This document shows, in pieces, positions 1 to 64,000 of a DNA stretch of 64,000 bases. Location of the stretch: assembly GCA_004293815.1 (NCBI GenBank), contig RDZD01000020.1:1-64000 (forward strand), given 5' to 3'. The notes below the pieces were generated by a model. It searched no databases. It was not told the DNA's origin and saw only the letters and a program-made list of their open reading frames with translations. Position 1 is the stretch's first letter, and every line of letters begins with the position of its first letter. This DNA comes from Cytophagales bacterium. GTDB lineage: Bacteria > Bacteroidota > Bacteroidia > Cytophagales > Bernardetiaceae. Made by a program: the position numbers and the translations under genes.

Positions 1-201
1 CATGTTCTGCCCAAAAGGGTAGTAGTGGTTTTCTTGAATCACCTTGGCCGCGTCCCGCAGCAACTTAAAACTCACCGAATCAAAGAACGTCCGAAAGCCC
101 ACACTCGCATCTACGACCCTCAGCCGCACATCCATAGAGTCTGCTTTACAGCGGAAAGATAAGAATAATTTTTCGTATTGCAATGTAAAGGCAGCGAAAA
201 T
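1..201 (-). pseudogene. RHS-repeat core fragment (partial, runs off left edge)
   Basis: An open frame of 67 codons on the minus strand has no start of its own and continues past the left edge. It ends in VIQENHYYPFGQN, the hallmark that precedes the hypervariable C-terminus of Bacteroidota RHS/YD-repeat proteins, preceded by a beta-rich stretch containing FRTFFD. The frame is closed upstream by a TAG at 202-204, so the long N-terminal RHS part is missing here. The piece therefore looks like a displaced or orphan RHS core and not the middle of an intact gene. It overlaps, in another frame, the last 19 codons of the neighbouring secreted protein gene. RHS identity is fairly sure from the motif; whether the piece is expressed is unknown. 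Confidence 0.65.
78..97 (-). repeat. 20-bp exact repeat, copy 1 (partner at 924-943)
   Basis: AATCAAAGAACGTCCGAAAG occurs here and again at 924-943 in the same orientation. Both copies encode FRTFFD in the reading frame of an RHS-like stretch, so the identity probably reflects recent common origin or recombination between RHS pieces. Confidence 0.7.
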
Positions 202-694
202 CTAAATCATTAACTCTCTTATTGTATAGGAAATATCGTGTTGATATTTTTTCGCTTCTTTTGACATCCGCGAGCATCTGAAAAAAATCATTTTCTCTAA
301 ATCCGCCTAGTCGATACACCGCTGAAAACTTTTGGTCAATAGCAAGTATAAATCTGGTCTCGTCAGCAAACCGAAGCAGCTCTAAGGGGCAATCATAGCC
401 TTGTCTAAAAGTAATTTTCTTTACTCTAAAAAAACAGATTCCATTGCCAAATGAAGAAGCAGCGTCTAAGGTATCGATGCTAAAAGTTGTAGAGTCATAA
501 AACGCCTTGAATATTTGGTGTCTTTTTATAAGTCCGCTATCTCTTATAATTTTATACTCACCCTCAAAACCATCGGTCTTCCCCATGAAAATATGCATCT
601 TAAATGCAATTTCGGGGTCTATCGTTTCTTGCGCCCAAAGAGGAAGGTTCTTAAAAGCAAGCATCAAGCACACGATAAAAAATAATTTTTTCAT
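146..694 (-). CDS. Hypothetical secreted protein, C-terminus probably altered
   Basis: This 182-residue protein starts with a clear signal peptide (MKKLFFIVCLMLAFKNLPLWAQ, cleavage near residue 21). The mature part has no motif I recognise; it is mixed alpha/beta with several aromatic residues and no transmembrane segment. The last roughly 19 codons overlap the RHS fragment in a different frame, and the tail (RKIILIFPL) looks like out-of-frame RHS coding sequence. I infer that the original 3' end was replaced by a recombination junction near position 205. It lies between two RHS-like scraps, the usual position of toxin-tip, immunity or cargo genes, but nothing in the protein itself shows such a role. 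Confidence 0.6.
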   Translation of the reverse strand: MKKLFFIVCLMLAFKNLPLWAQETIDPEIAFKMHIFMGKTDGFEGEYKIIRDSGLIKRHQIFKAFYDSTTFSIDTLDAASSFGNGICFFRVKKITFRQGYDCPLELLRFADETRFILAIDQKFSAVYRLGGFRENDFFQMLADVKRSEKISTRYFLYNKRVNDLDFRCLYIAIRKIILIFPL

Positions 695-792
695 GGTTTT
701 TTATAAATCCTGTTCATAGAGGTATTATTCACCTATACGCTTTTTTCCATGTTTACGCTACATATACTGCTTAGCTTGTTCATTAGCTGGCA

Positions 793-963
793 TCACAGAA
801 ATATTACCAGAATATTTGACATCATCGCTGCTGCGGTCTCTGGCAGACCTTGTTTGAGGACTTTCTTAAAATCATACATTTCTGATTCTGTTGTAGACCC
901 AAGAAATAAAAAGCTTCGCACCCAATCAAAGAACGTCCGAAAGTTAGTGCTTTCAGAGGCAAG
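793..963 (-). pseudogene. Second RHS-like remnant
   Basis: A 56-codon open frame without a credible start runs from just after a TAA (964-966) to a TGA (793-795). It contains NFRTFFDWVRSF, and the DNA for FRTFFD lies in a 20-bp block (924-943) identical to, and in the same frame as, that in the RHS fragment at the left edge (78-97). Beyond this block the two diverge. I read it as a decayed C-terminal scrap of an RHS-type gene; the tail after FRTFFD could be a former variable tip. Confidence 0.4.
924..943 (-). repeat. 20-bp exact repeat, copy 2 (partner at 78-97)
   Basis: Identical to 78-97 and read in the same frame (FRTFFD). Flanking bases differ within two nucleotides on both sides, so the preserved block is short. 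Confidence 0.7.
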
Positions 964-1025
964 TTAGACATTTTTTTTGATTTGCAAAAGGGGTTTTGGG
1001 ATATTTTATTCCGCCTTAGCGGCAA

Positions 1026-1493
1026 CTACACTTCCACTTTATTTACATCAATATTCCCTACATTATTTTCAACAAGCCACCCTTCAACAAAACTATTTTC
1101 AAATCCTTCTCCTTTATTACCTAAAAGATTTGTGCCTTTAATGAAATTGTTATTCTTTAATTCAATACGATTTTTAAATTGGCAATCAAAGAAATTAAAA
1201 AAACCGTTAAAAATATTCCCTTCAATAACTATGGGATTCAAATTATGTCCACCCATTTGATAATCTATATGATTTCTAACAATACAATTTTTTAATAATA
1301 ATCCATTAACAAACCAACAGGAATGAATTTTTAAATTATTGATTATACAACTTTCTATAATCAGATGAGCATTTAATTCGAATACTCCAATCAAATCAAT
1401 TTTATCAATAATACAATTGATTAAATGAAAGGTATTACAATCTTTTATGTCTTCTTGATGCAGAAGTTCAATATATTGATTTTCTTTTACCAT
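1026..1493 (-). CDS. Beta-helix-like hypothetical protein
   Basis: This cytoplasmic-looking protein of 155 residues has no signal peptide. Its sequence is a run of short hydrophobic strands alternating with Asn-rich turns, for example LIIESCIINNLKIHSCWF, LLLKNCIVRNHI and IVIEGNIFNGFFNFFDCQF. That pattern suggests a right-handed beta-helix or loose pentapeptide-type solenoid. Composition is AT-rich compared with the genes to the right. It sits upstream, on the same strand, of the RHS-like remnants, so an immunity or accessory role in an RHS locus is possible but is inference from position only. I do not recognise a named family. Confidence 0.6.
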   Translation of the reverse strand: MVKENQYIELLHQEDIKDCNTFHLINCIIDKIDLIGVFELNAHLIIESCIINNLKIHSCWFVNGLLLKNCIVRNHIDYQMGGHNLNPIVIEGNIFNGFFNFFDCQFKNRIELKNNNFIKGTNLLGNKGEGFENSFVEGWLVENNVGNIDVNKVEV

Positions 1494-1610
1494 GATACAT
1501 TTCCAAAATTTTCGCCTTTCTCGATAAAGAACACTAAAAAGGCAAGCTTAAATCGCAAAGCAGTCACAGAATTGTAAAGCCCAAGATACGCTTTTAAAAA
1601 TTAACCACAT

Positions 1611-1650
1611 ACAAAAACACACTTCCCGTAACTGAAAAGTGTGTTTTTGT
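1611..1650 (-). terminator. Intrinsic terminator of ndk
   Basis: A perfect 14-bp stem (1611-1624 with 1637-1650) closes a 12-nt loop, 18 nt past the ndk stop. On the minus strand the right arm ends in a U-rich run, as expected of a Rho-independent terminator. Confidence 0.8.
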
Positions 1651-1667
1651 AAAAAAATCTTGACTTG

Positions 1668-2087
1668 CTAAAACTGCTCCAAAGAAGAGAAGAAGAAGTT
1701 GCCTTCTGTCAGGGCCGCAGAATCAGAGTCAGAGCCATGAATGGCATTGGCCTCAATAGATTTTGCAAATCTTTTGCGGATAGTGCCCTCTGCTGCATTT
1801 TTAGGATCTGTTGCACCTATTAGGTTACGGAACTCCTCAACCGCATTTTGTTTTTCGAGAATGGCAGCCAAAATTGGGCCTGAAGACATATATTTACACA
1901 AATCCTCGTAAAAAGGGCGTTGTGCGTGTGCAGCGTAGAAATCACCTGCCTGTTTTTTGGTCAGCTTAGTCAGTTTGGCTGATACAAGCTTGAAACCTGC
2001 TTTTTCGATAGCGGCCAAAATTGCGCCAGTGTTGCCATCTTCAAACGCATCAGGTTTGATCATGGTAAAGGTTCTGTTATTAGGCAT
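1668..2087 (-). CDS. ndk: Nucleoside diphosphate kinase
   Basis: The 139-residue product is the usual size for this enzyme, which transfers the gamma-phosphate of ATP to NDPs through a phosphohistidine to balance NTP pools in the cytoplasm. The start MPNNRTFTMIKPDA carries the conserved Lys11 of the nucleotide site. The catalytic histidine is His117 in NAIHGSDS, and the RPFYEDL and MSSGP segments are typical. The gene stands alone, with a strong terminator just downstream and the TonB receptor gene upstream on the same strand after a 119-nt gap. Nothing is unusual. Confidence 0.96.
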   Translation of the reverse strand: MPNNRTFTMIKPDAFEDGNTGAILAAIEKAGFKLVSAKLTKLTKKQAGDFYAAHAQRPFYEDLCKYMSSGPILAAILEKQNAVEEFRNLIGATDPKNAAEGTIRKRFAKSIEANAIHGSDSDSAALTEGNFFFSSLEQF

Positions 2088-2206
2088 CTTTAAGAATTTG
2101 TTATGATAAGTAAACTCAAGAAAAGTTGGGCAAAAATAAGCATATATCTCAAAATACCTACTAAATAGTGCATTATTTGCTAGGTACTTTCAGCTGATTT
2201 TATTGA

Positions 2207-4612
2207 CTAAAAAGCCAAACGAAGTGCTAGTAGATAATTACGGCCTGCCTGCGGAAAATAAAAATTTTCGTATGTGGTTTGGCCGCCACTGATGTAACCA
2301 AAAGTATACCCATTGGATTCGTATTGGTGCGACAAGACATTATTTACCAAAAAACTGATAGTCAAATTTTTAAAATACCGATTACTAGGTGTTAGGCTCA
2401 CCCTACAATCATTCACAAAAAAAGTGTCCAAGCTGCGGCTGTCACTAGAGGTGTTATCTAGATACTGCTTACTCACATACTTAGACAGCCACCCTAATTC
2501 TAGCCATGCGGTAGGTTGGCAGCTCAGTTGCCCGTTTAGTACTGCACTGGGCGAAAAACTAATGTCTGTTTGCCCGTGCGCAATTTGCTGTTGCCCTCCT
2601 TGGTCGTAGTCGTCTATAAATTCTAGGTAGTTTTGAATCTTATTTTGAGAAAATGCAGCATTCACGTCCAAAAGCCATATTTTTTGTATTCGCCAACGAG
2701 CCGAAAGCTCCACACCACGCCTAAAGCTTTCAGGCACATTTTCCCGAACATAAGCCCCCACATCATTGATTTTTCCAGTTATCACGAGTTGGTTTTGATA
2801 GTGCATATAGTACAGATTGGCAGCTAGTTGAAGTGTGCTCTTTCCCCATTGCCAGCCTAGTTCAGCGTCCCACATAGCCTCAGATTGTGGCCTGCTCTGC
2901 GGCGTACTTTGAGTAAATTCGTCGCGGTTGGGTTCTTTTTGTCCTCTAGAAAGCGAGAAGAAAGCTTGATGCTGCCCTTGTTGGTAGCTCAAGCCTATTT
3001 TAGGATTAAAAAAAGTCAGATTGACACTTTGCTGAACATTTTGAAGCTGTTCATTAAAGCCCCAAAAACTGTAGAAAATGTGCCTCACTTGCAAGTCTGC
3101 AAAAGCCGACAACCTCGTAGACAGAGCGTAATTGGCCTTAACAAAAGTATTGAAGTCATTTTTTTGTGCGTCATTGTCGTAATAAGGCTTGCGAGTATCT
3201 TCATAACTCAAAAACTTGGCCCAAACGATTTGTCCAAAGTGGCGACCACGATACTGGTTGTAGCCTCCCCCAAGCGAAAGCTGAAGAGCCGCTTTGCCCC
3301 CTTCAGGAATTTTGCTTTCATAGTCAGCGTTGAAAACAACCCCAAAAAACTGATTGTCAAGCCAACGCTGTCTCACCAACTCAGTACTATTGATGAGAGA
3401 GTCTCCCACACGAACAGGCTCTAGTCCATAGGCTTCCAAAGGGTCATTGCTGCGAAACTGCTCATAATAGCCCTCGCCAAGCGTGCCGTGGAGAGCTAAA
3501 CGCGTTTTGATTTGATTATGCACTTTTTGATTCCAAATAAGCTGATAATGTGTTTGTTGATAGTTATCTGTTTCGTTGTGGTAGTTAGCCACTGGGTTAT
3601 AGGTGCGTTGGCCTTCGCGCAGCAAGCTCTCTGGTACTCCATACCAAGCTTGAAATGTCACCTCTTTTCCTCCAAATACATTGGCCTGTACGCTGGTGTT
3701 TTTATGGTGATAATCTGCTGTTGCAAAATAAGATTTTAGGTTTGAAGAGGCCATATCTATAAATCCATCGCTCTGTATTTGCGAAAGTCTCATAGCTAGC
3801 TTGAGCTTATTTTGCAATAAACCTGAAGAGGCTAAAACATTGTTTTTTAATGTATTGAAAGATCCAACACTGGCATTATACTCAGCAGAAGGCAAGTCAG
3901 ACGGGGTTAAAGTCTCCATATTGATGGTTGCGCCAAAAGCACCCGCACCATTCACAGACGTGCCCACTCCTCGCTGAATTTGTACATTCTGAACAGAAGA
4001 AGCAAAATCGGGAGTATTTACCCAAAAGACCCCTTGTGATTCCGAGTCATTGAGAGGTATTCCGTTGATGGTTACGTTAGTGCGCGTGGCATCAGAGCCT
4101 CGTATGCGCAGAGATGTGTAGCCAATTCCACTGCCCGCGTCTGATGTGGCCACAGCCGAAGGTGTAAAATTGAGCAAAATAGGAATATCCTGTCCTAAGT
4201 TCATTTTTCGAATTTCTTTAGCATTAAGCTTGCTTCCCGACATGGGCGCGCGGAAACCCTGAACTAGAACCTCTGACAATGTTTTTAAGCTTTCATCAAG
4301 CAAAATCTCCAGCTTGATATCTTCATTCAATACTTTGACCTGTGTTTCGTAGGACTGATAGCCTACAAAGCTGATTTTGAGATGATAATCGCCATTTGGA
4401 AGGTTATCAAATGCAAACAGTCCTTTTTCATTGGTGGCTTTAAACTTTTCGCCGCTTGGAGTAGAAAGCTGCGCTACTGCTTGAAAAAGCACAAATCCGC
4501 TATTGCGATCTTTGACCTGACCTTGTATAACATGCTGGGCACACAACCAAGGTAGTGAAAGAAGCCAAAAAGCTAGCAACAGAAAACTGTGAGAAATAAA
4601 TCTTGAAATCAT
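2207..4612 (-). CDS. TonB-dependent outer membrane receptor, probable thiamine-compound uptake
   Basis: A TonB-dependent receptor of about 801 residues from the preferred ATG at 4612 (MISRFISH); an ATG at 4642 would add ten residues. In order it has a signal peptide ending near LCAQ, a carboxypeptidase-regulatory-like beta-sandwich (GQVKDRNSG...LPNGDYHLKISFVGY), a plug domain (LRIRGSDATRTNVTINGIPLNDSES...QIQRGVGTS) and a long 22-strand-type barrel ending in an aromatic-rich C-terminus (LLALRLAF). No SusD partner is adjacent. The TPP riboswitch just upstream is the main evidence for substrate: TPP-controlled TonB receptors are known from Bacteroidota and are thought to import thiamine or its precursors. 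Receptor class is certain; substrate is inferred. Confidence 0.9.
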   Translation of the reverse strand: MISRFISHSFLLLAFWLLSLPWLCAQHVIQGQVKDRNSGFVLFQAVAQLSTPSGEKFKATNEKGLFAFDNLPNGDYHLKISFVGYQSYETQVKVLNEDIKLEILLDESLKTLSEVLVQGFRAPMSGSKLNAKEIRKMNLGQDIPILLNFTPSAVATSDAGSGIGYTSLRIRGSDATRTNVTINGIPLNDSESQGVFWVNTPDFASSVQNVQIQRGVGTSVNGAGAFGATINMETLTPSDLPSAEYNASVGSFNTLKNNVLASSGLLQNKLKLAMRLSQIQSDGFIDMASSNLKSYFATADYHHKNTSVQANVFGGKEVTFQAWYGVPESLLREGQRTYNPVANYHNETDNYQQTHYQLIWNQKVHNQIKTRLALHGTLGEGYYEQFRSNDPLEAYGLEPVRVGDSLINSTELVRQRWLDNQFFGVVFNADYESKIPEGGKAALQLSLGGGYNQYRGRHFGQIVWAKFLSYEDTRKPYYDNDAQKNDFNTFVKANYALSTRLSAFADLQVRHIFYSFWGFNEQLQNVQQSVNLTFFNPKIGLSYQQGQHQAFFSLSRGQKEPNRDEFTQSTPQSRPQSEAMWDAELGWQWGKSTLQLAANLYYMHYQNQLVITGKINDVGAYVRENVPESFRRGVELSARWRIQKIWLLDVNAAFSQNKIQNYLEFIDDYDQGGQQQIAHGQTDISFSPSAVLNGQLSCQPTAWLELGWLSKYVSKQYLDNTSSDSRSLDTFFVNDCRVSLTPSNRYFKNLTISFLVNNVLSHQYESNGYTFGYISGGQTTYENFYFPQAGRNYLLALRLAF

Positions 4613-4726
4613 TTTTCCATGTTTTAAAAGATACAAAAACATGGGGTTTAAGGGCAGACAATTCTAAAAAGAACGCTAGCACAAAAGGATTAGACCACGT
4701 TAAAAGTCTGTCACTTTTGTGTTATC

Positions 4727-4805
4727 GCGAATCCCTACGCACGCTTTAACGTGTTCAGGTTCAGTGGGTTTGATCTCAGCCTGCTTGGTAAGGCACCCCA
4801 TTCGC
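4727..4805 (-). promoter_or_regulatory. TPP (THI-element) riboswitch
   Basis: Read on the minus strand, the segment holds GGGGTGCC, CTGAGA, ACCC, GAACCTGA and GTAGGGA in the order and spacing of the TPP aptamer. The closing P1 helix is GCGAAT (4800-4805) with ATTCGC (4727-4732). A short variable helix is formed by CACG and CGTG around 4740-4753. It lies about 115 nt upstream of the receptor start and should lower its expression when thiamine pyrophosphate is plentiful. Confidence 0.93.
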
Positions 4806-4817
4806 ATTTACCTGAGG

Positions 4818-4850
4818 CAAAGATAAATGCTTTTTTTGGAAAGCACCAAA
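4818..4850 (-). promoter_or_regulatory. Promoter of the TPP riboswitch / TonB receptor unit
   Basis: On the minus strand TATCTTTG (4818-4825) matches the Bacteroidota -7 box TAnnTTTG, with TTTG (4847-4850) 21 nt upstream. The predicted start lies just before the riboswitch P1 helix. Confidence 0.6.
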
Positions 4851-4887
4851 CCTAAAAGAAAATTTAGAAATCATTAGGGAGCACAAA

Positions 4888-4907
4888 GGCTGTCCTTTAA
4901 GACAGCC
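4888..4907 (-). terminator. Probable terminator after the response regulator gene
   Basis: A 7-bp G+C-rich stem (GGCTGTC, 4888-4894, with GACAGCC, 4901-4907) and 6-nt loop lie 35 nt after the stop codon on the minus strand. The following U run is short, so efficiency is uncertain. Confidence 0.5.
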
Positions 4908-4942
4908 CTATGAGTGTAAAAGTGTAGCTAGAATGGTTTTCT

Positions 4943-5353
4943 TTAAATATCCAACTTTTTGAGTGCGTCTTGTGTAAGAGGCTTATTGAGATATTTTTTA
5001 ACGTAACTAGATTTTCGTGAGCGACTTACATCTTGAGGGTTGATAGAAGATGTGAGCATGACAATTTTGCTTTTGGCTCTGATGCGGTCGCTGAGGTTCT
5101 CAAACTGATCAAGAAACTGAAAACCATCCATGAGAGGCATATCTATATCCAAGAAAATCACTTCAGGAATAATATCTGGATTATCATCGGCCACTTTATC
5201 TATATTTTTTAAGAACTCGATAGCACTTTTAGCACCTGTGTGCAAGTAGATACGCTCACAAACTGCCGTAGCTTCTAACATCTTTTGGTTGATCAAGTTG
5301 TCAATCTCGTTGTCATCAACGAGCATCACAGAATAAAATTTTTTTATCGCCAT
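4943..5353 (-). CDS. Single-domain response regulator (CheY-like)
   Basis: From the ATG at 5353 the protein is 136 residues, one receiver domain with no output domain. The acidic pocket is Asp13-Asp14 (MLVDDNEIDN), the phosphoacceptor is Asp69 in FLDIDMP, Thr101 follows a hydrophobic strand, and the conserved Lys is in NKPL near residue 124. An upstream in-frame ATG (5389) would add a poorly conserved 12 residues. VDDNEIDN with a following NQKML is typical of stand-alone receivers in Bacteroidota, often used in phosphorelays with hybrid kinases. No kinase gene is adjacent, so the partner is unknown. The gene lies between mutS2 and the riboswitch unit, all on the same strand. Confidence 0.9.
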   Translation of the reverse strand: MAIKKFYSVMLVDDNEIDNLINQKMLEATAVCERIYLHTGAKSAIEFLKNIDKVADDNPDIIPEVIFLDIDMPLMDGFQFLDQFENLSDRIRAKSKIVMLTSSINPQDVSRSRKSSYVKKYLNKPLTQDALKKLDI

Positions 5354-5515
5354 GGCATATCTAGAGTTTCCAGTCAATTTAATAATCAAATTAAGGTCAT
5401 ATTTATTTTGATTGCAAGCTTTTTTTAAAAAAATTAAATATCGCTCTCAAAAAAACATGATGCCTGAAAACCATTCACTAAACAAAACAGCTTTAAACAG
5501 CTAAAAATAAGAGGT

Positions 5516-7906
5516 TTAGTGCTTAAGCACTACAACACTCACCCCTGCACCACCTCGGTCGGGGTGCTCGTCGCTTATCGATGCCACTGCTTTGAAGCGG
5601 TGCAGCGTTTGTCGTACCACATCACGCAGCACACCGTTTCCTTTGCCGTGAATAATGCGCAGTTCGGGATAGGACAACAAAAGAGCTGTGTCTATAAAAT
5701 CCGAAACCATATTCATCGCTTCTTCGGCTCTTGCCCCACGCAAGTCTAGCTCTGCTGAAAAATCGGCACGCCTCTGTACAAGATCTAAGCCAGTGGTTTT
5801 GAGCTTATTTTTATGTTGCTTTTTGGCCTCTTTTGCACTCAAACGCAAGAGCTTGTCTAGTTTTACGGTGGTCTTGAGCTGTCCCACAGCCACGACAGCA
5901 TCTTTTCCCTTTATCTCGAGCACTTCGCCCATAGTGTCTTGTTCTTTGAGCAACACCGTATCGCCCACCAAAATATCGCCTTCAATGGTTTTGCGAACTG
6001 CTTTTTCTTCTTTAGGTAAATCTTCAAGCTTCAAGTCCGTAGCAAAAGTGTCTAGCTCTTTGCGGATTTCTCGTGTTTTATGTTTGTCTGCTTCAGCCTC
6101 TTTGATGCCTCTAATGGCTTCTTCTATACGCCTATTGGCTTCTTTGAGTAAGTTAGCCGCTTCTTGTTTGGCGTTATTGAGAGCTGTTTTTCGATTAAGC
6201 TCTAGCTTGTCTTTGAGTTTGTTGTAAGTTTGTAAAAGATCGTTAAACTCGCTTTCTTTGGCTTTGATGGCTTTGTTTTGGGTAGCAAAAAGATGCTTTT
6301 CTTTATCCAAATCGGCTAAAAGCTTTTCCATGCTGAAAGTTTCTGTACCCACTTTTTTGCGCGCAGCTTCCAAAATAGGCCCAGGCAAGCCGATTTTAGA
6401 AGCAATATCGAGCGCAAAGCTGCTGCCTGGACGGCCTATTTCTAGCTCATAAAGCGGCTCTAAATTATCGGCATCAAAGCGCATGGCAGCGTTTCGGATG
6501 CCTTCGGTGTGTTGGGCAAGGGTTTTGAGATTGCTATAGTGAGTGGTAATGACTCCAAAACATTGCTGCCTATTAATTTGCTCCAAGATAGCCTCTGCCA
6601 CCGCCGCACCCACCTGAGGTTCAGTACCAGTACCGAACTCATCTATCAAACAAAGGCTATGTTTGTTGCCAAAAAACAAAAACTGCTTCATGTTGCGCAG
6701 ATGCGAACTATAAGTACTGAGGTCGTTTTCAATGGATTGCTCATCGCCAATATCGATGAAAAGATTTTTGAACACCCCAATTTTTGAACCTTCTTGTGCA
6801 GTAATGGGAAGGCCGGTCTGAAACATGTACTGTACAAGCCCCACCGTTTTGAGACATACAGATTTACCGCCCGCATTTGGGCCTGAAATGAGCAGAATAC
6901 GCTGTTTATCGTTTAGTTCTATGTCGTAGGGAATAATGATTTTGTCTTGCTCTTGTAGGGTCAAAAACAACAACGGATGGTAGACATTAAACCATTTAAA
7001 CCCTTTCTGTTCTTGTATAATTGGGGTATTTGCCTTTATTTTTCGTGAAAACGCTGCTTTGGCTCGAATAAAGTCTAGCTCAGCGGCTAGCGCGTAGGCT
7101 GTTTGTAGGCTTTCTATATGCGGGCGTAGAGCATCTGTGAGGCGTGTGAGAATGCGTATAATTTCTCTCTTTTCTTTGTTTACAAGCTCTTTAATTTCGT
7201 TATTAAGCTCTACCACGTCTTGCGGCTCTATAAAAACAGTTTGTCCAGAGGTGCTGGTATCGTGTATGATACCTTTGACATGTCTTTTGTGTTCGGCGCG
7301 GAGTGGCAAAACCATCCTGCCTTCTCTGATGGTCATTTCTGCATCGTCTTTGACCCATTCCTCAGCCTTGAGCTGTCTAAGAATTTGATCTAATCTTTTC
7401 CTCAGAAAGACCAACGTGCTTTGTATCTCTGCCCTTATTTTTTGGAGCTCTGGAGAGGCATTATTCTTTAGGCCACCCGTTTCGTCAATAACTGCATCAA
7501 TGGCTGTCACAATCTCATAAGGCAGAGCCACGGGTGCGCAAAGTTCAGCCAAAAGCGGATACTGCACACGGCGCGTGTAGATATAGCGCAGGGCTTCATA
7601 AATAGTTTTAAGAGAGCGTTTTAAATCAAAAAACTCTTCTATACTCAAAAAGCTGTATTCGGGCTTGGCTTTGTTGAGCACTCCGTTCATGTCCAAAAAA
7701 TTGTCTTCTGGAAAAGAAGCTACATCCTGAAGAATTTTCATAAACTCATCTGTAAGGCCTATTTGCCTACTCAGCAGATCAGTATCAGCACTAAAACTCA
7801 TTTGGTTGACCAGCTCACGAGCAGCACTTCCTCGGCACTCGTCTTTTATAAGCCTACGTATTTTATCAAAACCAATTTTTTGTTCTAAAGACTCAGGATA
7901 CAGCAT
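5516..7906 (-). CDS. mutS2: Endonuclease MutS2
   Basis: A 796-residue MutS2, the MutS paralogue that acts in suppressing recombination or rescuing collided ribosomes rather than in mismatch repair. The MutS core has a P-loop GPNAGGKS near residue 340 and a Walker B region (LCLIDEFGTGTEP). A long charged coiled-coil connector follows (about residues 515-640). The C-terminal Smr nuclease domain starts near residue 717 with ELDLRGARAEEA and has the HGKG motif (IIHGKGNGVLRDVV). The mismatch-recognition domain I of MutS is absent, as expected. Length and order fit the family. It is a single gene with about 160 nt to each neighbour. Confidence 0.96.
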   Translation of the reverse strand: MLYPESLEQKIGFDKIRRLIKDECRGSAARELVNQMSFSADTDLLSRQIGLTDEFMKILQDVASFPEDNFLDMNGVLNKAKPEYSFLSIEEFFDLKRSLKTIYEALRYIYTRRVQYPLLAELCAPVALPYEIVTAIDAVIDETGGLKNNASPELQKIRAEIQSTLVFLRKRLDQILRQLKAEEWVKDDAEMTIREGRMVLPLRAEHKRHVKGIIHDTSTSGQTVFIEPQDVVELNNEIKELVNKEKREIIRILTRLTDALRPHIESLQTAYALAAELDFIRAKAAFSRKIKANTPIIQEQKGFKWFNVYHPLLFLTLQEQDKIIIPYDIELNDKQRILLISGPNAGGKSVCLKTVGLVQYMFQTGLPITAQEGSKIGVFKNLFIDIGDEQSIENDLSTYSSHLRNMKQFLFFGNKHSLCLIDEFGTGTEPQVGAAVAEAILEQINRQQCFGVITTHYSNLKTLAQHTEGIRNAAMRFDADNLEPLYELEIGRPGSSFALDIASKIGLPGPILEAARKKVGTETFSMEKLLADLDKEKHLFATQNKAIKAKESEFNDLLQTYNKLKDKLELNRKTALNNAKQEAANLLKEANRRIEEAIRGIKEAEADKHKTREIRKELDTFATDLKLEDLPKEEKAVRKTIEGDILVGDTVLLKEQDTMGEVLEIKGKDAVVAVGQLKTTVKLDKLLRLSAKEAKKQHKNKLKTTGLDLVQRRADFSAELDLRGARAEEAMNMVSDFIDTALLLSYPELRIIHGKGNGVLRDVVRQTLHRFKAVASISDEHPDRGGAGVSVVVLKH

Positions 7907-8117
7907 AACAAAAGGGTGTTTTTAGTTGCGGTCAAAACGCAGAATACCGTGTTCTAAACGCAAAGTGTGTATTTAAGTTTTACCAAAGTCCAAAAACAAG
8001 CGTAAAATTATAGCTGGGACGTGCTTTTTTGAACTACTTGCTTGAATATCTTGTTTTTATTAGTCATATTTGCAAAAACTTTTTTTGCTTTTTTCCATAA
8101 AAAAACAAGAAGCAAGC

Positions 8118-8492
8118 ATGATGAAATCATATTTTTGGCCTGTTATTTTGAGTATCATCCTCTTTGGGGGTATCAGCAGCTGTAAATGGGACAGTGAAGA
8201 AGAGCTATTTGACAACACTTCTTGCGATACTACAGACGTTCGCTACAGTTTGGTGATAAAACCTATTTTGGAAGACCAGTGTGTGGGCTGCCACAATGCA
8301 GGTTTTATGTCGGGCGACGTGAATTTGGAAACTCACAAAGACGTGTTGGTATATGTCAAAAATGGGTTGTTAATGGGTACAATCAAGCATGAACCAGGTT
8401 TTAGCCCTATGCCAAAAGGCGGCCAAAAGTTTTCAGACTGCCAAATACAGCAACTTCAGGCTTGGATTAACAAAGGTTCACCCAACGACTGA
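8118..8492 (+). CDS. Mono-haem cytochrome c-type lipoprotein
   Basis: Starting at ATG 8118 (or the adjacent ATG 8121) gives about 124 residues. The signal peptide ends in a lipobox (GGISSC, Cys22), so the protein should be membrane-anchored outside the inner membrane. A single haem-binding CVGCH lies at residues 55-59 and PMPKGG supplies a likely distal Met ligand, the layout of small c-type cytochromes. An upstream in-frame codon at 8070 would put a non-signal-like tail before the lipoprotein signal, so I reject it. A Wzi/RemB-like barrel gene follows 43 nt downstream on the same strand and may be co-transcribed. Electron partners are unknown. Confidence 0.85.
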   Translation: MMKSYFWPVILSIILFGGISSCKWDSEEELFDNTSCDTTDVRYSLVIKPILEDQCVGCHNAGFMSGDVNLETHKDVLVYVKNGLLMGTIKHEPGFSPMPKGGQKFSDCQIQQLQAWINKGSPND

Positions 8493-8535
8493 TTTTCTGA
8501 ACATCTAATAAAAATACTCTAGTTTTACTTTTTGT

Positions 8536-10230
8536 ATGAAAATTTTTTCTTCTTGTTTTTGGAGTGTGCTTTTGGCTTTGCTGGGTACTTGGGCAGACCT
8601 TTGCGCTCAGAACAGTTACGCTAATTTGGATCATAACTACAATCTGCTTGTAGACCGTTATGAGATTCAGTCAGGTAAGCACAGCAGCTATTTTCATGGA
8701 GGAGTTAAGCCACTCTCACGCCCCGATGTGGCCGCTTTTGCTGATACCCTCTTTAGCAACGAAGCTCTCAAAAAATCAAAGCTGGACGACTTCAATTTGC
8801 AATATCTCTGCGTGGATAACTGGGAATGGTCTAAGCATGCCAAATCAAAGAGTTTGGATCAACCTGTTCCGAAAATATATACTAAAAAAAGTGACTTTTT
8901 TTATGTCAAAGAGCCTAATTTTTCTTTGCATTTGAACCCAATCATACACTTTGGCATGGGCTCAGATCCGCTTATTGCACCCAACAGGGTGTTTATCAAT
9001 GCTAGAGGAGCAGAAATTTACGGCACTGTGGGTCAGAGAATAGGCTATTATGCGTCAGTGGCAGAGACACAAGCGCGATTTCCTCGTTACATCCGTAACG
9101 AAATAGATTCTTTTAATGTAGTTCCCAACGAAGCTTTTTGGAAAGATTTCAGAAATGGTGGTGTGGATTTTATCACCTCACGAGGCTATATCACTTGGCG
9201 CATGGCCAAGGTGGTACATGCTCAGTTTGGACATGATCGCCATTTTCTGGGGCATGGTTTCAGGTCTTTGGCTCTTTCAGATTACGCTGCTCCTTATCTT
9301 TTTCTCAAACTGCGCACCCAAGTTTGGAAGATTCAATACACCAATCTTTTTGCCCAGCTCACAGCTGATGTGCTCCGTGCCAATAATGTGTATCCAAAGA
9401 AATACATGGTCAATCACCACCTAAGCATGAACATTTTGCCCAACCTCAATGTGGGTTTGTTTGAGAGCGTGGTGTATGGCCGCAAAGATAACCGAGTGAA
9501 TGATGGCATAGAGCTAGGTTATTTGAATCCGCTTATTTTCTATCGCTCTATAGAGCAAAATCTAGGCTCTGCCGACAACGCTTTTCTGGGCTTAGATGCC
9601 AAATACTCTTTTATGAAAAGCTTTCAGATATATACCCAAGTGGTTTTAGATGAATTTGTTCTTAAAGAAGTGATGAACAGAAAAGGCTGGTGGGGTAACA
9701 AACAAGGCATTCAGCTTGGCGCAAAGTATATCAATGTTGGGGGCATCAATAACCTAGACCTGCAAATAGAGTACAATACCGTAAGGCCCTACACTTACAC
9801 TCACTTCAACTTTGAGGAGCTGTCCAACTACGCGCATTACAGGCAGTCTATGGCACATCCTATGGGAGCCAACTTCAAAGAAACGCTACTCATTGTACGC
9901 TATCAGCCTTATAAAAAATTTACGCTCACCAGCAAAATCATATCAGCTGTTTTTGGTGAAGACAGCGACGGTAAGAATTGGGGCGGTAACATTCTTAAAG
10001 ACAACACCACTTATGTACAGGAATATGGCAACAAAACAGGACAAGGTGTAAAAGCTAATTTGCTGATAGCTGACTTTTTAGGCTCTTACCAGTTTAGACA
10101 CAATCTCTTTTTTGATGGCCGCATTACTTACAGAAACAAACAGAGCCAAGATGATAAACTCGATCTCAGCTCTGTCATTGTTCACTTAGCAGTCAGGCTC
10201 AATATTGCAACAAGACCTTATGATTTCTAA
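8536..10230 (+). CDS. Wzi/RemB-like outer membrane beta-barrel protein
   Basis: A secreted 564-residue protein with an N-terminal signal peptide (ending near DLCAQ) and a long series of amphipathic beta strands. Segments such as VFINARGAEIYGTVGQRIGYYASVAETQ, HDRHFLGHGFRSL and LGYLNPLIFYRSIEQN resemble the Wzi capsule-assembly fold. In gliding Bacteroidota the same fold occurs in RemB, a motility-associated outer membrane protein. I therefore expect an 18-strand-type barrel that binds or anchors surface polysaccharide, or a gliding component. The preceding gene encodes a cytochrome c lipoprotein on the same strand. Assignment to Wzi versus RemB cannot be settled by eye. Confidence 0.7.
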   Translation: MKIFSSCFWSVLLALLGTWADLCAQNSYANLDHNYNLLVDRYEIQSGKHSSYFHGGVKPLSRPDVAAFADTLFSNEALKKSKLDDFNLQYLCVDNWEWSKHAKSKSLDQPVPKIYTKKSDFFYVKEPNFSLHLNPIIHFGMGSDPLIAPNRVFINARGAEIYGTVGQRIGYYASVAETQARFPRYIRNEIDSFNVVPNEAFWKDFRNGGVDFITSRGYITWRMAKVVHAQFGHDRHFLGHGFRSLALSDYAAPYLFLKLRTQVWKIQYTNLFAQLTADVLRANNVYPKKYMVNHHLSMNILPNLNVGLFESVVYGRKDNRVNDGIELGYLNPLIFYRSIEQNLGSADNAFLGLDAKYSFMKSFQIYTQVVLDEFVLKEVMNRKGWWGNKQGIQLGAKYINVGGINNLDLQIEYNTVRPYTYTHFNFEELSNYAHYRQSMAHPMGANFKETLLIVRYQPYKKFTLTSKIISAVFGEDSDGKNWGGNILKDNTTYVQEYGNKTGQGVKANLLIADFLGSYQFRHNLFFDGRITYRNKQSQDDKLDLSSVIVHLAVRLNIATRPYDF

Positions 10231-10245
10231 GGCGGCACTTAAAAA

Positions 10246-11733
10246 CTATGCCTCATCATACGTCCAAGTAATGCCCGTCTTCATGTCTTTAAAAGCTAAG
10301 CCCATAGACTTGGCAATGGCGCGTAGGGCATCTACCCGCTCAAAGTTTTTCTCAGATTTTGCGGCGGCATAATCGCTGAGCAAAACAGAAACCAAGCCCT
10401 CTGTCTTTGGTTGCTCTTCAACCAAGCCCAATACTTTTTCGGTGATGTCGATGTAGGTGGTCTTCAAACGAGCATATGAAGCGGCATCTAAGTCTGCTAA
10501 ACTGAGCTGACCCGCCTCAAACTGACTAAGCTTCTTGGCCAAGTCAAATAAGGCTGCTAAAGCCACAGCTGTATTGAAATCGTCATCCAGACCAGCAAGA
10601 ACACGTTCACAGGTTTTGAGTAGTTCTGCAATCAGCTTGTCGTTTGGCGCATGATAGCTTTGAGGCTCTGTGAGCCTTTTAGCAATCCTGAGACCATTCA
10701 TTAATTTTTTATAGCCAATTTGTGCGGCCTTAAGCGCATCTGCCGAAAGATCCATAGTGCTGCGGTAATGCGTTTGTAAAAACGCAAAACGCAAAGTCAT
10801 GGGGCTAAAAGGCTGAGATAAAAGCGGATGAGAGCCTAAAAAAAGCTCCTTAGGTAGTATCGAGTTGCCTAATGACTTACTCATTTTTTGGCCGTTCATG
10901 GTGAGCATGTTGGCGTGCATCCAGTAGCGAACAGGTGCGTGCTCGTGTGCGCCACGTGCCTGTGCAATTTCGCACTCATGATGAGGAAACTGCAAATCCA
11001 TACCTCCACCGTGTATGTCAAAGACCTGTCCTAAATACTTGGTACTCATGGCTGAGCACTCAATGTGCCAGCCAGGAAAACCTTCACCCCAAGGCGAAGG
11101 CCAACGCATGATGTGCGCGCTGTTGGCTAGCTTCCAAAGCGCAAAATCTGCAGGGTGTTTTTTATCATTCTGGCCGTCCAAATCGCGTGTGCTGCTCAAT
11201 AAATCCTCTACGACTCTGCCTGAAAGCTCGCCATAGGGGTAGTTTTTGAGGTAAGCCGGCACATCAAAATACACCGAACCATTGGCCACATACGCATAGC
11301 CACGCGCCAGAATCTGCTCAATGAGCGTGATTTGTTCCGAGATGTGTCCTGTGGCAGTGGGTTCTATACTTGGTGGCAGATTATTGAGTTGCTGCATGAC
11401 CTTATGAAACCCTACAGTGTAGCGTTGCACAATCTCCATAGGCTCTAGGTTTTCTAACTTGGCCCGCTTGGCTATTTTGTCTTCGCCCTCATCCACATCG
11501 TCCACCAGATGTCCCACATCGGTAATATTGCGCAAATAACGCACCTGATAGCCCAAATATCTCAGATAGCGAACCACTACATCAAAGGTAGTAAAAGTTC
11601 TACAGTTGCCTAAATGTACATCGCTATAAACGGTGGGGCCGCACACATAAATGCCTACATGAGGGGCGTGAAGTGGTTCGAAAAGAACTTTCTTGCGGCT
11701 AAGCGTGTTGTAAATTTTTAGGGAACTGTTCAT
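10246..11733 (-). CDS. cysS: Cysteinyl-tRNA synthetase
   Basis: A class I aminoacyl-tRNA synthetase of 495 residues that charges tRNA-Cys. It opens with the diagnostic YVCGPTVYSDVHLGNCRT (HIGH-type motif HLGN; zinc ligand Cys31), continues with WHIECSAMS and FPHHECEIAQ carrying the other zinc ligands, and has KMSKSLGNS near residue 281. The C-terminal DALR-type helical region ends in a short tail. The size fits the bacterial enzyme. It is convergent with the Wzi-like gene, with only 15 nt between stops, and 123 nt separate it from gcvH upstream. Confidence 0.97.
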   Translation of the reverse strand: MNSSLKIYNTLSRKKVLFEPLHAPHVGIYVCGPTVYSDVHLGNCRTFTTFDVVVRYLRYLGYQVRYLRNITDVGHLVDDVDEGEDKIAKRAKLENLEPMEIVQRYTVGFHKVMQQLNNLPPSIEPTATGHISEQITLIEQILARGYAYVANGSVYFDVPAYLKNYPYGELSGRVVEDLLSSTRDLDGQNDKKHPADFALWKLANSAHIMRWPSPWGEGFPGWHIECSAMSTKYLGQVFDIHGGGMDLQFPHHECEIAQARGAHEHAPVRYWMHANMLTMNGQKMSKSLGNSILPKELFLGSHPLLSQPFSPMTLRFAFLQTHYRSTMDLSADALKAAQIGYKKLMNGLRIAKRLTEPQSYHAPNDKLIAELLKTCERVLAGLDDDFNTAVALAALFDLAKKLSQFEAGQLSLADLDAASYARLKTTYIDITEKVLGLVEEQPKTEGLVSVLLSDYAAAKSEKNFERVDALRAIAKSMGLAFKDMKTGITWTYDEA

Positions 11734-11856
11734 GATTCAACAAAAGAAAAGTAAATGGGTAAATTATAGCTGTAATGCCTATATACAACAAAGCATACGC
11801 AACTCTGCTTTTGATAGTTGCGCACACTTTGTGATTTTTTAAAATGGTTTGCCGCT

Positions 11857-12237
11857 TTACGCGCCAATGAGAGCCTTATAGTCTGCCACGCTAAGCAAAG
11901 CTGCTACGTCTGCCACATTGCTCACCTGCACTTTCACCATCCAGCCAGCACCGTAAGGGTCGTTATTAACGGTATCGGGAGCATCTGCAAGACCTTCATT
12001 GAAGGCCAGCACCTTTCCTGTGATGGGCATATAGAGGTCTGAGACGGTTTTAACCGCTTCTACTGTACCAAATACGGCATTAGCTGACACTGTTTCGCCC
12101 ACAGTGTTGATATCCACATACACGATGTCGCCAAGTTCTTTTTGGGCATAGTCTGTGATACCCACATAAGCCGTGTCGCCCTCAAGACGTATCCATTCGT
12201 GCTCTTTGGTGTACTTTAATTCAGCAGGAAAATTCAT
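11857..12237 (-). CDS. gcvH: Glycine cleavage system H protein
   Basis: Starting at ATG 12237 gives the normal 126-residue lipoyl carrier ([15 protein letters not shown]). The lipoylated lysine is Lys63 in [15 protein letters not shown], and [13 protein letters not shown] is the conserved C-terminal part. An open frame extending further upstream (to 12549) codes for unrelated low-quality sequence and overlaps the divergent gene, so it is not used. H protein shuttles the aminomethyl group between GcvP and GcvT; neither is in the window. It reads divergently from the TonB-C-like gene at 12460. Confidence 0.95.
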
Positions 12238-12459
12238 ATAGCAAAGTGATGGTTTTATACTTAAAATTTTTGTGCAAATAAACCAAATTTTATCAATGGT
12301 AAGCCATCTGCGTGAAAAAAAATTTCTACTGTTTAAAAAGTGCTTTTTTTTGTTTAAATCCTTAACCTTTGTGGAAAATATCACCCCTCTTGCATCTTGA
12401 TACAGGAACTCAACCCCAGATTCCAGCACAATGCAGTACAGATGACTAATAATTATCCC

Positions 12460-13182
12460 ATGAAAAAGTTTAGTTTCTTTTTTATACTGGTCTTGATAAG
12501 CACAAATATATTTGCTCAAGCCACCATCAAAAAGGTGATTCATACACATGCCCGCTACCGCGAAGAGGTAGAAGTCTTAAAAAGCAATCCCGAAGTTCTT
12601 CACGGTCAGTATAAATGCCATGTGATGGTAGGTTTTGACGGAGGAAAAGCCTACGTGACGGGCTACTACGAAAATGGTAGAAAAACAGGTCTTTGGGAAG
12701 AATACGGCTCTAGGGGTCACTATAAAAATGGCAGAAAAGTAGGCGAGTGGCGTTATGTGGATAAAGAAGGTCGTTTATGTCAAATTTATGACCACACCAA
12801 ACGACAATTTGTTTTGAAAACAGAAGGATCCCAACCTTTTAAAAATGGGCAGTTGTTAGATGGCAGCCCTATAGAATCTTCAAGTTTTATTGGAGGGAGT
12901 TATTACCACATGAGTCTTTGCGCTCGCTATTGGTCTTTTACAAAAGAAGCCATAGATGCTAACGCTCAGGGTCGCGTGGTGGCACGCCTATACATAGACG
13001 AGACAGGCGAAGTGATTAACTACAAAATTATAGAAACCCCTGGTTATGGCTTGGAAGAGAGCTTTAAAAATGTGTTTGAGAAAATCCTCAAGACAGATAT
13101 TTATTTTGACCCGCCTCGCGTTAATGGCAAACCCAAAGCCTGTTCGCTCGCAACCGATATCAATTTCAACATCAAACAGTAG
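12460..13182 (+). CDS. Secreted MORN/YwqK-like protein with TonB-like C-terminal domain
   Basis: From ATG 12460 the protein has 240 residues, starting with a signal peptide ([20 protein letters not shown]). Residues about 50-110 carry MORN-like repeats ([38 protein letters not shown]). The C-terminal third ([38 protein letters not shown]...[11 protein letters not shown]) looks like the TonB C-terminal fold used to contact outer membrane receptors, here without a transmembrane anchor or Pro-rich linker. Such proteins are common and uncharacterised in Bacteroidota. It may be periplasmic or secreted. The extended in-frame start at 12397 lacks a signal peptide and is rejected. Confidence 0.75.
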
Positions 13183-13189
13183 TCTAGGT

Positions 13190-13244
13190 TAATGCAAAGT
13201 GAGTACAAGGCTTTAACAAAGACAGACTGACTCACTTTGCATTA
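13190..13244 (+). terminator. 15-bp inverted repeat after the MORN/TonB-C gene
   Basis: Perfect arms (13190-13204 and 13230-13244) enclose a 25-nt loop, 8 nt after the stop codon. No U run follows, so it may be a 3'-end-protecting hairpin or a weak terminator rather than a classical one. Confidence 0.5.
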
Positions 13245-13292
13245 CAAAAAAACTGGAGAACCCTCAAAATATAAATTTAAGGATCTTCAGAT

Positions 13293-13397
13293 TTATTTAT
13301 TGTTATTTTTTGTTATCAGTAGCACTACAGCAATGACTCCCACAACCACAGCGATACAAATCAAAATAGTGACCATTGGTATATTGGTTAGACCCAT
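13293..13397 (-). CDS. 34-residue single-pass membrane peptide downstream of msrA
   Basis: A short open frame begins at ATG 13397, only 8 nt after the msrA stop and in the same direction, and ends with TAA at 13293-13295. It encodes MGLTNIPMVTILICIAVVVG followed by VIAVVLLITKNNNK: one hydrophobic helix of about 22 residues with a positively charged tail, which fits a small inner membrane protein with its C-terminus in the cytoplasm. The spacing suggests translation coupled with msrA. The opposite-strand open frame covering this stretch is low-complexity and I read it as its shadow. I know of no family; function unknown. Confidence 0.6.
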   Translation of the reverse strand: MGLTNIPMVTILICIAVVVGVIAVVLLITKNNNK

Positions 13398-13405
13398 AAT
13401 ATGCG

Positions 13406-14080
13406 TTATTTTAATTTTTGGTTATATTGTTTTTTAAACTTTTGGATTTTTGGACTAATTACATAACTGCAATAACCCTGTTCAGGATTGCGGTTGTAAT
13501 AGTTTTGATGGTAGGCTTCAGCCTTATAAAACTTAGTAAGAGGACTCACCTCTGTTACAATGGGCTTACCAAACAAATTGGCATTTTGTAAAGCGGTTTT
13601 TACGCTATCTGTTGCCTTTTTTTGTTCTTCATTATGATAAAACACCACTGAACGATACTGCGTACCCACGTCCGCACCCTGCCGATTGAGCTGGGTGGGA
13701 TCGTGAACATTGAAAAATATTTCTACAAGATCTGCAAAACCTATTTGTGAAGGATCAAAAGTAATTTGTATCACTTCGGCATGGCCTGTTGTACCTGTAC
13801 AAATATCGTCATAAGTAGGATTAAGTGTTTGACCACCCGCATACCCCGACTCTACTTTTTGTACACCTTTGAGCATCAAAAAAACTGCCTCTACACACCA
13901 GAAACAACCACCGCCAAAAGTAGCAGTTTCAAATTTATCGCTTAAGTTTGTCGTATTCAAGGGTTCTAAATCAAGAGTTTGGGATTGGGTAAGGGTCTGT
14001 TGAGTGTCTTTGGGCGAAGCCAGAGACGAGCAAGCTACTAACGTAACAACAAAAGATAATAACGTAAGCCACTGTTTCAT
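13406..14080 (-). CDS. msrA: Peptide methionine sulfoxide reductase MsrA, lipoprotein form
   Basis: A 224-residue MsrA that reduces methionine-S-sulfoxide in oxidised proteins. The catalytic motif is GGGCFWCVEAVF with nucleophile Cys59, followed by the usual GYAGG, GHAEVIQI and YRSVVFYHNEEQ segments. A further Cys near the C-terminus (GYCSYV) may act as recycling thiol. The N-terminal lipobox (TLVAC, Cys17) and a Ser/Thr/Gln-rich linker point to a membrane-anchored, periplasm-facing enzyme instead of the cytoplasmic form. A 34-residue membrane peptide follows after 8 nt; the upstream PH-like membrane protein gene ends 29 nt before it. Confidence 0.95.
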   Translation of the reverse strand: MKQWLTLLSFVVTLVACSSLASPKDTQQTLTQSQTLDLEPLNTTNLSDKFETATFGGGCFWCVEAVFLMLKGVQKVESGYAGGQTLNPTYDDICTGTTGHAEVIQITFDPSQIGFADLVEIFFNVHDPTQLNRQGADVGTQYRSVVFYHNEEQKKATDSVKTALQNANLFGKPIVTEVSPLTKFYKAEAYHQNYYNRNPEQGYCSYVISPKIQKFKKQYNQKLK

Positions 14081-14109
14081 GGGATTGTTTTAAAAAACGT
14101 TGTAAATTA

Positions 14110-14613
14110 TTAGAAACCAAGCACTTTTTGCATAACTCTTTCTATTGCTTCCGGTTGCTCTGTACCAATCAAAATTTTCTTACCGTTTTGAAGGTATAGC
14201 TGCAGTCCTATATTGCCCGAAATGTTGTATGCCTTACCGTTGATGAGTGAATAACGCAAACCCCAGCCGCCATATTCCATAAGCGGTTCGTAAGTACGTA
14301 CCTCATATGATTCAATATCAGAGCACTTTATTTTAACAGGCGAAAACTGAAAAGGTTTGTATTGAACCGCAATGTAGTCGCTGGTAATGATAGTTCTAAG
14401 CGTCATATACCTAAACAATAGCCAAACAAGCACACCAGCCCCCAGCGCAAGTCCTGCTACGCCCAAGGCACTACTATTGAGCCTACCTCTGGATAAATAG
14501 GGAATGATAACAACTACAGTCAAGATAGTTGTAGTGATTAGAATAAGAATGGATTGGACGATAAGGATCATGCCTTTGGCGGTCTGTTTCTCCTCAAATT
14601 CTACGGATTGCAT
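14110..14613 (-). CDS. Membrane protein with PH-like C-terminal domain
   Basis: From ATG 14613 (MQSVEFEEKQ) the product is 167 residues. Two hydrophobic segments (about residues 17-40 and 51-70) anchor it. The cytoplasmic C-terminal half (IITSDYIAVQYKPFQFSPVKIKCSDIESYEVRTYEP...GGWGLRYS...GLQLYLQNGKKILIGTEQPEAIERVM) has the strand pattern of bacterial PH-like domains. No enzymatic motif is visible and the role is unknown. It precedes msrA by 29 nt on the same strand, so the two and the micropeptide may form one operon. Confidence 0.75.
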   Translation of the reverse strand: MQSVEFEEKQTAKGMILIVQSILILITTTILTVVVIIPYLSRGRLNSSALGVAGLALGAGVLVWLLFRYMTLRTIITSDYIAVQYKPFQFSPVKIKCSDIESYEVRTYEPLMEYGGWGLRYSLINGKAYNISGNIGLQLYLQNGKKILIGTEQPEAIERVMQKVLGF

Positions 14614-14984
14614 AATTTTAGTCTGTGTTTTAGTTTTGTTAAGTGTTGTGTATTGAAGTGATTTCTTCCACACCAATTGACCGAATATATAAACGAGTAA
14701 ACTTTAAAAAGAGTTTTAGCTTTAAGAACTAAGCGTATATAAAGTTCTTTTGTCAACAAAAATTTTGAGTTTTGCTGATAATAAAAACCATTGATGTAAT
14801 CAGTGTCACTCTAGTTTCTGTAACTTTTTATCTATTTTTAGCGTAAAATTAAGTTCAAAAGAGTGTATTTTAATCAAATACTTTTTTAATTTTGGCGTTT
14901 AAAAGTATGTTGCTTTCCAACATTTATAAAGTTTAGAATACAAAAAAGCTCATTTGCTGTCTTTTACTATAATTTACGATAACG
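14614..14984. other. 371-nt intergenic region, divergent promoters expected
   Basis: AT-rich DNA between two divergent genes. TAATTTTG at 14887-14894 matches the -7 box for rightward transcription of the YtxH/DUF1573 pair, but no good -33 box lies at the right distance. No open frame over 20 codons or strong hairpin was found. Confidence 0.4.
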
Positions 14985-15296
14985 ATGAACAATCAAGAGA
15001 ATAATAACGTCCCTTATTTCCTAACATTTTTGGGCGGTGCTGCGCTGGGTGCCATTGCTGGTATTCTTTATGCGCCCGACAGCGGCAAAAACATACGTGA
15101 CAGCCTAAGCTTCCGACTAGACAACTCTCTCGACAAACTCAGAGCCAGTGTGGAAAAACTTGCACGCAGCAAACATGAGCCTACCAACTCTGCCCAAGAA
15201 GAAGGCCAAAAAGTGATTACTGAAGTCAAAGAAAAGGCTGAGCAGCTGCTCACTGATGTGGAAGATTTACTGGCTCAAATGCGTCTACAGAAATAG
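14985..15296 (+). CDS. YtxH-like small membrane protein
   Basis: This 103-residue protein has the YtxH arrangement. A glycine-rich hydrophobic segment (FLTFLGGAALGAIAGILYAP) is followed by DSGKNIRDSL and an amphipathic, charged helical tail of about 65 residues. Members are widespread, often stress-related, and lack a defined biochemical role. It should sit in the inner membrane with the helix in the cytoplasm. It is 46 nt upstream of the DUF1573 lipoprotein gene and probably shares its transcript. Confidence 0.85.
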   Translation: MNNQENNNVPYFLTFLGGAALGAIAGILYAPDSGKNIRDSLSFRLDNSLDKLRASVEKLARSKHEPTNSAQEEGQKVITEVKEKAEQLLTDVEDLLAQMRLQK

Positions 15297-15342
15297 TTTT
15301 GATTTTACTGACCTCTTGTCATAATTTATACCAAGCATTCAC

Positions 15343-15852
15343 ATGAAAAATATAGCGTTGATTTGTTTTTTGATGTGTTTAGGTTTTTCAGCATGTCAAA
15401 ACCCTCAAACCGCTTCTGATGCCAGCTCTGACTCTGCCCAAGATGCTAACGGAGTAGTATTGGCCGAAGACATGCCTAAACAGAAAATTGACACTGCCAA
15501 TCTGCCTATTTTTGAGTTTGAAACCATGGAGCATGATTTTGGTAAAATCAAAGAAGGCGAAGTCGTAAGTTTTGAGTATAAATTTAAAAATGTGGGCAAA
15601 TCTCCTTTGGTTATTGAAGATGCTAAAGCCACCTGCGGCTGCACCAAGCCAAAGTATCCTAAAGAAGCCGTGCCGCCAGGTGGTTCTGGCAAGATTTCTG
15701 TCACTTTCGACAGCAAAGGCAAACAGGGCTTCATGCAAAAACCTGTTGTTGTCATTTCGAACGTTCTTGAGGCCAATACGTCCTTGTTTTTTAAGGGTGA
15801 GGTAGAGGTAATAGACAACAACATGGGGCCTCTCAACAAAACCGCCAACTAA
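15343..15852 (+). CDS. DUF1573 domain lipoprotein
   Basis: The 169-residue product begins with a lipoprotein signal (LCFLMCLGFSAC style, lipid Cys at residue 18). It then has an acidic/serine-rich linker and a single DUF1573 immunoglobulin-like domain (FETMEHDFGKIKEGEVVSFEYKFKNVGKSPLVI...ATCGCTKPKYP...PGGSGKISVTFDSKGKQGF). The CGC pair is conserved in the family. Function is not established; such proteins are abundant surface or periplasmic proteins in Bacteroidota. It is convergent with the amidase gene, with 23 nt between stops. Confidence 0.9.
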   Translation: MKNIALICFLMCLGFSACQNPQTASDASSDSAQDANGVVLAEDMPKQKIDTANLPIFEFETMEHDFGKIKEGEVVSFEYKFKNVGKSPLVIEDAKATCGCTKPKYPKEAVPPGGSGKISVTFDSKGKQGFMQKPVVVISNVLEANTSLFFKGEVEVIDNNMGPLNKTAN

Positions 15853-15875
15853 CTTTTTGAAGCTTTAAAGCTGGC

Positions 15876-16673
15876 CTATTTACTGTCCACTTCTTTTTTA
15901 TAGCTTTTAAAAGCTCTGAAAAAGCAGTTAGCCATCATGTTTTGGCCTTCAATGGTGTTCAAGTATTTTTCTTCTGCCGAGTTGGTCAAGAAGCCTGTTT
16001 CTATGAGCACACTAGGCATAGAGGTTTTCCAAAGTACTAAAAAACCGCTTTGCTTTACACCTCTGGACGTTCTCTTGGCATAGTTTTTTACTTCAGACTC
16101 AATTTTCTGGGCAAATCTCAAGCTCTGTGCTTGATTTGCGCTCTGATAATTAGACATTCTGATGTAAGACAACATGCTGTTGGGGTCAAAGTTCTGGTAC
16201 CGCTTTTTGTAGTCTTCTTCTTGTAAAATGGAGGCATTTTCGCGCATAGCCACCTCCAAATTATCCTCTGTTTTATGTGTGCCCATGACGTAAGTTTCTG
16301 TTCCGTAGGTACTTTTGTTTTTAGACGCGTTGCAGTGTACAGAAATAAATAAGTCTGCTTTATTGCGGTTGGCAATGGCTGCTCGCTCGTCAAGCGGAAT
16401 AAAAACATCGGTTTTACGGGTATAAATAACCTTTACATTCGGAAACTCTTTATTGATAAGTTTGCCCAAGGCCAAAACAATAGACAGCGCAATAAACTTT
16501 TCGTGCTTGTGCACACGCCCTAGTGTGCCAGGATCTTTGCCACCATGCCCTGCGTCTAAAACAACCGTCATTAGTTTTTTTTCGGGCTGTTTTGTTTGTA
16601 CTGACACCATGCAAAGGCTAAGCAGTAAAAAACCTAGAAATCTAAGAGCTATGCGGGGCATTGCATTTTTCAT
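15876..16673 (-). CDS. N-acetylmuramoyl-L-alanine amidase (AmiC-type)
   Basis: A 265-residue Amidase_3 enzyme that cleaves the amide bond between MurNAc and the stem peptide, probably during cell separation. Zinc ligands are His43 (VLDAGHGGKDPG), Glu58 (HKHEKF) and His113 (SVHCNAS); the catalytic Glu225 is in SVLIETGFLTN. A signal peptide precedes the domain, so it acts in the periplasm. There is no AMIN or SPOR domain, so targeting must come from elsewhere. It is 50 nt downstream of murF on the same strand, suggesting a cell-wall pair. Confidence 0.94.
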   Translation of the reverse strand: MKNAMPRIALRFLGFLLLSLCMVSVQTKQPEKKLMTVVLDAGHGGKDPGTLGRVHKHEKFIALSIVLALGKLINKEFPNVKVIYTRKTDVFIPLDERAAIANRNKADLFISVHCNASKNKSTYGTETYVMGTHKTEDNLEVAMRENASILQEEDYKKRYQNFDPNSMLSYIRMSNYQSANQAQSLRFAQKIESEVKNYAKRTSRGVKQSGFLVLWKTSMPSVLIETGFLTNSAEEKYLNTIEGQNMMANCFFRAFKSYKKEVDSK

Positions 16674-16723
16674 AGTTGCTTTATGTGGTTAATGGATTGA
16701 TGCATATTTTAGAAGCGTTTTGA

Positions 16724-18022
16724 TTAGAGCAAGTCAATCAATTTTTCAAGTCCAATACCGCGAGAACCTTTGAGTAGAATCATGTTATCTTTTAGATTTT
16801 GAGCTTCAAGAAAATTCCTCATAGCTGATATGCTTTCAAATACTTGATAGTTATTGCCCAGTGTTTCATGAAAAAGTTTTCCCACAAAAAAGACCTCTGC
16901 ATTAGGAATATTCATGGCCAAATCAGCTATTTGTTGGTGTTTTAGCGGGCTTTCCTGACCCAACTCTAGCATATCTCCCAAGATGATTTTTTTGTTTTGA
17001 TGTATTAGTTGCTCAAAAGAGGCCAATGCCGCCGCCATACTGGTTGGATTGGCATTATAAGCGTCCATGATAAGTGTATTTTTGGCAGTTTGGAGAACCT
17101 GAGAGCGGTTGTTGTCGGGCGTATAACCAGCAATGGCCGCATTGGCCAGTGCAGAATCTATATCAAATAGCTTACCAACGGCCAAAGCGGTAAGCAGATT
17201 GTGAAAATTGTAGCTTCCAAGTAGGTTAGTTTGCACGCTGTCGCCGTTTTCATCTTCATACAGCACAAAAGGAGTGGCCTCTATCAAAGAAGCATAACAG
17301 AAATTGCCTTTTTGACCATAAAGCACAGGTTTACCAAACTCAAGAGCCATGGGGCCAAGTGTTGGCTCAAGGCTGTTGAGAAGGATAGTGCCTTTATGCT
17401 GCTGCAAGTATCTGTAAAGCTCTGTTTTACCTTTCAAGACACCTGCTCGGCCACCAAACCCCTCAAGGTGTGCGTCGCCAATATTAGTGATAAGCCCATG
17501 AGTAGGCTCAGCAATACTGCAAAGTTCCGCGATATCGCCTTGTTTGTTGGCACCCATTTCTATAATAGCCACTTGAGTTTGGGGTGGCATAGAAAGCAAA
17601 GTGAGTGGCACACCGATATGATTATTGAGATTGCCTTTGGTGGCATGTACTTTATAGCGTTTTTGAAGCACCAAGGCTACAAGCTCTTTGGTAGTGGTCT
17701 TTCCGTTGCTGCCTGTGATGGCTAAAAACGGGATTCTGGACTGTTGTCGGTGGTGTCGTGCCAAGTGCTGAAGAGCTAAGAGCACATCTTCTACCAAGAG
17801 GCATTGAGCGTCTGTAGCGTATTGTTCTTCGTCCACTACAGCTAAGCGTGCACCTTGTTCAAGAGCCTGCTTGGCAAAGGCGTTACCGTTAAAGTTTTGT
17901 CCTTTGAGTGCGAAAAAAATCTGGTTTTTTTGTAGCGATCGGCTGTCGGTACAAACACCGTTGGAATGAATAAAGTGCTCATAAAGCACATTGATGTGTG
18001 GGTGAGGTGTGTTAGTAAGCAT
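16724..18022 (-). CDS. murF: UDP-MurNAc-tripeptide:D-Ala-D-Ala ligase MurF
   Basis: This 432-residue Mur ligase adds D-Ala-D-Ala to the UDP-MurNAc tripeptide in the cytoplasm. The ATP loop is ITGSNGKTTTKEL (residues 103-113). Other conserved parts are EMGANKQGDIAELC, NIGDAHLEGFGG, LLGSYNFHNLLTALAVG, DAYNANPTSM and a C-terminal LLKGSRGIGLEKL. The size is normal. It is not in a dcw cluster here: neighbours are an amidase downstream and a GT5-like gene upstream, both on the same strand. Confidence 0.95.
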   Translation of the reverse strand: MLTNTPHPHINVLYEHFIHSNGVCTDSRSLQKNQIFFALKGQNFNGNAFAKQALEQGARLAVVDEEQYATDAQCLLVEDVLLALQHLARHHRQQSRIPFLAITGSNGKTTTKELVALVLQKRYKVHATKGNLNNHIGVPLTLLSMPPQTQVAIIEMGANKQGDIAELCSIAEPTHGLITNIGDAHLEGFGGRAGVLKGKTELYRYLQQHKGTILLNSLEPTLGPMALEFGKPVLYGQKGNFCYASLIEATPFVLYEDENGDSVQTNLLGSYNFHNLLTALAVGKLFDIDSALANAAIAGYTPDNNRSQVLQTAKNTLIMDAYNANPTSMAAALASFEQLIHQNKKIILGDMLELGQESPLKHQQIADLAMNIPNAEVFFVGKLFHETLGNNYQVFESISAMRNFLEAQNLKDNMILLKGSRGIGLEKLIDLL

Positions 18023-18129
18023 TGAAAAACCGATTTATTGAATCAAGATGCGTTTGGCTGCAAAGATAATAGAAAGACTCTGCCTAATCTTGAAAGCTTA
18101 TTTGGGTTTATAAAAAAATGAAGACAAAA

Positions 18130-18155
18130 AAAGATCAACCCAAGGGCTGATCTTT
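18130..18155 (-). terminator. Terminator of the GT5-like gene
   Basis: On the minus strand AAAGATCA and TGATCTTT pair around a GCCC/GGGT inner part, 24 nt after the stop, and are followed by seven U residues: a typical Rho-independent terminator. Confidence 0.85.
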
Positions 18156-18178
18156 AATTTTAGGAGATTAGAAAAAAC

Positions 18179-19009
18179 TTATACCCTAACCAATTCGCTT
18201 ATCAAGCTATCGTAGATATCGTTATAATGATCCAGATAGTGTTCATCTTCTTCTATTTGCTCCACGCGCTTTTCTAATTTTAGAGCGTTCAGATGAGCCA
18301 TAATATCTTCAGAGTGAGCACCTGTATAGGTTACAGCATCGGCATATTCTGCCCCCATTTTTACAAATGTGTTATAGTTAAAGCCATTTTCTGTAAACTT
18401 GAGCATATCTTCCTGTACATCGTCCATACGAATTTTGGCGAACATGTCTTTTGTAGAGAACTCTTGGTCAAAAGCGTTGTCGTAAACTGTAAAGATGATT
18501 TTTGAACTCTTAAAGAGTGGGTTATTCTTATATGTGCTCTTCAAATACATAGGTATGTAGCCTGTTATCCAGTCATTGCAGTGAATGATGTCGGGCGACC
18601 AACCCAGCTTGCGAATAGTTTCTAGTACCCCTTTGCTAAAAAATATGGCGCGTTCGTCGTTGTCTTCGTGATAGCCGCCTTTTTCTTTTTCCCAGAGAGT
18701 TTTGCGGTGGTAATAGTCTTCGTTATCGATAAAATATACTTGCAATTTAGCCTGAGGAATAGACGCTACTTTTATGACCAATGGTCTTTCGTCTTCACCC
18801 ACGCTGATATTGATGCCAGATAGTCTTACTACTTCGTGTAATCTATTTTTTCTTTCATTTACTAGACCAAATCTAGGCATTAGTATTCTAATTTCAAAAC
18901 CTCTATTTTGCATGGCTTCGGGCAACTGTCTGATATAATTGCCCACATTTAATTTACACAAGAAGGGATTAATTTCACTCGTGGCGTAGAGTATTCGGAG
19001 TTTAGACAT
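18179..19009 (-). CDS. Glycogen/starch-synthase-like protein, N-terminal GT5 domain only
   Basis: From ATG 19009 the protein has 276 residues and matches only the N-terminal Rossmann half of GT5 glycogen synthases (LRILYATSEINPF...LPEAMQNRGFEIRILMPRFG...DIIHCNDWITGYIPMYLK). The C-terminal half, which binds most of the nucleotide sugar and supplies the catalytic loop, is absent. The N-terminal KxGGL ADP-glucose motif is also replaced (CKLNVGNYI). It probably does not synthesise glycogen on its own. Comparable short GT5 proteins occur in other Bacteroidota, so this seems a conserved type and not a recent truncation. The stop is followed by a strong terminator. Confidence 0.75.
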   Translation of the reverse strand: MSKLRILYATSEINPFLCKLNVGNYIRQLPEAMQNRGFEIRILMPRFGLVNERKNRLHEVVRLSGINISVGEDERPLVIKVASIPQAKLQVYFIDNEDYYHRKTLWEKEKGGYHEDNDERAIFFSKGVLETIRKLGWSPDIIHCNDWITGYIPMYLKSTYKNNPLFKSSKIIFTVYDNAFDQEFSTKDMFAKIRMDDVQEDMLKFTENGFNYNTFVKMGAEYADAVTYTGAHSEDIMAHLNALKLEKRVEQIEEDEHYLDHYNDIYDSLISELVRV

Positions 19010-19176
19010 ATAGCACAAAGTTTGGTGTTATTCCAATTGCAAAATTATACAAAATTTATTGAAAATACAAAAACAAATGCTCGTTTTTATTTCAAAAAGC
19101 TTTAAAATAATGGTTTTAAACAGGAAAAAGGGCAGTTTATGGCTTTTTATGGTCTTCTAGAAACGTATGATCTGCT

Positions 19177-21741
19177 CTATTTTCTTTGTCTTTTAATCCA
19201 CTTTTCTATTTCTACTGCCCAAAATACGATGGTAGATAACCCTAGACAAATTGACAACTCTGCAATACTAAGTGAATGAGTGTGAAAAATTTCTTGTAAA
19301 ACAGGCACATAAACAACGGCCATTTGCAACCCAAGCGTGAGTAAAACTGCGCCCAGTAGCTGTTTGTTGCCAAGAATTCCCTGCTTAAAAAGCGACTCTT
19401 TATCACTGCGAATAGCCATAGCGTGCCCCATTTGCGAAATACTCAGTACTGTAAATATCATAGTTTGCCATTTGATATTTCCTGCATAGATGGCCCAAGT
19501 TTGAATACCAATACTAATAGCTCCTACCAGCAAACCAACCCAAAGCATGTGAAAAGCAAGCTCTTTAGTTAGAATATTTTCATTGAGCTTACGTGGTGGG
19601 CGTTTAAGAATATTCTCTTCGGCAGGCTCAGAGGCAAAAGCAAGGCCAGGTAGGCCATCGGTAACTAAATTGAGCCATAGTAGTTGAATCGGCACAAGAG
19701 GAATTGATAATCCAACCAGAGGTGCTAGAAAAATAGTCAAAACTTCACCGCTGTTGCTTGTCATGATGTATTTGATAAATTTACGAATATTATCAAATAT
19801 TCTGCGCCCTTCTTGGATAGAGCGAATGATAGTAGCAAAGTTATCATCAAGTAAAATCATGTGAGCAGCTTCTTTTGAGACATCTGTTCCTGTTATACCC
19901 ATTGCAACACCGATATCAGCACGTCTTAGAGCAGGTGCATCGTTTACTCCGTCACCTGTCATGGCCACGAAATGTTGCTTGTCTTGAAGGGCTTTCACGA
20001 TGCTCAGTTTTTGTTCGGGCGATACTCTAGCATAGACTTTTATGTTCTCTATTTCTTTAGCAAACTCATCAGGCGGGAGCTTTTCAAGCTCTGCTCCTGT
20101 CATGACAATGTCAGTCAAATTTTTCAAAATACCTGTTTGGTAAGCTATAGCCTTTGCTGTAGCAGGATGATCGCCTGTAATCATGACAGGGGTAACGCCA
20201 GCGGTATGACAGTCTGTAATTGCTTGAATCACCTCGGGTCTTGGAGGATCCATCATAGCCACTAAGCCAATAAACCTCAGGTCTACCTCCACTGAATCAA
20301 TGGTGATGGTATCGGGTAGAGTTTTTACCACTTTCAGGGCATATGCCAACACCCTTTTCCCTTGTTTAGCAAACTCTTCGGTGGCTGAATAGACTGTTTC
20401 CGAATTGACACCTGTACAGCAATTAACAATATTTTCTACGGCTCCCTTACAAACAATTAGCCAGTTGTCTGCTAGGGGATGTATGGTGGTCATACGTTTG
20501 CGAACCGAATCAAAAGGCAATTCATTAGACCGCTTAAATTGCAGAGGCCATTGCTTGCTTTGGCTGTTTGCATTTCTTGTATACTCAACTAACGCCACCT
20601 CTGTAGGGTCGCCTTTGAGTTGATGATTAGAATCTACTACAACATCATGGTTCAGCTCCATTGAGAGCAGCAATAGCTGCTCAGGTGAAAATCCCTGAAT
20701 AGGCTCCACATCTGAAGCAAGCCAAGTATTCACCACAGTCATTTTGTTTTGGGTGATAGTACCTGTTTTGTCTGAACAAATGTAGGTAACAGAACCTAAT
20801 GTTTCAACTGCTGGCAGTTTTCTGATGAGGACGTTTTTGCGAATCAGGCGACTGGCTCCTAGAGCTAAGGTGATAGTTATCACAGCAGGTAATGCTTCTG
20901 GAATGGCTGCCACAGCCACCGAAATAGCAGTAAGCAGCATTTGAACAGCGTTTTCGCCTCTTAACAAACCTACTCCAAAAATAGCTACACAAATCCCAAT
21001 AACAACCATTGACAATTTTTTACCAAAAAGAATGAGTCTTTTTTGAAGAGGGGTCTTGTCTTCTTTATCTTGAAGTAATTGCGCTATTCGGCCTATTTCT
21101 GTTTGCATACCAGTGGCCACCACTACCCCTTCTCCTCTGCCATAAGTAACAACCGTTGTTTTGTAGACCATGTTAAATCTATCACCAAGAGGAGTGTTGG
21201 TAAAATTAATTTCTTCTATCTTTTTCTCTATAGTACTAGACTCTCCAGTCAGCGATGCTTCTTCTACTTTTAAGGCATATACCTCTGTAAGGCGAATATC
21301 AGCAGGTACAGACATGCCTGCTTCAAGAATGACAACATCGCCTGGCACTAATTGAGATGAAGGAATTTGCTCTATAGAACCATTGCGGCGAACAGTGGCA
21401 TTAAAAGCAGCCATTTTTTTTAAGGCTTCCATCGCTTTTTCTGCTTTATACTCCTGAAAAAAACCAATAAAGGCATTAAGTAATACTATAATCAAAATAA
21501 AGACTGCCTCTTTGACATCACCCACCACAGCCGAAACGACGGCTGCTGTGATAAGAATAAAAATCATAATGTCTTGAAACTGATGAATTAGAAGCGTGAG
21601 AAAAGATATTCGATGCTTATCAACCAGTTCGTTTCGACCATATTCTTTGAGCCTATTCTGAGCGTTTTCATGGCTCAGTCCTTGCTGGCTTGTGTTAAGT
21701 AACTCTTGGACTTGAGATATGGATAAGGAATGGTAGTTCAT
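19177..21741 (-). CDS. Ca2+-type P-ATPase (P2A, PMR1/SERCA-like)
   Basis: The 854-residue pump has the full P-type core: actuator motif TGES (165-168), M4 PEAL (281-284), phosphorylation site DKTGT (Asp324), and the TGDGVNDAPALRRADIGVAMG hinge. VAAIPEALP in M4 and NLVTDGLPGLAFA in M6 agree with calcium or manganese transport. About ten transmembrane segments are expected, and a C-terminal hydrophobic block is present. It probably exports divalent cation from the cytoplasm. Its start codon overlaps the stop of the DUF2062 gene by 4 bp (21738-21741), so it is the last gene of a three-gene operon. Confidence 0.93.
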   Translation of the reverse strand: MNYHSLSISQVQELLNTSQQGLSHENAQNRLKEYGRNELVDKHRISFLTLLIHQFQDIMIFILITAAVVSAVVGDVKEAVFILIIVLLNAFIGFFQEYKAEKAMEALKKMAAFNATVRRNGSIEQIPSSQLVPGDVVILEAGMSVPADIRLTEVYALKVEEASLTGESSTIEKKIEEINFTNTPLGDRFNMVYKTTVVTYGRGEGVVVATGMQTEIGRIAQLLQDKEDKTPLQKRLILFGKKLSMVVIGICVAIFGVGLLRGENAVQMLLTAISVAVAAIPEALPAVITITLALGASRLIRKNVLIRKLPAVETLGSVTYICSDKTGTITQNKMTVVNTWLASDVEPIQGFSPEQLLLLSMELNHDVVVDSNHQLKGDPTEVALVEYTRNANSQSKQWPLQFKRSNELPFDSVRKRMTTIHPLADNWLIVCKGAVENIVNCCTGVNSETVYSATEEFAKQGKRVLAYALKVVKTLPDTITIDSVEVDLRFIGLVAMMDPPRPEVIQAITDCHTAGVTPVMITGDHPATAKAIAYQTGILKNLTDIVMTGAELEKLPPDEFAKEIENIKVYARVSPEQKLSIVKALQDKQHFVAMTGDGVNDAPALRRADIGVAMGITGTDVSKEAAHMILLDDNFATIIRSIQEGRRIFDNIRKFIKYIMTSNSGEVLTIFLAPLVGLSIPLVPIQLLWLNLVTDGLPGLAFASEPAEENILKRPPRKLNENILTKELAFHMLWVGLLVGAISIGIQTWAIYAGNIKWQTMIFTVLSISQMGHAMAIRSDKESLFKQGILGNKQLLGAVLLTLGLQMAVVYVPVLQEIFHTHSLSIAELSICLGLSTIVFWAVEIEKWIKRQRK

Positions 21742-22220
21742 TGGGGTGGATTTATAAAGTTCTGTTTGTCTACTGACTTACGTTTATATATCACAGCGTA
21801 TCGGGTGATGAGATACACTAAAAAAGCTACAGTCATACTGACTATAACTGAACCAGTGAGCATTATATGACCCACTTGCCAAAAGTTTTGATGCCACTTA
21901 TCATAATCAAACTCCATGCGGGCGGCCAAGACAAAGACTCCTACCTCATAACTTATTAGCAAGAAAAAAGGGCTAGTCAAGGGATTAGAGATTATAGCGG
22001 CACAAAGTGCAGCTAGTAAATTGAAGCGAAAGACCTTGTAAAGCAGCAAAGAAAAAATTGTACCCAACCCAAAAGTAGGAAACACTCCCCAAAACGCACC
22101 AATGGCTGCACCTAATGCAATCTCGTGGGGGTGGCCTTTGGCATGGTAAATCCTGAAAATATTGATTCTGGTTTTACGAAGAATATTTTGGATACAATTT
22201 CTGCTTTTTGAGGATTTCAT
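21738..22220 (-). CDS. DUF2062 membrane protein
   Basis: A 160-residue protein with the DUF2062 signature: HEIALGAAIGAFWGVFPTFGLGTIFSLLLYKVFRFN followed by ISNPLTSPFFLLISYEVG. Three to four membrane helices are likely. A basic N-terminus (MKSSKSRNCIQNILRKTR) precedes them. Family function is unknown; elsewhere the domain is found with glycosyltransferases. Here it overlaps the universal-stress gene (22217-22220) and the Ca2+-ATPase gene (21738-21741) by 4 bp each, implying tight translational coupling and a shared membrane or ion-stress role, which is inference. Confidence 0.88.
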   Translation of the reverse strand: MKSSKSRNCIQNILRKTRINIFRIYHAKGHPHEIALGAAIGAFWGVFPTFGLGTIFSLLLYKVFRFNLLAALCAAIISNPLTSPFFLLISYEVGVFVLAARMEFDYDKWHQNFWQVGHIMLTGSVIVSMTVAFLVYLITRYAVIYKRKSVDKQNFINPPQ

Positions 22221-23047
22221 TTTGGAAAAATCAGTACTGGTACTCTGGTAGTATAGGTAAGTTCGGCAGATTTACTGGGTAAAAAGAGGCTTTCAAAAAA
22301 GCCTTTGTCTCTTTTAGTGAACATCACTAACAGTTCTGGTTTTGTTTTTTGCACATAGCTAGTTATCTTGTCCACTAAAGATAATTCAAGTGCCTCTTTT
22401 TTGAGATTTAGATGGAAATTTTTATACTTTTTGCCACTCAACAACTTGCTGTTGTACTCAAACTGTTCTTGATCCAGTACTACTGAGGTGTAGTGTAATA
22501 CCTCCACTTCTAAGGCGGCTGCTTTAGATATGAACAAAACTTTTGCTAGCTCAGTCTCAAGATTCTCGAAATCAGACAAATAGGTCGCCTTCTTAAGTAC
22601 TTTATTTTTATAGTGACTAGGCACAACTATAACAGGAATGTTAGAGTTATTTACTATATAAGATGTGTGAGTGCCCATAATTTTTCGTAACAAGCCAGCT
22701 CCTCTAGTAGCCATACAAACAAAGTCCACTTTGTGCTGCTCTGCAAACTTTATCATGTCTTTTTCCAATGAAATGCTGCTTTTTACAACAAATTGAGTTG
22801 TTGCAAAGTTACTCTCAGCTTTGTCAATAGTGCCATTTACAAACTTTTTAAGCTCTTTGGCGAGACGTTGCATTTCTTCTTCTTCATAAGCTCTAAAAAA
22901 AGTATCATTCCATTTGGTGGGTCTTGTAACATAAACTCCGTGGTAGAATATGACTTCAACATTATCCACTTGGTTGGCTAAAGTTTGAGCAAATTTAATG
23001 GCACCTTTCGAGTTATTTGAAAAGTCTGTAGTTACTAAGAGTTTCAT
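22217..23047 (-). CDS. Tandem-domain universal stress protein
   Basis: This 276-residue protein contains two UspA-like domains. The first (residues 1-145) has the strand MKLLVTTDFSNNSKGAIKFAQ and a possible ATP-site segment ATRGAGLLRKIMGTHTSYIV with IPVIVVP. The second (about 150-276) is more divergent (ATYLSDFENLETELAKVLFISK...LLVMFTKRDKGFFESLFLPSKSAELTYTTRVPVLIFPK). It is cytoplasmic. As first gene of the operon with DUF2062 and a cation ATPase it may sense or bind a nucleotide related to the pump, which is inference. Confidence 0.9.
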   Translation of the reverse strand: MKLLVTTDFSNNSKGAIKFAQTLANQVDNVEVIFYHGVYVTRPTKWNDTFFRAYEEEEMQRLAKELKKFVNGTIDKAESNFATTQFVVKSSISLEKDMIKFAEQHKVDFVCMATRGAGLLRKIMGTHTSYIVNNSNIPVIVVPSHYKNKVLKKATYLSDFENLETELAKVLFISKAAALEVEVLHYTSVVLDQEQFEYNSKLLSGKKYKNFHLNLKKEALELSLVDKITSYVQKTKPELLVMFTKRDKGFFESLFLPSKSAELTYTTRVPVLIFPK

Positions 23048-23440
23048 ATTTTTTTAAGTATTTAAGTTGGTGTGGTTCTCTGGTTGAAACTGGCCTATCT
23101 TGACCTCACAGCAAGTGTGGTTGTCTTAAAAATTCTTATGTGCAAAGTTAATATCAAAATCATTAAAATTATTAGTTGAATGTTAATTTTCTATACAATA
23201 CATCATATTGAACATATTTAGCCTCAAAGCAATATTATCCAAAAATAAAAAACACCTCTGTATCATTATAATTTTAATGCTTAAAATAGTTTTCGCTAAT
23301 TGGCACTTTGTTATATTTGCAAGTAAAGTGCTGATAAAAAGGAGTCATTGATTCTTTTTAAAAGACACGCTGTATCCTTTTGAGCTGTCTTTAGTAACCT
23401 TTTCTTTGTTTTATCAATGATTTAATCCCAAAATCTTAAC
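23048..23440. promoter_or_regulatory. 393-nt divergent promoter region (usp operon / comEC)
   Basis: No open frame is visible. On the minus strand TAACTTTG (23143-23150) matches the -7 box for the stress operon. On the plus strand TATATTTG (23312-23319), with a GTTT element 19 nt upstream (23289-23292), is a plausible comEC promoter. The rest is AT-rich without strong hairpins. Confidence 0.45.
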
Positions 23441-25573
23441 ATGAGAGCTACCGCATTTTCTTGGAGTCCCTATCCTATGGCGCGCTTAGCATTGTGTTTG
23501 ATGGTTGGCATTTTGCTCTCTGTAAACTTCTCTGCAGAAATCACAAGGGAGTACTATCTCATTTTACAAGTTTTGAGCACTCTTTTTGCGCTGGTGTACT
23601 TCGTAGCGGTGCTTGTACAGAAAGAAAGGCAGTTAATACCTAAAAGTCTTTTTTTGAGTATTTTAGCCCTGTTTACGGTTATTCTTTTGGGCTTTCTCCA
23701 CACGCACGCACACAATGAGCAGCTAGACGCAACACATTTGAGTAATCGCAAAGATAGTGTGCGCTGCTATGAGGCTCGCATAGTGTCAGAAGTCACTATC
23801 AAGCCAAATCATAATGCTTTTTTGATAGAAATGCTTTCAGCCAAATCGGCCAAAGGCTGGACAAATGTTCACGGTAGAGTCAAAATCTATGCACGCGACA
23901 GCAGCACACAATATTTAGAGTATGGCGACACTGTGCTGATTTGGGCTTGTCCTCAGCAGGTAGCAGCTCCCAAAAACCCCAAACAGTTTGATTATCGCGC
24001 TTTTTTAAGTAGACAAAATATTCATCATCAACAGTTTGTGGGTGCGGGTGAAATAACAAAGCTCTCTAGCCCTAAAGGATGGGGTTTTATGCGTATAGCT
24101 TTGAAAGCAAGACACTATTCCGATAGCGTCCTAAAAACTTTCCTGAAACCTGAAACAGAGGAGTATGCTGTGGCGGCGGCTCTGCTTTTGGGGTTGCGCA
24201 CCGAACTAGACGATGACACATTACAAGCCTACTCTGTGAGTGGAACTATGCATATTTTGGCTGTTTCTGGTATGCATGTGGCCTTGTTATTTGTTGTCTT
24301 TGACTGGTTGTTGTCTTGGTGGAAGGTCCGTAAGCGTGGCAACTGGCTCTATTTAGTGGCTGCCTTAACAATTCTTTGGTCCTATGCCACACTCACAGGG
24401 CTTTCGGCTTCGGTGCTGCGAGCCGCTGCCATGCTCACTGTGGTGGTGCTGGCAGAGACTTTTGGCAAGCGCAAAAACATTTACAACACACTTTCTGCTT
24501 CTGTTTTTGGGCTTTTACTTTACTGCCCCTATTTGTTGTTAGATGTCGGGTTTCAACTATCTTGTTTGGCAGTTTTTGGGATTGTATTTATTCACAGGCA
24601 GTTGGAAAGGCTTTGGAGCAGCCCTTACTTTTTGCTAGACTTGCTCTGGCAAACCTTATGCGTGAGCGTGGCGGCGCAAATTATGACCATGCCCATTTCA
24701 TTGTATTACTTTGACCAATTTCCTACTTATTTTTTGCTAGCTAATTTGCTCATTGTTCCTTGGTGCTCGTTTATGATGTACAGCGGGCTTTTACTACTGA
24801 TTCTTCATGCTGTTCCATACATCGGCTGGCTTTTGGCTTGGATAACAAAATGGCAAATATGGTTAATGAATTTCATTGTTTTTCAGATAGATACCTTGCC
24901 TATGGCCAGCATTGAGCACATTCATTTGGAGATGTGGGAGGTGGTTTTGTTTTATCTGTTTCTGTTTACTATGTTCTTATTTTTAGTTCAAAAAAGGTTC
25001 AATTATTTAATCATAAGCTTTTTGTTGAGCATTATCTGGCTCACTGGCAGTTGGTGGCAGTATCAAGAAGCCAAACAACAGCATGTGCTAGCCATTATGC
25101 ACCTGCCCAACCACAGTCATTTATTATTTTTAAATGCACAACAAGCGCGGGTTTATGCTGATTCTAGTTTACTACTTGATATCAAAGCATTTAAAAACAA
25201 CATGTTACCTTTCCTGAATTCGCGTGGTTGCGCAGATGTACGTCTGCAAAACTGGGAGCAAGAATCACCAGATGTTATGATTAAAAAAACGTTTTACGGT
25301 GAACGGATTTACTGGGAGGGGCTTTGTATAGATCATTTGCAAAACAAACTCACCAAGCCCATCAGAGGTCAATCTGAACTTGTTTTGGTGAGCCATGACG
25401 CGCTCGGGAGCTTGCGAATGATAGAAGAGCTTGAGTTCAAGTATTTGATTTTTGACGCTACAAATAAGATATATCGAGTTCAAAAACTTCAAAAAGAAGC
25501 TATGGAGGGAGGCTTGAGTCTTTATGACGTACAAAAAAATGGGGCTTGGATTAAGGCTAGAGAAGAGCTATAG
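23441..25573 (+). CDS. comEC: ComEC/Rec2-type DNA uptake channel protein
   Basis: The 710-residue inner membrane protein starts with hydrophobic helices. It then has a DUF4131-like OB-fold region (VHGRVKIYARDSSTQYLEYGDTVLIWACPQ...NPKQFDYRAFLSRQNIHHQ) and the Competence domain with its signature HILAVSGMHVALLF near residue 270 and about ten helices. It should form the channel that takes single-stranded DNA into the cytoplasm. The C-terminal 170 residues keep neither an HxHxDH motif nor other metallo-beta-lactamase metal ligands, so no nuclease activity is expected from this copy. It is monocistronic; pyrH follows after 159 nt. Confidence 0.9.
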   Translation: MRATAFSWSPYPMARLALCLMVGILLSVNFSAEITREYYLILQVLSTLFALVYFVAVLVQKERQLIPKSLFLSILALFTVILLGFLHTHAHNEQLDATHLSNRKDSVRCYEARIVSEVTIKPNHNAFLIEMLSAKSAKGWTNVHGRVKIYARDSSTQYLEYGDTVLIWACPQQVAAPKNPKQFDYRAFLSRQNIHHQQFVGAGEITKLSSPKGWGFMRIALKARHYSDSVLKTFLKPETEEYAVAAALLLGLRTELDDDTLQAYSVSGTMHILAVSGMHVALLFVVFDWLLSWWKVRKRGNWLYLVAALTILWSYATLTGLSASVLRAAAMLTVVVLAETFGKRKNIYNTLSASVFGLLLYCPYLLLDVGFQLSCLAVFGIVFIHRQLERLWSSPYFLLDLLWQTLCVSVAAQIMTMPISLYYFDQFPTYFLLANLLIVPWCSFMMYSGLLLLILHAVPYIGWLLAWITKWQIWLMNFIVFQIDTLPMASIEHIHLEMWEVVLFYLFLFTMFLFLVQKRFNYLIISFLLSIIWLTGSWWQYQEAKQQHVLAIMHLPNHSHLLFLNAQQARVYADSSLLLDIKAFKNNMLPFLNSRGCADVRLQNWEQESPDVMIKKTFYGERIYWEGLCIDHLQNKLTKPIRGQSELVLVSHDALGSLRMIEELEFKYLIFDATNKIYRVQKLQKEAMEGGLSLYDVQKNGAWIKAREEL

Positions 25574-25732
25574 TTTATTGACTGCCTCATCTAGGTGAAC
25601 CTACAAGAGATTATGTTGTGAGCTGTGTCTAAAATCAATCATGGCCTAAAATATGATGACAAAATAAGTAAGAGTTTTTTGAGGTGTGTGGGTTAATAAA
25701 AAATAACTGTTACTTTTGTAGAAAATATTCAA

Positions 25733-26449
25733 ATGAAAACATCTATCAAATACAAACGCGTTTTGCTCAAGCTGAGTGGCGAGGCACTCATGGGCGAACA
25801 AAACTACGGCATAGATGCCAACCGTTTAGAGCAATATGCACTTGAAATCAAACGAGCTGCAGCAGAAGGTATAGAGATAGCTATTGTGATTGGCGGCGGC
25901 AATATTTTTAGAGGCATCCAAGCAGCAAGCGTAGGAATAGACAAAGTTCAGGGCGACTATATGGGTATGTTGGCCACAGTTATTAATGCTATGGCCTTGC
26001 AAAGTGCGCTAGAAAAAATGGGGCTTTATACACGTCTCATGTCTAGTATGAAAATGGAACAGGTTTGTGAGCCTTACGTGCGCCGTCGTGCCATTCGTCA
26101 CCTCGAAAAAGGCCGCATTGTAATTTTTGGTGCAGGACTTGGCAGTCCGTACTTTACAACAGACTCTGCTGCTAGCCTACGCGCCATTGAAATAGGTGCC
26201 GATGTGGTGCTAAAGGGCACGAGAGTAGATGGTGTATATACCTCAGACCCAGAAAAAGACCCTCTGGCTACGAAATACACGAACCTAACCTTCCAAGAAG
26301 TTTTTGCTCGCAATCTCAACGTCATGGACATGACAGCCTTTACCCTTTGCCAAGAAAACGCTTTACCTATCATTGTATTTGATATGAACGTGCCTGATAA
26401 TCTCCGTCGCGTGCTCACAGGTCAGGAAGTTGGTACTCTAATTTATTGA
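25733..26449 (+). CDS. pyrH: UMP kinase
   Basis: This 238-residue amino-acid-kinase-fold enzyme phosphorylates UMP to UDP. Signature segments are [68 protein letters not shown] and [17 protein letters not shown] -7-like TACTTTTG is at 25711-25718. In most bacteria frr follows pyrH; here an AlkB-like gene comes next after 48 nt and frr is not in the window. Confidence 0.97.
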
Positions 26450-26497
26450 TTAGAACGATAATTACGATTAAAAGTATAGCTCTAGCGCATTCCTATT

Positions 26498-27106
26498 GTG
26501 GTTTTATTTGATTTACCAGAACGTATAACTTTTAATTTACCAGAGGCAGATGTCTTGTATTATGCTCACTTTTTAAGTGTGGCAGAGGCCAATGACTATT
26601 TCTTGTTACTCAAGCAAGAGCTTCAATGGCAACAAAAACATATCAAGCTTTTTGGTAAACAGGTTTTAGAACCACGTCTCACAGCCTTTTATGGCGATGA
26701 GCACAGGACTTATACTTACTCTCAAACTCTGCATGTGCCCCTGCCTTGGCCGCCTGTTCTTTGGAGCTTGAAGCAAAAACTTGAAGCTGCTTTGCAAACA
26801 AATTTTAATGTTGTTCTAGCTAACTATTATCGCAACGGCCAAGATAGCATGGGCTTACATGCGGATGATGAACCAGAGCTTGGCTCAGAGCCTTGCATCG
26901 CATCTTTGAGCTTAGGGCAGAGCCGTTTTTTTAGACTCGTTCATAAACGAAAAAAATACTCACCACTTAAAATTAGCCTTGAGCACGGCAGCTTGCTCGT
27001 CATGCGTGGCCACACCCAAACCAATTGGCTGCATGAGCTGCCCAAAAGTACCAAAAATGTAGGCGAGCGCATCAATCTCACTTTTAGACATCTACAAACG
27101 CCATAG
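26498..27106 (+). CDS. AlkB-like 2-oxoglutarate/Fe(II) dioxygenase
   Basis: The gene appears to start with GTG at 26498 and encodes 202 residues. The AlkB-family active site is clear: NYYRNGQDSMGLHADDEPELG with iron ligands His121 and Asp123, His179 in TNWLHELPK, and the 2-oxoglutarate arginine in RINLTFR (Arg191/Arg197). The layout resembles ALKBH2/3-type repair enzymes that remove methyl groups from damaged DNA or RNA bases. It is 48 nt downstream of pyrH and could be co-transcribed. Substrate preference cannot be read from sequence alone. Confidence 0.92.
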   Translation: MVLFDLPERITFNLPEADVLYYAHFLSVAEANDYFLLLKQELQWQQKHIKLFGKQVLEPRLTAFYGDEHRTYTYSQTLHVPLPWPPVLWSLKQKLEAALQTNFNVVLANYYRNGQDSMGLHADDEPELGSEPCIASLSLGQSRFFRLVHKRKKYSPLKISLEHGSLLVMRGHTQTNWLHELPKSTKNVGERINLTFRHLQTP

Positions 27107-27249
27107 TCTAAAACCTTCCATTAGCCACTTGTTTTACGATAAAAAAAAAGTTTTTTTTTCTAAAAAAGCGTGAATATTTGGATTATATCTATAAATTTGA
27201 GGCATTAAAGGGATAGTAAATCCTTAACAAATTTGTAAATCAGTTATTT

Positions 27250-27993
27250 ATGGCAACTAACAGCATTGCTACAAACAGTAAGAGGGGCATTTGGGGCGGC
27301 GGCGTTGAGCCAATGAAAGCCAGCTATGGAAAACTCATGATGTGGTTTTTCTTGGTATCCGATGCGCTCACGTTCTCAGCATTCCTAACAGCTTATGGAA
27401 CGGTGCGCTTTGCGTATCCTTCTTTTGATTATTCTCAGGCTTATAAATTCAGCACTGAGTACTGGCCAATTCCTGAAAAGGTTTTCGCAGCTGCGCCTTT
27501 TATCACGGTTGAAGCTCCTCTCGTTTTTGTAGGTATTATGACTTTTATTCTTATCTTGAGCAGTGTAACGATGGTATTGGCTGTGGAAGCTGGACACCGT
27601 GGCTCTAGAGTAGAAGTAGAAAAATGGATGCTCTGGACAATACTTGGCGGTTTAGCCTTCTTGGGTTGCCAAGCTTGGGAATGGTCGCACTTTATCAGCG
27701 GCACAGGTCCTGACAGCCCTTATTTGCAAAAAGGCGTAACTTACTTGGGTGCAAGCTTGACACAAAACCAGTACGGTCCGCCCGCATTTGCAGACTTCTT
27801 TTTCTTCATTACAGGTTTTCATGGCACACACGTTCTCTCAGGCGTAGCTCTTAATGTTTTGATATTCTATAACACTGTGATGGGAGTTTACGATCGCCGC
27901 GGCCATTACGAAATGGTAGAAAAGGTAGGTCTTTACTGGCACTTTGTTGATTTGGTATGGGTATTTGTGTTTACCTTTTTCTATCTCGTTTAA
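27250..27993 (+). CDS. Cytochrome c oxidase subunit III
   Basis: A 247-residue haem-copper oxidase subunit III with about five membrane helices. Typical segments are MWFFLVSDALTFSAFLTAYGTVRF, AVEAGHRGSRVEVEKWMLWTILGGLAFLGCQAWEWSHFI, FITGFHGTHVLSGVALN and a C-terminal GLYWHFVDLVWVFVFTFFYLV. It supports the proton-pumping subunit I in terminal respiration. Subunits I and II are not in the window, so the oxidase genes are split. Subunit IV follows after 36 nt in the same operon. Confidence 0.93.
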   Translation: MATNSIATNSKRGIWGGGVEPMKASYGKLMMWFFLVSDALTFSAFLTAYGTVRFAYPSFDYSQAYKFSTEYWPIPEKVFAAAPFITVEAPLVFVGIMTFILILSSVTMVLAVEAGHRGSRVEVEKWMLWTILGGLAFLGCQAWEWSHFISGTGPDSPYLQKGVTYLGASLTQNQYGPPAFADFFFFITGFHGTHVLSGVALNVLIFYNTVMGVYDRRGHYEMVEKVGLYWHFVDLVWVFVFTFFYLV

Positions 27994-28029
27994 AAAGACT
28001 TTTTTGTAACATAAAAATTTCTAACCGTC

Positions 28030-28362
28030 ATGGCATATTACGAAGGACTCTCCCCAGAGCAAATAGAAGCACAAAAAAGTGCAAACATCCGTTGGATTTG
28101 GATTGTAGCAGGTATTTTAGCAGTGATTACGCTTATTGAATTTGCTATTGCTTTTACTGACTTGCCTAGAATGCTCAAAAATATCGCGTTTATCATTCTG
28201 ACTATTGTCAAAGCTTTTTACATTGTAGCTCATTTCATGCACTTGAAACACGAAGTAAAAATATTGATTTACGCGGTTATTTTACCAATGGCATTTATCG
28301 TATGGTTGATAGTGGCTCTCTTGAAAGAGGCTGATACAATTTTCAACGTACTTTTTGGTTAA
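28030..28362 (+). CDS. Cytochrome c oxidase subunit IV-like protein
   Basis: This 110-residue protein has three membrane helices: WIWIVAGILAVITLIEFAIAF, IAFIILTIVKAFYIVAHFMHLKHE and AVILPMAFIVWLIVALLKEAD. The KAFYIVAHFMHLKHE segment is characteristic of prokaryotic oxidase subunit IV. It lies 36 nt after subunit III and is followed by a strong terminator, closing the operon. Confidence 0.92.
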   Translation: MAYYEGLSPEQIEAQKSANIRWIWIVAGILAVITLIEFAIAFTDLPRMLKNIAFIILTIVKAFYIVAHFMHLKHEVKILIYAVILPMAFIVWLIVALLKEADTIFNVLFG

Positions 28363-28399
28363 CCTGTTCTTTTAGCAACAGATTTAAACCTTATTCATT

Positions 28400-28453
28400 A
28401 CTGAAAATCAAAAGAGGCCATCTACTCAAGTTTGGCCTCTTTTGATTTTCAGT
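28400..28453. terminator. Strong bidirectional terminator
   Basis: Perfect 21-bp arms (28400-28420 and 28433-28453) enclose a 12-nt loop 37 nt after the oxidase subunit IV stop. The core is AGAGGCC/GGCCTCT with an A-rich left and U-rich right flank, so it could also stop leftward transcription. Confidence 0.92.
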
Positions 28454-28487
28454 ACATTACAAGAATCATCAAGTAAAAATCAAACAC

Positions 28488-29135
28488 ATGATACAAGTTC
28501 GCTTCCTAACCTGCAACGCCTTTAGCGAAAATACCTATATTCTTTGGGATGAGACCAAGGAAGCTATCCTTATAGATCCAGGCTGCTATGAAAAACATGA
28601 ATTTGAGGCATTCAGTAGCTTTATTCAGCAAGAACAACTCAAAGTGGTGGGCATTTATAACACACATTGTCACATAGACCATGTCTTGGGCTGCGCATGG
28701 GCCATGCGCACCTACGGTATCCCTCTCTACATACACGAGCTAGAGCTAAGCAACTGTAAGATGAACAAAATAGTGGCAGACCGATATGGCTTTCATCAAT
28801 ACGAAGACTTTGCACACACCCATTTTTTGAAGGAAAATGATTTGGTACAATTTGGCAAAAGCCAGCTAAAAGTCCTTTTTGTACCTGGACACTCACCTGG
28901 TCATGTCGCTTTTTATGCAGCAGAAGAAAAATTTTGCATCAATGGCGACGTACTTTTTAAAGGTAGCATTGGCCGCTCTGACTTGCCAGGTGGCAATATG
29001 GATCAGCTTCTAAAAAGCATACAAAATGTTATGTTTCAGCTACCTGACGACACCTCTGTTTTTTGTGGTCATGGGGAACCTACTACCATTGGCTACGAGA
29101 AAATACATAACCCATTTTGTGGCATAGATGCATAA
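28488..29135 (+). CDS. Metallo-beta-lactamase-fold hydrolase (glyoxalase II-like)
   Basis: The 215-residue cytoplasmic enzyme carries the complete di-metal site: THCHIDHVLG (HxHxDH), GHSPGHVAFY, INGDVLFKGSIGRSDLPGG and a final CGHGEPT. The order and the SIGRSDLPGG loop match the YcbL / type II glyoxalase subgroup that hydrolyses thioesters. A GloB-type substrate-binding C-terminal domain is absent, so the physiological substrate is uncertain. It stands alone between a terminator and sdhB. Confidence 0.9.
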   Translation: MIQVRFLTCNAFSENTYILWDETKEAILIDPGCYEKHEFEAFSSFIQQEQLKVVGIYNTHCHIDHVLGCAWAMRTYGIPLYIHELELSNCKMNKIVADRYGFHQYEDFAHTHFLKENDLVQFGKSQLKVLFVPGHSPGHVAFYAAEEKFCINGDVLFKGSIGRSDLPGGNMDQLLKSIQNVMFQLPDDTSVFCGHGEPTTIGYEKIHNPFCGIDA

Positions 29136-29315
29136 ACTAAAGCTTTTCTCAATGATTTTTTTTGTACAGATTTTGTACTCTGACAATCCTATGCTAATAT
29201 TGCATTTCGGTAACAGACTTTTTGGTGAGAATTAAATTGCCCAAATCACCAAACATAAATTATTAACCCTTTGTTTTTTCAGAAAACTATTGTTAGTACA
29301 GAATCAAAATAAGCT

Positions 29316-30083
29316 ATGGAAGCTACAAGAAATTATAGTGTAACCGTTTGGCGACAAAAAAATGCCAAAGACTCTGGTAAGTTTGAAACCTACACCGTAA
29401 AGGATATTTCAGACGATATGTCTTTTCTTGAAATGTTTGACGTACTGAACGAGCAGCTTTTAAGAGAAGGCAAAGACCCAATTGCGTTTGACCATGATTG
29501 CAGAGAGGGCATCTGTGGCATGTGCAGCATGCACATTAACGGTCGTCCTCACGGCCCAATTAAAGGCGCAACTACCTGTCAGGTGCACATGCGTGACTTT
29601 AAAGGCAATACTAATTTGGTGGTAGAGCCTTGGCGTGCAGGTGCTTTCCCCGTTATTAAAGACTTGACGGTGAACCGCAGTGCATTCGACCGCATCATCG
29701 CCAAAGGCGGTTATGTATCTATCAACACAGGCGGGAATCTACCTGATGCCAATGAGATTTTGATTTCTAAAGTAACAGCAGATGAGGCTTTTGACTCTGC
29801 TGCTTGTATAGGTTGCGGAGCTTGCGTGGCCGCCTGCAAAAATGCTTCTGCCATGCTTTTTGTTGCAGCCAAAATATCTCAACTTGCTCTGTTGCCACAA
29901 GGACAGATGGAAAGAGATCAACGCGCTGAAGCCATGGTGGCGCAAATGGACGAAGAGGGCTTTGGTGCATGTACCAATACAGGAGCTTGCTCAGCGGAGT
30001 GTCCTAAACAAATCCCGCTTACTACCATTGCGCGCATGAATCGCGAATACTTAGGAGCTAAATTTGCCTCTCAAGGGCTTTAA
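29316..30083 (+). CDS. sdhB: Succinate dehydrogenase / fumarate reductase iron-sulfur subunit
   Basis: This 255-residue electron-transfer subunit passes electrons between the flavin of SdhA and quinone. The N-terminal plant-ferredoxin domain has the [2Fe-2S] ligands in [20 protein letters not shown] with TTCQVHM. The C-terminal domain has [15 protein letters not shown] and [17 protein letters not shown] for the [4Fe-4S] and [3Fe-4S] clusters. The sdhC and sdhA genes that usually precede it are absent from the window; the gene is flanked by unrelated genes and a terminator. The product is nevertheless complete. Confidence 0.94.
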
Positions 30084-30129
30084 ATCCTTGATGTAGCTAT
30101 TCCTACTGGTTAACCAATTTTTTGTACAT

Positions 30130-30169
30130 GCTTGCGGTCAAAATCTTACTCTAGATTTTGACCGCAAGC
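30130..30169 (+). terminator. Terminator after sdhB
   Basis: A perfect 17-bp stem (30130-30146 with 30153-30169) and 6-nt loop is followed by TGTTTTT, 46 nt past the stop codon. Confidence 0.9.
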
Positions 30170-30302
30170 TGTTTTTATGCAGCTTAACTTAACAACAAAG
30201 TATATTCAGACTTAATTTTGAATGCGTTTAACTCCAAAATCCATATTTATGGCTAAAAAGCGTAAAAAATAAGCGTTTTACACAAAAAAAGTAAACAAAG
30301 TA

Positions 30303-30333
30303 TTGCAATTAACTTGCAAATGCTTTAGTTTTG
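30303..30333 (+). promoter_or_regulatory. Promoter upstream of the coiled-coil protein gene
   Basis: TTG (30303-30305) and TAGTTTTG (30326-30333) are 20 nt apart, matching the Bacteroidota -33/-7 pattern. The remainder of the 361-nt gap after sdhB holds only the terminator at 30130-30169 and AT-rich DNA. Confidence 0.6.
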
Positions 30334-30444
30334 CCGAGTAGGTATTGGATTTTTTAATACAAAAAGTTCTCTAATACTCACAAAAGTTTGTTTTTAGTTG
30401 CTCTTAATTGGAGTTTTTCTAGTTAAAACCAAAATTCATTTTAA

Positions 30445-31263
30445 ATGAAGTTTAATTTTTCTCAGCAAAGTCCAACGAGCATCATACAGTTTGTAGTGGC
30501 TGTGTTGATGGTATCAGTCTTTTTAGCCTACGGCTATAGCTACTTTGCTAATGCAGACAGTACAGACAAAATAGCCAGTCAGGAGATTGTTCTTAAAGAA
30601 CTGCAAATCAAGAATGAAGAGCTCAAAACGCAACTTGATAACAGCTTGAAAGAGGCTGCACAAAAAGCCGAAAAAGCTCAAAAGCTGCAAGATGAATTGA
30701 ACAACAAACAGAATATGTTGGACTCTAAAGGGCAACAAATTGATGCTAAAGAGGGTAGTATTGACGATTTGGAAAAGCAAATCAAAGAACTCAAAAACGA
30801 CAAAGAAAAGCTGCACGACATCATAGAAAACAATGGTAAAGAAATCAAAGAGCTTACCGAGAGAAACAAAGAACAAAATTTGATTGTGCAGTCTTCGCAA
30901 ACACAGCTGCAAACTGCTCAACAGCAGACCTTACAAGCGCAAAGTGATCTTAAAAATGTACAAACAGAATCCAAAAACGTAAACGACAAGCTCCAAACTT
31001 TGCAAACTCAAACTAACGACCAGCAAAAACAAATCAATCAGCTGATGGCAGAGCTTGCAGCTAGTAAGACAGAGCTTAACCAGGCCAGAATTGCTTTGAG
31101 CGATGCTAAAACTGAGCTAAGAATTCTCAAAGAAATTAAACCTAGCACACACATACAGGCCGCGCCCGACAAATCAGAAGATAGCTCTTCCCTTAAAATT
31201 GTGGCAATTGTAGCGGTAATTGTTATGTTTATTGTATTCGTGATTTACATGCTCTATAACTAG
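30445..31263 (+). CDS. Coiled-coil protein with a membrane anchor at each end
   Basis: The 272-residue protein has one hydrophobic helix near residues 12-33 (SIIQFVVAVLMVSVFLAYGY). A long coiled coil of about 185 residues (40-228) follows, dense in Lys, Glu, Gln, Asn and Leu heptads. A second hydrophobic helix is at the very C-terminus (VAIVAVIVMFIVFVIYMLYN). With a helix at each end the coil must loop out of one side of the membrane. I recognise no family. Low-complexity coils give false matches, so homology is not claimed. It is monocistronic with its own promoter-like element. Confidence 0.75.
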   Translation: MKFNFSQQSPTSIIQFVVAVLMVSVFLAYGYSYFANADSTDKIASQEIVLKELQIKNEELKTQLDNSLKEAAQKAEKAQKLQDELNNKQNMLDSKGQQIDAKEGSIDDLEKQIKELKNDKEKLHDIIENNGKEIKELTERNKEQNLIVQSSQTQLQTAQQQTLQAQSDLKNVQTESKNVNDKLQTLQTQTNDQQKQINQLMAELAASKTELNQARIALSDAKTELRILKEIKPSTHIQAAPDKSEDSSSLKIVAIVAVIVMFIVFVIYMLYN

Positions 31264-31423
31264 GGCTTTTATAAGCAGCTAGAAAAGATAAAAATATTTA
31301 TTCTCAAAATTCTGGTATTTGTTTCCAATAAATTGAAACTAAAACCGTTCTGTTTTTGTAAAGTTCCATAGTCGTTCCTTATTTAGTTTAAGTTTCTTTC
31401 AAAGAATTTTAGCTTACAACCCA

Positions 31424-32071
31424 ATGAAGCACAGCATCAAGTTTTTAGCGGCTATTATGCTGATATTATCGGCGGCCTTAACAGCGCGCGCGCAAGGCAG
31501 TCTTAGTTTGCACGGCACTTATCAGGAGTTTTATAACATTACTCCTCTTTCCGCGTTTCCTTACGGTGAAGTGTCAGACTATCCGCGTCAGCTGGGTGGC
31601 GGCCTGCGCTACAACATAGGTTTGAACTTCAAAACGTCTATGAGTATAGGCGCAAATTTCGTTTATCATGGCTCTAAAGCATTTCATTACAATGATGCAA
31701 AGGCTAAGAACTATATGGGCTATCTTGACCTTCAGTTTAACCATTATTTGGCAGGTGCTTATAACCGAAAGGGAGGATTCTATGCTTTTGGAGGTCTAAC
31801 AGCTGGTCAATATTGGATTGTTTGGGATAAGTTTCCTCGTGAAATTCCAGAGCAAGGCAACTATTTCTATAACCGCCACGCACTTTTTGTCAATGCTTCG
31901 GCAGGTCTGGGTACAGAGGTTTATATTTCTAATTTTTATCTCTTTGCAGATGGTTCTATAAATACCAATTTGAACCACTACGTAGACGGCACCACAATTA
32001 AAGAAATGCCTATGCGAAACTTCTGGACAGTGAAAGCTGGTATACGCCTTCCTTTTGGTCAGGTAGAATAA
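31424..32071 (+). CDS. Small outer-membrane beta-barrel-like protein
   Basis: A secreted protein of 215 residues with a signal peptide ending near LTARAQ. The mature part is made of alternating-hydrophobicity strands with Gly/Tyr/Phe enrichment (YNIGLNFKTSMSIGANFVYHG, YMGYLDLQFNHYLAGAY, FYAFGGLTAGQYWIVW, VNASAGLGTEVYISNFYLFADGS) and ends in WTVKAGIRLPFGQVE, typical of eight-strand OmpA/OmpW-like barrels. No specific family is recognised. A strong terminator follows directly. Confidence 0.75.
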   Translation: MKHSIKFLAAIMLILSAALTARAQGSLSLHGTYQEFYNITPLSAFPYGEVSDYPRQLGGGLRYNIGLNFKTSMSIGANFVYHGSKAFHYNDAKAKNYMGYLDLQFNHYLAGAYNRKGGFYAFGGLTAGQYWIVWDKFPREIPEQGNYFYNRHALFVNASAGLGTEVYISNFYLFADGSINTNLNHYVDGTTIKEMPMRNFWTVKAGIRLPFGQVE

Positions 32072-32086
32072 ATAAAATATTCCTTT

Positions 32087-32132
32087 CAAAAACAAAGAGA
32101 GTAGCCCCCAAAGGCTGCTCTCTTTGTTTTTG
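32087..32132 (+). terminator. Terminator after the barrel protein gene
   Basis: Twenty-bp arms (32087-32106 and 32113-32132; one G-U pair) and a 6-nt loop start 16 nt after the stop, with a U-rich right arm. Confidence 0.9.
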
Positions 32133-32164
32133 GGCTAGTCAAAAAACTTTTCTTCCAAAAAAAC

Positions 32165-32194
32165 TTGACGGATTTGTCAAAAAGTCTATCTTTG
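32165..32194 (+). promoter_or_regulatory. Promoter of the CoA-transferase gene
   Basis: TTG (32165-32167) and TATCTTTG (32187-32194) are separated by exactly 19 nt, a close match to the Bacteroidota promoter. The start codon lies 60 nt downstream. Confidence 0.7.
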
Positions 32195-32253
32195 AACCAA
32201 ATAATACATCTTTTTTACATGTAAGTGTTTTCTATAGCCCCAAATTAAACGCC

Positions 32254-34173
32254 ATGAACCGCAATAAGATAGTGAGTGCTGAAGAGGCTGCCGAGCTAAT
32301 AAACGATGGTGATGTGATTGCTACTGAAGGTTTTGTAGGCATAGGCTTTGCTGAAGAGCTAGCTCTTGCCATTGAAAAACGTTTTTTGCACAGCCAAACC
32401 CCACGCAATCTAACCCTACTCTATGCGGCAGGGCAAGGCGACGGCAAAACTCGAGGGCTCAATCACTTTGCACATGAGGGCATGGTTAAACGCATTGTAG
32501 GCGGACACTGGGGGCTGGTACCTTCTCTAGGAAAGCTCGCTCTCGAGGGCAAAATAGAGGCTTATAATTTTCCTCAGGGCGTTATCTCACATCTTTTTCG
32601 CGACATAGCGGCTAAAAAGCCAGGCACACTCACCAATGTGGGTCTACACACCTTTGTAGATCCGCGCTATGAAGGCGGTAAGATGAACCAGACTACCCAA
32701 GAAGATTTGGTTAAACTTATAGAAATAGAGGGGCAGGAGTATCTTTTTTACAAAACCTTTCCGTTAAATGTAGCACTTCTGCGCGGCACCACAGCGGATG
32801 TGGAGGGCAATATTTCTATGGAAAAAGAGGCTCTTGTGCTTGAAGCTCTAGCCATTGCGCAGGCTGTCAAAAACTCAGGCGGCATTGTAATTGTACAGGT
32901 GGAGCGGGTTACGAATTTTCACCGTACCAACCCCCAAATGATTGTCATACCAGGAATTTTAGTAGACTGCGTGGTGGTAGCTAAGCCTGAAAACCACGCC
33001 CAGACCTTTGCCGAGCACTACAACCCTTCTTATACGGGTGAAATTTCAGTGCCCAAATCTATGGTAAAGGCTATCCCGCTCAACTCCCGCAAGATTATTG
33101 CCCGACGTGCCAGCATGTTCCTCAAAATCAACTCTGTGGTAAATCTTGGTATTGGTATGCCTGAGGGGGTGGCTTCGGTAGCAAACGAAGAGAATATTTT
33201 GGACTACATCACACTCACCGTTGAACCAGGCGGTATCGGCGGTATTCCTGCTGGTGGATTGAGCTTTGGTGCTGTGTCTAATGCGCAAGCTATTGTTAGT
33301 CAACCTTCCCAGTTTGATTTTTACGATGGTGGTGGCTTAGACCAAGCTTTTTTGGGCATGGCAGAAGCTGACCAGAACGGCCATGTCAACGTGAGCAAGT
33401 TTGCTAACCGCATAGCAGGGGCAGGCGGATTTATCAACATAAGCCAAAATGCCAAAGCTGTTTACTTTATGGGTACCTTCACGGCAAAGTCTGATATTTT
33501 GATAGAAAACGGGCAAATACGTATTGTGAGGGATTCCGATGAGCTTAAGTTTACTAAAAAAGTGGGTCAGATTACTTTTAACGGCCAGTTTGCAGCACAA
33601 AAAGGTCAAACTGTTTACTACATCACCGAAAGAGCTGTTTTTAAACTCACAGACAAAGGACTAGAGCTGATAGAAATTGCACCTGGAGTGGATTTAGAAA
33701 AAGACATCCTTCAGAAAATGCAATTTAAGCCGCTCATATCGCCTCAACTTGAGCTGATGGACGCGCGAATATTTCTACCTGGACAAATGAAGATCCGCAA
33801 AGATCAGTCGCTAAGCCCTGACGACAGAATGCATTATGAAAAAGATACTAACACACTTTATATCAACCTTGAAGGTATCAGCCTATATCAAGAAACGGAT
33901 GTGTTGGAGCTTAAAGATATGCTAGACAAACGCTTCAAATCTTTACATAAAAAATGCCATGTGGTAGTAAACTATGATAACTTTTATTTAGGACATGATG
34001 CAGAGCCCCTGTTCTTTGAAATGGTAAAGTACAATATTGACAACTACTATCTTACGTCTACGCGCTATTCAACCAATGCTTTTTTCAGACGGCATATTGG
34101 GAGTCATTTTGCACAAATCAACGCCAAACTTTACGCAACCCAGCATGAAGCATTAGGCAAAGAGAACTCTTAA
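32254..34173 (+). CDS. Acyl-CoA:acetate/3-ketoacid CoA-transferase, single-chain
   Basis: A fused alpha-beta class I CoA-transferase of 639 residues. The alpha half has GDVIATEGFVGIGFAEELALAIEKRF and GGHWGLVPSLGKLALEGKIEAYNFPQGV. The beta half has NLGIGMPEGVASVANEE and TLTVEPGGIGGIPAGGLSFGAVSNAQ, with catalytic Glu324. It moves CoA between short-chain acids in the cytoplasm, as in propionate or acetoacetate metabolism. The C-terminal extension after about residue 504 (MDARIF...HYEKDTNTLYINLEG...HVVVNYDNFYLGHDAEPLFFEMV) is longer than in classical Pct (about 517-530 residues) but is found in many long homologues. The gene is monocistronic. Confidence 0.9.
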   Translation: MNRNKIVSAEEAAELINDGDVIATEGFVGIGFAEELALAIEKRFLHSQTPRNLTLLYAAGQGDGKTRGLNHFAHEGMVKRIVGGHWGLVPSLGKLALEGKIEAYNFPQGVISHLFRDIAAKKPGTLTNVGLHTFVDPRYEGGKMNQTTQEDLVKLIEIEGQEYLFYKTFPLNVALLRGTTADVEGNISMEKEALVLEALAIAQAVKNSGGIVIVQVERVTNFHRTNPQMIVIPGILVDCVVVAKPENHAQTFAEHYNPSYTGEISVPKSMVKAIPLNSRKIIARRASMFLKINSVVNLGIGMPEGVASVANEENILDYITLTVEPGGIGGIPAGGLSFGAVSNAQAIVSQPSQFDFYDGGGLDQAFLGMAEADQNGHVNVSKFANRIAGAGGFINISQNAKAVYFMGTFTAKSDILIENGQIRIVRDSDELKFTKKVGQITFNGQFAAQKGQTVYYITERAVFKLTDKGLELIEIAPGVDLEKDILQKMQFKPLISPQLELMDARIFLPGQMKIRKDQSLSPDDRMHYEKDTNTLYINLEGISLYQETDVLELKDMLDKRFKSLHKKCHVVVNYDNFYLGHDAEPLFFEMVKYNIDNYYLTSTRYSTNAFFRRHIGSHFAQINAKLYATQHEALGKENS

Positions 34174-34316
34174 ACTTTTGGTAATTAGCTATTCCATACT
34201 CCAGTGAAACTTTTCATTGTTTCTGCTTTTGGAATCCTGACATAAGGTTTCTTGGTGTATTTAGAAAAAGCTTGGCTACATTCCGTTAAGAAATTTTAAG
34301 ATTTTTTAATAAAAAA

Positions 34317-34347
34317 TTTGCATTAAACGATTAAACATTTAATTTTG
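34317..34347 (+). promoter_or_regulatory. Promoter of the Fn3-like lipoprotein gene
   Basis: TTTG (34317-34320) and TAATTTTG (34340-34347) with a 19-nt spacer fit the consensus exactly. The 303-nt gap around it otherwise holds AT-rich DNA; the transcript would have a leader of about 120 nt. Confidence 0.75.
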
Positions 34348-34476
34348 TAATGTCATAGAAACACCAAATAGAATTTGGTATTAACGGCAACCGTTTATAT
34401 TCTTTATGATAAATTTACTCTATCACTTAATTTCAATTATTACTCTTACATTTAAAATAACATACTGACCAACTTT

Positions 34477-35769
34477 ATGAAAAAGCAACTTCGTATATTG
34501 AGTTATGTCATGGTAATGTTCTCTCTTGGTTTTTTGGCCTCTTGCGGTGACAAAGGAACAGAGGAAGACAAACCTAAGGTAGACATTGCATTAGAAGGTA
34601 GCCCAGATGCTGCCAATGCTAACTTTGTAGTGAAAGCTGATGTCTCTTCAGCTGTTAAAACTGATGCGGCCACTATCACTGGTAGCATCATTAGCTTGCC
34701 TGCAGGCTTTAATGCTCTTGAGTTTGGCCACGTGTATGCCAAAGGCACAGCAGACGCTACACTTGAAACAGGTACTGCCGTAAAATCTACAAGAGCCTTA
34801 GCAAAAGGCGATATCGTTAGCAACCTCAAGGCTTTGGAACCAGATACAGATTATACTGCTAGATTGTATATCAAAACAGCTAAGTCTACTATTTATAGTC
34901 CTGCAAGCGCGAAGTTCCGTACCCAAAAGCCTTCTGCTTCGACTCCGCCATCTGTACAAATATCGCCTGTGGCTAAAGAAGATATCATGGTTACCTCATT
35001 CAAGGCCAACGGTAGAATTACTGGTGGCGTAGATATTACCGATCATGGTTTTGTGTATTCTGCCACTAACAAGCGTCCTACTATTGCTGACACCAAAGTT
35101 TCTTTGGGTGCTGGTACTTCAGGTGCTTCTTTCATGTCTGAAATCAAAGGTTTGATGGGCGGTACTTCTTACTTCGTTACAGCTTATGCGACTAATGCTG
35201 CTGGTACAGGTTATGGCACTGTTGTAGAAGTAAAAACTAACGTAGAATTCGAATATTTCCCTGAGTTGGCGTTGTTCTTCAACAAAGTGTCTGATGACTC
35301 TACAGAAATTCGTTACGGTGGTGAGTTATTCTTGGGCTTTGTTCGTGTAGCTGGCTTTAATCGCGCTGGTGGCTTGGTGAATGTTCCTGATCCAAAAATC
35401 CAGAAGAACGTGATTGTACTCTTCGGCCCAGACGTTAAGCAAAAAGCACACCGCTTTACAGTAGACAAGCGCGGCCCTGGCGTACCTGCTAAGGACTACA
35501 AATACCGCGATTATGTAGACGTACCTTTCATTGCTTATGACACCGTAACCAAGAAGCAGTTGATGATTTCGTTTAGAGATCAACAAGAAGATGGCCGTTT
35601 CACGCTCTTGCCTATTGACACTGCCGAGCCTTTTGAGGACGACTCTCGCGAGTATATCTATGTTCACGCACAGGAGTATGACGAAACTAAGCCGAACACT
35701 GATATTGCCAAAAATGGTGGTATGAATGCTCAACTGATGTTGAACTTCTGGGTATTCAAAGCAGATTAA
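34477..35769 (+). CDS. Surface lipoprotein with fibronectin-like repeats
   Basis: This 430-residue lipoprotein has lipid Cys23 (LGFLASCGDKGTEED); the acidic residues after the Cys resemble the surface-export signal of Bacteroidota. Two Fn3-like modules follow, each ending in a typical strand pair (ALEPDTDYTARLYIKTAKSTIYSPASAKFRT; GLMGGTSYFVTAYATNAAGTGYGTVVEVKT). The C-terminal 180 residues (from about 255) form an unrecognised domain (FPELALFFNKVSDDSTEIRYGGELFLGFVRV...). Function unknown; adhesion or scaffold is a guess. It ends in a strong terminator and is separate from the giant gene downstream. Confidence 0.8.
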   Translation: MKKQLRILSYVMVMFSLGFLASCGDKGTEEDKPKVDIALEGSPDAANANFVVKADVSSAVKTDAATITGSIISLPAGFNALEFGHVYAKGTADATLETGTAVKSTRALAKGDIVSNLKALEPDTDYTARLYIKTAKSTIYSPASAKFRTQKPSASTPPSVQISPVAKEDIMVTSFKANGRITGGVDITDHGFVYSATNKRPTIADTKVSLGAGTSGASFMSEIKGLMGGTSYFVTAYATNAAGTGYGTVVEVKTNVEFEYFPELALFFNKVSDDSTEIRYGGELFLGFVRVAGFNRAGGLVNVPDPKIQKNVIVLFGPDVKQKAHRFTVDKRGPGVPAKDYKYRDYVDVPFIAYDTVTKKQLMISFRDQQEDGRFTLLPIDTAEPFEDDSREYIYVHAQEYDETKPNTDIAKNGGMNAQLMLNFWVFKAD

Positions 35770-35794
35770 TTTTGGTTTAGATTATTCTCCTTGA

Positions 35795-35846
35795 TTAAAG
35801 GCAAAAAAGCACGCTGGAAAAGTCTAGCGTGCTTTTTTGCCTTTAA
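35795..35846 (+). terminator. Terminator after the Fn3-like lipoprotein gene
   Basis: Perfect 21-bp arms (35795-35815 and 35826-35846) with a 10-nt loop begin 25 nt after the stop. The core is GCACGCT/AGCGTGC with A- and U-rich flanks, so it is probably bidirectional. Confidence 0.93.
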
Positions 35847-35947
35847 TAGCTTATGAATTTTCTACCTTAAACTAAAATTTAACTCTCTGTTAATCAATTT
35901 TTAGCTATCAGTGGTGTAATTTGCAAGATATTAAAGCCAACAGTTTT

Positions 35948-38900
35948 ATGAAGCAGTTATACAGCCTTTTAGTAGTTTTTTTGAGCTTTACGGCCTCACT
36001 TTACGCACAACTAAACGATAGTTTCACAGACGGTAATTACACCGCCTCACCAACTTGGGTGGGTGGCAGCACTGTGGGTCCAGCTGAAGGTTTTACGGTT
36101 AATCCCAGCTTACAGCTCCAGACAAATCTAGCCAACATTGGTACAGGAACTCGCTTTGCGTATTTGACCACACCCACAGCCATCAACCTAAGCACCAACC
36201 ATTACGAATGGAGCTGCAATACTCAACTACTCTTTACTACACCAAGTCCGCCAAATTCCACCAACCATAGCCGAATTTATTTGACTTCAGATGCAAGCAA
36301 TTTGCTGGGCGCGCTCAACGGTTATTTTATCAAAGTGCAAGATAAAATTACTTTAAATCGCCAAGACGGCTTGGTGGAGACCGAACTTGCCCTTGTGGGC
36401 GGCACCAGCACACCACTTGCAAGCCCTGTTACAGCCAGTATACGTGTCATACGCACGATGTCTGGTCTTTGGCAGGTGTTTCTGGGCGGTGTTTTGCAAG
36501 GTGTGGCTACAGACCTAACCTACACCACATCTAGTTTTTTTGGAGTACAGTACCGCTATTCTGCCTCTACTCGCCGCAATGATTTTGTATTTGACAATGC
36601 ACTTATTCAGCCATACATTGATGTTGCACCACCTGTCCCAACGTCGGTACAAGGCGCGGCAACTAATCAAATTGCCGTTAATTTTAACGAGCCTATAAAT
36701 GAAATTTCAGCAGAAAACGCCTCCAACTATCTTGTAGTGGGTATTGGTGCACCTCTAATAGCTGAGCTTAATCCCTTAAACCCAACGCAGGTTATCCTCA
36801 CCTTTGCCACAACATTTGTACCCGCTACGGCCTACACTCTGAATGTGAGCAATGTCAAAGATTTGTTTGGCAACGATATGGTGGGTACAACCGCATTGCC
36901 CTTTGTGTTCAATGACCTGTTACCGCCTATGCTCAGTAGGTTAAAAGTCATTTCGGCTAATGCTTTAGATGTGTTTTTTAATGAAGACGTGCAGGTGCTT
37001 AGTGCTGAAACAGAAGCTAATTACAGCAAAAGTTTAGGGATAGCCAATCCAGCTATTGCGCTGCGCGATGCGGCCAACTTTAAACTTGTTCACTTGACCT
37101 TTCCTGACAACTTCCCTGCTAACACCAACCAAAATTTATCCATTATCAATGTGCGAGACTTGGCTTCCAATCCAATTTCGCCAGCTATCAGCGGCTTATT
37201 TCGTTATGACACAGACCGCCCTGATGTGTGTCCAAGTGGCTGTGTGATAGCCTTGTCGCCCAATCAAGTTCGGGTTATTTTTGATGAAGATGTGGATCTT
37301 ACCACTTCTCAAATTGTCAATAATTATGAAGTGTTGGGCTTAGGCTTTCCCACAAGTGCCGTGCGCGATGTGAGCAATCCCAAACAAGTACTGCTCACGT
37401 TTCCTTTTTCTTTTGTGGTAGAGCAAATGTATCAGCTCAAAATACAAAGCGTAACAGATTTGGTTGGCAATGAAATGACTACCAGAACACGGGATTTTAT
37501 GTATGATAATAATAATCCCACTGTGGTCAAGCTACGCGTACTTGATAACAACAACATAGAATTGACTTTTAGTGAATTTGTGCAAAATCCTTCTGCTACA
37601 CTGTTAACTAACTATTTGGTGAGTAGTGGTATAGGAAACCCAACAGCCGCTACATTATCAGCGTTTGATGCCCGTATCGTTACACTGACCTTTGCGGGCG
37701 GACTGGGCGATTTTGCAGCACTCACCCTCACCGTGTCTAACGTGAGAGACTTGCTCGGCAACGCCATGAGTCCGCCTCAGGTTCTCAATTTTGGTACTAG
37801 AAGCCCTAGTATTGGCAAAATATGGGTACTCTCTCGTCAAAAAATACGTGTACAGTTTTCTGAACCCATAGAAACTCTCACTGCCGAAACCGAAGCTAAT
37901 TATAATGTACCTTCTTTGGGTGTGCCTTCTTTGGCTACCAAAACCGCCCCTAATTTGGTAGAATTAGACTTTGCAGCCTCTATGGCTATAAGTACTCCAT
38001 ACACTTTGAGTGTTCTCAACGTTCAAGATTTGCTTGGCAATGCCATTACGACAGCTTCTACAGAAACTTTTTCCTATCAGGTACGCATCACACAAGTCAA
38101 AGTAGTTTCTGCCAACCTGCTGGACGTTTTCTTTAGCTCTAACGTGGTTTTGGCTGATGCCGAAGATGAACTCAAATACAGCGTTGCACCCACGCTCGGC
38201 AACCCAGCCTCTGCGGTGCGTGATGCCAGCAATTTTGCTTTAGTACACCTCTCTTTTGGCCCCAATTTCTTGCCTAGCGTCACCTACACGCTCACAGCAG
38301 GCTGGTGCGCATTGCTGAACGGACAAATAGCCCCAATCTCTACACATAGCTTTGTATACGACAACGTGCCACCTTCGGTAACGACTCTTGAGTTGATAGG
38401 TCCAAAATCGCTGCGCTTGACTTTTTCAGAAGAACTAGACGAAGTAACGGCGGAAGCCTTGAACCATTATGCTGTCAATTTTGGGATTGGCCTGCCCGTC
38501 TCAGTAGTATTGAGTTCAAACAAGAAAGTGGTGGTGCTAACCTATGCCTCAAACTTTGCCTTCGGAACAGTTTATACACTGACTGTTAAGAGTGTCAGGG
38601 ATTTGCTCCTCAACGAAATGGGCGTTCAAAATCTCACATTTTCGCGACCTGTGCAGCCAGCACCTGGCGAGTTGCTCATCACAGAGATTTTTGCGGACGA
38701 GTCGCCCAAAAAAGGCTTGCCCTTGGCTGAATTTATAGAAATTTATAATCCCACGACCACACCCAAAAACTTGCTTGGTGTTTTGCTGCAAGACGGTAGC
38801 TCGCAAACCACTCTCCCGAGCTACACTCTTGCACCTGGTGCTTATGTCACACTTTGCCCCTTATCGGCTGTGGATAGTTTTTCGGTGTTTGGGGCTTGCT

Positions 38901-41900
38901 TAGGGCTGCCTTCTTGGCTCTCTCTCACCAACTCAGGCGAGCCTATTCGCTTTTTAAGCAGCGATAGCGTTCTAATTACCTCTGTCACCTTTGATGATGA
39001 TTGGTACAAAGATGACGTTAAAAAGCTTGGTGGCTGGTCTTTGGAGCGCATTGATTTGTCTTCACCTTGCGCTGGTGGTGGCAATTGGTTAGCGTCTCGC
39101 GACAGTACAGGAGGTACTCCTTCTAAAATCAATTCTGTCAATGGCTTAACAGCTGATGCCATAGCTCCATTTATTCTAGCCTCAAAAACCTTAGTTCCCG
39201 ATCGCTTGGAGTTGAGCCTAAGCGAAGAGTCTGACAGTTTGAGCATGGTTACACTAGCCAATTATAGCATTTTGGACGGCTCTTTATCTGTGGCCTCAAT
39301 TGCTTATAATAGTCCCACAAAGCTCACCTTGCGCTTTGCGACAGCACTAGACCCTAACAAGCTCTACACTCTCGTCATGCGCAACGTGCGCGACTGTATA
39401 GGCAATACACAACCTGATACCATAAATTTTGGTGTAGGAGAAGTTCCCAAAGCTTTTGATTTGATTATCACCGAAATCATGGCGGATGAGTCCCCACGAG
39501 TCGGTTTGCCTTTGGCCGAGTATATAGAAATTCGCAACAGAACCTCAAAGCTTCTCAATTTGGGGACTGTAAGACTTTCAGATGCTACCAGTTCCGTTTT
39601 GCTGCCTTCAAGGGTATTGGAGGGCGGTGCTTATCTGTTGCTCACTGGCACAAGTAAAGTAGATAGCTTTGGTATCAGTAATGCTGTGGGCGTAGTGGGC
39701 TTTCCGAGCTTGAGCAACACAGGGGAACCGCTCACACTTCGTGACACTTCGGGCAAACAAATCTTTGCTATCAACTTTGATGATGGCTGGTATGGTGATG
39801 CAGTGAAAAAGAACGGCGGCTGGTCTCTGGAAATGATAGACCAAAACAACCCTTGTGGAGAAGCCGATAACTGGCTGGCTTCTAAAGATGTGAAAGGCGG
39901 TACGCCAGGAAAAATCAATTCCGTATCAGCTTCTAAGCCAGATTTGACCAAACCAGCCATAGCCTCGCTAGAAATTATCACGCTTTCACAATTGGAAGTT
40001 ACGTTTTCTGAAACGCTGGACAGCTTAAGTATGGTGACCGCGGCTAACTATGCAGTGGCGGGACTCAGTATTACTTCAGTGGTATATGTTTCGCCCAAGT
40101 CTGCGAGAATCAACTTTTCTGCGCCTATTAAAGAAACTCTGCTTTACAAATTAACCGTTACAGGGGCCAAAGATTGCGCTGGGAATGCTTCAGCAAGCAG
40201 CAAAAATTTTGGTAAAGGCCGTATCCCTTTGGCTAATGAGCTGGTTATTACGGAAATCATGGCAGACGAAACTCCAAAAGTTGGTTTGCCTTTGGCGGAG
40301 TATTTAGAGATATACAACCCAACACCTGATTTGATTTCACTTCAAGATGTTGTCATTCAAGATGCTACAAGTGAATACAAACTGCCAAATTCTGCCATTG
40401 AAGGTAAAAAATATTTGCTTTTGTGCAGCACCAGCAAGATAGACAGTTTCGCAACGGTCAATGCTCTGGCTATGAGCAGTTTTCCGAGTCTAACTAATAG
40501 TGGCGAAGAGCTGTCTCTTATCAACTCTCTTGGCAAACGAATTTTCAGCGTTAATTACTCAGACGATTGGTATAAAGATCCTGTCAAAGCTTTGGGAGGT
40601 TGGTCTCTAGAAATGATAGACCCTAGTAACTTTTGTGGCGAAGCTGACAACTGGCTGGCATCTAAAAACCCTCTGGGTGGTACGCCTGCTGCTGAAAATT
40701 CTGTATTAGCTTCTAATCCAGACACGGTAGCTCCTGCAATTTCCAGCATTACGCTACTTGCCGACACTCTGCTTAGGATAAATTTTTCAGAAAAAATGGA
40801 TAGTCTAGATGTGCTCAATGCAGCACGTTATACACTTAACAAAGGACTTACTATCAAAGTTTTGAGATGGCTAGATGCTACAAGCATTACACTGAGTTTT
40901 TCACCTAAAATTGCCACCAGCACCATTTATGAGCTTAGTGCCAAGGGGCTAAGAGATTGTAGCGGTAACGCTTCAGCAGCACAAACCTTTAGTTTTGGTC
41001 GCGGAGTAGCACCCACTGGCAATGAGCTGCTGATTACCGAAATTTTGGCAGATCCCAGCCCGAGAATTGGTCTTCCAGAACGAGAGTTCTTGGAAATTCA
41101 TAATAATAGCGACAAGCTTTTGGAAATTGGCGGCGTAACGCTTTCTGACGCAGGCGGCGTGTGTACCCTACCTCCTGCGGTGCTCTTACCGCGCCAATAC
41201 GCCGTGATTTGTGGCACATCTTCGGTGAGCAATTTTGCGGCTTATGGTACTGTCATTGGCGTAACGGGCTTTCCAAGCCTTGACAATGAAGGTGAAAAAC
41301 TGACTCTTAGAGCGGCAAACAACAACTTATTGTTTAGCGTTGACTATGATTACAACTGGTATAGTGACCCAGCCAAAAAAGCAGGCGGCTGGACACTTGA
41401 ACTCAAAGACCTTAATAGCCCGTGCATAGAAGCTGGCAACTGGCTAGCGAGCGAGTCTCCTTCAGGCGGTACTCCAGCCGCTGCCAACTCCCTCAGTGGT
41501 GAAGTGCGTGATGTGCTTCCGCCGCAAATAGAACAAGTTCTGGCCTTGTCAGATACTCTCATTGAAGTGCGCTTTTCTGAGAAGATGGATAGTGTCAGCT
41601 TGATGAATAGCCTTAACTATCTGCTTTCAGACGCTTTGGTTTTGAAGAAAATCATTTATCTATCTGAAAAAAATATCCGCTTTGTCATAAGTCCCAAGCT
41701 TTTGATTAATAAAGCCTATAAACTTACCGTAAAAGCTGTCAGGGACTGTTCAGGCAACGCCATAGAGGAAATTGCTTGGCCATTTGGTTTGGGTGTTGTG
41801 CCTGACTTCAATGAGTTAATCATTACAGAAATCATGTGCGACCCCTCACCTGTTATCAAACTTCCTGAAACAGAATATCTAGAAATATTCAATCCGACGA

Positions 41901-43468
41901 ACAAAATTTTAAGTTTGGGAGGTGTCCTGCTCTCCGATGGCTCTGAAACGGTTGTCTTACCATTTCAAAATATTCAACCTCAAAGCTATTGGGTCATTTG
42001 CCCCTCTTCTTCAGTGAACGCATTGTCTCTTTTTGGCAGTAATATTCTTGGCATTTCGAACTGGGTGAGCCTGGATAACTTCGGCGAAAACTTACGCCTG
42101 CGCACGCCTGATGGCCGTTTGATACATGACGTAACCTATTCGGACGATTGGTACAATTCTGCCGACAAAGAAGAAGGGGGCTGGTCTTTGGAGATGATTG
42201 ACCCGAACAACCCTTGTGCAGGTAGCAGCAACTGGACGGCTTCTGAACACCCCAAAGGCGGGACACCCGCAAAAGAAAATTCGGTACTGGGTAGTTTTCC
42301 AGATAATAGACCACCCAAGTTGCTTAAAGCTGATGCCTTAGATCCCTTGACGGTGCGTTTAAAGTTTGATGAAAAGCTGGACAGTGCACAACTGGTGCGC
42401 TTTGCAGAAATCAGCTTAGACAAAGGGTTGATTGTAAAAAATTTAGAGTTAGAGCCTGCTGATTTTTCGCTTGTCAAACTTAGGCTGGTTTCAGACATGA
42501 CCCCAAGAACTGTTTATACCGCCAAAGTGGGACAAATCACTGATTGTGTGGGTAATTTACTCAATGCAGAAAACAACCAAGCTACTTTTGTTCTACCTGA
42601 GCAAGGCGACTCCACGGATTTAGTCATTAATGAAATTCTCTTTGATCCTCCTGTAGGCGGTACAGACTTTGTTGAAATTTACAACCGTTCTGAGAAGTTT
42701 GTCAATTTGAGAGGCTGGCGTATAACAGGCTTCCGTGATGGAGCAATTTATACCCCAAAAATCATTTCGGAAGAAGATCTAATTCTGGCTCCTCAGTCTT
42801 ATCTGGCAGTTTCACGCAGTAACGAGCTGCTTTTGGGACAATATCCAAACGGCAAACGCGAAAACTTTTGGGCTATCAATAGCCTACCTTCTTTTGCAGA
42901 TTCAGAAGGTACAGTCATTTTGCAGAGCAACACTGGTCAGATTGTAGACAGATTTGATTATAACAAAGATTTTCATTTAGACTTGATCCGCGACCGAGAA
43001 GGTGTGAGTTTGGAACGCATCAACTTCAATAATCCCACTAACGATCGCAACAATTGGCATTCTGCTGCTGCCACTATTGGCTATGGTACGCCAGGCTATT
43101 TGAATTCTCAGTATGTGGGCGAAAACGGAGCAAGTCAAAATAAAGATTGCTTTGGTTTAAGTCTAGATATCTTTACACCCGACAACGACGGCATAGACGA
43201 TTTTGTACAAATCAACTACACTTGTGCAGATTTGGGCACTATTGCAGACATTAACATTTACGATATGAAAGGCAGGCTCATGCGTCAGTTAGTTCAGAAC
43301 AGGCTAGTGGCTACGAGTGGTGGCTCGCTAACGTGGGACGGCCTCACCGACAGCGGACAGAAAGTGCCTGTAGGCTATTATCTGATAACGATACAGACGT
43401 ATAACCTGAGCGGTAAAACCTCTGTAGTTCGCAAAAAGATAGCGGTTAGCGGTACTTGGAACCGCTAA
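35948..43468 (+). CDS. Giant secreted Ig-like / lamin-tail repeat protein
   Basis: From ATG 35948 (MKQLYSLLVVFLSFTASLYAQ) the product has 2,506 residues. After the signal peptide comes a lectin-like N-terminal domain (to about 225). Seven tandem SbsA-type Ig modules of about 97 residues follow (about 225-900; each has a PP..., VxFxE, NY, LTF, YTLxVxxVxDLxGN pattern). Then come six lamin-tail domains starting near residues 906, 1173, 1431, 1694, 1956 and 2224 (LLITEIxADxSPxxGLPxxEYLEIYN), the first five each followed by one more Ig module. The end from about 2,400 (IFTPDNDGIDDFVQINYTC...YDMKGRLMR...VPVGYYLITI) is a FlgD/CHU_C-like sorting domain, suggesting type IX export to the cell surface. 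An adhesin or sheath role is likely, but unproven. Confidence 0.88.
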   Translation: MKQLYSLLVVFLSFTASLYAQLNDSFTDGNYTASPTWVGGSTVGPAEGFTVNPSLQLQTNLANIGTGTRFAYLTTPTAINLSTNHYEWSCNTQLLFTTPSPPNSTNHSRIYLTSDASNLLGALNGYFIKVQDKITLNRQDGLVETELALVGGTSTPLASPVTASIRVIRTMSGLWQVFLGGVLQGVATDLTYTTSSFFGVQYRYSASTRRNDFVFDNALIQPYIDVAPPVPTSVQGAATNQIAVNFNEPINEISAENASNYLVVGIGAPLIAELNPLNPTQVILTFATTFVPATAYTLNVSNVKDLFGNDMVGTTALPFVFNDLLPPMLSRLKVISANALDVFFNEDVQVLSAETEANYSKSLGIANPAIALRDAANFKLVHLTFPDNFPANTNQNLSIINVRDLASNPISPAISGLFRYDTDRPDVCPSGCVIALSPNQVRVIFDEDVDLTTSQIVNNYEVLGLGFPTSAVRDVSNPKQVLLTFPFSFVVEQMYQLKIQSVTDLVGNEMTTRTRDFMYDNNNPTVVKLRVLDNNNIELTFSEFVQNPSATLLTNYLVSSGIGNPTAATLSAFDARIVTLTFAGGLGDFAALTLTVSNVRDLLGNAMSPPQVLNFGTRSPSIGKIWVLSRQKIRVQFSEPIETLTAETEANYNVPSLGVPSLATKTAPNLVELDFAASMAISTPYTLSVLNVQDLLGNAITTASTETFSYQVRITQVKVVSANLLDVFFSSNVVLADAEDELKYSVAPTLGNPASAVRDASNFALVHLSFGPNFLPSVTYTLTAGWCALLNGQIAPISTHSFVYDNVPPSVTTLELIGPKSLRLTFSEELDEVTAEALNHYAVNFGIGLPVSVVLSSNKKVVVLTYASNFAFGTVYTLTVKSVRDLLLNEMGVQNLTFSRPVQPAPGELLITEIFADESPKKGLPLAEFIEIYNPTTTPKNLLGVLLQDGSSQTTLPSYTLAPGAYVTLCPLSAVDSFSVFGACLGLPSWLSLTNSGEPIRFLSSDSVLITSVTFDDDWYKDDVKKLGGWSLERIDLSSPCAGGGNWLASRDSTGGTPSKINSVNGLTADAIAPFILASKTLVPDRLELSLSEESDSLSMVTLANYSILDGSLSVASIAYNSPTKLTLRFATALDPNKLYTLVMRNVRDCIGNTQPDTINFGVGEVPKAFDLIITEIMADESPRVGLPLAEYIEIRNRTSKLLNLGTVRLSDATSSVLLPSRVLEGGAYLLLTGTSKVDSFGISNAVGVVGFPSLSNTGEPLTLRDTSGKQIFAINFDDGWYGDAVKKNGGWSLEMIDQNNPCGEADNWLASKDVKGGTPGKINSVSASKPDLTKPAIASLEIITLSQLEVTFSETLDSLSMVTAANYAVAGLSITSVVYVSPKSARINFSAPIKETLLYKLTVTGAKDCAGNASASSKNFGKGRIPLANELVITEIMADETPKVGLPLAEYLEIYNPTPDLISLQDVVIQDATSEYKLPNSAIEGKKYLLLCSTSKIDSFATVNALAMSSFPSLTNSGEELSLINSLGKRIFSVNYSDDWYKDPVKALGGWSLEMIDPSNFCGEADNWLASKNPLGGTPAAENSVLASNPDTVAPAISSITLLADTLLRINFSEKMDSLDVLNAARYTLNKGLTIKVLRWLDATSITLSFSPKIATSTIYELSAKGLRDCSGNASAAQTFSFGRGVAPTGNELLITEILADPSPRIGLPEREFLEIHNNSDKLLEIGGVTLSDAGGVCTLPPAVLLPRQYAVICGTSSVSNFAAYGTVIGVTGFPSLDNEGEKLTLRAANNNLLFSVDYDYNWYSDPAKKAGGWTLELKDLNSPCIEAGNWLASESPSGGTPAAANSLSGEVRDVLPPQIEQVLALSDTLIEVRFSEKMDSVSLMNSLNYLLSDALVLKKIIYLSEKNIRFVISPKLLINKAYKLTVKAVRDCSGNAIEEIAWPFGLGVVPDFNELIITEIMCDPSPVIKLPETEYLEIFNPTNKILSLGGVLLSDGSETVVLPFQNIQPQSYWVICPSSSVNALSLFGSNILGISNWVSLDNFGENLRLRTPDGRLIHDVTYSDDWYNSADKEEGGWSLEMIDPNNPCAGSSNWTASEHPKGGTPAKENSVLGSFPDNRPPKLLKADALDPLTVRLKFDEKLDSAQLVRFAEISLDKGLIVKNLELEPADFSLVKLRLVSDMTPRTVYTAKVGQITDCVGNLLNAENNQATFVLPEQGDSTDLVINEILFDPPVGGTDFVEIYNRSEKFVNLRGWRITGFRDGAIYTPKIISEEDLILAPQSYLAVSRSNELLLGQYPNGKRENFWAINSLPSFADSEGTVILQSNTGQIVDRFDYNKDFHLDLIRDREGVSLERINFNNPTNDRNNWHSAAATIGYGTPGYLNSQYVGENGASQNKDCFGLSLDIFTPDNDGIDDFVQINYTCADLGTIADINIYDMKGRLMRQLVQNRLVATSGGSLTWDGLTDSGQKVPVGYYLITIQTYNLSGKTSVVRKKIAVSGTWNR
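36622..38640 (+). repeat. Seven ~290-bp SbsA-Ig coding repeats
   Basis: Module starts lie near 36622, 36916, 37207, 37506, 37802, 38087 and 38359. Each encodes a hydrophobic strand, VxFxE/D, a (T/S)AExxxNY segment and a closing VxDLxGN. They form an uninterrupted stalk-like array before the first lamin-tail domain. Confidence 0.8.
38664..42618 (+). repeat. Five ~790-bp lamin-tail + Ig coding repeats
   Basis: Starts of the ITEI(M/L/F) motif lie near 38664, 39466, 40240, 41027, 41814 and 42619, so the period is 774-805 bp. Each unit also repeats GGWSLExID, a Cys-containing NPC segment, NWLAS and GGTPxxxNS near its middle. Divergence at DNA level is moderate; amino acid motifs are kept. Confidence 0.85.
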
Positions 43469-43472
43469 GAAA

Positions 43473-44282
43473 TTAGGCTTTTGCTTCTTGGCTATTTAGA
43501 AATTCTAAAAGCATTGTGCGAAGTTCGCGCGAGGAAAGATTCATGACTATCTCGCCTTTTCGGGCGAGAGCAATCTGGCCCGTCTCTTCAGAAACCACTA
43601 AAACAGAGGCTTCGGTATGTTCTGTTAGGCCAAGCGCGGCGCGGTGTCTTAAACCAAGATGAGTGGGTAGGGTGTTGTTGTCAGAAATTGGTAAGCGGCA
43701 ACGAGCCGCCATAAGTCTACCGTTGGTGATGATGGCAGCACCGTCGTGCATTGGGCTGTTTTTAAAGAAAATAGACAGAATAAGAGACTTTGAGATAATC
43801 GCCTCCATTCTATCGCCTGTTTCTATGTAGGGATTAAGTTCTATTTCCGACCCTATAGCAATGAGCGCGCCAGTATTGGCTTCGCTCATACGTTTGGTGG
43901 CATCTATCAAACCATTAATGTCCCATGCTGTAGCATTTTGCCGCTTGCGAGCCGCCACAAACAATGCCTGCCAGCGATTGAGCGTAGCGGTTTGGCTTAG
44001 AATAATAAGAAACTTTTTGATTTCAGTCTGAAAAAAGATAATCAGTGCTACCATGCCCACACCCATAAACTGCCCTAAAATCTTACTCAGCAGCTTCATT
44101 TCTGAGGCTTCCACGATGAGGTATATTAAATAGAGCGACAAGAAACCTATAGAAACACGGGCAGCAATCGTACCACGCACAAGTGTGTAAAAGCTATACA
44201 GCAACAGCCCTACAAAGAACATATCTAGTATGTCTACCCAATGCACTTCTAAAAAGCCTATCTGAAAGACCAAAGGCATCAT
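43473..44282 (-). CDS. cdaA: Diadenylate cyclase CdaA
   Basis: A 269-residue membrane enzyme making cyclic di-AMP from two ATP. Three N-terminal helices (about residues 12-90) anchor a DisA_N/DAC domain. Catalytic motifs are DGA (MHDGAAII, near 178) and RHR (LGLRHRAALG, near 210), and both are intact. Cyclic di-AMP commonly controls potassium and osmolyte transport; no regulator such as CdaR or GlmM is adjacent. It is convergent with the giant protein gene with only 4 nt between stops and no terminator between them. A Met-Met start allows either of two adjacent ATGs. Confidence 0.95.
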   Translation of the reverse strand: MMPLVFQIGFLEVHWVDILDMFFVGLLLYSFYTLVRGTIAARVSIGFLSLYLIYLIVEASEMKLLSKILGQFMGVGMVALIIFFQTEIKKFLIILSQTATLNRWQALFVAARKRQNATAWDINGLIDATKRMSEANTGALIAIGSEIELNPYIETGDRMEAIISKSLILSIFFKNSPMHDGAAIITNGRLMAARCRLPISDNNTLPTHLGLRHRAALGLTEHTEASVLVVSEETGQIALARKGEIVMNLSSRELRTMLLEFLNSQEAKA

Positions 44283-44362
44283 AAGCTGCGTGTATTATTT
44301 GTACCAAACCGTGTGCAAAAAGTCTTCTTTTGATGCCTTCTTGCCAATAATTTCTAAGTTTA

Positions 44363-45148
44363 TTAAGCGTCCGTTTTCTTATTCACACGTTCTAAGAACG
44401 CCTTCATGCCAGACTTTAAATTTTTGAGTTTGCCGTCTAGCCCTTCGGTATTTACATAAATGGTGTTATGTTCAGAGGCTATCTCATGAGCAGGACGTGT
44501 ATCGGTGTAGTAATAGGCTGCAATAGACTTGCGCGACAAATGAGGCGGTGTATTGAGTGGCTTAGGGTGTCCGTGGAAAGACACCTCATTGGTTTCAAAA
44601 ATAACACAGCGGTTAAAATCAGGCGAAATATAAGCAAGTTGCTGATTGGTGGGTAAGTCCCAAAGCTCTAAAAAGCCATTGTACTCTTTTTTCCAATCTT
44701 TGTTCATGTATACCAGAATGTTGAGGCGACGATGCTGCCTAGTTTCTGGGTGATAATTAAAATCTACGTGTACATCCAAAAAAGCCCCCTTTAGCGATTG
44801 ATGAAGCCCTCCACCAAAGAGTTTTGCATCGGGTTTGAGGTCTTCTATTTTGGTGATTTCAGAAACAATACTGAGCAGTTTTGTGCTATTTAGCTCTTCA
44901 AACACTTGATTAAGTAGCGGCTCCTCGAAAGTGGTAAGGGCATATTTGTTTTTTTGATTGATGTAAGTCGTACCATCCCATTGCCCTTTGGTAACATCAG
45001 GATACGCATGAAGAATACGCTCTGCGGCCTCCAAATGAAAGAAATTCTCAAAACAGAGGTATCTGAAAGGCTTTTTGGGGTCATTAAACTCCACCTTGAG
45101 GCTTTCTTTGATGCTTTCTAGACGTTCGTAATTGATTAGTTCAGACAT
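44363..45148 (-). CDS. 2-oxoglutarate/Fe(II)-dependent oxygenase (prolyl-hydroxylase-like)
   Basis: From ATG 45148 (MSELINYERL) the protein has 261 residues. The double-stranded beta-helix active site is visible: HVDFNYHP with iron ligands His127 and Asp129, a distal His192 in VSFHGHPKPL, and Arg206 in SRKSIAAYYYT for 2-oxoglutarate. RRLNILVYMNKDWKKEYNGFLELWD is typical of the 2OG-FeII_Oxy_3 / P4H-like group, which often hydroxylates proteins or small molecules. It lies downstream of the BtuG-like gene on the same strand, but a hairpin at 45231-45282 separates them, so co-transcription is doubtful. Substrate unknown. Confidence 0.88.
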   Translation of the reverse strand: MSELINYERLESIKESLKVEFNDPKKPFRYLCFENFFHLEAAERILHAYPDVTKGQWDGTTYINQKNKYALTTFEEPLLNQVFEELNSTKLLSIVSEITKIEDLKPDAKLFGGGLHQSLKGAFLDVHVDFNYHPETRQHRRLNILVYMNKDWKKEYNGFLELWDLPTNQQLAYISPDFNRCVIFETNEVSFHGHPKPLNTPPHLSRKSIAAYYYTDTRPAHEIASEHNTIYVNTEGLDGKLKNLKSGMKAFLERVNKKTDA

Positions 45149-45230
45149 AAGACATAAAGTATAAATGTAAACAAGCAAAAATCAAGGGTGAAAACTGGCT
45201 CGCAGGGTGTTGCAAATTTAATAAAAGCTA

Positions 45231-45282
45231 AACAGGATACCAAAACTATACACTAAATTTGTCCGTTCTCTGGTATCCTGTT
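45231..45282 (-). terminator. Hairpin after the BtuG-like gene
   Basis: Perfect 12-bp arms (45231-45242 and 45271-45282) enclose a 28-nt loop, 20 nt past the stop on the minus strand, followed by a weak U-rich stretch. Probably a terminator. Confidence 0.6.
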
Positions 45283-45301
45283 AGCCTCCTAAAAACAGAA
45301 A

Positions 45302-46357
45302 TTATGGAAACAAAAAGCTATTAGGACCTATGCCAGTAGATACTTCCTTGAGTTTTGTGCCGTCTTTGCGGTATACCAATACGCGATTGTTGGCAGGGTT
45401 GGCAAAATTGGCTGCACCCAACAAAATATCGTCTTGAGCACTTACCCCAAGTCCATAAAAATCACCACTCACTAACTTTCTGGGTGCAGTCTCGCCAATT
45501 TTGAGACAATAAAGACCGTCTGAGAATAACCAGTAAATCGTTTCTTTCGCTTTATCAATGGCCAAACGTCCACGGATATTGTTACTGCCAGCGTCTAGAG
45601 CAACGTTGGTTTCTATAGTTCCGCTTGTTGGTTCTATTTGAAGCAAAGCACCTTTGGGGCTATTAAAAGACGCATCAAAACTAAAGCAGATAATCCATAG
45701 TTTGTTGCTTTTGTCCAATACCATTTGGTAAGGGCTGTGTGGCGCGGTGCTGATGGTGCCAGTTTTGACATCGTTAGCTGCATCATAAACAAAGATACTG
45801 GTTTCAAAGCTATTGCCCACAAATACTTTATTGGCCAAAGCCTGTATAAATTCCGTACCAGCTCCACATTCTATCTGCTTGACTATGCTGTTTGTTTTCA
45901 AATCCAAAACCATCAATTTAGGCTGAATAGCACCCGTAAAATCGCTCCATGCGCTCAGATAGGCTTTATTTTCGCTCACTTTAGCAATGTAGCGCGGGTT
46001 TGGAATAGGCGTTTTAAAGCTTGTCACACTCTTAAAATCAGAACTCTTGACCACTTCTACGGTAGCAGAATTGTTGAGTACCAAATAAGTCAAATCTCCA
46101 TTTCGGAGCGCAGATTGCAAGACATCTCCTGTGGGCCGCGCATTGGCTTTGAAAAAGATATCGCTAGCCACGGTGTCATAATTGCTGCTCAAAGCGTTTA
46201 AAGAGGCCGTATTTTTGCCAAAAGCACCTTCGTTAAGCACCAAAATATTATTCTGGTAGCCTACAAGGTCAGAATCGTTTTCTTTGTTATTACAAGAAAA
46301 TACTAGGAGAGAAATGAGGGCTAATAAAGCCATCGGTTTTACTGATAAAATACGCAT
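45302..46357 (-). CDS. BtuG-like (DUF5074/YncE-type) beta-propeller lipoprotein
   Basis: A 351-residue lipoprotein with lipid Cys22 (LLVFSCNNKENDSD); acidic residues after the Cys agree with cell-surface export. The rest is a seven-bladed-propeller-like repeat beginning LVLNEGAFGKNTASLNAL, with blades such as NPRYIAKVSENKAYLSAWSD and SPYQMVLDKSNKLWIICFSFD. This is the pattern of BtuG, the surface protein of gut Bacteroides that captures cobalamin and passes it to BtuB. The B12 riboswitch and terminator upstream strongly support a cobalamin role. No btuB gene is in the window. A paralogue lies at 48488. The function is inferred from family and riboswitch together. Confidence 0.85.
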   Translation of the reverse strand: MRILSVKPMALLALISLLVFSCNNKENDSDLVGYQNNILVLNEGAFGKNTASLNALSSNYDTVASDIFFKANARPTGDVLQSALRNGDLTYLVLNNSATVEVVKSSDFKSVTSFKTPIPNPRYIAKVSENKAYLSAWSDFTGAIQPKLMVLDLKTNSIVKQIECGAGTEFIQALANKVFVGNSFETSIFVYDAANDVKTGTISTAPHSPYQMVLDKSNKLWIICFSFDASFNSPKGALLQIEPTSGTIETNVALDAGSNNIRGRLAIDKAKETIYWLFSDGLYCLKIGETAPRKLVSGDFYGLGVSAQDDILLGAANFANPANNRVLVYRKDGTKLKEVSTGIGPNSFLFP

Positions 46358-46502
46358 TGTCTGATTGGGTTAAAAATTCCTCATAAAACATCAGCACACC
46401 TTGGACTCGCGTCTGAAAGCGCACATACACATGATATGTACACACACAGTCAAACCCGCCTCGTAGAGCAGATTTTTTTAAGAAATGGTTTAAAAAAGGT
46501 TT

Positions 46503-46547
46503 AAAAAAACATTCAGCGGATTTCTGTTTGCTCGACAGAGATGCGCT
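46503..46547 (-). terminator. Intrinsic terminator below the B12 riboswitch
   Basis: On the minus strand a 13-position stem (46535-46547 with 46515-46527; 11 pairs, two mismatches) and 7-nt loop is followed after a short gap by seven U residues (46503-46509). It lies 14 nt downstream of the aptamer end and 146 nt before the coding start, so it is the likely expression platform. Confidence 0.75.
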
Positions 46548-46560
46548 TTTATTGTTCCCA

Positions 46561-46726
46561 AGGCAGGTCTCCTGACTTACCGCCCACTCAAAACGGCCTT
46601 CCCGCAAAGCTATGCAGTGGCAGAGGGTGTTTTGTGGTTTTCGCGGCTTACAGTTGCGAGCACAGTGCTGGTTTTACACCAGCTTCCCTATTAAGTATAT
46701 ACAAACAGACGTTTATCATACACCTT
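46561..46726 (-). promoter_or_regulatory. Cobalamin (B12) riboswitch
   Basis: On the minus strand the conserved blocks appear in order: GGGAAGCTGGTGTAAAACCAGC, CGCAACTGTAAGC, the B12 box TGCCACTGC, GGGAAGGCC and GTAAGTCAGGAGACCTGCCT. The layout is that of a full cobalamin aptamer. With B12 bound it should favour the terminator at 46503-46547 and lower expression of the BtuG-like gene. The 5' limit is approximate. AATCTTTG at 46734-46741 is a possible -7 box for its promoter. Confidence 0.95.
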
Positions 46727-46964
46727 AGTGGCGCAAAGATTGAATATTTCAAGTAAAAGTCCAAGTGAGAACACAAAAATAAAAGTTACTCTCTCTGTGT
46801 TATAGCAATTGACAAGATTTTCAACCTCTACCAACATCAAAACAAACTTTGACTATACCCAGCAAGTAGCTTTTGCACTAGGTTTTCTCAAGGATTTACT
46901 TTTTAGCGTAAAAGAAATTAACTTTGCTCAAATTTTAGAGATATTTCATGTTCACAAAAGCTTT

Positions 46965-48470
46965 GTGTTAAAAAAACTACTTTCAGATACGGCACTTTAT
47001 GGACTGAGCAGCGTTCTGGGGCGTTTGCTCAATTATTTGTTGGTGCCACTCCATACGGGTGTGTTGGCCACATCTAGCTATGGTGTGGTGTCTAAGTTTT
47101 ATGCCTATGCTGCTTTTTTTAATGTGCTCTATACTTTTGGTATGGAAACAGCCTTTTTTCGGTTTTCGGCAGACAAAATGCAAGACAAACAGGAAGTTTT
47201 CAACGTCTCTTTTACGGTCATTTTGGTAATAAGCCTTTTGAGTTCGGGCTTGTTGTATGTGTTGGCTGTGCCCGTAGCGGGTTGGATAGGAGACGCTTCA
47301 CAAGCGCAATTTGTAAGATGGTTTGCAGGTATTTTTTTTATAGATGCCATTGTCATCGTTCCTTTTGCGCGCTTGCGTATGGAAAACCGCGCCAAAAAAT
47401 TTGCTACCGTGCGGCTCATCAATATCGTCATGAATGTGATTCTAAACTACTTGGTGTTGTACTTTTTTCATCAGGCCGTAACAGGCGAAGGGTTTGAGTC
47501 TATCAGTGTGTTTGCAGCGCGTTTTTACTCCCCTGCCGATGCCATGTCTTATGTGTTTTTGATCAATCTCATAGCCAATGCTTTTGTGTTGCCTTTACTC
47601 ATTCCAGAACTAAAAAATTATGTTCCAAAGTTCAGATTTGAGCTTTTAAAAAAGATGTTGCGCTATGGATATCCCATTGTGCTCATGGGTTTGTTTTTTT
47701 GTATCAATGAGGTGGGCAACCGTAATTTTCTAGAATGGTGGCTGCCTGAAGGTTATTACGCCGATGCCAATTCTTTGGACGCTGTGGGTATATTTTCAGC
47801 TTGCTACAAACTCTCCATCTTTATTTCTTTGGCTGTTCAGGCTTTTAAATATGCTGCTGAACCTTTCTTTTTTGGTAAGGCTGCTGATAAAAATTCGCCC
47901 AAAGTCTTTGCTGTGGTCATGCGGTATTTTGTGATAGCCTGTACGCTTATGTTTTTAGGTGTAAGTCTCAACCTAGACACTTTACAGTATTTTTTGAGAC
48001 AAGAGAGCTACCGAGCGGCTATGGACTTAGTGCCCATCTTGCTCATGGCTAACGTCTTTTTAGGCATCTACTATAACTTAGCTGTGTGCTTTAAACTCAC
48101 CGACAAAACTATTTACGGGGCTTATCTGGGTGGCTTAGGAGCTATCATTACGCTTTTGGGTAATTATAGTCTTATTCCTTTGTTAGGTTATTGGGGCTGT
48201 GCGTGGAGCACTCTGGCTTGCTATGCTTTTATGTGTGTGGCCTGTTATTGGTGGGGGGAAAAGTATTTTCCTGTTCCTTATTTTCTCAAATCGGCATTGA
48301 GCGTCATGTTTTTGGCGGCTGTGGTGGTTTGGGCTACAACATGGATAGAGATAGCAGATGTTTATATGAAATTTGGAGTTATGAATGGTTTGTTTCTAAC
48401 ATTTTCGGCTATCATAGTGTTCTACGAACGCAAGCAGTTTACACGCATACAAGCCAGTATGCGTACATAA
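46965..48470 (+). CDS. Polysaccharide flippase (Wzx/MATE-like) membrane protein
   Basis: I place the start at GTG 46965, giving VLKKLLSDTALYGLSSVLGR (501 residues), because related Bacteroidota flippases begin with just this segment; an upstream TTG at 46809 would add 52 residues of poor quality. About 12-14 membrane helices follow, with the Polysacc_synt pattern (NYLLVPLHTGVL, SYGVVSKFYAYAAFFNVLYTFGMETAFFRF). It probably moves lipid-linked sugars across the inner membrane. It reads away from the B12 riboswitch unit and is followed after 17 nt by the second BtuG-like gene. Confidence 0.85.
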   Translation: MLKKLLSDTALYGLSSVLGRLLNYLLVPLHTGVLATSSYGVVSKFYAYAAFFNVLYTFGMETAFFRFSADKMQDKQEVFNVSFTVILVISLLSSGLLYVLAVPVAGWIGDASQAQFVRWFAGIFFIDAIVIVPFARLRMENRAKKFATVRLINIVMNVILNYLVLYFFHQAVTGEGFESISVFAARFYSPADAMSYVFLINLIANAFVLPLLIPELKNYVPKFRFELLKKMLRYGYPIVLMGLFFCINEVGNRNFLEWWLPEGYYADANSLDAVGIFSACYKLSIFISLAVQAFKYAAEPFFFGKAADKNSPKVFAVVMRYFVIACTLMFLGVSLNLDTLQYFLRQESYRAAMDLVPILLMANVFLGIYYNLAVCFKLTDKTIYGAYLGGLGAIITLLGNYSLIPLLGYWGCAWSTLACYAFMCVACYWWGEKYFPVPYFLKSALSVMFLAAVVVWATTWIEIADVYMKFGVMNGLFLTFSAIIVFYERKQFTRIQASMRT

Positions 48471-48487
48471 TGTTTTTAGACTAGATT

Positions 48488-49567
48488 ATGACAACACTCA
48501 AAAACCTTTTTCTTGTTACATTTTTTTGTGTATTGGGTAGCTTTGGAGTCGGTTGCAACAAAACGTCCGTAAGCCCACACGATACCTCGCCAAACAAAAA
48601 CCTACCTGCTAATTTCTCGAAAGGTGCTTTTATTCTTAACGAGGGAAATTTTGGCTGGGGCGTAGCTACTGTAGACTTTTTAAGTTTTGAAAAAGACACC
48701 ATTTATGCTGACATATTTGCAGTGGCCAACAATAATGCGCCTTTGGGTAATGTGGTGCAATCTATGTTACCTGCTCCCGATTGCTTTTTACTGTCTGTGA
48801 ATAATTCTCAAAAGGTAGAAATTGTAAATAACAGCAATTTTAAGCGTCAAAAGACTATTAACGGCCTCAGATCGCCTCGCTATATGGCACTTTCCAGCAA
48901 TAGCGACAAGGTATTTATCACCGATTTGTATGACACAGCCCTTTCGGTGGCCGAACTTAAAAGCGGACAAGTGCTTTCTCGGATAAATTTGGGCTTTAGT
49001 AGTGAGAAAATTGCGCGTTTTAAAGACAAAATACTGGTTTGTGCAGGAAGCTTAGACTATAAAACAGGCCAGTTTTTAGTCATTGATGAGCACTCTCAAA
49101 AAATTATTCAGCGTATAAACTTAGAAAGTATGCCGCTTGATATGACTCTGAATGGCAACACAGGCCAAGTATGGCTAGCTCTGGCTGCCTCCGATACAAA
49201 GAATGGCAGTATTTGCTGCTTAGAGTACAATACCAATTATACACTCGCGCAGCAAAGCACTTTACCAAATTTCAAACCGCGAAAAATCTGCTACGACGAG
49301 CAAGAAAAAAAGCTTTACGTATTGGCTCAAAACACAGTCTATACAACCAATACAAGCCATGCTAAACTTGAGCTTTTCCTTTCTTTTCCTTCAGCCCAAA
49401 TCATTTATAACATGAGCGTAAACACCCAAAGGAAAGAGCTTTATCTAACAGAAGCACTAGATTATGTACAAAAAGGAAAACTCCTTGTTTATGACTTGGC
49501 TTCCAAGAAGCTCAAAAAAACCTACCGAGTGGGTGTGATTCCTTCAGAAATACTTTTCACAGATTAA
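48488..49567 (+). CDS. Second BtuG-like (DUF5074) propeller lipoprotein
   Basis: This 359-residue lipoprotein has lipid Cys23 (GSFGVGCNKTSVSPHD). It aligns by eye over its full length with the riboswitch-controlled protein at 45302: AFILNEGNFGWGVATVDFLSFEKDTIYADIFAVANNNAPLGNVVQS versus LVLNEGAFGKNTASLNAL...DIFFKANARPTGDVLQS, and both have a SPRYMA/NPRYIA blade. The residues after the lipid Cys are less acidic, so surface export is less certain. It has no riboswitch of its own and lies 17 nt after the flippase and 13 nt before nth, suggesting an operon. A second cobalamin-binding or other surface role is possible. Confidence 0.82.
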   Translation: MTTLKNLFLVTFFCVLGSFGVGCNKTSVSPHDTSPNKNLPANFSKGAFILNEGNFGWGVATVDFLSFEKDTIYADIFAVANNNAPLGNVVQSMLPAPDCFLLSVNNSQKVEIVNNSNFKRQKTINGLRSPRYMALSSNSDKVFITDLYDTALSVAELKSGQVLSRINLGFSSEKIARFKDKILVCAGSLDYKTGQFLVIDEHSQKIIQRINLESMPLDMTLNGNTGQVWLALAASDTKNGSICCLEYNTNYTLAQQSTLPNFKPRKICYDEQEKKLYVLAQNTVYTTNTSHAKLELFLSFPSAQIIYNMSVNTQRKELYLTEALDYVQKGKLLVYDLASKKLKKTYRVGVIPSEILFTD

Positions 49568-49580
49568 TTCACTGGCCACT

Positions 49581-50225
49581 ATGCCCCTTGTGTTGTCTCG
49601 CAAACATAAAGCCAAAGCGATTCAGGCTATTTTAGAGGATCTTTATCCCGAAACACCCATTCCCCTAGATCATCGCGATAGTTACACCCTGTTGGTGGCA
49701 GTGCTGCTCTCGGCACAATGTACAGATAAGCGTGTGAATGAAGTGACCCCATTGCTTTTTTCAAAGGCCGCTACCCCCCAACAAATGACGCATTTAAGTG
49801 TGGCAGAAATTCAACAAATTATACGTCCTTGTGGTCTTTCGCCCACCAAGGCCAAGGCCATACATGGGCTTTCGCATATTTTGCTAGAAAAATATCAGGG
49901 CGAAGTCCCTAAAAGTTTTGATTTGCTAGAGGAATTGCCTGGCGTAGGGCACAAAACAGCTTCGGTGGTTATGAGCCAAGCTTTTGGCGTGCCAGCTTTT
50001 CCTGTAGACACGCACATACACCGTCTGGCTATCCGCTGGGGACTCACAGCAGGTAAGAACGTCAGCCAAACAGAGGAAGACCTGAAGGCACTATTCCCCA
50101 AAAAATCTTGGAATAAGCTACATCTTCAGATTATTTTCTACGGCAGAGAGTATTGCCCAGCGCGTGGGCATGTGGTACAAAACTGCCCCATTTGCAGCGA
50201 TTTTGGTGTAGAACAACCGCTTTAA
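49581..50225 (+). CDS. nth: Endonuclease III (DNA glycosylase/AP lyase)
   Basis: A 214-residue helix-hairpin-helix enzyme that excises oxidised pyrimidines. The segment LLVAVLLSAQCTDKRVNEVTP, the hairpin LLEELPGVGHKTASVVMSQAFG (catalytic Lys in GHKTA) and the catalytic Asp region PAFPVDTHIHRLAIRWGL are complete. The C-terminal iron-sulfur loop is altered: CPARGHVVQNCPICSDFGVEQPL has three Cys with a CX9CX2C spacing and no fourth Cys. It ends 4 nt from the convergent rny stop. Last gene of a probable flippase-BtuG-nth unit. Confidence 0.94.
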   Translation: MPLVLSRKHKAKAIQAILEDLYPETPIPLDHRDSYTLLVAVLLSAQCTDKRVNEVTPLLFSKAATPQQMTHLSVAEIQQIIRPCGLSPTKAKAIHGLSHILLEKYQGEVPKSFDLLEELPGVGHKTASVVMSQAFGVPAFPVDTHIHRLAIRWGLTAGKNVSQTEEDLKALFPKKSWNKLHLQIIFYGREYCPARGHVVQNCPICSDFGVEQPL

Positions 50226-50229
50226 TCGA

Positions 50230-51846
50230 TTATTTAGCAAAGCTTACGGCTCTCTTTTCACGAATAACAGTTACTTTGATTTGCCCTGGATACTGCATGT
50301 CTTTTTCTATTTGCTGCGCAATTTCAAAAGAAAGTGCGTCTGCACGTTCATCATTCACGTATTCAGAGTCCACAATAACGCGAAGCTCACGCCCAGCCTG
50401 CATCGCAAAACACTTATTTACGCCCTGATGCGCTAGAACCAGATTTTCTAAATCTTTGAGCCTCTGTATGTAAGACTCCATTGTTTCACGTCTTGCACCT
50501 GGCCTAGAGCCAGAAATAGCATCGCAAGCCTGAACAATGGGCGAAATAAGCGAGGTCATTTCTATTTCATCGTGGTGTGCGCCAATGGCGTTGCAAACTT
50601 CGGGATGTTCGTTATATTTGATAGCCAGCTCCATACCCGCAATGGCGTGCGGTTTTTCGGTTTCTTCGGTATACACCTTGCCTATGTCGTGCAGAAGTCC
50701 TGCGCGTTTGGCCAGTTTAGCATTCAGACCCAAATCAGCCGCCATTGCACCACAAAGCTTGGCCACTTCGCGTGAGTGTTGTAGAAGATTTTGGCCATAA
50801 GAAGACCTGAATCGCATTTTACCCACCATTTTAATCAGCTCAATGTGTAGTCCATGAACACCCAGCTCCACAGCCGTTCGCTCGCCCAACTCCAATATTT
50901 GTTCTTCTATTTGTTTGCGTACTTTGTTTACAATCTCCTCTATACGTGCAGGGTGTATACGCCCATCCGCCACCAAACGCTCCAACGAAAGGCGGGCAAT
51001 TTCTCGCCTCACAGGATCGAAGTTAGAAAGCGTAATGGCCTCTGGCGTATCGTCTACGATGATTTCCACACCTGTTGCAGCTTCTAAGGCACGTATGTTA
51101 CGGCCTTCTCTGCCAATGATTTTGCCTTTTACGTCGTCGCTTTCCAAATGAAAAACTGACACACAGTTTTCTATAGCGTGCTCGGTAGCTGTGCGCTGTA
51201 TGGTGGTAAGTACGATTTTTTTAGCCTGCTTAGTAGCTGTGAGCTGGGCTTCCTCCATGAGCTGCCTAATCTTTGAGGAAGCTTGACTTTTGGCCTCTTC
51301 GGTAAGTGCCTCCATGAGTTGCTTGCGCGCATCGTCGGCTTTCAAGCCCGATATGCGCTCCAGTTGTTCCACTTGCTGTGCTAGAAGTTGCTCGGCTTCT
51401 TCTATTTTTTTGGTGGCTAGCTCAAACTTTCTCTGCGCATCGCTACGAAAACTCTGTCCTTCAGCAGACTCTTTTTTGAGTTGCTCTTGGGTTTTAGCTA
51501 GAGAGGTTTCTTTTTGCTTAAGTGCGTTTTCTTTTTGTTTGAGTTTATTTTCGTAACTTTTTACGCGCTTTTCGGCTGCGTCCAAAGCTTGTCTTTTGTT
51601 TTCCTGCTCGGCCTCATGCTCGTTTTTGAGCTTGCTAAGCACCTCAGCAGCCCTAAGCTGTTCGGCTTTTTGGGTAGTTTCGGCTTTTAATCGGGCTTCT
51701 TTTTCTATCAGCTCTGCTTTTTCTTTAGCCGACTGCTCTATTTGAGCCGAAAACTTTTTGAGTAAAAAACGGTCTATGACAATCCCCACCAGAATACTTG
51801 AGATTGCCACACCACTTATAACCATGATAACTTCAGATGTAAACAT
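50230..51846 (-). CDS. rny: Ribonuclease Y
   Basis: From ATG 51846 ([21 protein letters not shown]) the enzyme has 538 residues. It has one N-terminal membrane helix, then a long charged coiled coil (about 25-200), a KH domain ([23 protein letters not shown], near 237) and an HD phosphodiesterase domain (AGLLHDIGK, near 383) with the rest of the HD fold to the end. It is a membrane-anchored endoribonuclease that starts mRNA decay. An upstream in-frame ATG (51900) lacks the family start. The 5' leader is unusually long. In many Bacteroidota zapA precedes rny, but it is absent here. Confidence 0.95.
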
Positions 51847-52301
51847 ACTTTTATCGCAAAAGACGATTTTTGATAGTCCAAAAAACTTTTTGCTGAACAA
51901 CTAGATAACCTAGAAAATAGCTTTTCAGGTATCTGAAAACAAGCCTTGAGCGGTTGTTCTTTACAAAGCAGAGTATAAAAGCTCTAAAAAGTTTCTTTGT
52001 GCCAGCTTATGCACTAGCAACGCCTAAAAAAATAACAAAATGAGGCCATAGGCCATAAAGAAAGCTATTTTCTCAGTATGTGTCTTTACAATGAGTTTAA
52101 GTAATCAGTAAAATACAGTTTGCAAAGTAAACTTTAAATGTTTGAGCAAAATATTCCAAGCTATATATGTTTAAAGAACTCAAAAGCGGCTCCTTGAGAT
52201 GTGCTTTCTTTTGTTAAGCAAGAATTTAATACAAATCTGTTACGGTCTTTGAATCCTCTTCTTGCCAAAAAGAGTATTCTTTTAACCAAACAGTCATGCT
52301 G
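51847..52301 (-). other. Long 5' leader of rny with hairpins
   Basis: No credible gene occupies the 689 nt between rny and the MuiA-like gene. The nearest promoter-like element places about 450 nt of untranslated RNA ahead of rny. Hairpins include TTTTCAG/CTGAAAA (51922-51939) and a longer structure: GCGGTTG (51950-51956) with CAACGC (52018-52023), enclosing ACAAAG/CTTTGT (51963-51968, 51995-52000) and AGAG/CTCT. A 23-codon open frame (52226-52297) starts almost at the predicted transcript start. I call none of these a known RNA. Confidence 0.4.
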
Positions 52302-52333
52302 CAAATATACTGTTTTTTTGAGAATTAATTCAA
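52302..52333 (-). promoter_or_regulatory. Promoter for the rny leader
   Basis: On the minus strand TATATTTG (52302-52309) matches the -7 box and TTG (52331-52333) lies 21 nt upstream. The region from here to 52535 is AT-rich and otherwise featureless. Confidence 0.55.
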
Positions 52334-52535
52334 AAAACTGATATATTATCGCACTTTTTTAATCAGATATTGTTGCTATAGAGAATTCATTTTTAGAAAT
52401 AACTGCTCAAATTGCCTATAAATCTGATCTGAGAGAATTATTTTAAAAACTTTCATAAAAAAAAATCAATTTTATGAATTTGAGGCTTTTTTATCATCTT
52501 ATAAGCAGCTAAACCTTTTAAACGAATTCAAAATC

Positions 52536-54197
52536 ATGAAAGCAAACTATTTTAAAATGAGCCTTTTTTTAATAGCTCTTTTCGTTAATCCTTTGAGTAT
52601 TTGGGCCAATACCCAGAACATAGAGCCTAAAATCAAAGAGGTGACGGTTTTTTATAATCAAGCTCAGATCCACACCGAAGCCATGACCTCACTCAAGTCG
52701 GGCACTTCTACCATCATCATGAAGGGCATTTCAGACAAAATGGTAGAAAATAGTGTACAAGTAAAAACAGAGGGTAATGGGGTCGTATTGCTATCGGTAG
52801 TGCCACAAACCAACTTTCTTACAGAACAACACATTTCGCAGCAGGTGAGCAAACTTCGCGACTCGCTCAATATTTATCTACACAGAGGCCAACTTTTGAG
52901 CAACGAAAAGACAGTTCTTGAGAAAGAAGAAGCCATGATACTAGCCAACCAAAAGATTGGGGGGCAGGACAAAGCACTTTCAGTTATAGAAATTAGAGAA
53001 ATGGCAGATTTTTATAGAGCGAGACTCACAGAAATTTATCACCTAAAGCTCAAAACTGAACAGAGTATCAGCCTCAATACCAGCAACCAAACGCGTTTGA
53101 CACGTCAAATACAAGACACCCGTCAGAGCATCAAACGCCCCACCAAGGAAATTGTGCTGACATTCTTGGCCAAGTCCAGCACCAATCTTAAAATTATGCT
53201 TTCTTACCTAGTAACTGACGCAGGCTGGACACCTAGTTATGACTTGCGTGTACAGGACACTCAAAGCCCAGTGGAGCTAAATCACCGTGCCTTTGTAAGA
53301 CAAAAAACGGGCGTAGACTGGAAAGATGTGATACTAAAGCTTTCTACTGCCGACCCTACACTGGGTGCTACAATGCCTATACTCACACGTTTAGATGCAA
53401 GATTTAACAAAAAAACGTATGTTTCGCAAAATATGCGCATGAGAAGCGAAGATGCTAAAAAATCTAAAGAGAAAGATGACCTCGAAGACCGTTCCATGAG
53501 CAAAGGAATAGACGGGTATGGATCGGCAGATATACAGGCAGGTGAGTCAGCAGCAGACTACACCGAGGTGAACAGCCAAAAAATGGCCACCGAATTTGAA
53601 ATAAAGCTGCCTTACACTGTTCTCACTGACGATAATGCCACTCTGGTAGATGTTCAAAACATAGAGATGAAGGCCAACTACACCTATTTTCTCACGCCTA
53701 TTTTGGATAAAAGTGCTTTTTTGGCAGCTCAAATCACTGACTGGCAAACCTATAACCTCACTTCGGGTGATGCTAATGTTTACTTTCAGGGCACATTTAC
53801 GGGCAAAACTTACCTTTCTACAGAAAACCCCACAGACACACTCATGGTTTCGTTGGGACGCGATAATCGTGTAGTGGTGGAAAGAAAACTCCTTAAAGAA
53901 CACAACAGCCAGCGTTTGATAGGACTTTACAAAAAAGAAACCAGAGGCTATGAGATTTCAGTGCGTAACAACCGAAATGAAGCCGTGAATATCGTTCTCC
54001 GCGATGCTTATGTAGTGAGTACAGACAGCCGCATTGAAGTAGAACTTTTGAACAAAGACGGTGCAAGCACGAGCAACGAAACGGGTAAACTAGAATGGCG
54101 TTACAGACTCAACAGCGGCGAATCGCGAACGAATAAGTTTGTTTATAGCGTGCGTTATCCCAAAGGGGAAATATTAAGCGAAGTCTGGGCCAAATAA
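52536..54197 (+). CDS. MuiA-family (DUF4139) secreted protein
   Basis: The 553-residue protein starts with a signal peptide ending near NPLSIWA. An N-terminal DUF4140-like region (IKEVTVFYNQAQIHTEAMTSLKSGTSTIIMKGIS) and a coiled coil (about 100-205) precede the DUF4139 domain (VLTFLAKSSTNLKIMLSYLVTDAGWTPSYDLRVQDTQSPVELNHRAFVRQKTGVDWKDVILKLSTADP). A family hallmark near the end is RYRLNSGESRTNKFVYSVRYPKG. MuiA means mucoidy inhibitor A, but biochemical function is not known; it should be periplasmic or surface-exposed. Single gene, convergent with valS. Confidence 0.88.
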   Translation: MKANYFKMSLFLIALFVNPLSIWANTQNIEPKIKEVTVFYNQAQIHTEAMTSLKSGTSTIIMKGISDKMVENSVQVKTEGNGVVLLSVVPQTNFLTEQHISQQVSKLRDSLNIYLHRGQLLSNEKTVLEKEEAMILANQKIGGQDKALSVIEIREMADFYRARLTEIYHLKLKTEQSISLNTSNQTRLTRQIQDTRQSIKRPTKEIVLTFLAKSSTNLKIMLSYLVTDAGWTPSYDLRVQDTQSPVELNHRAFVRQKTGVDWKDVILKLSTADPTLGATMPILTRLDARFNKKTYVSQNMRMRSEDAKKSKEKDDLEDRSMSKGIDGYGSADIQAGESAADYTEVNSQKMATEFEIKLPYTVLTDDNATLVDVQNIEMKANYTYFLTPILDKSAFLAAQITDWQTYNLTSGDANVYFQGTFTGKTYLSTENPTDTLMVSLGRDNRVVVERKLLKEHNSQRLIGLYKKETRGYEISVRNNRNEAVNIVLRDAYVVSTDSRIEVELLNKDGASTSNETGKLEWRYRLNSGESRTNKFVYSVRYPKGEILSEVWAK

Positions 54198-54221
54198 CTC
54201 AAAGCTGCCACTTTTTAACCG

Positions 54222-54264
54222 CGAATCCTATCTGTTGCGAATCAAGCGCGACAGATAGGATTCG
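54222..54264. terminator. Inverted repeat between convergent genes
   Basis: Arms of 14 bp (54222-54235 and 54251-54264), extendable inward by four pairs, lie between the MuiA-like and valS stops. No U run is present on either side, so I expect a weak or factor-assisted terminator. Confidence 0.6.
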
Positions 54265-54290
54265 TGATTGAGGTACTTTTACACCATGCG

Positions 54291-56954
54291 TTATTGTAGA
54301 GCCATCAGCCCCTCCTCCAAAGCTTTAATCTTGGCTTCAGCATCAGCTTTTTTCTTTTGTTCCGAAGCAATCACTTCAGGCTTTGCATTTTGGACAAAGC
54401 GTTCATTATTCAGTTTTTTGAGTACTGATTCTAAAAAGCCTTTGTGGTAAGCGATTTCTTTGTGAAGGTTTTCTCTTTCTTTTTCAAGATCTTTTTGAAG
54501 TTCTATTTGAACAAAAAATTCATCTTGTCCAATGACAAAACTCAAAGGGAACTTAGACTTCTGGTCTGGGAAAGTAAGCCCACTCAAGTTGGCCAGCTTC
54601 ATGATTTCAGCCGCAAACTCCACATAAGGCGTATTGTAACCTGAGAGAATTTCAATGTCAAACTCTAGCTTTGGTGACAAGCCATGGCGACTACGGAAAT
54701 TACGCACCTGACTCACTAGTTCTAGTGCTACTTCGGCCTGACCCAAAATTTGTGTCTCAAAAGGTTTAACTTGAGGATAAGCACTGACCGTGATACAGTC
54801 TTTTTCATCACGTTCGCTGAGCAAAGACCATATTTCTTCAGTGATAAACGGCATAAATGGATGCAACAATTTAAGCAAAGTCTCCATAAAGTCTTTGGTC
54901 TTTTGCAATGTCTCAGGATCTATGTCTTCGCCAGCTTCGGGCTTGACCATTTCTAAATACCAAGAACAGAAATCGTCCCAAACTAACTTATAAATGGCCA
55001 TAAGTGCCTCCGAAAGCCTAAACTGCTCGTAGAGATCCTCGATATTGGTTAGTACCTGATTGAGTTTAGCCTCAAACCAACTGATAGCCTTGCGGTTGGC
55101 AGGTTTGGCCTCTGCATCTACCTCCCAGCCTTTAATGAGCCTGAAAGCATTCCAAATCTTATTGGCAAAGTTGCGACCCTGTTCACAGAGTTTTTCGTCA
55201 AAAGGCAAATCGTTGCCCGCAGGCGAGCAGAATAGCATGCCCACACGTACTCCATCTGCCCCATACTGACCTATTAGGTCTATGGGGTCGGGAGAGTTGC
55301 CAAGCTGTTTAGACATTTTACGGCCTTGCTTATCGCGCACTATACCCGTGAGATACACATCTTGAAAAGGCGGTTTTTTCATGTATTCTTGCCCCGCTAT
55401 AATCATCCGAGCCACCCAGAAAAAAAGAATTTCTGGAGCCGTAACAAGCACATCGCTGGGGTAGAAATAGGCCAAATCTTTGTTTATGGCATCAAAATCG
55501 CTTTTTTTAAGATTAAAATCTTCATACGCGTCAAACACAGCCATAGGCCACAACCAAGCAGATGCCCAAGTGTCTAGTACGTCTTGGTCTTGAGTTAAAT
55601 CTTGGGCAGTATAAGCAGGATTTATCTTTTGAGCCATAAGCAGAGCCTCTTCAGCACTTTCAGCTACAACAAACTCTCCGTTTGGCAGATAGTAGGCTGG
55701 AATGCGCTGTCCCCACCAAAGCTGGCGCGAAATGCACCAATCTTTGACATTTTCCATCCAATGACGGTAAGTATTCTTGAATTTAGGGGGGTGCAAGCGA
55801 ACTAAATCTTGCTCTACAGCCTCCAGTGCAGGTTTAGAAATAGTCTGCATATTGATAAACCATTGCAAAGATAGTTTGGGTTCCACAACCGTATTGGTGC
55901 GCTCCGAACGGCCAATGCGCGTAACAAACTCTTTGGCTTCTACAATAAAACCCTCTGCTTCCAGCTTCTTGACAATACGTTTACGCACTTCAAAGCGGTC
56001 TTTGCCCACAAACTCGGGCATTTGACACAGTTCACTCATCGTGCCATTGGCATTAATGGTGTCTATAACTTCTAGTTTGTGACGGAGTCCTATTTCGTAG
56101 TCATTGATGTCATGGGCAGGTGTCACTTTCAAGCAGCCTGTGCCAAACTCTTTGTCTACATAGTCGTCTGCTATAATGGGTATTTCGCGGTTGATGAAAG
56201 GCACAAGGGCTTTTTTACCCACCAAATGTTTGTAGCGTTCGTCCGTCGGGTTTACGGCAATGGCCACATCTCCCATAATCGTTTCTGGCCTTTGCGTAGC
56301 AATAACCATATACCCATCGCCTTCTTTTAAGGCGTAACGAATGCTGTAAAGTGTGGAGCGTTCGCCATCTTCTTTGTAAATTACCTCTTCGTTAGAAAGG
56401 GCTGTTTGGGCCTCGCAATCCCAATTTATCATGCGTAAACCTCTGTATATATGACCTTTTTTGTAAAAGTCAATAAATACTTTGATGACAGCGCGATAAT
56501 AGCTTGGTTCAAGTGTAAAGCGGGTACGCGACCAGTCGCACGAAGCACCCAAAACCGTGAGTTGTTTGAGGATAATACCACCATATTTTTCTTTCCATTC
56601 CCAAGCATGCTCCAGAAATTGCTCGCGGGTAAGGTCAGCCTTGCGAATATTTTGTTCGCGAAGCATTCTCACCACCTTGGCCTCAGTGGCAATAGAGGCA
56701 TGGTCTGTGCCTGGCACCCAAAGAGCCTCAAAGCCTTTCATGCGCGCACGCCTCACCAACACGTCTTGAATGGTGTTGTTCAGGATATGACCCATGTGCA
56801 AAATACCTGTCACATTGGGTGGCGGCATCAGAATGGTGTAGGGTTTTTTATTAGCGTTGGGCTTGGCTTCATAAAATTTGTGCTTTAGCCAGTGCGCATA
56901 CCACTTTTTCTCTACCTCCTGAGGCTGATAAACTTTAGAAATTTCTGAGGACAT
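54291..56954 (-). CDS. valS: Valyl-tRNA synthetase
   Basis: This 887-residue class I enzyme charges tRNA-Val and edits mischarged Thr. HMGH (residues 53-56, in PPPNVTGILHMGHILNN) is the HIGH motif and GRKMSKQLGNSPDP (near 545) the KMSKS motif. The editing domain has ATQRPETIMGDVAIAVNP. An anticodon-binding helical domain follows, and the C-terminal coiled-coil arm (LQKDLEKERENLHKEIAYHKGFLESVLKKLNNERF) is typical of ValS. Complete and normal in size. It reads divergently from the UMF1 transporter gene. Confidence 0.97.
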   Translation of the reverse strand: MSSEISKVYQPQEVEKKWYAHWLKHKFYEAKPNANKKPYTILMPPPNVTGILHMGHILNNTIQDVLVRRARMKGFEALWVPGTDHASIATEAKVVRMLREQNIRKADLTREQFLEHAWEWKEKYGGIILKQLTVLGASCDWSRTRFTLEPSYYRAVIKVFIDFYKKGHIYRGLRMINWDCEAQTALSNEEVIYKEDGERSTLYSIRYALKEGDGYMVIATQRPETIMGDVAIAVNPTDERYKHLVGKKALVPFINREIPIIADDYVDKEFGTGCLKVTPAHDINDYEIGLRHKLEVIDTINANGTMSELCQMPEFVGKDRFEVRKRIVKKLEAEGFIVEAKEFVTRIGRSERTNTVVEPKLSLQWFINMQTISKPALEAVEQDLVRLHPPKFKNTYRHWMENVKDWCISRQLWWGQRIPAYYLPNGEFVVAESAEEALLMAQKINPAYTAQDLTQDQDVLDTWASAWLWPMAVFDAYEDFNLKKSDFDAINKDLAYFYPSDVLVTAPEILFFWVARMIIAGQEYMKKPPFQDVYLTGIVRDKQGRKMSKQLGNSPDPIDLIGQYGADGVRVGMLFCSPAGNDLPFDEKLCEQGRNFANKIWNAFRLIKGWEVDAEAKPANRKAISWFEAKLNQVLTNIEDLYEQFRLSEALMAIYKLVWDDFCSWYLEMVKPEAGEDIDPETLQKTKDFMETLLKLLHPFMPFITEEIWSLLSERDEKDCITVSAYPQVKPFETQILGQAEVALELVSQVRNFRSRHGLSPKLEFDIEILSGYNTPYVEFAAEIMKLANLSGLTFPDQKSKFPLSFVIGQDEFFVQIELQKDLEKERENLHKEIAYHKGFLESVLKKLNNERFVQNAKPEVIASEQKKKADAEAKIKALEEGLMALQ

Positions 56955-57237
56955 GGTTTTATGAGATAAGAAGAAAAATCTTTTCTATATTCTAAATTAA
57001 GGGTTGCAAAAATACATAATTTATAAATGCAAATCAAAAACACTACTCAAAATCAACTATAATGTAAATTCTGTTACACTGATTTAGATAAAGCTTTTAG
57101 CGAGACTACCTTGTAACAGATAGATGATGTGATAAAAATGTGCAATTTAATACGGTTTTTATTGGAAATTCGGACTTAAAACTTGTTATTTGTTCGCCAA
57201 GAGGCTTTTTAAGCACTTAAAATACTGTCTGTTATTC

Positions 57238-58530
57238 ATGGAAAAAAACAACCCCAAAACTATCAATGGCTGGGCAATGTACGACTGGGCCAACTCAGTG
57301 TATAACTTGGTCATTACCACAGCCATATTTCCCATTTACTACAATGCAGCCACAGAGTCAGCGTTTGGCGGCAGTAATGTGCAATTTTTTGGTATATCAT
57401 TGGACAAGACAGCCTTATATTCCTTCTCGCTTTCTTTTTCGTTCGCTCTCATAGCCTTGATATCGCCTTTGCTTTCTGGGATGGCGGACTACGGGGGCAA
57501 AAAGAAAGTTTTTTTGCAATTTTTTACTTATGTGGGTGCTCTGGCCTGTATGGGACTGTATTTTTTTACAGGCTCTAACATTGAATTGGGTATTCTCGCG
57601 TCTGTGGTAGCCTGTTTGGGTTTTGCAGGCGGACAACTGTTTTATAATGCTTTTTTGCCTGAGATAGCCACACCCGACCGGGTGGACGCTGTGAGTGCCA
57701 AGGGCTTTGCTTATGGCTATATAGGTAGTGTTATCTTGCTTATTTTAAGCCTAGTCATGATAGAAATGCATACCGTTTTTGGCTTTGACAACAAAGGCTT
57801 ACCTACACGTCTGAGCTTTGTGATGGTAGGTTTGTGGTGGATAGGCTTTGCCCAAATTCCTTTTAGGGTGTTGCATGACCTACCTGCCAAAGTACAAACA
57901 GGGAGCTTGTTTGCAAAGGGCTTTGAGGAAGTGTTGAAAGTATGGCATTATGTGCGGCACAATCAGGTTATGCGGCTTTATCTACTGTCTTTTTTGTTTT
58001 TTAACATGGGAGTTCAAACCATTATGCTTTTGGCCACGAGCTTTGGACAAGAAGAACTTGGCTTGGAAACAGGAGAACTGATAGCGGTACTGCTGGCCAT
58101 TCAGCTTGTGGCTATAGGTGGGGCGTATTTTTTTGCATGGGTAGCAGAACGTGTGGGCAACAAACACGCCATAGCCAGTATGCTTGTGATATGGACAGTG
58201 GTCTGTTTGGTGGCTTATTTTGTGCGCTCTTCAGCGCAATTTTATGCCTTGGCAGTGGTGGTAGGGCTAATGATGGGCGGCATACAGTCCTTGGCACGCT
58301 CCACTTTTTCGAGGCTTATCCCCGATGATAGTCTCGATACCGCCTCATTCTTCAGCTTCTTTAATGTTGCTGACAAGGTGGCCTATGCATGTGGCACATT
58401 TGTATTTGCTTTTGTGGTGCAGCTCACGGGTAGTATGCGCAATGGTGCACTAGCCATGTCGGTATTTTTTGTCATTGGACTTGGCATACTGCTTGCAACA
58501 AAGTTAGAATTCAGTAAGAAGCAATCATAA
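57238..58530 (+). CDS. UMF1-family MFS transporter
   Basis: From ATG 57238 (MEKNNPKTINGWAMYDWANSVYNL) the protein has 430 residues. The opening GWAMYDWANSVYN is the signature of the UMF1/Atg22-like branch of the major facilitator superfamily, and about 12 helices follow. MGGIQSLARSTFSRLIPD in the second half is likewise conserved. Substrates of bacterial members are unknown; the fungal relative Atg22 exports amino acids from the vacuole. An in-frame upstream ATG at 57190 lacks the family start and is rejected. Single gene. Confidence 0.9.
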   Translation: MEKNNPKTINGWAMYDWANSVYNLVITTAIFPIYYNAATESAFGGSNVQFFGISLDKTALYSFSLSFSFALIALISPLLSGMADYGGKKKVFLQFFTYVGALACMGLYFFTGSNIELGILASVVACLGFAGGQLFYNAFLPEIATPDRVDAVSAKGFAYGYIGSVILLILSLVMIEMHTVFGFDNKGLPTRLSFVMVGLWWIGFAQIPFRVLHDLPAKVQTGSLFAKGFEEVLKVWHYVRHNQVMRLYLLSFLFFNMGVQTIMLLATSFGQEELGLETGELIAVLLAIQLVAIGGAYFFAWVAERVGNKHAIASMLVIWTVVCLVAYFVRSSAQFYALAVVVGLMMGGIQSLARSTFSRLIPDDSLDTASFFSFFNVADKVAYACGTFVFAFVVQLTGSMRNGALAMSVFFVIGLGILLATKLEFSKKQS

Positions 58531-58681
58531 GAAGGTCTGTGTGATTTCTTTTGAAAATATTCTTAAAAAATCTTAATTTTGAAATCAAAACAGGTATACA
58601 GTAAGTTTCTTAAGAAAAGGCACTTAAATTTATTCTTTTGGCAACAACACACAGCTTGCTGTGTTCTAAAATCTTTAACTT

Positions 58682-59515
58682 ATGCTTGAAATATTTACTT
58701 CTAAAAACAGCTATTGGGTTTGTCTCTGCGCACTGCTATGGTTTCTTACCTCTTGTAAAGACGAGAATGTAGTCATTACAGACGATGTAAAGTGCCGAGT
58801 GGCCTCTTTTGTACAATATGATGGCAGCGGCAATGTTAGCATCACCTCTACCTACGAGCACGCCGAAAACGGCCAGCTTCTTAAAAGAATGAGCAAACTT
58901 TATGATTCGAACGACCCAAGTAAGATTGCTTCTGAGCAAACAGTTGTGTTTGAATACCAAACCGCGCAGTCCCCTTTCCTAAAAAAACGAAGCGTTTTTG
59001 TAGCTGACCGACTCATTTCTTACAAAACCTACACCACCGACGCAAAAGTAACGGCATACACTCGAGTACAGGACTTTGACGCAAGAGGTACACAAACCCG
59101 ATCGGTAACCTATAGCGGCAGCAGTGCTACGGGGCTTATCACCGCCACTGTCAGCGATGCGGGACGCACTCCTTACCGCATCAACATGCGCTATTCACCC
59201 AAACGCGTACTCACAGAAGTGTCTTACGATCCACAGGTATTACCCACTCGCACCATCACGCGCACAGAGGCACGTCGCCCAATCGCCTATGGCTTCACTT
59301 TGCCGCCCTTGGATGATGATCCCAACTTTGGCAGTGCTGAAAATGTGGCAGAATACACTACGGCACGACCCAGCGGTGGCATAGATGCTTACTTGTATGA
59401 ATACACCTACGACTCCAATGGTTTTCCTACAGAAGTAAGGGCATTTTTGGGTACAAGTGGCGTGGGCACACCCGTACTGTATGCGCGTACGCTACTTACA
59501 TATAGCTGTAAATAA
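58682..59515 (+). CDS. Hypothetical lipoprotein
   Basis: A 277-residue lipoprotein with signal and lipobox WFLTSC (Cys25) followed by KDENVVITDD. The mature protein has repeated short strands with alternating YD/YE and Arg/Thr (FVQYDGSGNVSITSTYEHAENGQLLKRMSKLYDSND, AYTRVQDFDARGTQTRSVTYSG, YLYEYTYDSNGFPTEVRAFLG), reminiscent of YD-type beta-repeat lipoproteins (DUF4595-like) of Bacteroidota. No catalytic motif. It is not in an operon; a promoter for the next gene lies 140 nt downstream. Confidence 0.75.
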   Translation: MLEIFTSKNSYWVCLCALLWFLTSCKDENVVITDDVKCRVASFVQYDGSGNVSITSTYEHAENGQLLKRMSKLYDSNDPSKIASEQTVVFEYQTAQSPFLKKRSVFVADRLISYKTYTTDAKVTAYTRVQDFDARGTQTRSVTYSGSSATGLITATVSDAGRTPYRINMRYSPKRVLTEVSYDPQVLPTRTITRTEARRPIAYGFTLPPLDDDPNFGSAENVAEYTTARPSGGIDAYLYEYTYDSNGFPTEVRAFLGTSGVGTPVLYARTLLTYSCK

Positions 59516-59656
59516 ACACCCAAAGTTCAATTGCACGAAACACTTTTACGCCCTCAAACTGCTAAAAAATTGGGTGAGCGAGATGGGCTTGAGCCAAACA
59601 CAAGAAAATAAAGGCTAACTACGTTAAAGTTCTTGTTGTATTTTATTTAGACATGC

Positions 59657-59686
59657 TTGTAAAGCAATATTTTTAGTTTATCTTTG
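59657..59686 (+). promoter_or_regulatory. Promoter of the FKBP lipoprotein gene
   Basis: TTG (59657-59659) and TATCTTTG (59679-59686) with a 19-nt spacer match the Bacteroidota consensus. The start codon is 56 nt downstream. Confidence 0.72.
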
Positions 59687-59742
59687 CGCCGCAAAAACTG
59701 CGTTGGTTTGTTGTTTATTTTATTCAAAATCATCCAAAAGTA

Positions 59743-60699
59743 ATGTTCAAATTTTATAATATGTCTTGGGGGCTTGCATATGTGCTCGCACTGGTGTCTC
59801 TGAGCTTCTTTAGCTGTAATCAGGGCGAAAAACTTGTAGAGTATACAAAAGACATGAGCTACGTGATACATGCCTCTGGCACAGGCGACTTACCCAAAGA
59901 AGATATGTTAGCCAAAATACATTTTAGGATGTATAAAATTTCCGAAGGCAAGACAGACTCTTTGATTTCCGAAAGCTATGCCAAGAACCCAAGCAATCCT
60001 AATGGTGATCCTTTGGCCGTTCCTGTCAAAAGTGCGCCCGGCATTGACGATATTCTCAAAAACTTTCGTGTGGGAGACAGCTTGAGCATCTACACACCCA
60101 TAACTAAATTTATGCCACCTAACCAGCCTTTACCTCCTGGTATTGCAGCTACAGACAAAATCAAATTGACGATTAAAGTCATCAAATTTGTCACGCAAGA
60201 AGAAAATCAACGCGAAATGAAAGCCATGCAAGAAGCGCAGCAAAAACAAATGATGGAGGAAATGGAAAAATCTAAAGCCATTGATGAAGAAGCTATAAAA
60301 GCTTATTTAGCTAAAAACAACATAAAAGCCGAGCGTACAGAAGACGGCCTGTATTATATCATAGAAAATCCTGGCAAAGGCAAACAACCTGTTTCTGGTG
60401 ATAACGTAAAGGTTCATTTTGAGGGTCGCTTGATGTCAGACGGCAGTAAATTTGAGTCATCTTATGACATCGGCCAGCCTTATGAGACACTTATTGGTAT
60501 GGGCAGAGTTATACAGGGTTGGGACAAAGGTATTCCTATGTTGAAAGAAGGCGGTAAGGCTACCTTTATTGTCCCTTCTAGCATGGGTTATGGTCCAATG
60601 GAGCGTCCAGGTATACCACCAAATTCTGTGCTGATTTTCAAAGTAGAGCTTGTAAGCGTCTCTAAAGGCAGCGCGCAAGGTGCTACTGGCGGAAACTAA
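59743..60699 (+). CDS. FKBP-type peptidyl-prolyl isomerase lipoprotein, two domains
   Basis: The 318-residue lipoprotein (lipobox SFFSC, Cys25) has two FKBP-like domains separated by a charged helix rich in Met, Glu and Gln (residues about 148-195). The first (about 40-145) is divergent, with an insert and few of the hydrophobic pocket residues. The second (about 205-312) is canonical: GDNVKVHFEGRLMSDGSKFESSYDIGQPYETLIGMGRVIQGWDKGIPMLKEGGKATFIVPSSMGYG...IPPNSVLIFKVELV. It should fold proteins in the periplasm or at the cell surface. The gliding protein GldI is a related FKBP lipoprotein; I cannot say this is GldI. Confidence 0.88.
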   Translation: MFKFYNMSWGLAYVLALVSLSFFSCNQGEKLVEYTKDMSYVIHASGTGDLPKEDMLAKIHFRMYKISEGKTDSLISESYAKNPSNPNGDPLAVPVKSAPGIDDILKNFRVGDSLSIYTPITKFMPPNQPLPPGIAATDKIKLTIKVIKFVTQEENQREMKAMQEAQQKQMMEEMEKSKAIDEEAIKAYLAKNNIKAERTEDGLYYIIENPGKGKQPVSGDNVKVHFEGRLMSDGSKFESSYDIGQPYETLIGMGRVIQGWDKGIPMLKEGGKATFIVPSSMGYGPMERPGIPPNSVLIFKVELVSVSKGSAQGATGGN

Positions 60700-60708
60700 G
60701 CATTAAAC

Positions 60709-60769
60709 ATAAAAAAACAGTAGTGGAGGCATAATATTTTTCAATATGCTTTCGCTACTGTTTTTTTAT
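60709..60769 (+). terminator. Terminator after the FKBP gene
   Basis: Perfect 15-bp outer arms (60709-60723 and 60755-60769), an internal loop and an inner GCATA/TATGC stem form a long hairpin with seven U residues in the right arm, 10 nt past the stop. Confidence 0.88.
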
Positions 60770-60873
60770 AATTTGGCACGAAAATGTATTGTATTTAAAG
60801 GAACTCTTTCTTATTATTGTATTCTGATAGCTAAACAATTCAGCTCCAACTAACCTCTTCTACTATTGTTCCC

Positions 60874-61287
60874 ATGTTTGAACTTTTTATAAACGAAGAA
60901 AAAACAACAAAAATTTTGCATGACAGCACACGCCGTGTTATCATGTTAAAATTTTCTGGGAGTGTCAAAGTTGTTGATTATAAACATTCTATGGAGTTGA
61001 TTCTCAAGCTTGCTAAAGAATATCAATACCACAAAGTCATTTTTGATTTGTCAGATGCAGAGTCTACGCCTGCCATAGGAAGGGCTTGGTTTGTCACTCA
61101 GTTTGGACCTCGCGCCTACAGAGAGATAGGTAATATGATAGTATGCATGCTTTTATCCAAGCGTAGTGCATTTCAAAACAAGGCTTCTGAGTTGGTTGTT
61201 AAATCTATGCAAGCTCTTAAGCTCAATATTACTATATCTTTTGAAGAAGATTTAGATGCGGCATTAGAGTCGATGGCTCAAAGCTAG
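60874..61287 (+). CDS. STAS/SpoIIAA-like small protein
   Basis: This 137-residue soluble protein has alternating strands and helices like the STAS/SpoIIAA-like fold (RRVIMLKFSGSVKVVDYKHSMELILKLAKEYQYHKVIFDLSDAESTPAIGRAWFVTQFGPRAYREIGNMIVCML). DLSDAEST may be the loop in the position where anti-sigma antagonists are phosphorylated on Ser, but identity is weak. There are no membrane segments. No kinase or anti-sigma gene is adjacent. It precedes hflX by 100 nt. Function unknown. Confidence 0.7.
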   Translation: MFELFINEEKTTKILHDSTRRVIMLKFSGSVKVVDYKHSMELILKLAKEYQYHKVIFDLSDAESTPAIGRAWFVTQFGPRAYREIGNMIVCMLLSKRSAFQNKASELVVKSMQALKLNITISFEEDLDAALESMAQS

Positions 61288-61387
61288 AGCCACTTTTAAT
61301 TTTGGTACACAAATAGCTGTTTTCTACAAAAAAGGTTGTTATTTTGCAGTGCAGTAACATAAGCACTCCAAATATAATTCGCAAACC

Positions 61388-62623
61388 ATGATTTCTACTC
61401 TTGCCGACGAGGCCGAAAAGGCTGTTTTGGTAGGTATTACCAACTATAAACAGGCGGCTCACAAAACCAAAGAATACTTGGACGAATTGGCGTTTTTGGC
61501 AGAGACGCTTGGCGTGCAAACTATCAAAAGATTTACACAGGCTATGGACAGGCCTGATCGTCAAACATTTATCAAGAGCGGCAAGTTGCTTGAAATCGTT
61601 GACTTTATCAGACAAAGTAAAGCCAATTTACTGATATTTGACGATGAGTTAAGTGCGACACACCTTCGCAATATAGAAAAAGTTCTCAAAGAAGAAAAGC
61701 TTGAAAGCGTGCAACTTCTGGACAGAAGCTCTCTTATTTTGGAGATATTTAGGTTTCGAGCACAAACAGCTCAAGCACATACGCAAGTGGAGCTGGCGCG
61801 TTATCAATACATGCTCCCCCGTCTCACGCGCATGTGGACGCACCTTTCTCGCCAACGCGGAGGTATAGGTATGAAAGGGGCTGGCGAAAAAGAAATAGAG
61901 ACCGACCGCCGTATTATCAAAGATAAAATTTCTTTGCTTAAAGAGAAACTCAAAAAAATTGAGCAACAAGCCTCTACGCGTCGTAAAAGCCGTGGCGGTT
62001 TGGTGCGAGTGGCCTTGGTGGGATATACCAACGTGGGTAAGTCTACTCTCATGCGCCTGCTCACGAAGGCCGACGTTTTTGCTGAAAATAAATTGTTTGC
62101 CACAGTAGACTCCACCGTCCGCAAGCTGCATTGGAACGGTGTTCCTTTTTTGGTATCTGATACGGTGGGGTTTATTCGCAAGTTGCCTACCATGCTCATA
62201 GAAAGCTTTAAGTCCACACTCGCTGAGATTGTAGAGGCAGATGTATTGCTACACGTCATAGATGTATCACATGCGGGCTTTGAGGAGCAAATCAATATCG
62301 TCAACCAAACGCTCACAGATATCAAGGCTGCTGACAAGCCTATGATTTATGTTTTCAACAAAATAGACCAATATCTCGACAAGCCGCTTATGTCGGATAA
62401 ATACCTCATCTTGCCACCCTCACTTGAAGAGCTAGAAGCCTCTTATTTGGGTCAGGATCGTCACAGTGTGTTTATTTCTGCCGTTAAAAAGCTCAATGTG
62501 GATACTCTTAAGAAAATTCTCTGGGCAGAAATTCAAAAAAAGCACCTGACCATATACCCCAATTATCTGCCACGAGAATTAGATTTGGCTTCTTCTCAAT
62601 GGGCGGAAAGTGATGATTTTTAA
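61388..62623 (+). CDS. hflX: GTPase HflX
   Basis: A 411-residue ribosome-associated GTPase that splits stalled 70S ribosomes after stress. The N-terminal HflX domain shows the nucleotide-binding-like GSGK-type region (IKSGKLLEIVDFI) and RTAQAHTQVELARYQYMLPRLTRMWTHLSRQRGGIG. The G domain has G1 GYTNVGKST (near 211), G3 DTVGFIRKLP and G4 NKID. A short C-terminal domain follows. The size is normal. Its stop lies 22 nt before the likely porQ start, so the two may be co-transcribed. Confidence 0.95.
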   Translation: MISTLADEAEKAVLVGITNYKQAAHKTKEYLDELAFLAETLGVQTIKRFTQAMDRPDRQTFIKSGKLLEIVDFIRQSKANLLIFDDELSATHLRNIEKVLKEEKLESVQLLDRSSLILEIFRFRAQTAQAHTQVELARYQYMLPRLTRMWTHLSRQRGGIGMKGAGEKEIETDRRIIKDKISLLKEKLKKIEQQASTRRKSRGGLVRVALVGYTNVGKSTLMRLLTKADVFAENKLFATVDSTVRKLHWNGVPFLVSDTVGFIRKLPTMLIESFKSTLAEIVEADVLLHVIDVSHAGFEEQINIVNQTLTDIKAADKPMIYVFNKIDQYLDKPLMSDKYLILPPSLEELEASYLGQDRHSVFISAVKKLNVDTLKKILWAEIQKKHLTIYPNYLPRELDLASSQWAESDDF

Positions 62624-62645
62624 ACGCTCTTTTTCACCAAATGTT

Positions 62646-63695
62646 ATGTACAAAAGACTGATTACACTCCTCTTACTATGTTATCTTTTAACTAATGGAT
62701 ACTTATCGCATGCGCAAGTGGGTGGGCGACGCACCTTTGATTTTTTAAACATGCCTTCTCATGCGCGTTTGTGGGCTTTGGGCGGCGTAAACGTGAGTTC
62801 TCAGCATCAGGATCCTCACCTATTTGTGAGTAATCCAGCCTTGTTAAACGACAGTACTTGTACTAATACGCTTTCTATCAACCATCTGGGCTATGTAGCT
62901 GATATTGCCCAATACAATCTAGCAAGTGGTATAAAATTCAAAAAGGCAGGGCTTTTGGGGCTGTCTATGCAGTACCTTAACTATGGGAACATACAGGGCT
63001 ATGATGCTACGGGCGCACCTACCAACTCTTTTTCTAACCGCGACTGGGCTGTGGGTGTCAGTAAGTCTTTCAGCAGCAACGTTTATAGGCTGGGTGGCAC
63101 TCTCAAACTAGCTGGATCTTCGATTGCCAACTACAACGCCAGTGGACTTTTTGTAGATTTAGGGGGAGCTTTTGTTCATCCCAAACAGGATTTCATTATA
63201 GGTTTTACCTTCAAAAATATTGGGTTTTTGTGGGACAACTATTTGCCGAGCAGCAGCTTCTTGATGCCTTTTGAAGCTCAAATAGGCGTATCGTACAAAG
63301 CCAGCCGTATGCCCATTCGGTTTTCTTTGACAGCCCAGCAAATAGGACGAAGCAGCAGTTCTGCTGACGACCCCACCAAACCACGCCAGCTTGGTTCAAA
63401 TGGCTTGCCCATACAAGACGTTGTCAGTAACACTCAAAAGTTTATTCGCCATTTTGTGGTGGGTGCTGAGTTGCTCTTACACAGAAATTTTCAGGTGATT
63501 TGTGCCTACAACTTTCTCCGTAGGCGCGAAATGCTTGTAACTGCACGCCCCGCAACGGTAGGGCTTTCGTTAGGTTTGCAATACAGATTTAGAGCGTTTC
63601 AGCTTGGTGCATCTTGGACCTCACAGTATGTAGGCAATACTGGTATGAATGTTTCTCTAGCAATGAATTTGAGTAAGTTGATGAGAAAAAGATAA
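62646..63695 (+). CDS. porQ: Type IX secretion system protein PorQ
   Basis: From ATG 62646 (MYKRLITLLLLCYLLTNGYLSHAQ) the product has 349 residues and a clean signal peptide; a start at 62610 would overlap hflX. The opening VGGRRTFDFLNMPSHARLWALGGVNVSSQHQDPHLFVSNPALL is the PorQ signature, followed by a 14-strand-like FadL-type barrel. PorQ belongs to the PorU/V/Q/Z attachment complex that processes and fixes type IX cargo at the outer membrane. Other por/gld genes are not in the window. It fits with the giant protein bearing a sorting-like domain. Confidence 0.9.
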   Translation: MYKRLITLLLLCYLLTNGYLSHAQVGGRRTFDFLNMPSHARLWALGGVNVSSQHQDPHLFVSNPALLNDSTCTNTLSINHLGYVADIAQYNLASGIKFKKAGLLGLSMQYLNYGNIQGYDATGAPTNSFSNRDWAVGVSKSFSSNVYRLGGTLKLAGSSIANYNASGLFVDLGGAFVHPKQDFIIGFTFKNIGFLWDNYLPSSSFLMPFEAQIGVSYKASRMPIRFSLTAQQIGRSSSSADDPTKPRQLGSNGLPIQDVVSNTQKFIRHFVVGAELLLHRNFQVICAYNFLRRREMLVTARPATVGLSLGLQYRFRAFQLGASWTSQYVGNTGMNVSLAMNLSKLMRKR

Positions 63696-63788
63696 ATCTT
63701 ATATCATTTTTACTTTTCCTCTCTGGCAAGCTTTAAAAAAAAACCCATTTTAAGGCAGCCAGATGCTATCTGCAAGCTAGAATCTGAC

Positions 63789-64000
63789 TTATTTACCCAA
63801 AAGCTTTTTGAGCAGATTGTGTACAAATGGGAGCTTTGATTTTACCGCAAGGCTTGTCCGATCTCTGAACAAGTTAAAATCAGATGCTCGTGAACCAGCA
63901 TATTGATAAACATGCCACTTAGAGTGATGAAAAATTTTGCCTTGTCCATAAGCATAGAAGCAAGTACTTGGCTTTTCTAAGGCCGAGGCTAAGGTTGCCC
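63789..64000 (-). CDS. 3' end of an unidentified gene (partial at right edge)
   Basis: An open frame on the minus strand runs from the right edge to TAA at 63789-63791 and gives 69 residues, ATLASALEKPSTCFYAYGQG onward, ending LPFVHNLLKKLLGK. The amino acid mix (aromatic, basic C-terminal helix) looks coding, but no motif identifies the family. The start lies outside the window. It is convergent with porQ; the 93 nt between them include no clear hairpin. Confidence 0.55.
   Translation of the reverse strand, partial: ATLASALEKPSTCFYAYGQGKIFHHSKWHVYQYAGSRASDFNLFRDRTSLAVKSKLPFVHNLLKKLLGK

Follow-up and report, generated by a model that had tools for sequence, protein, structure and literature searches.

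In all 11 Bernardetiaceae genomes surveyed, a cobalamin riboswitch stands ahead of a lone btuG gene, a real break, shared by the whole family, with the customary pairing of btuB and btuG. For the locus described here we consider the following reading probable: a kissing-loop riboswitch represses btuG, the BtuG protein serves a BtuB encoded in trans, and the original uptake operon has been taken apart. At the sequence level it draws on the aptamer with its kissing loop, on a gene order in which btuB is unlinked and a second btuG is present, and on conservation across the family; from these we infer cobalamin binding by BtuG, repression by cobalamin, the BtuB partnership and the operon break-up. 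No description of the lone riboswitch-btuG arrangement was found in the literature searched, including the available portions of PMC13398666 and PMC9723704.

The window (the whole stretch of DNA analysed) comprised 64,000 nt, positions 1-64,000 of contig RDZD01000020.1, from assembly GCA_004293815.1 of a Cytophagales bacterium (Bernardetiaceae). This assembly (labelled G000) has a size of 3.0 Mb and is 84.7% complete. The features of the locus were as follows:

45302-46357 (- strand): BtuG-type beta-propeller lipoprotein, 351 aa (DUF5074, PDB BtuG matches, predicted fold)
46441-46463 (- strand): possible anti-aptamer strand, complementary to the aptamer 3' core (duplex -23.4 kcal/mol)
46503-46509 (- strand): run of seven U, beginning 13 nt after the P13 stem ends (sequence)
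46523-46539 (- strand): P13 hairpin UCUGU-CGAGCAA-ACAGA, with L13 CGAGCA at 46529-46534 (loop complementarity to L5)
46545-46742 (- strand): cobalamin riboswitch aptamer (RF00174, 103.5 bits, E 8.1e-25)
46657-46662 (- strand): L5 loop UGCUCG, partner of L13 (Rfam alignment position; complementary to 46529-46534)
46774-46781 (- strand): candidate Bacteroidota -7 box TATTTTTG, 31 nt upstream of the aptamer (pattern match to TAnnTTTG)
46809-48470 (+ strand): polysaccharide flippase-like gene, divergent, between the two BtuG genes, ATG at about 46948 (Pfam Polysacc_synt, Polysacc_synt_3)
48488-49567 (+ strand): second BtuG-type paralog, 359 aa, with no cobalamin riboswitch (DUF5074, 59.1 bits; PDB BtuG, E 2.1e-20; tree)

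The aptamer score lies well above the RF00174 gathering score of 31.5 bits, and the aptamer is followed, after a gap of 187 nt, by btuG on the same strand. It was the only cobalamin riboswitch found in the assembly (84.7% complete), and no btuB adjoins btuG. The aptamer, the BtuG-like lipoprotein gene and the standing of that gene as the sole riboswitch target in view, as given in a preliminary description of this DNA, were thus upheld. Upstream of the aptamer, TATTTTTG fits the pattern TAnnTTTG, which we take to be the Bacteroidota -7 box motif; the match is weak taken alone, because 115 such matches occur within the window.

The product of the riboswitch-linked gene matched DUF5074 and the solved Bacteroides BtuG chains (E 2.2e-21 to 8okv, BT2095), and the profile of the family BtuG proteins reached E 1.2e-41 to 8bmx_D. 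A model built with 11 family members (pLDDT 87.3) was predicted to form a seven-bladed propeller, for which the top fold matches were all BtuG (Foldseek, VIA; best match Z 37.3, rmsd 2.1 A over 305 residues). The protein carries a lipobox, LVFS-C followed by NNKENDSD. A signal-like Cys was present in 11/11 family BtuG proteins and acidic residues mostly came next, with GSSSNNPEP in G001 (judged by eye). Identity to solved BtuG was merely 19-25% over the model. In BtuG2, Trp194, Trp272 and Tyr316 narrow the upper-ligand cavity (PMC10404256, available text); an equivalent was present for Tyr316 and absent for Trp194 and Trp272 (profile alignment to PDB, read by eye). The low identity and the loss of two of the three cavity residues would suit a propeller that has taken on another ligand and does not bind cobalamin. 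This is highly improbable in our judgement: the gene lies under a cobalamin riboswitch in 11/11 family genomes, and the BtuG folds matched at Z 34-37, whereas other propellers reached at most Z 31.

Riboswitches were surveyed in 59 genomes, 52 of which had a match; 82 of the 83 matches were analysed (G026:C649, below the cut-off, was left out), and some of the downstream gene blocks were cut by contig ends. The 11 Bernardetiaceae genomes held 12 riboswitches, 11 ahead of a lone btuG and one (in G007) ahead of metE. At the 70 loci from other families of the same order, the riboswitch preceded a TonB receptor with btuG (30 loci), a TonB receptor without btuG (15), metE (7), other genes (16) or btuG only (2, one doubtful). 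The doubtful locus is G050:C60, where Pfam gives merely a Por secretion tail. At the other (L100, G027:C9:295774-295975), an FGE-sulfatase-like gene and a tandem pair of BtuG genes come after the riboswitch, in a block that contained no TonB receptor. When genome contigs were searched, a single-protein query returned nothing and an alignment query returned 8 loci.

Three further observations concern the riboswitches of the family. MetE was found in G007 alone among the family genomes, and its gene there lies under a second, strong cobalamin riboswitch (L055, G007:C1:823004-823184). The btu riboswitches of genus g2 are long and have low scores (31.7-62.8 bits). The Rfam match at L056 (G007:C1:4902373-4902529; 31.7 bits) stops too soon; the 3' core, AGGAGACCUGCC, is located over 100 nt downstream of where the match ends.

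For the detection of btuB, a profile was made from an alignment of 28 BtuB proteins encoded in riboswitch operons. It gave one strong match (>500 bits) in 10/11 family genomes, with the next best in the family below 75 bits; no btuB was found with it in the remaining genome, G008 (93% complete). The btuB of the present genome (G000:C49:16504-18390, 519.9 bits) lies on another contig than btuG. Its product has the Pfam plug and barrel, and among PDB entries it best matched BtuB2, which partners BtuG2 in B. thetaiotaomicron (E 3.1e-50). A Pfam PF00593 search of the same genome returned 10 TonB receptors, and the true btuB was not among them, so absences from Pfam genome searches are not proof; NCBIfam gave no verdict on the TonB receptors. 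The proposal of a BtuG-like gene without btuB was therefore accurate locally, with none beside btuG, and failed at the level of the genome. The separate cobalamin capture unit that had been suggested keeps its lone arrangement in 11/11 genomes. That it acts independently of btuB is doubtful: the genome does encode a genuine BtuB in trans, for which the lipoprotein may still be a lid.

No recognisable riboswitch accompanies these btuB genes: 49 kb around the 10 family btuB loci gave 0 cobalamin-family matches at E up to 1, and no riboswitch core words were found within 700 nt upstream of the ten genes. The btuB contexts vary by genus, and trp genes (named by eye) lie upstream in 5/6 of the g2 loci. 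All of this speaks against a cobalamin-responsive element that Rfam misses, through which btuB would be regulated as well and the two genes would not be uncoupled. Such an element is still a serious possibility, a little short of an even chance. The family btuB may be regulated too, because operon 4 of B. thetaiotaomicron, described in the available text of PMC12751083 as lacking an identifiable riboswitch, is regulated by cobalamin like the others. Co-regulation would also make sense for proteins that form a stable complex, as BtuB and BtuG do (PMC10404256, available text). In having an uptake gene without an identifiable riboswitch besides riboswitch-controlled ones, operon 4 resembles the Bernardetiaceae; unlike them, B. 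thetaiotaomicron has three other btuB and btuG operons, all with riboswitches, according to the same portion of PMC12751083.

The second BtuG paralog, which was not part of the preliminary description, is located in the same window, 2.1 kb from the riboswitch-linked btuG. It is possibly co-transcribed with the flippase gene, because it starts 18 nt past the flippase ORF. Both BtuG types were present in 11/11 family genomes, and neither adjoins btuB. In the tree, the riboswitch-linked BtuG proteins of the family formed one clade (support 96/94), and the second BtuG proteins fell within a clade (100/99) that holds BtuG proteins encoded downstream of btuB in other families. A group confined to the second BtuG proteins, and containing all of them, had weak support (61/75). 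From gene order and the tree, an ancestral riboswitch-btuB-btuG operon was most likely split across three loci, and one btuG retained the riboswitch. The ancestral operon possibly had two btuG genes, as does a riboswitch operon of G036.

The presence of two BtuG types in every family genome, in different parts of the tree and apart from btuB, would also fit a division of labour, in which the second BtuG is the lid of BtuB and the riboswitch-linked one, not being a lid, serves separately as a lipoprotein for capture or storage. Since the BtuG proteins of B. thetaiotaomicron are lids of BtuB (PMC10404256, available text), we regard this division as unlikely and prefer a riboswitch-linked BtuG that serves the unlinked BtuB.

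Downstream of the aptamer, the preliminary description had placed an intrinsic terminator with seven U, and hence a complete attenuation unit. The loop of the hairpin in question, CGAGCA (46529-46534), is exactly complementary to the L5 loop of the aptamer, UGCUCG (46662-46657). An L5-L13 kissing loop with P13 is known in cobalamin riboswitches (PMC9600662, available text), and the present locus is like the RF00174 riboswitches described there in its aptamer, its L5-L13 kissing loop and its P13 just 3' of the aptamer. The same source gives a predicted intrinsic terminator for 37/38 of the riboswitches that worked in B. subtilis reporters; none is recognisable here.

The L5-L13 pairing was counted across the survey under a 4-base rule (complementarity to the L5 tetramer), at the 71/82 loci that could be parsed (in the other 11/82, L5 or the core was unparseable). 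At 60/71 loci, a hairpin loop complemented the locus's own L5 tetramer; 200 runs of shuffled leaders gave a mean of 7.1 and a maximum of 13. The commonest L5 tetramer was CCCG, for which a hairpin at a near-identical site carries CGGG in its loop (47/57 loci). Where the tetramer was not CCCG, L13 was compensated in 13/14 loci (CUCG 3/3, CGCG 7/7, UCCG 2/2, CUUC 1/1, GUUG 0/1), although the complementary hairpin of the CUUC locus sits at an unusual place and is perhaps due to chance. The CUCG tetramer was present in two families; the covariation events are not independent, because the loci are related. P13 began 13-24 nt past the aptamer core in 56/60 cases. The 4-base rule was adopted after a stricter rule (at least 5 complementary bases) had given 15/56 loci against a shuffled mean of 16.0, i.e. 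no excess. As an out-of-sample check, 20 more loci were retrieved once this rule stood; the 14 of them that could be parsed all fitted (14/14). By its loop complementarity and conserved place, the hairpin at 46523-46539 is P13 of the riboswitch and not a terminator.

A terminator formed by P13 and the seven U was rejected: a terminator scan of 46300-47000 returned 0 sites, the U run begins 13 nt past the stem, and L13 covaries with L5. The terminator, and with it that part of the attenuation unit, consequently has to be withdrawn. A broader form, in which cobalamin binding to the aptamer stops transcription at the seven U through some intrinsic terminator, could call on the U run itself (46503-46509) and on an extended hairpin (46547-46515, -9.5 kcal/mol) that stops 5 nt short of it; premature termination has also been proposed generally for B. 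thetaiotaomicron cobalamin riboswitches (PMC12751083, available text). We judge it quite unlikely. The empty scan counts against it, as does the identity of the hairpin as a P13 of conserved place and covarying loop. Moreover, 10% of shuffles of the extended-hairpin stretch fold equally well, none of the ten other btuG leaders in the family has the U run directly 3' of P13, and a simple terminator was found in only 4/70 leaders, this locus not among them. The pattern of riboswitch, hairpin and U run can thus pass a P13 kissing-loop hairpin off as a terminator.

The possible anti-aptamer strand was also compared with shuffled sequences. In G000, 0.7% of 300 shuffles gave a duplex with the aptamer core as low in energy; the duplex was not significant in G001 (the sister genome), G003 or G004. 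It was kept out of the main claim because it is significant in G000 only.

In the preferred reading, high intracellular cobalamin would bind the aptamer, the L5-L13 kissing loop would form and btuG expression would fall. Control could be exerted on transcription, RNA stability or translation. RNA-level control without a simple terminator is plausible, because riboswitch-dependent expression in B. thetaiotaomicron drops about 70-fold by qRT-PCR (PMC6143338, available text) and premature termination was proposed there (PMC12751083). At the cell surface, the BtuG lipoprotein would catch cobalamin and pass it to the TonB-dependent BtuB encoded elsewhere. The Bernardetiaceae operon would thus be dismantled, with the riboswitch and one btuG at one locus, and btuB and the second btuG elsewhere without a recognisable riboswitch.

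The closest known system is BtuG2/BtuB2 of B. thetaiotaomicron (BT1954/BT1953; PMC6143338, PMC10404256, available text of both). Both systems have a surface lipoprotein with a seven-bladed propeller (predicted here), a cobalamin riboswitch ahead of btuG, and btuB somewhere in the genome. They differ in linkage: in B. thetaiotaomicron, btuG adjoins btuB in one riboswitch locus, and the btuB of the present genome lies apart, with no recognisable riboswitch of its own. Such adjacency is customary for btuG genes but is not something the protein's biochemistry demands. In gut strains, btuG was reported in 106/109 btuB operons (PMC6143338, available text).

More tentatively, and in our view less likely than not, the amount of the BtuG lid might follow cobalamin supply while BtuB stays constant, so that the lid-to-transporter ratio would be regulated and the second BtuG would act as a constant basal lid. 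A family with its B12 sensor on the lid gene alone offers a natural experiment on the lid's own contribution, and bears on whether capture or transport limits B12 uptake.

B12 import is probably needed in the family, because the corrin-synthesis marker CbiC was found in 0/11 and MetE in 1/11 of its genomes. MetH and methylmalonyl-CoA mutase are present in G000. At least one strong FecCD permease was found in 10/11 family genomes, G000 (an incomplete assembly) being the one in which it was not found. On these gene contents, the Bernardetiaceae probably import B12.

Two other features were recorded in the window. A secreted protein of 2515 aa with many repeats is encoded at 35921-43468 (+ strand). 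A TPP riboswitch (4715-4810, - strand) lies directly upstream of the gene for an 811-aa TonB-dependent receptor (2207-4642, - strand), which is probably a thiamin-related outer-membrane receptor.
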